DNA of 32,120 bases from Candidatus Doudnabacteria bacterium (GTDB lineage: Bacteria; Patescibacteriota; Doudnabacteria; UBA920), in the NCBI GenBank assembly GCA_903908535.1, contig CAIVSE010000046.1, forward strand, positions 1-32,120. The letters run 5' to 3'. Both the position numbers and the translations under genes were made by a program. The notes under the pieces were generated by a model, which was not told the DNA's origin, did no database searches, and saw only the letters and a list, made by a program, of their open reading frames with translations. Shown piece after piece: positions 1-32,120 of this stretch (position 1 is its first letter; the number at the start of each line of letters is the position of its first letter).

Positions 1-13
1 AGTCTTGTACAAT

Positions 14-61
14 GGAAGATGATACCTCCCCGAGCACATTATTCCAGCGGAAGATGATACC
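14..61 (+). repeat. Duplicated left tip of the insertion sequence
   Basis: GGAAGATGATACC is present twice in direct orientation (14-26 and 49-61). The right end at 1398-1410 has a single inverted copy. Either the left end needs two transposase-binding sites or the outer copy is left over from an earlier insertion of a related element. Confidence 0.7.
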
Positions 62-129
62 CCAAAACAGGGACTGAAACCCTTAAACATGGGCTGGGAT
101 GAAAACGCGCGAGCCGCCATAATTGAAGA

Positions 130-1374
130 ATGGACATCAATATGGACGACTCACGCATAGTGAGCATACCCGAACTTCGGGAATTTTTAAAGGTCAACAG
201 TGATTTTAAATTTAAAGCCAATGGCAGAAAGGAGCGTTACCAATGGATTAACGACACCTTGAATCGTTTCAGTTACTTAAAACTCAAAAAGCAGGCGGAC
301 AAATCATCGGTGTTAAAATATATATTGCGCCTGACCGGCCTGTCCAAAGTCCATTTAAAAAGGTTGGTTAGCAGGAAAAAGGACAATGGCATACTTTTAC
401 TTTCTGAAAACTGGGGGAAGAAAAATACCTTTAAGACGGTTTATGGGCCGACAGACATCCAGCTTTTGGTTAAAGTCGATAACGCCCATAACCGGCTCAA
501 TGGTCCGGCCACCAAAAAGATCTTAATCAGCGAATGGACAGATTATGGCAAAACAGAATTTGAAAACTTAAAGAACATCTCCATTTCCACGATATACGCG
601 CTGCGCCAAACCAAACAGTATATTTCCCATTCCACGACCTTTACCGATACTGACCCGGTAAAGAGAAATATCGGACAACGGATGAAACCCCAGCCAAACG
701 GAATTCCAGGCTATTTGCGGGTGGATACGGTGCATCAGGGCGATAAAGACGGACAAAAAGGCGTATACCACATTAATCTGGTTGACGAAGTGCTGCAATG
801 GGAACTGTTGGTTTGCGTGGAGGGAATTTCAGAAAAGTTTTTAAAGCCCGCCCTGGAAACCATTTTAATTTGTTTTCCTTTCATTCTCCACGGTTTCCAT
901 TCCGACAATGGGGGCGAATATATTAATCACGTGGTTGCCGACATTCTTAACAGGCTCTCCATTAAACAGACTAAATCCCGTTCCCGCCACTGCAATGACA
1001 ATGCTTTGGCCGAAAGCAAGAACGGCAGCATTGTCAGGAAATGGTTTGGCAGGAACCACATCCCAAGAAAGTTCGCGCCGGTCATAAATATCTTTTGCCA
1101 AACCTACTTAAACCTTTACTTAAACTTCCACAGACCCTGCGGCTTCGCCACCACCAAGGCTGACCATAAAGGCAAACAGAAAAAAATTTACGAATTTGAA
1201 AATTATCTAACTCCTTACCAAAAATTAAAGACTTTGGAAAACTGGACGCAATATTTAGCCCCAGGACGGACGGAAAAAGAGCTGGATGATATTTGTTCCG
1301 CCCACAGTTCCACCGATTTCGCGGAACTATTGCAAAAAGAAAAAACCAAGTTATTTAAAAAATTTAAACTTTAA
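130..1374 (+). CDS. IS transposase, integrase-core (rve, DDE) family
   Basis: This 414-residue protein would catalyse transposition of the element around it. A helix-turn-helix-like segment lies near residues 60-85, and an RNase H-fold integrase core follows. The acidic triad is readable: D199 in RVDTVH, D259 in FHSDNGGEY and E295 in NALAESKNG, giving D-59-D-35-E spacing as in rve-type (IS3/IS481/retroviral) enzymes. The gene has no frameshift. The C-terminal ~90 residues carry the LNFHRPCGF-type segment typical of this superfamily. Start ATG 130 is the first in-frame ATG. The exact IS family is uncertain. Confidence 0.88.
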   Translation: MDINMDDSRIVSIPELREFLKVNSDFKFKANGRKERYQWINDTLNRFSYLKLKKQADKSSVLKYILRLTGLSKVHLKRLVSRKKDNGILLLSENWGKKNTFKTVYGPTDIQLLVKVDNAHNRLNGPATKKILISEWTDYGKTEFENLKNISISTIYALRQTKQYISHSTTFTDTDPVKRNIGQRMKPQPNGIPGYLRVDTVHQGDKDGQKGVYHINLVDEVLQWELLVCVEGISEKFLKPALETILICFPFILHGFHSDNGGEYINHVVADILNRLSIKQTKSRSRHCNDNALAESKNGSIVRKWFGRNHIPRKFAPVINIFCQTYLNLYLNFHRPCGFATTKADHKGKQKKIYEFENYLTPYQKLKTLENWTQYLAPGRTEKELDDICSAHSSTDFAELLQKEKTKLFKKFKL

Positions 1375-1495
1375 TTTCAATTTTTGGCGCTGGCGGCGGA
1401 GGTATCATCTCTTGACTGGAAAATACTGTGCTAAATTCAATTAGTAAAGAAAAATATAAAGTGTTATGATTAAGCCAATATAATTAAAAAATATT

Positions 1496-2581
1496 ATGGA
1501 AATAAATACCCCACAAACAAATATACCAACAGCAACAAATACAACTCCCCCGCCGACAACAAATTCCACAACTCCTGGTATGAGTCCGATAGTTCCGGTG
1601 GGTGCAAAAATAATTGCTGTTTTATTTTATATTGTCTCAATCTTTTTAATCGCTGGCGGCATAATGCTGTTTGCGTTAAGCTCTACCGGTGCGCAATTTT
1701 TAGGTAACTTCGGCGTGACCGCAGGGGTTGTTCCCGGAATACTCGACGTATTATGGGGCATCCTTAGTTTCTTTGCTGGCCGCGGATTGTGGACTGGTCA
1801 GAAATGGGGCAAGCTATTAGCTGTTACCATTAGTGCATTATATATAATTTTTGGGGTTATCACTATTTTTACTTTAGGTAGTACAAGCTATATTTCCCTG
1901 ATTATTAACATTGTCATAATTTTATATTTACTGCTCAACAAAAATATCCATACTGCTCTTGCTTCAACTAAACCGCTTGGGAAAGCTATATTGCTCCCCA
2001 TCTTGGCTATTATTGTTTATGCTGGTATGGAATTTGCAAACCTTATGCCAAAGCAAACAGCAATCTATCAAGTAAACCAAATGGCCAATCAACTAGAGCA
2101 GAATCAAAATCCAACCGTCGTTGCTCCAGCTACTCCCCAATTAGCAACCCCACCAGCCGCTATCGCCACCAGCGCAACTAATGGGATTAGTAACGGAATA
2201 TATACCAACACCAATTATGGCTTCCAAATTTCGGTTCCAGACGGTACAACATATTTTGAGGACACCCAAAGCACCCCAAAATATAGTTTAATGTTCGATA
2301 ACCCCCAAAATCAATCTATACTTGGTTTTACAATAAGTCCCGCAACCGGAGATTTGCCTTCCATGATTAATGAAGAGTACTCCACGACCCCACCACAACA
2401 GGAAACTACCACAACAATTGCTGGCAAGCAGGCAATTCACGCCAGTATAACCGCTGACGGCGGGACATTTGATGCTTATTTCCTAATTTATAACGGAAAT
2501 TTTTATGAAATAGGACAAGGCAGGGCCATTACGTCCACGCAATTAGGAACATTTGTTCAGACTTTAAAATTCACTAAATAA
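1496..2581 (+). CDS. Polytopic membrane protein with external C-terminal domain
   Basis: This is a 361-residue protein of unknown function. Residues 1-30 are Pro/Thr/Asn-rich. Five hydrophobic stretches follow, at about 37-60, 76-98, 104-126, 130-148 and 162-182. A Gln/Pro/Ala/Thr linker (190-212) leads to a soluble domain (213-361) that opens with a YTNTNYGFQISVPDG stretch; the Y-N-YGF-I-P pattern is common at the start of exported PsbP-like or lipoprotein-type domains. An odd number of helices would place the two ends on opposite sides of the membrane. The coding sequence is more AT-rich than the pilus genes. A TATAAT at 1479-1484 would give an almost leaderless transcript. A strong terminator follows. 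Confidence 0.8.
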   Translation: MEINTPQTNIPTATNTTPPPTTNSTTPGMSPIVPVGAKIIAVLFYIVSIFLIAGGIMLFALSSTGAQFLGNFGVTAGVVPGILDVLWGILSFFAGRGLWTGQKWGKLLAVTISALYIIFGVITIFTLGSTSYISLIINIVIILYLLLNKNIHTALASTKPLGKAILLPILAIIVYAGMEFANLMPKQTAIYQVNQMANQLEQNQNPTVVAPATPQLATPPAAIATSATNGISNGIYTNTNYGFQISVPDGTTYFEDTQSTPKYSLMFDNPQNQSILGFTISPATGDLPSMINEEYSTTPPQQETTTTIAGKQAIHASITADGGTFDAYFLIYNGNFYEIGQGRAITSTQLGTFVQTLKFTK

Positions 2582-2594
2582 TAGACTATAAATT

Positions 2595-2632
2595 AAACCG
2601 CCACTATAAATTTTAGTGACGGTTTTTTTTAT
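2595..2632 (+). terminator. Rho-independent terminator after the 1496-2581 gene
   Basis: A 12-bp stem with one mismatch (AAACCGCCACTA against TAGTGACGGTTT, seven-base loop) is followed by a run of T at 2623-2630. It ends plus-strand transcription and overlaps the stop codon of the convergent minus-strand gene. Confidence 0.85.
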
Positions 2633-3453
2633 TTTATTAATTTCTTTTTTTGTTTCTTTAAATGATTCTTCCCGCTCACAATACTTTTTCCTAAACGTTT
2701 TTCTAACTGTTTTCTGGCGCCGCCGGCAATGTCTCCGCCGGCTTGGGCGTCGCTCTTTAATTTTGGCAGGCCTTGGGAATCTTCCGTCCTATGGATTTCC
2801 GTAGTGGAACGTTCGCCCAGCATGGTAAAAATGAGTTCAAAGTCATCCATATGGTCGCGTAAATTTTGGCGCTTTAAACCTTTAAGTTTTTTGTATTCTT
2901 TGGGCGTGATGCCAAAAGTGGCTTTGGAAATTTCCGAAGTTAAAATTTCATAATCCGTTTGCTCGCGCGCTCCCCGCTTTTGCCACTCATCGGTTAATTC
3001 TTCGCGAATGGTAATGCCGCGCATTCTCTTTTCTATCCAGTCTTTCGGATAACCTTTTAGCTTATATAGCATCCTTGTTCTTTTGGTAGCCAGTTCCGGA
3101 TCCTCAATTTCCTGGACCCTTTCATAACCTACTTTTGCTAACCAGCGTTTAAAAGGCTCCGCCTTGGGCGAGGGAATTGATTGCACAATACGAAATAAGC
3201 CTTCTGTATTGGCACAATCAGTTTCGCGCATTTTTCCATCAGGAGCAACTAATTTGAACTGTCGACAAATTGTCGACGGTTCAAAGCCGTCCTCATCTTT
3301 TACCCTTACCTTCATTCTAAACCAGTAATCACGGGCATTTACGCTATCAGTTAAAGCTTCTATTACGTCCACAACTGAAAACCACCACTCGTTTTGGTAA
3401 ATAATCTTCCTTATTTGCTTACCTTTAAACAGGGCCATTTTTGTAGTATCCAT
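2629..3453 (-). CDS. BRO-N / DinD-like DNA-binding family protein
   Basis: This 274-residue protein opens with a BRO-N-type domain: FKGKQIRKIIYQNEWWFSVVD (about residues 9-29), then a variable middle and a FKRWLAKVGYERVQE segment near 105-125. The C-terminal half (TDYEILTSEI, FGITPKEYK, LTEIHRTEDSQGL-like and GGDIAGGARKQLE stretches) resembles the DNA-damage-inducible protein DinD family. BRO-N proteins are known from phages and mobile regions as antirepressor-like DNA-binding proteins; DinD of E. coli is SOS-induced. The role here is inferred only at family level. The tail is Lys-rich. ATG 3453 is used; ATG 3438 (MALFKGK) is an alternative. The IS and an ORF6N gene nearby suggest an accessory island. 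Confidence 0.8.
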   Translation of the reverse strand: MDTTKMALFKGKQIRKIIYQNEWWFSVVDVIEALTDSVNARDYWFRMKVRVKDEDGFEPSTICRQFKLVAPDGKMRETDCANTEGLFRIVQSIPSPKAEPFKRWLAKVGYERVQEIEDPELATKRTRMLYKLKGYPKDWIEKRMRGITIREELTDEWQKRGAREQTDYEILTSEISKATFGITPKEYKKLKGLKRQNLRDHMDDFELIFTMLGERSTTEIHRTEDSQGLPKLKSDAQAGGDIAGGARKQLEKRLGKSIVSGKNHLKKQKKKLIK

Positions 3454-3459
3454 GTTTTA

Positions 3460-3489
3460 ATTGTACGCCCAAAATTAAAATCCATCCAA
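3460..3489 (-). promoter_or_regulatory. Candidate promoter for the BRO/DinD-like gene
   Basis: On the minus strand TTGGAT (3484-3489) and TACAAT (3460-3465) are 18 bp apart. The -10 lies only six bases from ATG 3453, so the message would be leaderless, or translation starts at ATG 3438. Confidence 0.4.
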
Positions 3490-3497
3490 CCGGTTTT

Positions 3498-3607
3498 TTA
3501 TCCACACCTGTGCATATAAATTCTCAATTCCCGCATTTCTTGGTAAAAATTTGTTATGTTTCTGTTAACTTTTTGTTATGAATTTGTTATCACGGTTTTT
3601 CTATAAT
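3498..3607 (+). promoter_or_regulatory. Phased-repeat promoter module, copy 1
   Basis: A TTATCCACA box (3498-3506), part of an imperfect palindrome with TGTGCATA, is followed by four hexamers at exact 11-bp intervals: TGTTAT 3552, TGTTAA 3563, TGTTAT 3574, TGTTAT 3585. A TATAAT -10 at 3602-3607 starts 17 bp after the start of the last repeat. No good -35 is present (the last TTGTTA is only 12 bp from the -10), as expected of an activator-dependent promoter. It points at the secreted peptidase gene. The same layout recurs at 14083-14192 and 18348-18458. Confidence 0.65.
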
Positions 3608-3632
3608 GAAAATATATCATTAATTTAAAATA

Positions 3633-3704
3633 TATATGGGTAAACCCATATAAACTCCTCGGCTCACAAATTCATAACTGAATTTGTTTCGCCCTACGTC
3701 GTTT
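3633..3704 (+). promoter_or_regulatory. Folded 5' leader of the peptidase gene
   Basis: Two perfect 8-bp hairpins lie between the predicted transcription start (~3614) and the start codon: TATATGGG/CCCATATA (3633-3652) and CAAATTCA/TGAATTTG (3667-3686). The last bases, TCGCCCTACGTCGTTTATG, resemble the leader ends of the pilus ATPase gene (14006) and the MacA-like gene (32080). Confidence 0.5.
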
Positions 3705-4889
3705 ATGAGCAAAAAAACTTTTAGTTTGATTATTGCCACGTTGCTTTTATTGACGCCGTTTTTCAGCAAAGCCCAAAGCGTAAGCAAGCACGGACGGGTT
3801 TGCAGCATAACAAAAACCGGCGGTTTGGCCAGCTGCCATATCCAAGTGTTATTGGATAGTAATAATATTCCGTTGGTTTCAGGTTCTCCCATGGGTTACG
3901 GGCCAACGCAATTGCGTGGCGCTTATGGCGTTTCCGGCCGCGCGGCAGGAACGCCTATTATTACCATTGTGGACGCCTACGATGACCCCACCATAAAGAA
4001 CGATTTAGACGCGTATAGTCTGCAGTTCCATTTGCCGGTGTTGCCGCTGTGTAAAATTGCGGCCGCAAAATCCACAGTCCCCTGCCTGCAAAAAATTAAC
4101 CAAACCGGGGGTAAAGCCGTACCGGCCGCCAACGGCGACTGGTCTATGGAAATAGCTTTAGACGTGGAAGCCAGCCACGCCATGTGCGAAAATTGCAGCC
4201 TGATTTTAGTGGAAGCCAAATCGCCCAATATGACTAATTTATTTACGGCCGTGGATACCGCGGCCAAAACCGGCGCAATTGCCGTTTCCAGTTCCTGGGG
4301 CGGACCGGAATACAAAGGCGAAACTAAATTAGATAAACACTTTAACCATTCCGGAAGTGCTTTTACCGTCAGTTCCGGCGACAGCGGCTATGGCGTGCAG
4401 TATCCGGCAGCTTCGCCTTTTGTGACGGCCGTGGGCGGCACGTCGCTGTATATGAACGGCAACAGTTATTCTAATGAAGATGCCTGGAGCGGCGCCGGCA
4501 GCGGTTGCAGCCGGTTTGAAGCTAAACCAGCCTGGCAAAAAGATGTTTTATGCAAGGGCCGCACTGTCGCCGATGTCTCCGCAGTGGCCGACCCGTCCAC
4601 GGGCGCGGCTATTTACAGCAGTACCAGCCCCAAAGGGCAAAAAGGCTGGTTTACGGCCGGCGGCACCAGTTTGGCCGCGCCAATTATTGCCGGCATTTAC
4701 GCTTTGGGAGGCCTAACTAAAAATCAAACTGCCAACAGCTTACCCTATTTATTTGGCAATAAAAATAATTTACATGACGTTGTAGGCGGCAGTAACGGAA
4801 TTTGCAACCCTTCCTATTTATGCACCGGCAAAACTAAATACGACGGACCAACGGGTTTAGGCTCGCCTAACGGATTGGGAGCATTTTAA
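3705..4889 (+). CDS. Secreted sedolisin-type (S53) serine-carboxyl peptidase
   Basis: This is a 394-residue exported peptidase. Residues 1-24 are a signal peptide (KK, hydrophobic core, then SKAQS). Sedolisin catalytic residues are recognisable: E149 and D153 in WSMEIALDVE, the oxyanion Asp D226 in SSGDSG, and Ser322 in GGTSLAAP. The C-terminal YDGPTGLGSPNG resembles the calcium-site segment of the family. Several Cys pairs (for example C161/C164, C268/C283) suggest disulfides. The usual ~180-residue activation prodomain is missing; only ~60 residues precede the catalytic domain. ATG 3705 is preferred to TTG 3684, because the TTG lies in a leader hairpin and the ATG directly begins a clean signal peptide. 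The stop is one base before the ORF6N start. Confidence 0.85.
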   Translation: MSKKTFSLIIATLLLLTPFFSKAQSVSKHGRVCSITKTGGLASCHIQVLLDSNNIPLVSGSPMGYGPTQLRGAYGVSGRAAGTPIITIVDAYDDPTIKNDLDAYSLQFHLPVLPLCKIAAAKSTVPCLQKINQTGGKAVPAANGDWSMEIALDVEASHAMCENCSLILVEAKSPNMTNLFTAVDTAAKTGAIAVSSSWGGPEYKGETKLDKHFNHSGSAFTVSSGDSGYGVQYPAASPFVTAVGGTSLYMNGNSYSNEDAWSGAGSGCSRFEAKPAWQKDVLCKGRTVADVSAVADPSTGAAIYSSTSPKGQKGWFTAGGTSLAAPIIAGIYALGGLTKNQTANSLPYLFGNKNNLHDVVGGSNGICNPSYLCTGKTKYDGPTGLGSPNGLGAF

Positions 4890-4890
4890 T

Positions 4891-5430
4891 ATGGCCGAAA
4901 CTGACTTAATCAACCTCATCCCCGTCCCAACTGAATTTATAGAACGAAGAATTTATCTTATCCGAGGACAAAAAGTTATGCTGGACAGCGACTTGGCGGA
5001 ACTTTACCAGGTGCCGACCAAACGTTTAAATGAAGCAGTAAAGCGTAATTTATCGCGTTTTCCTGAAGATTTTATGTTCCAGCTTAATAAACATGAGGCT
5101 AAAATCATAGGATCTTTAAGGTCGCAATTTGCGACCTTAAACCGAGGTGGGCATAGAAAATATCTGCCTTATACATTCACAGAACATGGGGTAGCTATGC
5201 TCTCTTCTATCCTTAGCAGCGAAACAGCTATCCAAATGAACATTCTAATAATCCGCGCATTCATTAAAATGAAGCAGGTTCTAGCTGCAAACGAAAGTCT
5301 CACCAAAAAAGTTGATAAAATTGAGCATGTTCAGGAATTTCATGACAGGGTACTCATTGGTGTGGTCAAAGACATTAAAAAAATTAAAAATCCTCCACGG
5401 ACAAATGCCATAGGGTTCAGGATTAAATAA
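4891..5430 (+). CDS. ORF6N domain protein
   Basis: This 179-residue protein has an ORF6N domain at about residues 17-110: IYLIRGQKVMLDSDLAELYQV, then AVKRNLSRFPEDFMFQL and YLPYTFTEHGVAML. ORF6N is a phage/mobile-element-associated domain thought to bind DNA, often next to KilA-N or antirepressor domains. The C-terminal ~60 residues look like a short coiled-coil (VDKIEHVQEFHDRV) with a basic tail. It starts one base after the peptidase stop, so the two may be co-transcribed although their functions look unrelated. A long palindrome lies inside the coding sequence (5116-5140). Confidence 0.85.
   Translation: MAETDLINLIPVPTEFIERRIYLIRGQKVMLDSDLAELYQVPTKRLNEAVKRNLSRFPEDFMFQLNKHEAKIIGSLRSQFATLNRGGHRKYLPYTFTEHGVAMLSSILSSETAIQMNILIIRAFIKMKQVLAANESLTKKVDKIEHVQEFHDRVLIGVVKDIKKIKNPPRTNAIGFRIK
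5116..5140 (+). repeat. 25-bp perfect palindrome inside the ORF6N gene
   Basis: TTAAGGTCGCAA and TTGCGACCTTAA flank one central base. It encodes LRSQFATL of the ORF6N domain. A shorter version, TCGCAAATTGCGA, lies at 5441-5453, just after the stop codon of the same gene. Confidence 0.75.
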
Positions 5431-5480
5431 ATTTTTAAAATCGCAAATTGCGACCAATTCATACCAAATGTAAAGTTAAC

Positions 5481-5509
5481 TTGACATTAAATAATTAAAG
5501 AAATATAAT
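5481..5509 (+). promoter_or_regulatory. Sigma-70-type promoter of the redox cluster
   Basis: Consensus TTGACA (5481-5486) and TATAAT (5504-5509) are 17 bp apart. Transcription would start near 5516, about 25 bases before the dipZ-like start codon. No Shine-Dalgarno sequence is visible in that leader. Confidence 0.9.
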
Positions 5510-5540
5510 AGAAATACCTTAAAAAATCAAAATAACTCTT

Positions 5541-7235
5541 ATGGCTATCCAAATTTTGTTTGCGGTCTTGGCCGGTATTTTAACCATTGCCGCGCCGTGC
5601 ATTTTGCCCATGCTGCCCATTTTGTTAGGCGCTTCCGTTGGCCAACAGAGCCGGCAGAGGCCATTGTTCATTGTTTTAGGTTTTATTGTGACTTTTACCG
5701 CGGCCTCACTGCTGCTTTCGGCAATTATCCAAAGCCTTCATTTTAATCCTAATTTAATTAGGGATATTGCCATTGTCCTGCTGGCCATATTCGGAATATT
5801 TTTATTATGGCCCAAACCGTTTGAACTTCTTACCGCCAAACTTTCAGGCATTATTAACAAAGCCGGCCAGACCAAAAGCCAGGGCAATTGGGGCGGCCTG
5901 CTGCTTGGGTTAACTTTAGGTTTGGTCTGGACGCCATGCGCCGGACCAATTTTGGGTTCCATTTTAACTTTAATCGCGACTCAGGGCAGCACCACAAAAT
6001 CTGTTGCCTTAATTATTGCTTACGCTTTGGGCGCCGGGATTCCCATGCTGGTTATCGCTTACGGCAGCCAATACATTACCACTAAAGTCCGCTGGCTGGC
6101 CCGGTATTCCACCCGCCTGCAGCAAATTTTTGGCGTGCTGATTTTGCTGTTGGCCGTAGCCATGTTTTTCCAATATGATGTTGCGATAGAAAACCAGCTC
6201 ACCGCGATTTTTCCGCAAAGCACTTTGGAAAATAAACTTGCGGGACAGAATGAAAACCCGTCCATGGATACGGCCACAAATATGGCCGCGCCGGCAACTC
6301 CCGTTTCCACATCAAGCCCTGCGGCAACCAAACCCTTGGATGTCGTAAAACTTGGCAATTATGGCCAGGCCCCGGACTTTACCGGTATTACCAACTGGCT
6401 AAATTCCCCGCCGCTGACTATGGCCCAGCTGAAAGGTAAGGTTGTACTCGTAGACTTTTGGACCTATTCCTGCATTAATTGCATCCGCACGCTGCCTTTT
6501 GTGACTAAATGGTACAACACTTACCAGAGCAGCGGCCTGGTGGTGGTGGGCGTGCACACGCCGGAATTTGCTTTTGAACAGGACACCGGCAATGTCGCCG
6601 ACGCCATTAAACGCTTTGGCATTAATTATCCGGTGGCGCAGGACAACAACTACGGGACCTGGAACGCCTACAACAACCAATACTGGCCGGCCGAATATTT
6701 AATTGACCAGCGGGGACAAATAGTTTACGAAGATTTTGGCGAGGGCAACTACAATAATATGGAAAATGCCATCAGACAGCTGCTTGGTTACAGCACGGCC
6801 GTGGGCATGGAAAACGGACAAAGCTTAAACGGCATTGACTCGCCGGAAATGTACTTTGAACCGTCACGTTTGGAAAACCTTACGCCCAGCCAGCAGCCAA
6901 GCAGCCAGCCGCAAAATTATACCCCGCCGCAAAATTTGGCCTTAAATAATTTCGCCCTGGGCGGCAGCTGGCAATTTTTCCAGGACCACGCGCAATTAAT
7001 GCAGCCGGGCGGCAGCATTGAGTTGCATTTTTCTTCCGGCAAAGTCTACATGGTCGCCTCGGCTGACCAGCCCGTGACATTACATATAACCGTGGACGGC
7101 CAGTCCCAGCCCGACGTCACGGTTCAGGCCTCCCAACTTTATACCCTATTTGACTCAAGTAATTATTCCGAGCACACTATAAATATAACCATCCTGCAAG
7201 CCGGCCTGCAGGCCTTTACTTTTACTTTTGGCTGA
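5541..7235 (+). CDS. DipZ-like fusion: CcdA transmembrane domain, thioredoxin domain, beta-sandwich
   Basis: This 564-residue protein likely carries reducing power across the membrane. Residues 1-210 form a CcdA/DsbD-type domain with about six helices and two conserved Cys: C20 in [10 protein letters not shown] and C133 in WTPCAGP. A Pro/Ala/Thr linker (235-265) leads to an extracytoplasmic TlpA/AhpC-like thioredoxin domain with active site CINC (C311, C314) in [13 protein letters not shown] and the cis-Pro region YWPAEYLID (381-389). Residues ~467-564 form a carbohydrate-module-like beta-sandwich. This order matches mycobacterial DipZ. The cluster with MsrB fits electron supply to oxidised extracytoplasmic proteins. 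Its substrate is not known. Confidence 0.88.
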
Positions 7236-7248
7236 AACCCAACAATTT

Positions 7249-7443
7249 ATGCTTTTAAATTCCCTCAAACAACACCGTGAACACGCCGGCGCCACCCAGG
7301 AAACCCTGGCCAAAGCCGTGGGTGTGTCGCGCCAAACCATTATTGCCATAGAAAAAGGCAACTATGAGCCATCCCTAGGTTTAGCCTTAAAAATTGCCGG
7401 CCAATTTAAATTAAAAATTGAGGATATTTTTGTGTTACAATGA
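7249..7443 (+). CDS. Small XRE-family transcriptional regulator
   Basis: This 64-residue protein is almost entirely one helix-turn-helix domain: [28 protein letters not shown] spans helices 2-4, and the ending KIEDIFVLQ is typical of compact Cro/C1 (YgzD-like) regulators. ATG 7249 is preferred to TTG 7228, which would overlap the dipZ-like stop. The stop is seven bases before the next gene. Small XRE regulators are often paired with a downstream membrane protein, as here. The regulated target is unknown; its own cluster is plausible. Confidence 0.85.
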
Positions 7444-7450
7444 TACTATC

Positions 7451-7813
7451 ATGAAAACCATTATCTATTACGTCTTCCTATTAGTGTTTATAGCTTTAAT
7501 TGCCGGGGCGCTTATTATTGGCCGACCGAATGTTATGGGCATGCACCAAATGCTGGGCCTGGGCGCCGCGCTCATCCTTTATACCGTGGGTATGTCGTTT
7601 GTGGGTGAAGGCAAAAACCAGGACGAACGCCAAATTTTGCATAAAAATTTAGCCAACCGAGCCGGCCTTTTAGCCGGCACAATCATATTTTCTCTGGGAA
7701 TTTTATACCAGCTTTTAGCCAAACACAGCGTTGACTACTGGCTGCTGGCCGGCTTGGTTGTTATTAACCTCACCAAACTAATTAGTTTAATATTTTTAGA
7801 CCATGCAAATTGA
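7451..7813 (+). CDS. Small four-helix membrane protein (DUF2178-like)
   Basis: This is a 120-residue protein with four hydrophobic helices at about residues 3-24, 31-49, 69-88 and 93-115. A conserved-looking cytoplasmic loop, GKNQDERQILHKN, lies between the second and third. A DERxxxxxxKA-type loop between two pairs of helices is seen in DUF2178-type proteins that sit next to small XRE regulators; the match is by pattern only. ATG 7451 is chosen because it starts directly before the first helix. The end overlaps the msrB start by 11 bases, which suggests translational coupling. The function is unknown. Confidence 0.75.
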   Translation: MKTIIYYVFLLVFIALIAGALIIGRPNVMGMHQMLGLGAALILYTVGMSFVGEGKNQDERQILHKNLANRAGLLAGTIIFSLGILYQLLAKHSVDYWLLAGLVVINLTKLISLIFLDHAN

Positions 7814-8189
7814 CGAACAGGAACTCAAAAAAAAGTTAACTGCCGAACAATACCATATTTTGCGCGAAAAAGGCACAGAAGCCCCGTTTACTTCGCCGCT
7901 GCTGGAAGTCCATAATAAAAACGTTATGTTCAAATGCGCGGTTTGCGGCAGCCAGCTGTTTGCCGCAGACACCAAGTTCGACAGTGGCACCGGCTGGCCC
8001 AGTTTTGACGAGGCCCTGCCCGGCGCCGTGGAATTCCATAAAGACAGCGAATACGGTATGGAGCGCACGGAAGTCACCTGCGCCACCTGCGGCAGCCATT
8101 TAGGCCATGTCTTTGATGACGGCCCCTCCGCCACCACAGGCAAGCGCTTTTGCATTAACGGCGCCTGCCTGCTGGCCGAGAAAAAATAA
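7803..8189 (+). CDS. msrB: Peptide-methionine (R)-S-oxide reductase MsrB
   Basis: This 128-residue enzyme reduces the R-epimer of methionine sulfoxide in proteins. Zinc ligands are C45/C48 (CAVC) and C93/C96 (CATC). FDSGTGWPSF (59-68) and the catalytic Cys117 in KRFCING are family hallmarks. Where most relatives have INSASL or INSAAL, this protein has INGACL with an extra Cys122, which might serve as a resolving residue. There is no signal peptide, so it acts in the cytoplasm. It is the last gene of the redox cluster. Confidence 0.95.
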   Translation: MQIDEQELKKKLTAEQYHILREKGTEAPFTSPLLEVHNKNVMFKCAVCGSQLFAADTKFDSGTGWPSFDEALPGAVEFHKDSEYGMERTEVTCATCGSHLGHVFDDGPSATTGKRFCINGACLLAEKK

Positions 8190-8295
8190 CAAAATTCCCG
8201 CCCCGGCCAATTTCTTTGTTATTAACGACGTAGGCGAGTCTTTCACGATTTATCGTAAAAAGCGAGCCGAGGAGTTAAGAAAGTTTTTAAACTTT

Positions 8296-8355
8296 ATTTC
8301 CCTTGCGGTTTTACTCGCCGTACGTTAAGTACGTCTCGTAAAATCCGCTGGAAAT
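8296..8355. repeat. Intergenic hairpin between msrB and the pilus operon
   Basis: A 60-base imperfect hairpin: ATTTCC/GGAAAT, GCGG/CCGC, TTTTAC/GTAAAA and CGTAC/GTACG nest around GTTAA. It lies between two convergent genes and could terminate or stabilise either transcript, though no strong T-run follows. The rest of 8190-8389 shows no gene. Confidence 0.6.
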
Positions 8356-8389
8356 GCCTCGAAATTGTCTCAGGGCGAAAATTTTGCAA

Positions 8390-8830
8390 CTAGCGTGACA
8401 CGGAAATATTTTGGCCAAGCTCCGCGCCCGGAGCGTCAACCGTTATCCGACCGGCGTCATCCTGCGATACGGAATAAAGCGTGTCATAGGTAATAGTACT
8501 GTCGCCGCTACCGCCCTTAGGGTCGTATAAAACCGAAGACAAATAATTCGGCACCAGGCAGCGCATAATGTCCATATTACCGGCGCCGGATTTAATATCA
8601 GTCGGCGTGGTCGTGGGCTGGACCGGACAATTAAACAGGCCGCCGTTGTCGGACATATTTTCGCCAACGGCGTTTAAAATGGCGTTGACGTTACTCAACC
8701 GTTGGGTGTTGCGGCTGGCGGCAAATTGCCGCGCCGGGTTAATGGCGACAATAACTATGGTGGCCAAAACTGCTATCATGCCAATGACCACCAAAATTTC
8801 AATCAGGGTAAAGGCTTTAAGTTTTTGCAT
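8390..8830 (-). CDS. Type IV pilin / GspG-like major pseudopilin
   Basis: This is a 146-residue prepilin. It has a short basic leader MQKLKA, a predicted prepilin-peptidase cut before F7, Glu at mature position 5 (FTLIE) and a 25-residue hydrophobic helix, followed by a globular part. C68-type and C91-type cysteines (FNCPV, MRCLV) may form a disulfide. It is the last gene of the pilus operon but is set apart by a large hairpin and has its own promoter-like element, as expected of a subunit needed in excess. No prepilin peptidase is seen in the window. Confidence 0.88.
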   Translation of the reverse strand: MQKLKAFTLIEILVVIGMIAVLATIVIVAINPARQFAASRNTQRLSNVNAILNAVGENMSDNGGLFNCPVQPTTTPTDIKSGAGNMDIMRCLVPNYLSSVLYDPKGGSGDSTITYDTLYSVSQDDAGRITVDAPGAELGQNISVSR

Positions 8831-8847
8831 ATTTTTTTAAGTTAATT

Positions 8848-8875
8848 ATTTTAGCTAAGGAGCTGTTAAAACCAA
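8848..8875 (-). promoter_or_regulatory. Candidate promoter of the major-pilin-like gene
   Basis: On the minus strand TTGGTT (8870-8875) and TAAAAT (8848-8853) are 16 bp apart, 18 bases before the start codon. It would allow independent transcription of the pilin. Confidence 0.5.
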
Positions 8876-8882
8876 TATTTAA

Positions 8883-9014
8883 TAGGGTTTACGCATCCAG
8901 CCAAGTACGAGGCATTTTGTGAGGATTTTCGGAGGCGTACTGTGTAGTACGCCGGAGAAAACCGGAACAAAATAACGAAGTAATTGGCTGAAAGTCAGCG
9001 GTGCGTAAACCCTA
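8883..9014 (-). repeat. 132-base intergenic hairpin in the pilus operon
   Basis: Perfect 13-bp outer arms, TAGGGTTTACGCA (8883-8895) and TGCGTAAACCCTA (9002-9014), enclose further paired blocks: CAGCCAA/TTGGCTG (8898-8904 with 8984-8990), ATTTTGT/ACAAAAT (8914-8920 with 8967-8973) and GGCGTAC/GTACGCC (8934-8940 with 8947-8953) around the loop TGTGTA. The right arm includes the stop codon of the preceding pilX-like gene. It could protect or cleave the polycistronic message between the minor and major pilins. Confidence 0.7.
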
Positions 9015-9413
9015 AGATGAATCCAGGTCCTCCCAGGAAATTAACGTCAGGTCCGCGGCGTTAACCACCATTTGTAAATTGGCGGCCGCGCCGTTAATGT
9101 CCGCCCGGCTTTTAATGGTAATTTGCCCGGCCGCCGGAGAGTTTAAATTGATGCCGATAATTTGGCAGCTGCCTGTACCTACCGGCAGTTCACCTATTTG
9201 CGGGGCCTGCGGATTTTGGATAATACGCAGACGCGCCGCCTGCAGGCAGGACCAGGCCAGGAAAAAACTTTGCCGGCGGTTATACATGTCAGTCCCGTTG
9301 GCGCCAAGATAAAAACCGCCGGCCGCCGTGGCGCAGACCACGGCGAACAGCACGGCTGAAATAATCAGGGCCGATATTAACAAAATATATCCGGCTGTCT
9401 CGCGTTTAGGCAT
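9012..9413 (-). CDS. PilX-like minor pilin
   Basis: This is a 133-residue protein with an N-terminal MPKRETAGYILLISALIISAV-type start: short basic leader, then one hydrophobic helix (residues ~8-32). It lacks the Phe-Thr-Leu-x-Glu prepilin motif, as many PilX/GspK-like proteins do. The rest is predicted to be globular and rich in Ala, Gly and Asn, ending ISWEDLDSS. One base separates it from the upstream gspJ-like gene. The assignment rests on position and N-terminus, not on a clear family motif. Confidence 0.7.
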   Translation of the reverse strand: MPKRETAGYILLISALIISAVLFAVVCATAAGGFYLGANGTDMYNRRQSFFLAWSCLQAARLRIIQNPQAPQIGELPVGTGSCQIIGINLNSPAAGQITIKSRADINGAAANLQMVVNAADLTLISWEDLDSS

Positions 9414-9414
9414 T

Positions 9415-9900
9415 TTAATATTGCTGTAAATATTCAGTAAAACTAAAATCCTGGCGGGCTAAACGGCCGCGGCTATCCAAAGTTTCCAGTACATAACTTA
9501 TGTCCAGGCCTTCGGGCCGCCCGGATGTGGCGGGGACGTCCCGGAACAAAAGACTATCAACTATAACGGCCTCGGCATTTAAATCTGCCGGGATGTTGCC
9601 GTCCGCGGCCAGGCGCGCGCGCCCGATTTGGGAAGTAAAAATTACCGGCCAGGCTGAATCATAAGTATTAACGGTTAATGTTTGGCCGCCGTCGCTAACG
9701 GTAAAATTTTTAGCCCCTAAAAATGCCCAGTCAAATTTACCGATTAAAAACTGGCCTTCCTCCTGCAATAAAATTTTAGCCTGCTCCGCGCTGGCCGAAA
9801 CAATTAAAGAATAAGCGCAGCTTAAAATTCCACCCAAAAAAATCGCGGCCAGGGCCAGATAAACCAGGGCTTCTAGCAAAGTAAAAGCGCGTTTTTGCAT
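9415..9900 (-). CDS. GspJ/PilW-like minor pseudopilin
   Basis: This is a 161-residue prepilin. MQKRA is the leader, cleavage is predicted before F6, and E10 is mature Glu5 (FTLLE). A hydrophobic helix runs to residue ~30. The globular part includes LLQEEGQFLIGKFDWA and the GLDISYVLETLDSRG segment common to J/W-type minor pilins. An in-frame upstream extension to 10059 exists but overlaps the previous gene and is rejected. The start is one base after the stop of the propeller-pilin gene. Confidence 0.82.
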   Translation of the reverse strand: MQKRAFTLLEALVYLALAAIFLGGILSCAYSLIVSASAEQAKILLQEEGQFLIGKFDWAFLGAKNFTVSDGGQTLTVNTYDSAWPVIFTSQIGRARLAADGNIPADLNAEAVIVDSLLFRDVPATSGRPEGLDISYVLETLDSRGRLARQDFSFTEYLQQY

Positions 9901-9901
9901 A

Positions 9902-11308
9902 TTATTTCGGCGCGAATAAAGACAAAAGTCCCGAACTGGCAGACGCGCCTGCCGCGTAAACGGTGTTGCCGCTGCAGGCCAAGGCGGTACCGGCGGCGCC
10001 GGACGCCAGGGGCTGCGGCGGCAATAATTCCGGCATACTGGGCAGGCCGGAAACGTCAAAAAACCGCAACTGGCTGTTGGTCAGCATCAACAACACCGAG
10101 TTCACAGCCATTAAGCTGTTAACGCTGCTGCTGATTTTTAACGAAGAAAGCGGCGTGGGCGTGGGCGGACCAATATTAGAAACGTCAAACACCGCGAATT
10201 CAGGATTAGCCGTATTAGTCACAGTCCGGCCAAAATATAAATTATTGCCCTGCAAAAACAGGCTTTTGCCGTTACCCTGATTATCCAAAGCGTGAAAGCC
10301 ACTGGCTCTTACAATACTGGCCGGATTAGAGACATCCAAAACCGTCAGCTGTTCCTGCGGCGAATTGCCGCCGCTCATGGGGTGCGCCACATAAGCGTAA
10401 GATCCTTTAACAACTATGGCGTTAACCGTGCTGCCAAAACTAAAACCGCCGGCCCATTTTGGGTTCAAAGCATCGCGGACGTCAATAACATTAAACTCCG
10501 GGCCGCCACCGGTTTTGGTCAGGCCCAAATAAACAAATCCGTCGCTGTAAAAAATGCTGTTGCCTATACCCTCACCGCTGGTCCCGGTAACTCCCGGGAT
10601 TTTATACGTCGCCGCCAGCCGCGGGTTTTGCGGCTGGCTGACATTAATAATTTGCAATTGGCCAAAACCGGAAGACAAAGAAACAGCCCGTGCGCTGGCC
10701 GCGTAAGCATATTGGCCGACAACCGCGAGAGCGTTAAGGCCGGCCGTAGTTGTGGTGGCGTTGTCCAAACTTCCTTCCAATACAGGGTTGGTGGAACTGG
10801 CCACGCTGAACACTAAAAAAGTCGGCTGGGTTTTAGCGGCAGTAACGGACAGCCCCACAAACAACTGTTGGCCCCGGGCCTGCATAGCGGCCACCGGGCC
10901 AAAACCAAAATCTATATTGGCAATTACAGACTGAACCAGGCCGGACTGATTGATTTGGCAGCCGTTTTCCGCCAAAGCATCCTGCCAGTCCACCCACAGG
11001 CTGTTTAAAATGATTGTGGCCCTGGGCCGGCCGGTGGTTTGCCAACTCGCCAAACCGGTAACCTGCCGCGTGTAACCGTCCTCATCAATAAAATTTAATG
11101 CCGGCCGCGGTCCCAAAAAAACCGTGTTGGCCCCGCCGGACTCCACTAACCCACGCGCGTTTTGCAAAGCTTCCCCGCCCAGCTGCGAACTTTCAATAAG
11201 GGCCTGACTGCCCAAAACCACCAGCAGGGCGCAGGAAAACCCAATGGCAATTACGGCCAAAGCCATCAATGCCTCCAGAGTGGAAAAAGCTTTTTGGTTG
11301 TAATTCAT
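9902..11308 (-). CDS. Prepilin fused to an LVIVD-type beta-propeller
   Basis: This is a 468-residue prepilin. The N-terminus is canonical: cleavage predicted before F8, E12 as mature Glu5 in FSTLEAL, and a helix to ~residue 35 (GspI/PilV-like). After a ~100-residue pilin-like part, the region from ~130 to 468 consists of ~45-residue repeats of the form LxVxDVSNPxxPxxxG with YAYVA or VYLGL strands, which is the LVIVD pattern of surface beta-propellers. As a minor pilin it could sit at the pilus tip and act as an adhesin. It lies between gspH-like and gspJ-like genes, where the I subunit is expected. Confidence 0.82.
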   Translation of the reverse strand: MNYNQKAFSTLEALMALAVIAIGFSCALLVVLGSQALIESSQLGGEALQNARGLVESGGANTVFLGPRPALNFIDEDGYTRQVTGLASWQTTGRPRATIILNSLWVDWQDALAENGCQINQSGLVQSVIANIDFGFGPVAAMQARGQQLFVGLSVTAAKTQPTFLVFSVASSTNPVLEGSLDNATTTTAGLNALAVVGQYAYAASARAVSLSSGFGQLQIINVSQPQNPRLAATYKIPGVTGTSGEGIGNSIFYSDGFVYLGLTKTGGGPEFNVIDVRDALNPKWAGGFSFGSTVNAIVVKGSYAYVAHPMSGGNSPQEQLTVLDVSNPASIVRASGFHALDNQGNGKSLFLQGNNLYFGRTVTNTANPEFAVFDVSNIGPPTPTPLSSLKISSSVNSLMAVNSVLLMLTNSQLRFFDVSGLPSMPELLPPQPLASGAAGTALACSGNTVYAAGASASSGLLSLFAPK

Positions 11309-11314
11309 ATAATT

Positions 11315-11749
11315 TTATGGGGAATTAATTTGTCCAACTTGGTTAATACTAATGGTCAAAGTCCGGCCAAAACCGCTGATATTAATATTACCGGCATTTT
11401 TGGCGCTGCCGCTCAACTGCAAAAAAATAAATTCATTGGCGCCGGAAACTGTTATTCCCGGACTGGCCGGGAAATCAACATCCGTACGCACGTCGCTGGT
11501 GATCCAGTCCGCTCCGGCAAATAAAACATACTGCCCATCCCCAAAATACACGCCGTGCGGCGACTGTCCAATATTGTCCATGGCCTGGCCGCGGGCGCGA
11601 CGGAGTAAATTGGCCACAAACCCGGCCTCGCCGCGCAAAACCGAATTACGATAGGCCCCTATATTTGCGGCTAAACCAAAACCGCCCACGGCCGTCAAAA
11701 GGGCTATAACCAAACAAACCTCAATTAAAGTAAAGGCCCGCCTTTTCAT
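11315..11749 (-). CDS. GspH/FimT-like minor pseudopilin
   Basis: This is a 144-residue prepilin. MKRRA leader, cleavage before F6, E10 as mature Glu5 (FTLIE), hydrophobic helix to ~residue 30, then the H-type segment GEAGFVANLLRRARGQAMDN and a beta-rich C-terminus with SGFGRTLTISINQVGQI. The start overlaps the gspF-like stop by four bases, which suggests translational coupling. Confidence 0.85.
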   Translation of the reverse strand: MKRRAFTLIEVCLVIALLTAVGGFGLAANIGAYRNSVLRGEAGFVANLLRRARGQAMDNIGQSPHGVYFGDGQYVLFAGADWITSDVRTDVDFPASPGITVSGANEFIFLQLSGSAKNAGNINISGFGRTLTISINQVGQINSP

Positions 11750-12783
11750 GGTTTGATGTTCTGGGTTATTTGGTAAATTGGGGTAATAATGGAAATAGCC
11801 ACAAAGCCTACCACCGCGCCCATGCCCACCATCAGCACCGGTTCAATCAGGCTGGACAGGTTTTTGGCGGCATCCTCCACTTCCTGTTCATAAATTTCCG
11901 CCAGGTACAAAAAGCTGCCGCTTAAATTGCCGGACATTTCCCCCACGGAAGCCATCTGCGGCACCAGGGGCGGAAACACCGACGCGCGCTCGGCGAGATG
12001 CCGGGAAATTTTTTCGCCTCGCGCCAGGCGCTGGGCCAATATGTGCAGTTCGCGGCGATAAACCAGGCTGGATGAGGTTATTGCCGCGATGCGAGTGGCA
12101 TCCACAATATGGACATTACTGCGCAGCAGCAAACCCAGGGTCCGGCAGGTATTGGCCAAAAAATAACTTTGCAGCATTTTGCCCAAAAAAGGTAATTTGA
12201 TAAGCAGGCGATCAACAGCCAGCTTTACAGCCGGCAGGCGCAACAGCAAAACCGCCGCTGCCGCCAAACCCAGCAGCCCCAAACCCGCCAGCCAAAACTT
12301 ATGAGTGGCGAAATTGGTCATGGCCATTAAAATTCTGGTCGGTAGCGGCAGGGCAAACCGGAACGACGCGAAAATGGGCAAAATTTTTGGGAAAACATAC
12401 AGGCTCAACAAAGCGGTAATCCCCAAAGTCGCGGCCACAATAAACCCGGGATATATTAACGCGCCGCTGACTTTGCCTTGCAGCTGCCTCTGTTTTTTAA
12501 GCTCTTCGGCCAGGTACTGCAAATTATCAGCCAGGCCGCCGCCCATTTCCCCGACTTTAATGATATTCACGGCAAACAACCCGAACATTTTTTTTTGTTT
12601 GGCTACGGCGGCCGAAAGCGGCAGGCCGTTTTCCACGTCCACAATCAGGCGATTGACCACGGCCTTGCCGCCCTGTTTGGCGGTTTGGTCGCGCAGCATG
12701 GCAAGCGCCTGGGCAATGGGAATTTCAGCCTTAAGCAAAATAGCCAGGCGCTTGGCAAATAAAATTTGTTCTTCCAGTTTCAT
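11746..12783 (-). CDS. PilC/GspF-type inner-membrane platform protein
   Basis: This 345-residue protein is the membrane platform on which the ATPase acts. Two T2SSF domains are seen, one starting LEEQILFAKRLAILLKAEIP and the other YFLANTCRTLGLLLRS (about residue 200). Three hydrophobic segments lie near 110-132, 160-180 and 315-340. VGEMGGGLADNL and VGEMSGNLSGSF are the matching VGExSGxL signatures of the two halves. The protein lacks the ~60-residue N-terminal extension of longer PilC proteins. It starts two bases after the ATPase stop. Confidence 0.92.
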   Translation of the reverse strand: MKLEEQILFAKRLAILLKAEIPIAQALAMLRDQTAKQGGKAVVNRLIVDVENGLPLSAAVAKQKKMFGLFAVNIIKVGEMGGGLADNLQYLAEELKKQRQLQGKVSGALIYPGFIVAATLGITALLSLYVFPKILPIFASFRFALPLPTRILMAMTNFATHKFWLAGLGLLGLAAAAVLLLRLPAVKLAVDRLLIKLPFLGKMLQSYFLANTCRTLGLLLRSNVHIVDATRIAAITSSSLVYRRELHILAQRLARGEKISRHLAERASVFPPLVPQMASVGEMSGNLSGSFLYLAEIYEQEVEDAAKNLSSLIEPVLMVGMGAVVGFVAISIITPIYQITQNIKP

Positions 12784-12785
12784 GG

Positions 12786-14006
12786 CTATTCGTGTAAAAT
12801 TTTTAGGATTTCCCGCAAGCTGGTCAGCCCGGCCCGCGCCTTGTTAAAACCATCTTCAATCAGCGGCACCATGCCAGCCGCCACAGCCAGCTGCCTTATC
12901 TTTGAAGCCGGCGCTTTGGCCAAAACCGCTTCGCGGATATTTTGGTCCGGCACTAATATCTCGTGTATGCCTATGCGGCCGCAGTAGCCGCTAAAGCCGC
13001 AGCCGGCGCAACCGTTGCCCGTAAAAAAATTTTGCGCACCCAGGGCGGAGGCATCCCGGCGGGACAAGAATTCCAGCAGGCCGCGGGTCTCGGCCGGGGA
13101 AATGGGTTTGGCTGTTTTACAGACGGGACAGAGTTTGCGCACCAGGCGCTGCCCAATGGCGACGTTGACCGTGGAAGCAATCAGGTAGCCTTCAATTTTT
13201 AAATCCAGCAGCCGGGGCAGGGTGGTGGCCGCGTCCGAAGTGTGCAGGGTGGACAGCAGCAGGTGCCCGGTTAAAGCCGTATTCACGGCCAAGCCGGCGG
13301 TTTCGCTGTCGCGGATTTCGCCCAGCATAATAATATTAGGATCCTGCCGCAGCACCGCTCGCAGGCCTGTGGAAAAGGTCAGGGTCGTGCGCGGATTCAC
13401 CTGAATTTGGTTGATGCCTTCTATGGCATACTCAATAGGGTCTTCAATGGTAATCACCGAGATTTGTCTGGTATTAAAAAACTTAACCAGCGTATACAGC
13501 GTGGTGGTTTTGCCGCTGCCGGTGGGTCCCGTGGCCAGAATCATTCCATAAGGCTTGTGCAGGGCGCGGTTGATGACCCGAATATTTTCCGGACTGAACC
13601 CCAAACCCTCCAGGGTAAAGTCCTGGGCCTGGCCGGAGAGCAGGCGCAGCACCGCGTTCTCCCCATAATAGGTCGGGACAATGGATACGCGAACATCCAG
13701 CGGCCCATGGAGAGTGGCCAGACGGAAGCGGCCGTCCTGCGCGGCCTGGTGCTCGTCGGTGCGCATGCCGGCCATAATTTTGATGCGGCTGATTATCTCG
13801 CCGTGAATCCCTGCAGGGCACTTGTGCGCGTCGCGCAACAGGCCATCCACGCGGTAGCGCACCACCAACTTGTCCGCGGCCGGGTCTATATGTATATCCG
13901 AAGCCCTGGCCGCAAAAGCATCCTCCACTATATATTGCACCACATTAATAATGGACAGTTTGGGCCCCAAAGCCAGTTCGCTATTAATCTTCTCCGCGCT
14001 GTTCAT
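12786..14006 (-). CDS. PilB/GspE-type assembly ATPase, short form
   Basis: This 406-residue ATPase would power pilus extension or pseudopilus assembly. Walker A GPTGSGKT (160-167), Walker B LGEIRD (228-233), Asp-box SDIHID (36-41) and the His-box TGHLLLSTLHTS (246-257) are intact. A zinc site is formed by C293/C296 and C333/C336, which is typical of PilB/GspE and not of the retraction ATPase PilT. The ~150-residue N-terminal MshEN/T2SSE_N domain is absent; the protein starts almost directly at the N2 domain. It is the first gene of the operon, so the phased-repeat module at 14083-14192 would drive the set. Confidence 0.92.
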   Translation of the reverse strand: MNSAEKINSELALGPKLSIINVVQYIVEDAFAARASDIHIDPAADKLVVRYRVDGLLRDAHKCPAGIHGEIISRIKIMAGMRTDEHQAAQDGRFRLATLHGPLDVRVSIVPTYYGENAVLRLLSGQAQDFTLEGLGFSPENIRVINRALHKPYGMILATGPTGSGKTTTLYTLVKFFNTRQISVITIEDPIEYAIEGINQIQVNPRTTLTFSTGLRAVLRQDPNIIMLGEIRDSETAGLAVNTALTGHLLLSTLHTSDAATTLPRLLDLKIEGYLIASTVNVAIGQRLVRKLCPVCKTAKPISPAETRGLLEFLSRRDASALGAQNFFTGNGCAGCGFSGYCGRIGIHEILVPDQNIREAVLAKAPASKIRQLAVAAGMVPLIEDGFNKARAGLTSLREILKILHE

Positions 14007-14079
14007 AAACGATGTGAGTGAGTAAATTTTATTTCAATAAAATATTACGGGCGAACGAGTTTATATCTGCAGATATAAA
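14007..14079 (-). promoter_or_regulatory. Folded leader of the pilus operon
   Basis: Two inverted repeats lie between the predicted -10 and the ATPase start: the perfect 20-bp palindrome TTTATATCTGCAGATATAAA (14060-14079) at the likely transcription start, and ATTTTATT/AATAAAAT (14026-14043). The minus-strand leader ends TCACTCACATCGTTTATG, close to the leader ends at 3705 and 32080. The position of the 20-bp palindrome fits an operator or a 5' hairpin. Confidence 0.5.
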
Positions 14080-14082
14080 TTA

Positions 14083-14192
14083 AGCATAACAAAATAGGGA
14101 TAACAAAATCATAAACAAAAGATAAACGCGGGATAACAAATTTTCACGCAAATTAGCCGGAATTTTAAAAAAATATCCACATATGTGGATAA
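14083..14192 (-). promoter_or_regulatory. Phased-repeat promoter module, copy 2
   Basis: On the minus strand TTATCCACA (14192-14184) belongs to the perfect palindrome TATCCACATATGTGGATA (14174-14191). It is followed 54 bp downstream by TGTTAT (14138), then GTTTAT units (14127, 14116) and TGTTAT (14105), all 11 bp apart. TATGCT, a -10-like hexamer, follows at 14088-14083, 17 bp after the start of the last repeat, as in copy 1. A fifth TGTTAT overlaps the -10. It points at the pilus operon. Confidence 0.65.
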
Positions 14193-14204
14193 AATGTTAT
14201 GGCC

Positions 14205-14274
14205 TTGACATTTCTTTAAAATCTTGTATAATACTCTTTAACTGATTGTTGTTTGAAACTCTCTGTAGGAGGAG
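14205..14274 (+). promoter_or_regulatory. Promoter and strong ribosome-binding site of the 14281 gene
   Basis: TTGACA (14205-14210) and TATAAT (14227-14232) are 16 bp apart. AGGAGGAG (14267-14274) lies six bases before ATG 14281, the best Shine-Dalgarno sequence in the window. The -35 is only 13 bp from the TATCCACA palindrome of the divergent module, so a factor bound there could affect both directions. Confidence 0.88.
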
Positions 14275-14280
14275 ATTTAT

Positions 14281-15390
14281 ATGAAAACGATGATGGTGTT
14301 TTTGGCGGTTTTTTTGGCGACCATCGCGGCCGCCAACGCGCAAACCACCCCAGTTACCGCTCACTTTGGGGACCACACCACAGCCTCCAAGGTAGCCAAA
14401 GTAATGTTCGGCGACTTCCATAAAGTTACCGAAATAACTTTTACCTTTGGAGACGGCCGCATATTCCGCAGCCGAGATATTAATGACGACATTTGGCGGC
14501 ATATGCCACAGGGTGACTATCAGGTCACGTTGTCTCAAGTTTCGGCTCCCGCCGCCGTACCTGCCGCGGTCGCGACTGTTGCCACGCCTGTACCGTCCAT
14601 CAATCCCGCGCCCGTGCCGGCAATTATTACCGCTACCACTCCCGCCGCCGATCCGCTAAAAGGCTGCGCCCACTACGACTACAATGCAATGTGGCAGCAG
14701 GTATGTTTGGACGAGCCCGACATATCAAAGAATGGTCAGGCTGCAAACAGTAAGGCAAAAAATGAACCCGCACAAAACCGGCAGGAGGCAACTTTTTTGT
14801 TAGGCTTGCTAATAGGCATAAACCTATCTGTCATGTTTATATGCCTGACAAACTTTTTCCTGACCTTCAAGCGGCGCCGTTACCGCACGGTGCCGGAAAT
14901 ACTCCTGGCCGCACTGCGTAAAGCTGATAAAAAATCGGCAAAAAAGTATGTCCAAAGAATTATTGAGGACGCCCAATCGCGGCCACAGCCGAAGCCACCG
15001 GATAAAGCAGGGCCGGTCCTGCCGCAGAGAGCCCACGATTTTTCAAATTGGGATCCTAAACTCTTCAAAAAGGCGATTGAACACCGGCTACGCGCGGTTG
15101 TGGGCATAGAAGTCCGGTTGGACTCCGGTTGGCAAGCCAACCCCGAGCAAGAATGCCCTCCCGCCATGCTGGTCAGCTGCGGTAAAAATAACAGCGCCAA
15201 AGTTGAGGACGTACTCAACCGCTTTCGCGAGCAAAACGACGCCAACGTGGTTGTGGTACGTTGCGAACCTTTTCTCGAAAATACGCTACAGTACTTCCGG
15301 GTGGGTTGTGAGCATATCACCAACCACCACCCCAAAATTAAACCGCAGGCGGCGGTTGTCCCAATAACAACGGAATTAAGGTCCGCCTAA
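14281..15390 (+). CDS. Single-pass membrane protein of unknown function
   Basis: This is a 369-residue protein without a recognised family. Residues 1-21 are a signal peptide ending NAQ. An extracytoplasmic part (22-90) is followed by a Pro/Ala/Val-rich stalk (90-124) and a segment with two Cys (CAHYDYNAMWQQVC). One transmembrane helix lies at about 172-196 and is followed by KRRRYR, so the C-terminal ~170 residues are cytoplasmic. That part has a Pro-rich linker (232-248) and an alpha/beta-looking domain (FSNWDPKLFKKAIEHRL to the end). It has a consensus promoter, a strong ribosome-binding site and its own terminator. It could be an envelope or signalling protein, but nothing supports a specific role. 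Confidence 0.8.
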   Translation: MKTMMVFLAVFLATIAAANAQTTPVTAHFGDHTTASKVAKVMFGDFHKVTEITFTFGDGRIFRSRDINDDIWRHMPQGDYQVTLSQVSAPAAVPAAVATVATPVPSINPAPVPAIITATTPAADPLKGCAHYDYNAMWQQVCLDEPDISKNGQAANSKAKNEPAQNRQEATFLLGLLIGINLSVMFICLTNFFLTFKRRRYRTVPEILLAALRKADKKSAKKYVQRIIEDAQSRPQPKPPDKAGPVLPQRAHDFSNWDPKLFKKAIEHRLRAVVGIEVRLDSGWQANPEQECPPAMLVSCGKNNSAKVEDVLNRFREQNDANVVVVRCEPFLENTLQYFRVGCEHITNHHPKIKPQAAVVPITTELRSA

Positions 15391-15431
15391 AAAATCCGGC
15401 CTACATTGTTTTCAACAACACTTCTCCTATC

Positions 15432-15467
15432 CCCGCGCCGAATCAAGGTTCTAAGCGCGGGTTTTTT
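15432..15467 (+). terminator. Rho-independent terminator after the 14281 gene
   Basis: CCCGCGC (15432-15438) pairs with GCGCGGG (15455-15461) and six T follow (15462-15467). The T-run touches the stop codon of the convergent uvrA gene. Confidence 0.85.
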
Positions 15468-18297
15468 AAACCAATTTTTTTAAGTATTGCCCGGTATAGC
15501 TGCCTTTAACTTTGGCAATGTCTTCCGGCGTGCCGGCGGCCACTAATTCGCCGCCCTTGTCCCCGCCTTCCGGGCCCAGGTCTATAATCCAGTCCGCGGT
15601 TTTTATCATGTCCAAATTGTGTTCAATAACAATTACGGAATTGCCTTTGTCCACCAATTTATTTAAAACGTTAATCAGCCGTTTGACGTCCGCAAAATGG
15701 AGGCCCGTGGTCGGCTCATCCAGTAAATACAAAGTCCGGCCCGTGGAAGCGCGCGAAAGTTCGGTGGCCAGCTTAATACGCTGGGCTTCTCCGCCGGAAA
15801 CAGTAGTGGCATTTTGGCCCAGCCTCATATAGCCCAAGCCCACCTGGGACAGCGTTTCCAGTTTGCGGTGCAGCATGGGCAAATTGGCAAAAAACAGTTT
15901 GGCTTCATCTACCGTCATATCTAAAACATCGGCAATGGTTTTGTCCTTATAATGGATTTCCAAAGCCTCGCGGTTGTAACGTTTGCCGCCGCATTCTTCG
16001 CAGGTAATATAGACGTCGGGCAAAAAATTCATCTCCACCATAATCACGCCGTCGCCCGCGCATTTTTCGCAGCGGCCGCCCTTAACGTTAAAGCTGAACC
16101 GGCCGGATTTATAGCCCCGCATGCGGGCTTCTTTGGTCTCGGCAAACAGGTCGCGTATGGGAGTAAACAAACCGGTGTAAGTAGCCGGGTTGGAACGCGG
16201 GGTGCGGCCAATAGGGCTTTGGTCTATATTAATGATTTTATCGATATGCTCTATGCCAAGTATTTTTTTATATTTCCCGGGTTCGTCTTTGCTGTTGTAA
16301 AAATATTTATACAGATACCGCGCCAAAATGTCATTGAACAAAGTGGATTTACCGCTGCCGGAAACGCCGGTGACGCAAACAAATTTCCCCAGAGGAATAT
16401 CCACGGTAATGTCTTTTAAATTAAATTCTTCGGCGCCGACAATGGAAATTTTGCGGCCGTTTCCGGGGCGACGACGCTTGGGAACTTCCACAAATTCCTT
16501 GCCGGCTAAATACTGGCCGGTCAGGCTTTTGGGATTTTTTTCGATCTGCTTAGGCGTGCCTTCGGCCACCAATTCGCCGCCGTGCTTGCCGGCGCCCGGG
16601 CCAATATCCACCACCCAGTCAGCTTCGCGGATGGTTTCTTCATCATGTTCAACGACAATTACGGTATTGCCTAAATCGCGCAAATCTTTTAAGGTCTTGA
16701 GCAGCCGGCCGTTATCTCTTTGATGCAGTCCAATGGACGGTTCGTCTAATATATAGAGCACGCCTGTCAGTCCCGAACCAATTTGCGTGGCCAAACGGAT
16801 CCGCTGGGCTTCGCCGCCGGAAAGCGTGTCCGCGGCGCGGTCCAGCGACAAATATGAAAGCCCCACGTTAAGCAAAAATTGCAGTCGCGCGTTAACTTCT
16901 TTTAATACCTGTTTGGCAATGGTTAAATCTTTTTGGTTCAATTTTTTGGCGGCCTGTTTGTAAAATTCCGCGGCGTTTTCTATGGTCATATGGGAAACCT
17001 CCACAATCCCCTTGTCGCAAATGGTTACGGCCAAAACTTCCGGCTTCAGCCGCTGGCCCTTACAGACCGGGCACTGGCGCACACGCATATAATTTTCTAT
17101 TTCGCTGCGCATGTAGTCGCTGTCGGTCTCATAATATTTGCGCTCCAAGTTGGGAATAACGCCCTCAAAGGTTACGTTCATGCCGTATTCGCCGGGCACG
17201 GAAACTTTTTTGTCGCCGGTGCCGTGTAAAATGACTTCCAAAGCTTTTTTGGGCAAATCTTTTACCGGCACACTGACGGAAAAACCATAAGCCTTGGCCA
17301 CGGCCTCCAGTACGCGGCTGTACCAGCTAAGGCGCGATGTGGTTTTGCTCCAGGGGCGGATAGCGCCTTCGGCCAAAGTCAGGCGTTGGTTGGGAATAAC
17401 CAGATCCGGTTCGACCGTTAATTTAGTGCCTAAACCTTTACATTCCGGACAGGCGCCGTGCGGGCTATTAAAACTAAAGTCCCGCGGATCCAATTCCGCC
17501 AGCGACATATGTCCTTCCGGACAGGCAAATTTTTGGGAAAGAAGAATTTCCTTGGGGTCGGCAAGACCTTTTTCATCTACTTTTTGCGCCATGGCAATAC
17601 CGTCGCCTAAATCCAAAGCTTTTTCTAAGCTTTCAGACAGCCGGCCTTTATCTTCCGCGTTCAAGCTCAAGCGGTCTAGCACGACATCTATGGAATGCTT
17701 TTTCTGTTTGTCCAAATTTAAATCCTGGGCTTCGTTTAAGTCCATTAAAACGCCGTCCACGCGCACGCGGGCAAAACCGGCTTTTTTTATTTGTTCAAAA
17801 ATAACTTTATGCTCGCCTTTTTGGTCTTTAATGAATGGCGCCAGCAAAACTAGTCTGGTTCCGGCTTTAAGATTCAACAACTGGTCAACCATGGCCTGAA
17901 TGGTCTGTCCCTGAATTTTCTTGCCGCAAACCGGACAGTGCGGCACGCCAATGCGGGCGTACAGCAAACGCATGTAATCATAAATTTCCGTCACGGTGCC
18001 CACGGTGGAACGCGGATTATGCGATGCTGATTTTTGGTCTATGGAAATAGCCGGGGAAAGGCCCTCTATTGTATCCACGTCCGGCTTATCCATTAAGCCG
18101 ATAAATTGCCGGGCATAGGCGGACAAACTTTCCACATAGCGGCGCTGGCCTTCCGCGTAAATAGTATCAAAAGCTAAGCTGGATTTGCCGCTGCCCGACA
18201 GCCCTGTCATAACAATAAGCTTATTCCTGGGCAAGTCTACGTCTAAATTTTTTAAATTATGCTGCCTGGCGCCACGGATAGAAATCTTATCATTCAT
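15466..18297 (-). CDS. uvrA: Excinuclease ABC subunit A (UvrA)
   Basis: This 943-residue protein is the damage-recognition ATPase of nucleotide excision repair, working as a dimer that loads UvrB. Two ABC modules are present: GLSGSGKSS near residue 32 with a zinc finger starting CPVCGKK, and GVSGSGKST near 640 with CEKCAGDG...[10 protein letters not shown]. Both signatures read LSGGEAQRI or VSGGEAQRI, and both Walker B motifs carry LDEP ([24 protein letters not shown]). The length is normal. It starts [17 protein letters not shown], the usual N-terminus. It is monocistronic here. uvrB and uvrC are not in the window. Confidence 0.98.
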
Positions 18298-18347
18298 AAA
18301 GCAAAAAGTGAAAAATTAATACAACGACTTTTAAAAGCCTATCACGG

Positions 18348-18458
18348 TTATCCACAGCTGTCAAGGGCTTAGGCCCTAAAACACGCATTTTTGGATAAAA
18401 GTTGTTATCTTCCTGTTATCTTTTTGTTATAACTTTGTTATCTGGGTTATGTAAAAAT
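18348..18458 (+). promoter_or_regulatory. Phased-repeat promoter module, copy 3
   Basis: TTATCCACA (18348-18356) is followed 55 bp downstream by four TGTTAT units at 18403, 18414, 18425 and 18436, exactly 11 bp apart. The downstream -10 is weaker here (TATGTAAAAAT region, 18449-18458). The module points away from uvrA and into the protein-free region, where a folded RNA candidate starts at about 18465. Confidence 0.6.
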
Positions 18459-18540
18459 TAAATTGGGCCTGGCCAAAAGAGGTAAGATCGCTCTAGCAAG
18501 CACATCTTGTAGGTTCACTCCTACCAGGCCCGCCATCTGC

Positions 18541-18568
18541 TTGACAAGTTTTGGGCGGATGATAAAAT
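18541..18568 (+). promoter_or_regulatory. Internal promoter candidate in the protein-free region
   Basis: TTGACA (18541-18546) and TAAAAT (18563-18568) are 16 bp apart. A transcript would start near 18575 and end at the terminator at 18611-18640, giving an RNA of only about 65 nt, or it would be a second start of the same RNA gene. Confidence 0.5.
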
Positions 18569-18610
18569 AAAATTGCTAGGGCTATCAATACCTCTCTTGG
18601 TAAGATAAAC

Positions 18611-18640
18611 AAACCCCCGTTTACACGGGGGTTTTGGTTT
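18611..18640 (+). terminator. Rho-independent terminator of the first RNA unit
   Basis: AAACCCCCGT and ACGGGGGTTT form a perfect 10-bp stem with loop TTAC, followed by TTTTGGTTT. Confidence 0.85.
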
Positions 18641-18641
18641 A

Positions 18642-18669
18642 TTGACTAATAAATAAAATTGTTTATAAT
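18642..18669 (+). promoter_or_regulatory. Promoter of the second RNA unit
   Basis: TTGACT (18642-18647) and TATAAT (18664-18669) are 16 bp apart. Transcription would start near 18676. It begins directly after the preceding terminator. Confidence 0.75.
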
Positions 18670-18675
18670 AGAAAT

Positions 18676-18787
18676 ATATTGTTGCCCGCGACACTAAGAG
18701 ATTTTGATGTCGGGCAACTGGTGGACAGACCCGGTTAAACCCCGAGCCCTCAAAACCCCTGCCTAAAGCGGGGGTTTTGGTTTTATT
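18676..18787 (+). ncRNA. Candidate ~100-nt small RNA or peptide-coding leader
   Basis: A promoter, a stable hairpin and a terminator fit within about 150 bases. GTTGCCCG...ACA pairs with TGTCGGGCAAC (18681-18717; two bases bulged). A 19-codon ORF starts at ATG 18707 and ends with TAA at 18764-18766 inside the terminator; it would encode MSGNWWTDPVKPRALKTPA, with AAGAG seven bases or more upstream as a weak ribosome-binding site. Tandem Trp codons before a terminator recall attenuator leaders, but no amino-acid gene follows on this strand. It could equally be a regulatory RNA. Confidence 0.5.
18752..18784 (+). terminator. Rho-independent terminator of the second RNA unit
   Basis: AAAACCCCTGC pairs with GCGGGGGTTTT (one G-U pair) around CTAAA, followed by GGTTTT. 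The tail GGGGTTTTGGTTT is nearly the same as in the terminator at 18611-18640. Confidence 0.85.
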
Positions 18788-18908
18788 TCAAAATTAAAAC
18801 CGTAGCCAAGCATAAAGCCGGTCACGGTCAAAATTTAGGCCGCGCCTTTGTCAAAAAGAATAACTCGTCCTATAGCCATAGTTGGACGTGTCGGTCGCGA
18901 CAGTGATG

Positions 18909-19053
18909 GCACTAAGCGCATAGCGGCTTGGGCCGTCTGGGGTGGCAGCCGAAACGGAATTTTCATAAACCCTCCGGTGAGGAGCTTATTCTACCAATTC
19001 CAGACGCAAAGATCGAAAAAACACCCTAAGGTTTCCCCGGGGGCATTTAGTGC
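18909..19053. ncRNA. Folded region of unknown strand downstream of ndk
   Basis: GCACTAA (18909-18915) can close against TTAGTGC (19047-19053). Within it CGTCTGG (18934-18940) pairs with CCAGACG (19000-19006), which enclose CCG-AAA-CGG and a hairpin CTCC-GGTGA-GGAG. No convincing ORF or promoter is seen on either strand. The fold suggests a structured RNA or a long 3' untranslated region of ndk. Hallmark sequences of RNase P RNA and tmRNA were not found. The flanks 18788-18908 show nothing else. Confidence 0.3.
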
Positions 19054-19072
19054 ACAATGGGACCCATTGTGC
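19052..19072. repeat. Palindrome around ATGGGACCCAT, copy 1
   Basis: Ten-base perfect arms (GCACAATGGG / CCCATTGTGC) around one A, six bases beyond the ndk stop. The 17-base core recurs at 27229-27245 beyond the permease stop, and the 13-base GATGGGACCCATC occurs at 21648-21660 inside comEC. Confidence 0.75.
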
Positions 19073-19078
19073 CATATG

Positions 19079-19678
19079 CTAGAACATTATATCTTCTTCC
19101 GCTCTTTTGTAGTCGTGTAATTCTTCTTTTTTAAACCACAGGTTAATTTCGTTTGTGGCTTCTTCTTTATTTTCGCTGGCGTGCATTATGTTATGGATAG
19201 CGCGGCCTTCCACATTGGCAATGGCCGGGCTGTCTACGGAAAAATCTCCGCGTACCGTGCCCATCTCGGCGAACACCGGCAAAGTGTTACCCGCCACTTT
19301 GCGCACCATATCTATGGCATGCATGCCTTCCACCACCACCGCCACAATCGGCCCGGACTGCATGTATTTAAACAGGCTTTCCTTAACCATCTTTCCCAGC
19401 TCTTTGGTATCGGCCGTGCCCTGCGCGGCTATGGGGTCTATCCCGTATTCCGTATAAGTCTTCATGGTCTTTTGGCCCAAACGCTCCACCCATTCCTCGC
19501 TTTTAGGAAAATGGTTTTCTAAATGCTCGCGGCCCACCTGCACCATTTTAATGGCAATAATTTTAAGGCCGCGGCGTTCAATGCGGCTAAGAACCTCGCC
19601 AATCAAACCGCGTTTGACGCCGTCGGGTTTAAGTAACACCAAAGTTTGTTCCTGTTTGATGGGATTGCGCTGTGCCAT
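19079..19678 (-). CDS. ndk: Nucleoside diphosphate kinase with an insertion
   Basis: This 199-residue enzyme transfers phosphate from NTP to NDP and thereby balances nucleotide pools. LVLLKPDGVKRGL opens the fold, and the catalytic His is H166 in NIMHASEN, where most relatives have NxxHGSD. At 199 residues it is ~50-60 longer than the usual 140: the extra sequence (about 62-105, including EYGIDPIAAQGTADTKELGK) sits in the Kpn/alpha region, and the C-terminus has an acidic tail. The residues around the active site look intact. It follows the cyclophilin gene by nine bases and probably shares its message. Confidence 0.93.
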   Translation of the reverse strand: MAQRNPIKQEQTLVLLKPDGVKRGLIGEVLSRIERRGLKIIAIKMVQVGREHLENHFPKSEEWVERLGQKTMKTYTEYGIDPIAAQGTADTKELGKMVKESLFKYMQSGPIVAVVVEGMHAIDMVRKVAGNTLPVFAEMGTVRGDFSVDSPAIANVEGRAIHNIMHASENKEEATNEINLWFKKEELHDYKRAEEDIMF

Positions 19679-19687
19679 ATATGAAAA

Positions 19688-20497
19688 TTAATTGTTAGAA
19701 ATTGTAAGTTTTTCCATAACTACCGGCGTTACCGGCTTGCCGTCGGTAGCGCCCATTACCGGCGTAATGGGTACGTTGCCAATGGCATTAACCACGCTTT
19801 GGCCGCTCACGACTTTGCCGAAAATAGTGTAACTGTGGGGCAACTGATTATCCGCCAGCATAATAAAGAACTGGCTGCCGTTGGTATTCGGGCCGCTGTT
19901 GGCCATGGCCACCACGCCCTGTACGTAGCCGGCTTTATAAGACGGCGTGTTAGGGTTAAGTTCGTCCGCAAACGGCGCGCCATAAGCCGAAGTGCCGCCC
20001 TTGCCGTCGCCGTTAGGGTCGCCGCCCTGGATAACAAAGCCCTGGGCCACGCGATGGAAAGTTAAACAATTATAATAGCCGGCATCGGTCAAGCGTAAAA
20101 AATTTTCCACGGTTTTGGGCGCGTCCTGGTCGTAAAGCTGAATTTTAATATTACCGAATCCTGCGACGTCTATAGTGACAAATTTACTTTGAATGTCCAT
20201 ATTAGCGTTATTATTAAGTTCGGTTTGGCTAAAGTTTCGCACACAGGCGCCGTTGGTCGCCGCCGTTGGTGAGGATGTGGCCATGGCCGGGGTGGAAGTT
20301 GAAACTGGGGTAGATGTAGCAGCCGACGGTGGAATTTGATTATTTGATAAGTCCATGGAGCCGGACGGCGCCGGATTATCGTTTTGGCCGGAGCCCGTAA
20401 CGGTCTGGCGTTTTTGATAAGCGCCATAAGCCACAAAGGCGGCCGCCAGGACGATAATTACGGCCACAACGGTAATGAAAAGGGATTTGTTAGACAT
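19688..20497 (-). CDS. Membrane-anchored cyclophilin-type peptidyl-prolyl isomerase
   Basis: This is a 269-residue protein with one N-terminal helix (residues ~6-26), a Pro/Ser/Thr/Ala-rich stalk to ~85, and a cyclophilin domain from ~103 to the end. Family motifs FHRVAQGFVIQGGDP (catalytic Arg in FHR) and MANSGPNTNGSQFFIM are present. The anchor and stalk indicate that it folds exported proteins at the outer face of the membrane. It lies between comEC and ndk in a minus-strand run. Confidence 0.93.
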   Translation of the reverse strand: MSNKSLFITVVAVIIVLAAAFVAYGAYQKRQTVTGSGQNDNPAPSGSMDLSNNQIPPSAATSTPVSTSTPAMATSSPTAATNGACVRNFSQTELNNNANMDIQSKFVTIDVAGFGNIKIQLYDQDAPKTVENFLRLTDAGYYNCLTFHRVAQGFVIQGGDPNGDGKGGTSAYGAPFADELNPNTPSYKAGYVQGVVAMANSGPNTNGSQFFIMLADNQLPHSYTIFGKVVSGQSVVNAIGNVPITPVMGATDGKPVTPVVMEKLTISNN

Positions 20498-20559
20498 GCT
20501 GAAAATATTTAATGATGAAAATGTTTGCCCCTAAAGTTTATCATCTTCTTTATAATTCA

Positions 20560-21990
20560 TCAACTGCCTGCCGCGTTTTCCGCCAAATACCTTACAATTT
20601 GGTAGAGAAAAAATACGCCGGCTATCATCGCCGCAAAAAACCACGGCGGCACCTGCATGGGCAAATGCCCATAAGGTAAATTACCAAAAAAATGGATAGT
20701 TTTTAAAATATAGAGCAGTAAAAAATTACAAATGTAAGCCAACCCAGGGCCAACAAACGGCGCGGCGCTTAAAAAACCCAGCAGCATAGTTATGGGCACC
20801 GTCGGCAAGACCAAAATATTCACTATCGGCGAAATTAAACTTAAAACGCCAAAGTTGTAAACCAAAAACGGTAAGGTTGCTGTAATGGCGGCCATAGTTA
20901 CCAGTAATATGCTTTTTGTACCCAACCACTCGCCCCAGCTCGCAGTCAACTTTTCCAGCGGCGGCAAAAAATAAACAATGCCCAAAGTGGCGGCAAAAGA
21001 CAGCTGGAAGCCAACATCAACGGTTAGTATTAATGGATTAAAAATCAGCATTATCAGCCCGGCAAAAAATAACGACGCCGTAATATGGTACTGCCGGCCC
21101 AAGGTGCGGCCGGTTAAAAACAAACTGCCCATAATGGCCGCGCGCACCACGGAAGACGAAGCCCCGGTGACAATGACAAAACTAAAAATTACAGCCAAAG
21201 TCACCCAAAAAGCTTTTCTCCGGCCCAGCAAATGCACCAAAAAAGCCAAACCGGCAATTAAAATGGTAATATTGTAGCCGGAAATGGCAATAATGTGCGA
21301 AGTACCGGTGTTGCTAAAGTCAGTTATAATATCCGGCGGCAAGGTTTTTTTGGCGCCAATTAAAATTCCCAAAAGTAAACTGTTTTGCGGCTCATTAAAT
21401 AATAGAGCCAGGCGGTCAGTAAAAGCGTGCTTAATCCTGTAAAGTTGATAATAAATTTTATTTTGCTTATTGCCGCTGATAATTAAAGTTTTAGGATAAG
21501 TAATAAGGCCGTAAATGTTAAATCGCTGTAAATAAGCCTGGTAGTCAAACGAAGGGTCAGACTGGGCCTGGGTAATTTTACCGTAAACTAAAACCTCATC
21601 GCCGTAAAAATATTCCTGGCTTAGCGGCTCGGAAAGCAATAATTGCTGATGGGACCCATCCGGCTGAAAAGTCAGGTACTGTTTATCTGTACGGATGTCC
21701 GGATCTTGAACTATGTAGCCATGAAATTCCTGTTTGGAATTCATTAAATTAGAGTACTCGTTTGGAACACGTATAGCATTTAACCGTAGCGCGCCCAATC
21801 CGGCTACAATCAGCAAAATAGCCAAAAGCATAACCGTTCGGTTTCCAACCATATATCCAAACCCAAACTGTAAAACAAAAAACCCTCCCGCTAAATACAA
21901 AAAGTTGTCGGGAATGTTAAACTTTGAAGCAATTAGTATGCCGGCGGCAAAGCTAACCGCAGCTTCAATCAAAAACTTGCTTTTAGGCAT
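20560..21990 (-). CDS. ComEC/Rec2 DNA-uptake channel, competence domain only
   Basis: This 476-residue protein has an N-terminal pair of helices, an external DUF4131-type beta domain (about residues 85-165, EFHGYIVQDPDI) and a Competence domain with about eight to ten helices (TGTSHIIAISGYNITIL, SSSVVRAAIMG and PIVNILVLPTVP are family signatures). Full-length ComEC (~750 residues) carries a C-terminal metallo-beta-lactamase domain that is absent here, and the gene ends cleanly without a downstream remnant. ATG 21990 is preferred; ATG 22011 would place the start inside the arm of a long inverted repeat. With the pilus genes it suggests natural DNA uptake. Confidence 0.88.
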   Translation of the reverse strand: MPKSKFLIEAAVSFAAGILIASKFNIPDNFLYLAGGFFVLQFGFGYMVGNRTVMLLAILLIVAGLGALRLNAIRVPNEYSNLMNSKQEFHGYIVQDPDIRTDKQYLTFQPDGSHQQLLLSEPLSQEYFYGDEVLVYGKITQAQSDPSFDYQAYLQRFNIYGLITYPKTLIISGNKQNKIYYQLYRIKHAFTDRLALLFNEPQNSLLLGILIGAKKTLPPDIITDFSNTGTSHIIAISGYNITILIAGLAFLVHLLGRRKAFWVTLAVIFSFVIVTGASSSVVRAAIMGSLFLTGRTLGRQYHITASLFFAGLIMLIFNPLILTVDVGFQLSFAATLGIVYFLPPLEKLTASWGEWLGTKSILLVTMAAITATLPFLVYNFGVLSLISPIVNILVLPTVPITMLLGFLSAAPFVGPGLAYICNFLLLYILKTIHFFGNLPYGHLPMQVPPWFFAAMIAGVFFLYQIVRYLAENAAGS

Positions 21991-21999
21991 AAGATAGTC

Positions 22000-22150
22000 C
22001 GGACAGGCCATTAATTTTTTGGCTCCGGAACTCGCTTGGAAATTTGCTACTTATTACTCAAAGGTTGCCATTTAAGAAATGGCAACCATAGTTCATATAG
22101 AAAAATTCGTCGCTCAAACAGTCCTCGCTGCAAAAATTAAGGCCTGTCCG
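22000..22150. repeat. Large intergenic inverted repeat upstream of comEC
   Basis: CGGACAGGCC-A-TTAATTTTT (22000-22019) pairs with AAAAATTAA-GGCCTGTCCG (22132-22150) with one bulged A. Inside is a perfect 11-bp hairpin, GGTTGCCATTT/AAATGGCAACC (22063-22087). It fills the gap between the DUF167 gene and comEC, and if transcribed it would form a long double-stranded leader before comEC. Confidence 0.7.
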
Positions 22151-22155
22151 AGTAA

Positions 22156-22374
22156 TTAGCCAACCTCAAAAACTTTTTGCTTGGATTTCTCTCCTCTTAC
22201 AAGATTAACCTGCGAACGCCTGACCTTTAAATGTTCAGCTAAAGCCAGCAGTATGGCGTTATTAGCGCGACCTTCCAGAGGAGGCTCTCTTACATAAATA
22301 TGAAGATTGTTGAACAAATCTTTTTCCACTCTGGGTTTTTTGGAACTGGGATGAGCAAAAACGGTAATTTGCAT
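22156..22374 (-). CDS. DUF167 (YggU-like) family protein
   Basis: This 72-residue protein contains the family pattern QITVFAHPSSKKPRVEK, then YVREPPLEGRANNAILLALAEHL and the VRGEKSKQKVFEV end. DUF167 proteins are small alpha/beta proteins of unknown function. It starts one base after the cobO stop, so it is the last gene of the nrdR-nrdJ-cobO run. Confidence 0.88.
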   Translation of the reverse strand: MQITVFAHPSSKKPRVEKDLFNNLHIYVREPPLEGRANNAILLALAEHLKVRRSQVNLVRGEKSKQKVFEVG

Positions 22375-22375
22375 A

Positions 22376-22990
22376 CTAAAAGTCTATTCCCTTTTGCGCC
22401 AAAATCCCTTTATAGTAAGGGTGCTTAACCATCTTCATTTCCGTCACCAAGTCGCAGGCTTTAATAATTTTCGGATATTTATTATGTCCGGTAATTACCA
22501 AATGCAGCATTTCCGGTTTGCTGGCAATTAAATCTAAAATATCAGATTCCTTAATCAAATTAAGTTCCAAAGCTGAAATTATTTCATCCAATATAACTAC
22601 TTGGTACTTACCTGAAGAAACTATCTGCCGCGCCAGCTCCAACCCCTTCAAAGCCTCACGCTCATGCTGCGCGCGCTCTTTTTGGTCGCCAAGGATGCCT
22701 ACGAATCCTAAACCAACCTGATCGGTATTAATCCCAGCCTTTTCAAAAAATATAATTTCATTGGATATTGGCCACTCACCGGGTTGCAATTTTTCACCAT
22801 CTGACGGTCTCCTGGCTTTTACAAACTGCAAAATAAACACGCTCATGCCAGCGCCGCTGGCCCTGGCCGCCAAACCCATGGCCGCCGAAGTTTTTCCCTT
22901 ACCGGCACCAATATAGCAAATCACTAACCCCTTCCGTGGGACTATCGGTTTGTTAGGATCAGATTTTTTGAGCTTTTTACCGGTTGCCAT
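22376..22990 (-). CDS. cobO: Corrinoid adenosyltransferase, CobO/CobA type
   Basis: This 204-residue enzyme adenosylates reduced corrinoid to make adenosylcobalamin. The reversed P-loop-like GAGKGKTSAAMG (29-40) binds ATP, and VVILDEIISALELNLI and LVITGHNKYPKIIKACDLVTEM are family signatures, with a C-terminal KHPYYKGILAQKGIDF. It lies after nrdJ, whose product needs this cofactor. No other cobalamin gene is present in the window, which suggests that corrinoid is imported or salvaged. Confidence 0.93.
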   Translation of the reverse strand: MATGKKLKKSDPNKPIVPRKGLVICYIGAGKGKTSAAMGLAARASGAGMSVFILQFVKARRPSDGEKLQPGEWPISNEIIFFEKAGINTDQVGLGFVGILGDQKERAQHEREALKGLELARQIVSSGKYQVVILDEIISALELNLIKESDILDLIASKPEMLHLVITGHNKYPKIIKACDLVTEMKMVKHPYYKGILAQKGIDF

Positions 22991-23010
22991 ATATTTATAG
23001 CTTTCCGGAG

Positions 23011-23110
23011 TCCGAATTCACTTCGGACGGAGGAAAATCTTTGAAGGGAAAGGATGAGACGGGCGAAGCGAGTAAGCTGAGAAGGAAAACCGACAAGGTT
23101 GTCCTTCTCA
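23011..23110. repeat. Two hairpins between nrdJ and cobO
   Basis: TCCGAA-TTCAC-TTCGGA (23011-23027) and TGAGAAGG...CCTTCTCA with inner AACC/GGTT (23078-23110) occupy the 126-base gap. The second lies six bases after the nrdJ stop and may protect the 3' end of the nrdJ message or lower cobO expression. Confidence 0.6.
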
Positions 23111-23116
23111 AATTTT

Positions 23117-25780
23117 CTACCCACATTTACTATACCCGCAGTTATCGCACTTCATGCAGCCTTCGGCAAATATTAACATGTTGGAACAAGTGGGACATAC
23201 CGGCGCGCTACCGAGGTTGGCAATGGAAATTTTTTCCGATTTTTTGTAAGTTAACTGGCCGTTGGACTTTATGGATTCTTGGGCAATGGTTTCCACCACC
23301 TGCTGTTCCACGCTGACCAGCTCCGGTTTGGAAACGGCCAAAGGCAATTGCTGTGACGGAGTATTGTGAGGCGGCGTCATTGGCAACTTTAATTCCTGCT
23401 GGTTCCTTTTTATATGTTTTTCCAAAACCTTGCCAATGGCGTCGGGTAGGGAATAAATCATGCCGTCGGGCGAAAAGGAAATATCCGGCCCGCGAATGCC
23501 TTTAATTTGTTCAATAACTTCTTCTATAGCCACATTAGACCTCAATAAAGTGGAAATTAACCGGGTAATGGCCTCGGTTTGCGCCCCAAAGAAGCCGCCG
23601 GCCTTGCCCATGGTGGCAAAGACTTCAAACGGACCGTGCTCGTCTTCATTAATAGTAATAAACAAATTACCATAAGCGGTATGGATTTTATAAGTCATGC
23701 CCTTCATAACATCCGGCCGCTGGCGCGGGGCAATCTTCATGCTAATATTATCTCCGGAAACCGACATAACTTCCTGGGTGCGGTCTGCAGCTTTTTTGGC
23801 GGCCAATTGCTCTATTACATCTTTTCCAAGTTTGTTAGAATCTGTAGCCAAAATTTGTTCATCACGGCTACCGTCGCGGTAAATAGTCCCGCCTTTACAG
23901 CCTAAGTCGTACATTAACTCATACAATTTTTTGGTTTGCTCCACGGTATAGTCCGAAGGCGCGTTGCAGGTCTTGGAAATAGCGGCGTCAGTCCAGCGCT
24001 GGACCGCGGCCTGCACCTGTACGTGCTCTTCCGGCGTTAACTCCATGGCCGTGGCAAAATAGTCGGGCAAATCCTGGCCGGGATGCTTATCTAACCAGTC
24101 CTGGGCTAACTTAATTTTTTCCTCATGCACGCCCAAACGCGACTTACGGAAGTAAGTCCAGGAAAAAAACGGCTCAATACCTGTGGAAGTGCTAACCATA
24201 GTTCCCACGGTACCGGTGGGAGCCTGGGTTAAAATAGTCACGTTGCGAATGCCATATTCTTTAACCAAATTGCGGATGTAGTCGGGCATATTCTTCATAA
24301 ACCCGGATTCCAAAAATTTGTCGGCAATAAACTTTGGGAACGAACCTTTTTCACGCGCCAATTCCACAGAAGCTTCATAAGCCGTTACGGCAATAAACTG
24401 ATACAATTTATCTATAAAGTCCACAGCTTCCTTACTGCCATAGCGCACACCGGCGTAAATTAACATTTCGGCCAAGCCAATGGTACCCATACCCACGCGG
24501 CGTTCAGACATTTGTTGGGCTTTGTTTTCGTCAAAAAAATAAGGGGTGGCGTCTATGACGTTATCCTGAAAACGTACGGCATACTTTACGGTAGACTTCA
24601 ACTCATTCCATAAAACTTCGCCCGTTTCTTTGTTGACGTGTCTGGCCAGGTTGACGTGACCCAAATTACATACGCTCCAGGGAGCCAAAGGCTGTTCACC
24701 GCAGGGGTTGGTGCACATTAAAGGCGCGTAATAATGGGAGTTACTATAATAATTGGAACGATCGATAAAGTACATACCGGGTTCAGCCGAAGCCCAGGCC
24801 GAAGAAATAATATTATCCCAAATATCGCGGGCCTTTACGGTTTTATGGGTTACCAGTTTGCCGCCTATTTGTTTCCATTTGCGCAAATTGCCGTCCCATT
24901 CCGTGGCATATTTAGGGTCGGAGGTGTCGGGGAAGATTAAATCCCACGGAGCGTCTTCTTTTACCGCCTTCATAAAGTCATCGGTAATACCTACGGAAAT
25001 ATTGGCATTGGTAATTTTGCCGGCTTCTTTTTTGGAATTGATAAAGTCTATAACGTCCGGATGCCAGACTTCTAAAATTAACATTAAAGCGCCGCGCCGG
25101 CTGCCGCCCTGTTCAATTAAGCCCGTAACAAAACTATATAAAGAACCCCAGGAAACAGATCCGCTAGACCGGCCATTTACGCCTTTAACATAAGCGTAAC
25201 GCGGGCGCAGAGAAGAAAGCGGAATACCCACGCCGCCACCGCGGGACATTATTTCCGCCATCTGCCCTAAAGTTTCAAAAATACCGCCGCGGGAATCTTT
25301 TGGCGCGGGAATAACGTAGCAATTATAAAAAGTCAGGTTTTGGCCGGTGCCGGCACCGGTGTAAATACGGCCAGCCGGCACGTACTTCCAGTCATCCATT
25401 AAATCACGGAACTTACTTTGCCATTCTACCTGTTTTTCCGGGGTTTTTTCCACGGAAGCAATGTGTTTGGCAATTCTATCAAACATCTGTTCGGGCACCA
25501 ATTCCAAAGGCTTATCTACATGCTCAATTGCCCGCTGTTCCAGTTGGCCGTCGCGCATGCGTACGCTAACCTGGCGCTTTACGCTATCCAGCTCTTCTAT
25601 GATGCCAATTTCGCGCTGGCCGGTTTTAGGATTAATCAAAACCACGGCGGTGTCGCCCACAGCCAGGGTTTCGCGCTTAATATCCTTAACTGCATATCTA
25701 TCTAAAAAAATTTTTTCTCCCAGTTCGGAAAGGGCGTTTTTGGTGCGGGTTTGTAAATTTTCCTTTGGTAATTTAGCCAT
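23117..25780 (-). CDS. nrdJ: Adenosylcobalamin-dependent (class II) ribonucleotide reductase
   Basis: This 887-residue enzyme makes deoxyribonucleotides without oxygen dependence. The thiyl-radical Cys is C360 in NPCGEQPL with N358 and E362; the redox pair is C154 (FYNCYV) and C371 (SVCNLG). The Cys-rich C-terminus (CPTC, then CDNCGYSKCG) is the swinging arm or zinc ribbon. Residues ~33-95 (KRETLAVGDTAVVLINP and following) look like an extra beta-barrel inserted between DRYAVKD and the catalytic part; most class II enzymes lack it. It lies four bases after nrdR and before cobO, so regulator, enzyme and cofactor gene are adjacent. Confidence 0.96.
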   Translation of the reverse strand: MAKLPKENLQTRTKNALSELGEKIFLDRYAVKDIKRETLAVGDTAVVLINPKTGQREIGIIEELDSVKRQVSVRMRDGQLEQRAIEHVDKPLELVPEQMFDRIAKHIASVEKTPEKQVEWQSKFRDLMDDWKYVPAGRIYTGAGTGQNLTFYNCYVIPAPKDSRGGIFETLGQMAEIMSRGGGVGIPLSSLRPRYAYVKGVNGRSSGSVSWGSLYSFVTGLIEQGGSRRGALMLILEVWHPDVIDFINSKKEAGKITNANISVGITDDFMKAVKEDAPWDLIFPDTSDPKYATEWDGNLRKWKQIGGKLVTHKTVKARDIWDNIISSAWASAEPGMYFIDRSNYYSNSHYYAPLMCTNPCGEQPLAPWSVCNLGHVNLARHVNKETGEVLWNELKSTVKYAVRFQDNVIDATPYFFDENKAQQMSERRVGMGTIGLAEMLIYAGVRYGSKEAVDFIDKLYQFIAVTAYEASVELAREKGSFPKFIADKFLESGFMKNMPDYIRNLVKEYGIRNVTILTQAPTGTVGTMVSTSTGIEPFFSWTYFRKSRLGVHEEKIKLAQDWLDKHPGQDLPDYFATAMELTPEEHVQVQAAVQRWTDAAISKTCNAPSDYTVEQTKKLYELMYDLGCKGGTIYRDGSRDEQILATDSNKLGKDVIEQLAAKKAADRTQEVMSVSGDNISMKIAPRQRPDVMKGMTYKIHTAYGNLFITINEDEHGPFEVFATMGKAGGFFGAQTEAITRLISTLLRSNVAIEEVIEQIKGIRGPDISFSPDGMIYSLPDAIGKVLEKHIKRNQQELKLPMTPPHNTPSQQLPLAVSKPELVSVEQQVVETIAQESIKSNGQLTYKKSEKISIANLGSAPVCPTCSNMLIFAEGCMKCDNCGYSKCG

Positions 25781-25784
25781 AAAT

Positions 25785-26231
25785 TTAGAGTTTGCTTAAT
25801 TCTAATTTGAACTCTTCCACGTCCTCAAACTGCCTGTACACCGAGGCGAACCTTATATAAGCCACCTTATCCACCCGTTTGATCTTTTTCATAACAATTT
25901 CGCCAATGTCTGAACTTTTTATTTCGCCGGCACAGGCTTTTTTTTGTATTTCCTGTTCTATGCCGGATATCAACTTCCTAATGGTTTCGTCCGAATGCTC
26001 CCGCTTTTCAAAAGCCCGTTTTATACCCCGTTCCAGCTTTTCTCTGGTAAATAGTTCTTTATTGCCATTCCTTTTAATAACCGCCAAATCCAGAATTTCT
26101 ATTTCTTCATAGGTACTAAAGCGGAATTCACATTTTTCACATTGCCGCCGCCTGCGTATGGCCCCGCCGTCTTCTACCGGCCGGCTATCCAGGACTTTTG
26201 TATCGTCGTACGAGCATTTAGGACAACGCAT
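25785..26231 (-). CDS. nrdR: Ribonucleotide reductase repressor NrdR
   Basis: This 148-residue repressor senses ATP/dATP and binds NrdR boxes. The zinc ribbon is MRCPKCSYDD with CEKCEFRF (C3, C6, C33, C36), and the ATP-cone domain runs from about residue 48 (VIKRNGNKELFTREKLERGI) to 140. The MRCPxC start fixes the initiation codon. No close Shine-Dalgarno sequence is seen. The gene heads the operon with nrdJ and has a NrdR-box-like palindrome over its own promoter, so autoregulation is likely. Confidence 0.96.
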   Translation of the reverse strand: MRCPKCSYDDTKVLDSRPVEDGGAIRRRRQCEKCEFRFSTYEEIEILDLAVIKRNGNKELFTREKLERGIKRAFEKREHSDETIRKLISGIEQEIQKKACAGEIKSSDIGEIVMKKIKRVDKVAYIRFASVYRQFEDVEEFKLELSKL

Positions 26232-26306
26232 ATATGTAAAGATGATTAAAAAGCAGCCTCCTTACCCCTTCTGATTATCTAAAAATGTGCTTTTGTTTGG
26301 ATTTCC

Positions 26307-26330
26307 CATATGGTTGTTTGCAACCATATG
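26307..26330 (-). promoter_or_regulatory. Hairpin at the 5' end of the nrdR message
   Basis: CATATGGTTG and CAACCATATG form a perfect 10-bp stem with a four-base loop, just downstream of the predicted transcription start (~26343). It could stabilise the 5' end. It does not resemble a cobalamin riboswitch, and no B12-box was found between it and nrdR. Confidence 0.6.
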
Positions 26331-26349
26331 TAGTAGGTTTACCTTCTTT

Positions 26350-26378
26350 ATAATACAAGATATAGTATTTTTTAGCAA
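26350..26378 (-). promoter_or_regulatory. nrdR operon promoter with overlapping NrdR-box-like site
   Basis: On the minus strand TTGCTA (26373-26378) and TATTAT (26350-26355) are 17 bp apart. ATACTATATCTTGTAT (26368-26353) covers the spacer and the edge of the -10 and fits the 16-bp ACACTATAT-TTGTGT style of NrdR boxes with few changes. A second box at the usual three-turn distance was not found. Confidence 0.6.
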
Positions 26379-26417
26379 AAGTGCGGAAATGTTAAAGTTC
26401 CCGTAGGGCGGCCAAGG

Positions 26418-26457
26418 TTATCCACAGGTTTTTTAAAAAAAGTATACGATAGTATAC
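26418..26457. promoter_or_regulatory. DnaA-box-like site and GTATAC repeats upstream of nrdR
   Basis: TTATCCACA (26418-26426) equals the DnaA-box consensus and lies 40 bp upstream of the nrdR -35. GTATAC occurs at 26442-26447 and 26452-26457, ten bases apart, as an inverted/direct pair. Unlike at 3498, 14192 and 18348, no TGTTAT array follows. DnaA control of RNR genes is known in E. coli. Confidence 0.5.
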
Positions 26458-26460
26458 CAA

Positions 26461-26494
26461 AACAAAAACTCCCCGGCTGCACATCCGGGGAGTT
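26461..26494 (-). terminator. Rho-independent terminator after the 26515 gene
   Basis: AACTCCCCGG (26467-26476) pairs with CCGGGGAGTT (26485-26494) around an eight-base loop. On the minus strand the stem is followed by TTTTTGTTTT. Confidence 0.85.
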
Positions 26495-26514
26495 AAAAAG
26501 ATTCCGAAGGAATC

Positions 26515-26991
26515 TTATTGCGTCAGTAACGCTAAAATCGGGCTAAATACGCCTGGCGCGGCTTGGCTGGTCTGCTGCGGAGCAGACTTGGCAGCCGAAG
26601 GCCCAGGGCTGGTAGCGGGCGCCACTATGTGCGCGCCGGCCACGCGGCTGACTAAAGGCGCGGTTTGCGCACTGTTTTGCAGGCCTAAGTCATAGGCAGT
26701 ATTGCTGGCTATCCACGAAACATTGTCCGTGGTCATAGCCACACTTTGCTGGATCGGCGTAAACAGGTTTTGCTGCAAAAAACTGCTGTAACCGGCGGCC
26801 GAATAATCAACCATGGTCATAAGCTTGGCCGGGTTGACCGGATTCGGCACACTAACAGGCGCACCGTTGAAGCTGGCATTAGTGGCGCTAACCACAAACA
26901 GGAACGCCATAGAAGCCATGGCCACGCATAAAAGCGACATAACCTTGGCCGGCGTTTCTTCCAGCAGACTTGCTATAGTTTGTTCTATCAT
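26515..26991 (-). CDS. Small membrane-anchored exported protein of unknown function
   Basis: This is a 158-residue protein. Residues 1-16 are polar (MIEQTIASLLEETPAK), a hydrophobic helix spans about 17-36 (MSLLCVAMASMAFLFVVSAT), and the rest is extracytoplasmic: a Pro/Val/Asn patch, YSAAGYSSFLQQNLFTPIQQS, and an Ala/Pro/Ser-rich tail with GPSAAKSAPQQTSQAAPG. No family is recognised. A TTG start at 27012 with GGGGAG eight bases upstream would add seven residues (MCLLPKI) and cannot be excluded. It has its own strong promoter, a ~175-base folded leader and its own terminator, so it is a single-gene unit and is probably well expressed. Confidence 0.7.
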   Translation of the reverse strand: MIEQTIASLLEETPAKVMSLLCVAMASMAFLFVVSATNASFNGAPVSVPNPVNPAKLMTMVDYSAAGYSSFLQQNLFTPIQQSVAMTTDNVSWIASNTAYDLGLQNSAQTAPLVSRVAGAHIVAPATSPGPSAAKSAPQQTSQAAPGVFSPILALLTQ

Positions 26992-27075
26992 AATTTTCGG
27001 TAAAAGACACAAAATTTTAGCTCCCCAATTGATAGAGCCAAAAGTCTTTCACATATTTAATTTTGTTTTTGCTTG

Positions 27076-27169
27076 TCCGACGAAGCTTTATGCGAAGTCG
27101 GATATTTTTGTTTCTTATCACTCGCTCTAGACGAAGTGATTGCAGGATGATAATCCCGAGATAATCGGG
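27076..27169 (-). promoter_or_regulatory. Three-hairpin leader of the 26515 gene
   Basis: Read on the minus strand from the promoter: TCCCGA/TCGGGA (27154-27169), ATCACT/AGTGAT (27117-27140) and TCCGAC/GTCGGA (27076-27102). A run of A/T separates each. They lie between transcription start (~27188) and the start codon; no known riboswitch class is recognised. Confidence 0.6.
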
Positions 27170-27194
27170 ACTCGACCTTTATTCATCTAAATAT

Positions 27195-27223
27195 ATTATA
27201 GCACAGATAAGATTTTTTTGCAA
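27195..27223 (-). promoter_or_regulatory. Extended -10 promoter of the 26515 gene
   Basis: On the minus strand TTGCAA (27218-27223) and TATAAT (27195-27200) are 17 bp apart, with TGC directly before TATAAT (extended -10). Confidence 0.8.
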
Positions 27224-27228
27224 GACGA

Positions 27229-27245
27229 ACAATGGGACCCATTGT
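27229..27245. repeat. Palindrome around ATGGGACCCAT, copy 2
   Basis: ACAATGGGACCCATTGT lies four bases beyond the stop of the last permease gene. It shares the core of the palindrome at 19052-19072. No T-run directly follows, so it is not a standard terminator. Confidence 0.75.
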
Positions 27246-27248
27246 GCA

Positions 27249-28508
27249 TTATTCGTACCTAAGCGCTTCTATAGGATCCATCTTCGCCGCGCTCCGCGCC
27301 GGCAACACACCAAAACCAATGCCAATAACAGCGGAAACGCCCACGGCCAAAGCAATAGCGTATAACGGCACAGAAAACACCCAGGTTAAACCGGCATGGG
27401 TGGCAATTATAGAAACCAGCCAGCCCAAAAGTCCGCCCAGTAACACTCCAAAAATTCCGCCTATTACAGTAACTAAAATAGATTCAATTAAAAACTCATT
27501 TAAAATATCTTTATTTTTGGCGCCCAAAGCTTTTTTCAGCCCAATCTCGGCTGTACGTTCGGTAACCACCACATACATAATATTCATAATGCCCACGCCC
27601 CCCACAATCAGCGAAATGGCGGCAATGGCAATTAACAAAGCCGTGAGGCCGTTAAAAATAATGTTGAATGTAGATAGCGCCTGGGCTTCCGTCTCCACGG
27701 AAAAGTCATCTTTGGCCGGGTCGGTAATATTGTGGTCACGCTGTAAGACTTCGGTGATACTGGCTGCGGTGGCCGCGCCCAAATTGGGATTTTCCAACTG
27801 TACCACGGCAATAGCTAAATAATTTATGCCCAGCATCTTTTTTTGCGCCGTGCCCAGCGGCATATAAGCGCTATCATCAGCCGTACCGCCGCCGGCAAAG
27901 CCCTGGGGAGCATAGACGCCAATAATCTGGAAATTTAAGGTGCCAATTTTAACCAAATTGCCCAGAGCATTACCCTGCGGGAACAAATCCGTGGCAAGTT
28001 GACTTCCTAAAATTACCACCTGGGCCGCGCCGTCGTCTTCAGCCTGGGTATACAAGCGGCCTGACTGCAAAGTGTGCTCGTCTATGCTAAATTTAGCGGC
28101 GCCGGAACCATAATACAGCACGCTTTTATCGATATCGCCATAAGAAATTACCGACTGCCCAATAACCATGCCATAGTCGCCGCTAACATTGCCTAACTGC
28201 TTAACATTATCCAAATCGCGCTGGTTCAAAGTAGTAATAACCACGCCACCCATATCTGAACCGCCACCAAGGCCACCTGCGGAAGCCGATGCCAGGCTTT
28301 TAGTGGTCGGTGGCACTTTGGTTTGGATGAATAAAGTGTTGCTGCCAAAAGCGCCCACTTGCTGGTTAATTAGGCTGCGGAAGCCGGCGCCGGCGGACAA
28401 AACTAAAATGACCGTGGAAATACCAATGATAATGCCCAAAGTCGTTAAAAACGTCCGCGCCGGATTGGCGCGCAGAGCTTTTACAGATTGTTGTAAGGCT
28501 TTATACAT
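27249..28508 (-). CDS. MacB/FtsX-type ABC transporter permease (second copy)
   Basis: This is a 419-residue permease with one N-terminal helix (residues ~16-42, FLTTLGIIIGISTVILVLSAGAG), a large extracytoplasmic MacB core domain (~43-285) and three C-terminal helices in the FtsX domain (GGVGIMNIMYVVVTERTAEIGLKKALGA is the hallmark), ending PIEALRYE. It overlaps the upstream permease stop by one base (TAATG). It is not identical to that permease: a Gly-rich insertion (ASASAGGLGGGSD) lies in its core domain. The pair probably forms a heterodimer served by the one ATPase. Confidence 0.92.
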   Translation of the reverse strand: MYKALQQSVKALRANPARTFLTTLGIIIGISTVILVLSAGAGFRSLINQQVGAFGSNTLFIQTKVPPTTKSLASASAGGLGGGSDMGGVVITTLNQRDLDNVKQLGNVSGDYGMVIGQSVISYGDIDKSVLYYGSGAAKFSIDEHTLQSGRLYTQAEDDGAAQVVILGSQLATDLFPQGNALGNLVKIGTLNFQIIGVYAPQGFAGGGTADDSAYMPLGTAQKKMLGINYLAIAVVQLENPNLGAATAASITEVLQRDHNITDPAKDDFSVETEAQALSTFNIIFNGLTALLIAIAAISLIVGGVGIMNIMYVVVTERTAEIGLKKALGAKNKDILNEFLIESILVTVIGGIFGVLLGGLLGWLVSIIATHAGLTWVFSVPLYAIALAVGVSAVIGIGFGVLPARSAAKMDPIEALRYE

Positions 28509-29788
28509 TATTCATATCTTAAGGCTTCAATAGGGTCTAACTTGGAGGCTTTAAAAGCCGGGTACAAACCAAAGATAACGCCGGTTAAGACGGAAACTCC
28601 CACAGCCAAAACTACAGAGGTTAGGGAAATAACAAAAGCCCAGTCATAACCCAGAGCCTTCATCAAAAGGGAGATTAAATAAGCAACGACCACGCCGACA
28701 ATAATACCAATCAGTCCGCCAAGCAAAGTTAAGGTACCAGCCTCAAACAAAAACTGGTTGCGTATGGCGCGGTTGGTGGCGCCCACAGCTTTGCGTAGGC
28801 CAATTTCGCGGGTGCGTTCGGCCACGGTAGCCATCATAATATTTAAAATGCCAATGCCGCCGACTAATAAAGCAATGGCGGCCATGGCCGTTAAAAATAA
28901 ACTTAAAGCCGTGGTGATGGTGGTCAAAATACTCACGGCATCGGCAATATTATAAACAGTAAAGTCCACGTCCGTAGGCTGCAGCACATGGTGGCGCTGG
29001 TCCAACACGCGGGTAATATCATCTATAGTCTGGTTAATATTATCCGAGGAATCTACTTTAATGTTAATAGATTGCAAATAATGGATGCCCAGCAATTGTT
29101 CCTGGCCAATGTCCAGAGGCAGGAAAATTTGGTCGTCCTCGTCCTGGCCAAACGAACTGCCGCGCGGCACTACAACGCCGATGACGCGCAACGGAATGCC
29201 GCCGGGCTGGTTTTCGGAACTTTGCGAAGCGGCGCGGACTTTTATAACCTGGCCAATGGGGTCCACACCGGTGCCCCCGAACAGTTCGTTACTTACGGTT
29301 GAACCTAAAACCACTACGTTAGCATCGCCCTGGTCCTGGGACTGGCTAAAAAATTGGCCTTCCTGCATATCAAAAGAAACCACATCCGGATAATAGGAGT
29401 CTGTACCCACAAAATTGGTGTCCACGCTCTGGCTGCCCCAGGTGACGGTGGCGCTGCCGCGCACAATGGCGTTAACCGCCGTGGCATGCGGCACCTGGCC
29501 GGTATCGCGCAATGCCTGGGCGTCACTGTTAACCAAAGTGGTAATGACAATGCCAAAAGCCGAAGTCGGCGGCCCTTTGTCGTTGTTCTTGCCGGGCTGG
29601 ACGCTTAATAAATTGGAGCCCAGCTTGGTAACCTGGCCCAAAACCAAAGCCTGGGCCCCGGCGCCAAGGGCAATAATTACAATCACCCCGGCCACGCCAA
29701 TAACAATGCCAAGGATAGTCAAAAACGACCGGCCTTTGCGGGCCAGTAAAGTCCTAAAAATCAATTTGATGGTGCCGAAAAAATTCAT
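28508..29788 (-). CDS. MacB/FtsX-type ABC transporter permease (first copy)
   Basis: This 426-residue permease has the same build: N-terminal helix (about 18-44, FLTILGIVIGVAGVIVIIALGAG), extracytoplasmic core domain and C-terminal FtsX domain with GGIGILNIMMATVAERTREIGLRKAVGA, ending PIEALRYE. It starts five bases after the ATPase stop. MacB-type permeases do not pump small molecules through a channel of their own; they act as mechanotransmitters for lipoprotein, peptide or drug export. The substrate here is unknown. Confidence 0.92.
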   Translation of the reverse strand: MNFFGTIKLIFRTLLARKGRSFLTILGIVIGVAGVIVIIALGAGAQALVLGQVTKLGSNLLSVQPGKNNDKGPPTSAFGIVITTLVNSDAQALRDTGQVPHATAVNAIVRGSATVTWGSQSVDTNFVGTDSYYPDVVSFDMQEGQFFSQSQDQGDANVVVLGSTVSNELFGGTGVDPIGQVIKVRAASQSSENQPGGIPLRVIGVVVPRGSSFGQDEDDQIFLPLDIGQEQLLGIHYLQSINIKVDSSDNINQTIDDITRVLDQRHHVLQPTDVDFTVYNIADAVSILTTITTALSLFLTAMAAIALLVGGIGILNIMMATVAERTREIGLRKAVGATNRAIRNQFLFEAGTLTLLGGLIGIIVGVVVAYLISLLMKALGYDWAFVISLTSVVLAVGVSVLTGVIFGLYPAFKASKLDPIEALRYE

Positions 29789-29793
29789 TAAAG

Positions 29794-30510
29794 TTACTTA
29801 ACCAGTTCTTTTTCCGGAGTCGCGATGGTTCTTTCTTTGACTTTATCGTCCGTAATAATATTCCCGTCCTTAATGCGGATAATGCGCTTGGCATGGTTGG
29901 CCGTATCCTGTTCGTGCGTGACTAAAATAATGGTGTGGCCCTGGTCGTTTAATTGTTGCAGGATGTACATTACGGTGTTGCCGGACTTGGAATCTAAATT
30001 TCCCGTGGGCTCATCCGCAAAAATTACAGCCGGCTCGCAGACCAAAGCCCGGGCAATGGCCACGCGCTGTTTTTCGCCGCCGGAAATTTGGTTGGTAAAA
30101 TAATCCAGGCGGTGTCCCAAACCCACGGATTCCAAAGCTTTTTTGGCCAAAATGTCCTGGTCTTTTTTCTTGCTATAAACTAAAGGCAGCTTAACGTTAT
30201 CCAGTACGGTTGTGCGCGCCAAAAGGTTAAAAGACTGAAACACAAAACCAATGCGCTCGTTGCGCAGTTCCGCCAGGTAATCATCGCTAAAACCTTTGGT
30301 GTCTTTACCTTCAAAATAGTAACTGCCGCCGGTAGGCCGGTCCAAAAAACTTAAAATGTGCATTAGGGTGGATTTGCCGCTGCCGCTGGGGCCCATTATG
30401 GCGACAAATTCGCCTTTATCTATTTTAAAATTCACGCCATGCAGAACCGGAGTGGCCACGCCGTCGTTAAAATAATCTTTTTTCAGGTTTTCTACATTGA
30501 TAAGGTCCAT
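29794..30510 (-). CDS. LolD/MacB-type ABC transporter ATP-binding protein
   Basis: This 238-residue ATPase drives the export system. Walker [10 protein letters not shown] (about 40-48), Q-loop region [18 protein letters not shown], signature [15 protein letters not shown], Walker [13 protein letters not shown] and H-loop VTHEQDTA are intact. The C-terminal ~20 residues ([18 protein letters not shown]) are a charged tail. It starts ten bases after the MacA-like gene. Confidence 0.95.
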
Positions 30511-30520
30511 GGTAAATAGC

Positions 30521-32080
30521 TTACTGCTTTATAAAAGTAACAACAGTTTGTCCCTCACTCAACCCAGAAGTTATTTCCACCAGGCCGCCGTCGGCCTGCA
30601 GGCCGGTTTGCACCTGCACCTGGTGATAAGTGCCGGTTTTGGCATTATCCACCACGCGGACGTAGTCGTTGCCATTTTGGATAATGACCGCCTGGGCCGG
30701 AATGGCTAAAACGTTAGTTTTTGACGCGGTTAAAATGGTTAAATTGGAGGTCATACCGGGCTTGATGTCGGGAATATTGGGCAGGCTGGCCTTAACTAAA
30801 TAGTCCACCACTCCGGAAATTACCGTAGACGCCGGATTTACGGTTAAAACCGCGCCGCTAAAGTGGCGGTCAGGCCCCAAAGCGTCAAAAGTGTAATCCA
30901 CGCTCTGGCCCGGCTGGAGCAGGGCAATATCGGCTTCACTGACGTCAGATTCCGTGTGTAAATCTGTAACATTCTGCAAAACCATAACCTGCTGCTGGGC
31001 TGTGGCCAATTGGCCGACTTTGGCGTCAACTTCGGTAATAGTGCCGTCCACCGGCGCGGTCAAGACAGTATTATTGTAGGCGGCCTGGGCAGCCTGGACC
31101 TGGCCCTGGGCCGAAACAATGGCAGCCTGGGCCACGGCAACGTCTGCCGGCTGGGCTGTGGCCATGGTTTGGGCTAAACTCGCCTGGGCCTGGGCCAAAG
31201 CGCTTTGCGCGCTGTTGAGTTGGCCCTGGGCCGCGCTTACAGCCACGGACTGGGACTGCAAAGCGGTTTGGTAAGCGTTGAAATTGGCGGTGTAAGCCGC
31301 AGCATAAGTATTGGGGATGCTCACAGTCCAGGAATCTGCCGGAGCCGGAGTACCATTAAACTGGATATACAAACCAAAGCTGCCCAAAGCCACGGGCTGG
31401 TTTTGCACGTTGCCGCTGGCAATTTCCAAACCGCTGACCTCAAACTTCGGCCCGCCGCCGGTTTGGTAAACAGTAATTTTATAGATGCCCTGCTGGGAAC
31501 CGGCATAGGTACCGGTAATAACAGGGATGACATTGTCAGTGTTATTGCTGGAGGCCACGGCGGTAATGGAAGTATTCATCAAAACATTATAGGCATTTTG
31601 CACGGCGGTATTTTGCTGGTTCATGGTATTGGCTAAACTGGTGCTGGCATTTTGCAGGGTGACCTGCGCGGCATTAACCGCGGCCTGGGCCACGGCGATT
31701 TGCTGGTTACTGCTGCCGGCTAAAACTTTTTGGTAATTAGCTGTGGCCTGGTCCAAACTGCCCTGGGCCGTGGTTAAACCGGCCTGGGCCGAAGCCTGGT
31801 CCAAAGTCGCCAAAACCTGGCCGGCCTTAACCACATCGCCTGCCTGCGCTTTAACCTGCTTAACCACGCCGCTGCCGGTAAAGCTTAAATCCAGGTCTGT
31901 GCCAGAAACCACCTGGCCGGTGGTTAAGACCGTGGCCTGCAAATTCTGTTTAGTGACCACTGTCGTTTGGATGTTAGCGGCATTATTTTTACTTTTAAAA
32001 ACCCTGGAAGCTATAAAACCCAGAATCAAAATAATAATAATTCCCCAAATAATCTTCTTTTTTGTAAAAAATTTCTTCAT
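30521..32080 (-). CDS. MacA/HlyD-type periplasmic adaptor protein
   Basis: This 519-residue protein starts with a basic stretch and one helix (residues ~9-28), followed by a lipoyl-like half (VKQVKAQAGDVVKAGQVLATLD), a long Ala/Gln-rich coiled-coil hairpin (TTAQGSLDQATANYQ, QSAQAQASLAQTMA and similar), the second lipoyl half (TVLTAPVDGTITEVDAKVGQ) and beta-barrel domains ending LVEITSGLSEGQTVV. Within the coiled coil, residues ~175-260 form an unusual beta-rich insertion (TGTYAGSQQGIYKITVY, ALGSFGLYIQFNG, WTVSIPN). No TolC-like protein is in the window, and the cell may have no outer membrane. It is the first gene of the export operon seen here. Confidence 0.9.
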   Translation of the reverse strand: MKKFFTKKKIIWGIIIILILGFIASRVFKSKNNAANIQTTVVTKQNLQATVLTTGQVVSGTDLDLSFTGSGVVKQVKAQAGDVVKAGQVLATLDQASAQAGLTTAQGSLDQATANYQKVLAGSSNQQIAVAQAAVNAAQVTLQNASTSLANTMNQQNTAVQNAYNVLMNTSITAVASSNNTDNVIPVITGTYAGSQQGIYKITVYQTGGGPKFEVSGLEIASGNVQNQPVALGSFGLYIQFNGTPAPADSWTVSIPNTYAAAYTANFNAYQTALQSQSVAVSAAQGQLNSAQSALAQAQASLAQTMATAQPADVAVAQAAIVSAQGQVQAAQAAYNNTVLTAPVDGTITEVDAKVGQLATAQQQVMVLQNVTDLHTESDVSEADIALLQPGQSVDYTFDALGPDRHFSGAVLTVNPASTVISGVVDYLVKASLPNIPDIKPGMTSNLTILTASKTNVLAIPAQAVIIQNGNDYVRVVDNAKTGTYHQVQVQTGLQADGGLVEITSGLSEGQTVVTFIKQ

Positions 32081-32114
32081 AAGCGATGTGAGCGAATCCC
32101 GATTATAATCGGGA
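32081..32114 (-). promoter_or_regulatory. Leader with perfect palindrome before the MacA-like gene
   Basis: ATCCCGATTATAATCGGGAT (32095-32114) is a perfect 20-bp palindrome, and on the minus strand TTCGCTCACATCGCTTATG follows up to the start codon. The latter resembles the leader end of the pilus operon (14006). The promoter itself is beyond the window. Confidence 0.55.
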
Positions 32115-32120
32115 TGAGCG

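Follow-up and report, generated by a model that had tools for sequence, protein, structure and literature searches.

The window (the whole stretch of DNA analyzed, 32,120 nt of contig CAIVSE010000046.1 from the Candidatus Doudnabacteria bacterium assembly GCA_903908535.1) contains three copies of a promoter in which TGTTAW-type hexamers at 11-bp intervals lie between an upstream box, TTATCCACA, and a -10 element. Array 1 precedes an exported subtilase gene and array 2 a type IV pilus operon. No gene follows array 3; a tRNA-like cloverleaf (RNA1) is found there instead, adjoined by a second RNA unit (RNA2). The features are, in order of position:

3498–3506 (+), TTATCCACA, DnaA-box-like, 54 bp upstream of array 1
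3552–3590 (+), array 1, four TGTTAW at 11-bp intervals
3602–3607 (+), -10 of array 1, TATAAT, 17 bp after the start of the last repeat
3708–4889 (+), target 1, exported subtilase (Peptidase_S8)
8390–14006 (−), target 2, pilB-pilC-pseudopilin operon (type IV pilus)
11746–12783 (−), pilC, within target 2
12786–14006 (−), pilB, within target 2
14083–14088 (−), -10 of array 2, TATGCT
14100–14138 (−), array 2, two of four repeats degenerate
14184–14192 (−), TTATCCACA upstream of array 2
18348–18356 (+), TTATCCACA, 55 bp upstream of array 3
18403–18441 (+), array 3, four perfect TGTTAT repeats
18453–18458 (+), -10 of array 3, weak, AAAAAT, at the conserved position
18465–18535 (+), RNA1, predicted 71-nt tRNA-like cloverleaf with 3′ GCCA and an oversized anticodon arm
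18541–18568 (+), predicted RNA2 promoter, TTGACA (18541–18546), 16 bp, TAAAAT (18563–18568)
18573–18604 (+), RNA2 segment complementary to RNA1 positions 5–35 (D arm to anticodon loop)
18611–18636 (+), RNA2 terminator hairpin, then a T-rich stretch

The subtilase region is adjoined by an integrase-like transposase ORF (130–1374) and a Bro-N protein (2629–3453).

A phased-array promoter and its targets

A sequence-only reading of the window had reported the three copies, and arrays were recovered at those places, starting at 3552 (+), 14138 (−) and 18403 (+). The second stood as to position, although its middle two repeats are degenerate (GTTTAT), and the -10 of the third occupies the conserved position but is a poor hexamer. 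Allowing up to three mismatches, we counted 8 overlapping matches to the array in the window, where dinucleotide shuffles gave an expectation of 0.02. The genome, 88% complete at 1.04 Mb in 93 contigs, was covered by pattern and profile searches and yielded the further copies that the reading had anticipated: the array pattern matched 12 times (8 + 4), against 0 for the reversed-pattern control, and 11 full copies of (TGTTAW-N5)x4 were found, plus weaker ones. The profile search added a copy on contig C5 and a contig-end copy on C67, and C65 possibly carries another, weaker one (two repeats and TATAAT). In a gap-free alignment of the 11 full copies, 72 columns long, TGTTAW recurs every 11 bp (consensus TTTGTTATCTTTCTGTTAACTTTTTGTTATCTTTTTGTTATCTG) and a -10 TAnnnT starts 17 bp after the start of the last repeat, its T, A and last T being near-invariant. 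The repeated promoter was confirmed. Direct repeats at a phase of about 11 bp beside a -10 are the layout of OmpR/PhoB-type promoters, and the promoter, taken by itself, adds a new member to that known kind; in the B. subtilis PhoP box (TTAACA-N5 x4) and the E. coli pho box, as here, tandem 11-bp direct repeats abut the -10 and there is no -35. Unlike the known OmpR/PhoB boxes, those described here have as targets a pilus, ComF, exported enzymes and putative tRNA mimics.

The upstream box, present at 54–55 bp in all three window copies as first described, was not universal. It was matched at 9/9 positions 54–55 bp upstream in 4 of the 11 genome copies, and TTATCAACA lies at 53 bp in a fifth; shuffles gave a mean of 0.004 sites with a match of at least 8/9 to TTATCCACA at 54–56 bp. 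As an obligatory promoter part it was rejected (5/11 copies), and it marks a subset of the promoter copies. One upstream box lies inside a response-regulator gene, so the spacing of box and array is kept even there.

The secreted peptidase, the pilus operon and the non-coding RNA, grouped by the sequence-only reading, are all targets, and the genes downstream of the copies, once listed, comprised pilus, comF, exported enzymes, a kinase and RNAs. Beyond the window, boxes also serve a pilin gene; a histidine kinase; comF, with an ABC transporter after it; exported proteins with a sunset domain and with DUF5666; a DUF3276 gene, behind which stands one judged by eye to be msrA-like; a Y1 transposase; and, at C84, a broken gene. 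Small RNAs among the targets number four in the genome as a whole, the one of the window included. There are two IS200-like Y1 transposase genes (L014 10307–10894, −; L013 1916–2593, +), one first and the other second after a box.

Competence genes with a box are pil, pilin and comF in this genome, and comF and ssb in genus g32 (below); an array box was looked for at comEC (window 20560–22011, −) and none was found. Known competence regulons include those of ComX, ComK and Sxy/CRP-S. As in these, the DNA-uptake pilus, comF and (in g32) ssb appear co-regulated here; unlike in these, the regulator and the kind of site are others, and comEC is without a box. A competence-like regulon under an OmpR-type regulator is probable. 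The open-access literature found did not treat the control of DNA uptake in such reduced-genome bacteria, which to judge by gene content and genome size are probably Patescibacteria; for these the analysis supplies a defined box, a list of targets and a putative regulator.

Arrays in relatives and the candidate regulator

The exact motif was absent from the family genomes and private to the source species among the genomes searched; elsewhere it gave only 15 isolated single matches, in unrelated GTDB genomes, and exact-motif conservation was rejected. Copies in relatives, on which the earlier proposal had been made to depend, were thus lacking for the exact motif and present for the design, as drifted 11-bp arrays in other families. 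In genus g32 (family f5), three genomes carry arrays with TTAAY as the unit, and their -10 follows the last TTAA by 15 bp, which matches the register in the source genome. A pattern search returned 8, 17 and 9 matches in the three genomes (reversed control, 0), and these arrays lie upstream of comF and rpsF-ssb, of genes for ABC binding proteins and a secreted LCAT-like lipase, and of several RNA1s. Genomes of family f52 carry TTAGA, TTAAC, TTAAG and TTAAT arrays before RNA1. Upstream of RNA1s, period 11 scored 18.21 versus 15.7–16.5 for periods 7–10 and 12–14, and 22 of 42 RNA1 modules had upstream 11-bp phasing at p ≤ 0.05. Judged by these sequences, the 11-bp array is tied to RNA1 beyond the source species. 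No evident array was seen at several RNA1s (G018, G016, G009, G024, G096, G196), which have ordinary promoters. KYAAA-type arrays precede family RR genes (G009, G015); other KYAAA-type sites in G015 had no clear genes downstream. In both L181 and L182 an rpoD-like gene is preceded by a conserved TTAAATCG-TTTAATCC-TTTTTAA array, which has a near-identical counterpart on contig C16 of G047.

One box of the source genome lies in the 122-bp gap that separates the start of a histidine kinase gene from the stop of the OmpR-type response-regulator gene on C79 (L017 2143–2808, −; domains Response_reg and Trans_reg_C), a placement that makes the C79 regulator the natural candidate. Receiver and winged-helix domains are shared with OmpR/PhoB regulators. 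Only two OmpR-type regulators were found by the genome search, on C79 and C21. Outside its own genome the best match of the C79 regulator is in G048, a g32 genome (51% identity); G046 has a 48% match followed by a 7TM kinase, and G047 a match of only 38%. Orphan relatives of the regulator occur in family f1 (L040–L043), with 11-bp units TCAAA/GTAAA upstream of three. The proposal of one regulon under an OmpR/PhoB-type regulator is well supported by the box at the kinase locus, the genome search that found only two such regulators, and the targets.

The C79 response regulator is, most likely, the protein predicted to bind the array. That another protein does so (for example the C21 OmpR-type regulator or an unrelated activator) is unlikely: a second OmpR-type regulator, 38% identical, is indeed present, but it is the C79 regulator locus that carries a box, and the C79 ortholog is the sole OmpR-type regulator found in G048, a genome with drifted arrays. 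The phosphate type suggested by the sequence-only reading was not upheld, the targets being pilus, ComF, exported enzymes and RNAs instead. Of the NCBIfam models seen for named regulators, none had its cut-off reached by the C79 regulator. A phosphate (PhoP/PhoB) regulon, to which the PhoP-box-like TTAACA-N5 repeats of the complement and a sub-cut-off NCBIfam PhoB score (172.7, far below 296.2) would point, is the least credible alternative considered here, since phosphate-acquisition genes were sought among the targets of this genome and of g32 and none was found.

The RNA1 and RNA2 modules

The non-coding RNA was confirmed as a target, and beyond what had been described it appears to mimic a tRNA and to have an antisense partner. 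The window RNA1 has G3-C70 and G73, without the G3.U70 and A73 typical of its relatives, and a T loop of 6 nt. The RNA1-RNA2 module also follows boxes on C5 and C67; on C84 an RNA1 module, without a convincing RNA2, follows the box before comF. A decayed tRNA-like module on C29 (L071 2761–2836), which the gene for canonical tmRNA neighbors at a distance of about 2.8 kb, contains box-like TGTTATGATTTTGTTAT and is followed by a TTGACA promoter. ARAGORN called no RNA1 as a tRNA, and the RNAs depart from tRNA genes, which have a 7-nt anticodon loop on a 5-bp stem. Rfam 15 at gathering threshold gave no match in the whole window or in the C5, C67 and C84 modules; against tmRNA (RF00023) the C5 RNA1, only 71 nt long, scored 26.1 bits, below the gathering value of 47.

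A first covariance model, built from three modules without C67, found the held-out C67 (44 bits) and, in relatives, six modules. For R2, N was used to pad the loops. A second model, from ten RNA1s, gave matches in 12 of 49 order genomes (E ≤ 1e-8), one of them (L143) a true tRNA. Of 380 genomes sampled from the phylum, 21 had matches (E ≤ 2e-9). Two R3 matches were set aside, L153 and L143, the latter a true tRNA-Ala. In total, 46 distinct RNA1s were collected from more than 20 genomes across the phylum. In an alignment fitted to the structure, on which the pairing and covariation counts rest, 96.2% of cells were paired (n = 46) versus 67.6% when shuffled and 45–58.3% when slid, and the covariation score was 0.749 versus 0.191 shuffled, with two-sided changes in all four helices. 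Pair 3:70 is G.U in 44 of 46 and A73 is present in 45 of 46, while pairs 4–7 are free to vary. CCA is encoded in most RNA1s. The anticodon hairpin usually has 8–9 bp and a bulge, and its loop, which differs in sequence between copies, is mostly N-U-NNN-CA (by eye) and U-turn-like. G3.U70 and A73 form the alanine identity set, and RNA1 is therefore predicted to be alanylated.

In 39 of 45 modules a flanking segment was complementary to RNA1 beyond all shuffles, 30 in tandem and 9 convergent, and most of the nine opposite-strand RNA2s have promoter-like sequence pointing back. Among 30 order modules, complementarity of cognate RNA1 and RNA2 averaged 41.4 versus 21.9 (SD 4.9) for foreign pairs, and this specific complementarity between adjacent RNAs is that of an antisense pair. 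Duplex energies from ViennaRNA (cognate −47.6; foreign −36.2, SD 6.6) separated the two less clearly because they include terminators and T arms. A second RNA2 block against the D arm is common among the modules, so RNA2 would be expected to unfold RNA1. The pairing is kept despite the change of orientation, which argues for RNA-RNA action and against simple attenuation. RNA1 and RNA2 are almost certainly real paired RNAs, and the predicted pair is an undescribed structured RNA class; the open-access literature held no counterpart of the pair or of the regulon.

Proposed mechanism and alternatives

The phased array is a predicted site of an OmpR/PhoB-family regulator, most likely that of C79. 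Two head-to-tail dimers of this regulator would sit on one DNA face, beside a -10 that has no -35, and it would switch on pilin and comF, the pilB-pilC-pseudopilin genes, exported enzymes, its own kinase and RNA1. With the alanine identity set and CCA in most copies but an overlong anticodon hairpin, RNA1 would be alanylated yet unable to decode normally. RNA2, made from the constitutive-looking adjacent promoter, would pair with the anticodon loop and the 5′ strands of the anticodon and D arms of RNA1 and unfold it. Without induction RNA1 would be silenced by RNA2; on induction of the regulon RNA1 would exceed RNA2, and the alanylated mimics set free might interfere with or modulate translation during DNA uptake. 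Most likely, RNA1 would be an alanine-accepting tRNA mimic that is induced with DNA uptake and neutralized by RNA2. The arrays, target genes, RNA1 structure and covariation, cognate complementarity and distribution were seen in sequence; from them we infer the regulator's identity, transcription, alanylation and, least firmly, the physiological effect. The whole, an OmpR/PhoB-regulated DNA-uptake regulon with RNA1 mimics neutralized by RNA2, is the best explanation, held with moderate confidence.

RNA1 could instead be a regulatory RNA (its loop antisense to mRNAs, or a sponge), with RNA2 as anti-sponge and the tRNA fold providing just stability and a CCA end. The variation of the loop between copies and its U-turn-like N-U-NNN-CA form, suited to RNA pairing, are consistent with this, but the conservation of G3.U70 and A73 would be left unexplained, and we give the idea a small share of the probability.

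That RNA1 and RNA2 together form a two-piece tmRNA-like rescue system, with the tag frame supplied by RNA2, is very improbable. RNA1 does resemble the tRNA-like domain of tmRNA and tRNA-Ala (G3.U70, A73, CCA, T arm, short D arm), and the weak Rfam tmRNA match (C5, 26 bits) agrees with this. Unlike tmRNA, however, it is a closed single 71-nt cloverleaf with an 8–9 bp anticodon hairpin and no tag frame. A canonical tmRNA coexists in the source genome, and one scores over the cut-off in 18 of 22 family members; a shared RNA2 reading frame was not seen (by eye), the pairing would break the D and anticodon arms, and RNA2 is sometimes convergent. Marginally less probable still is the view of the RNA1s as decaying tRNA-Ala pseudogenes with incidental RNA2s, the promoter regulon alone being functional. 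Their acceptor and T arms resemble tRNA-Ala, C29 carries a decayed copy, and the window copy lacks G3.U70 and has the 6-nt T loop; against this stand the strong covariation in all four helices, the near-invariance of G3.U70 and A73 while other acceptor pairs vary, the cognate RNA2s in 39 of 45 modules in two orientations, and the recurrence of regulated promoters.

The reading of RNA1 as an antisense-controlled tRNA mimic shares with type I toxin-antitoxin and antisense control the adjacent RNA, long cognate complementarity, U-turn-type loop pairing and orthogonal copies, and differs from type I systems in that the controlled RNA would be a putative tRNA mimic rather than a toxin mRNA. A tentative extension, which we regard as possible but doubtful, is that the modules are phylum-wide two-RNA devices in which an alanylated mimic effector and its antisense antidote, OmpR-switched with DNA uptake, might act as an all-RNA toxin-antidote or growth-pause device. 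Rfam 15 is without such a class, in which putative tRNA mimics retain the alanine identity pair and are each accompanied by a cognate antisense RNA, and the system allows a direct test of charged tRNA mimics as antisense-controlled bacterial effectors. Just after RNA2 in the window, positions 18642–18795 hold promoter-like TTGACT-16-TATAAT, a strongly folding unannotated RNA (z −3.2) and a terminator.
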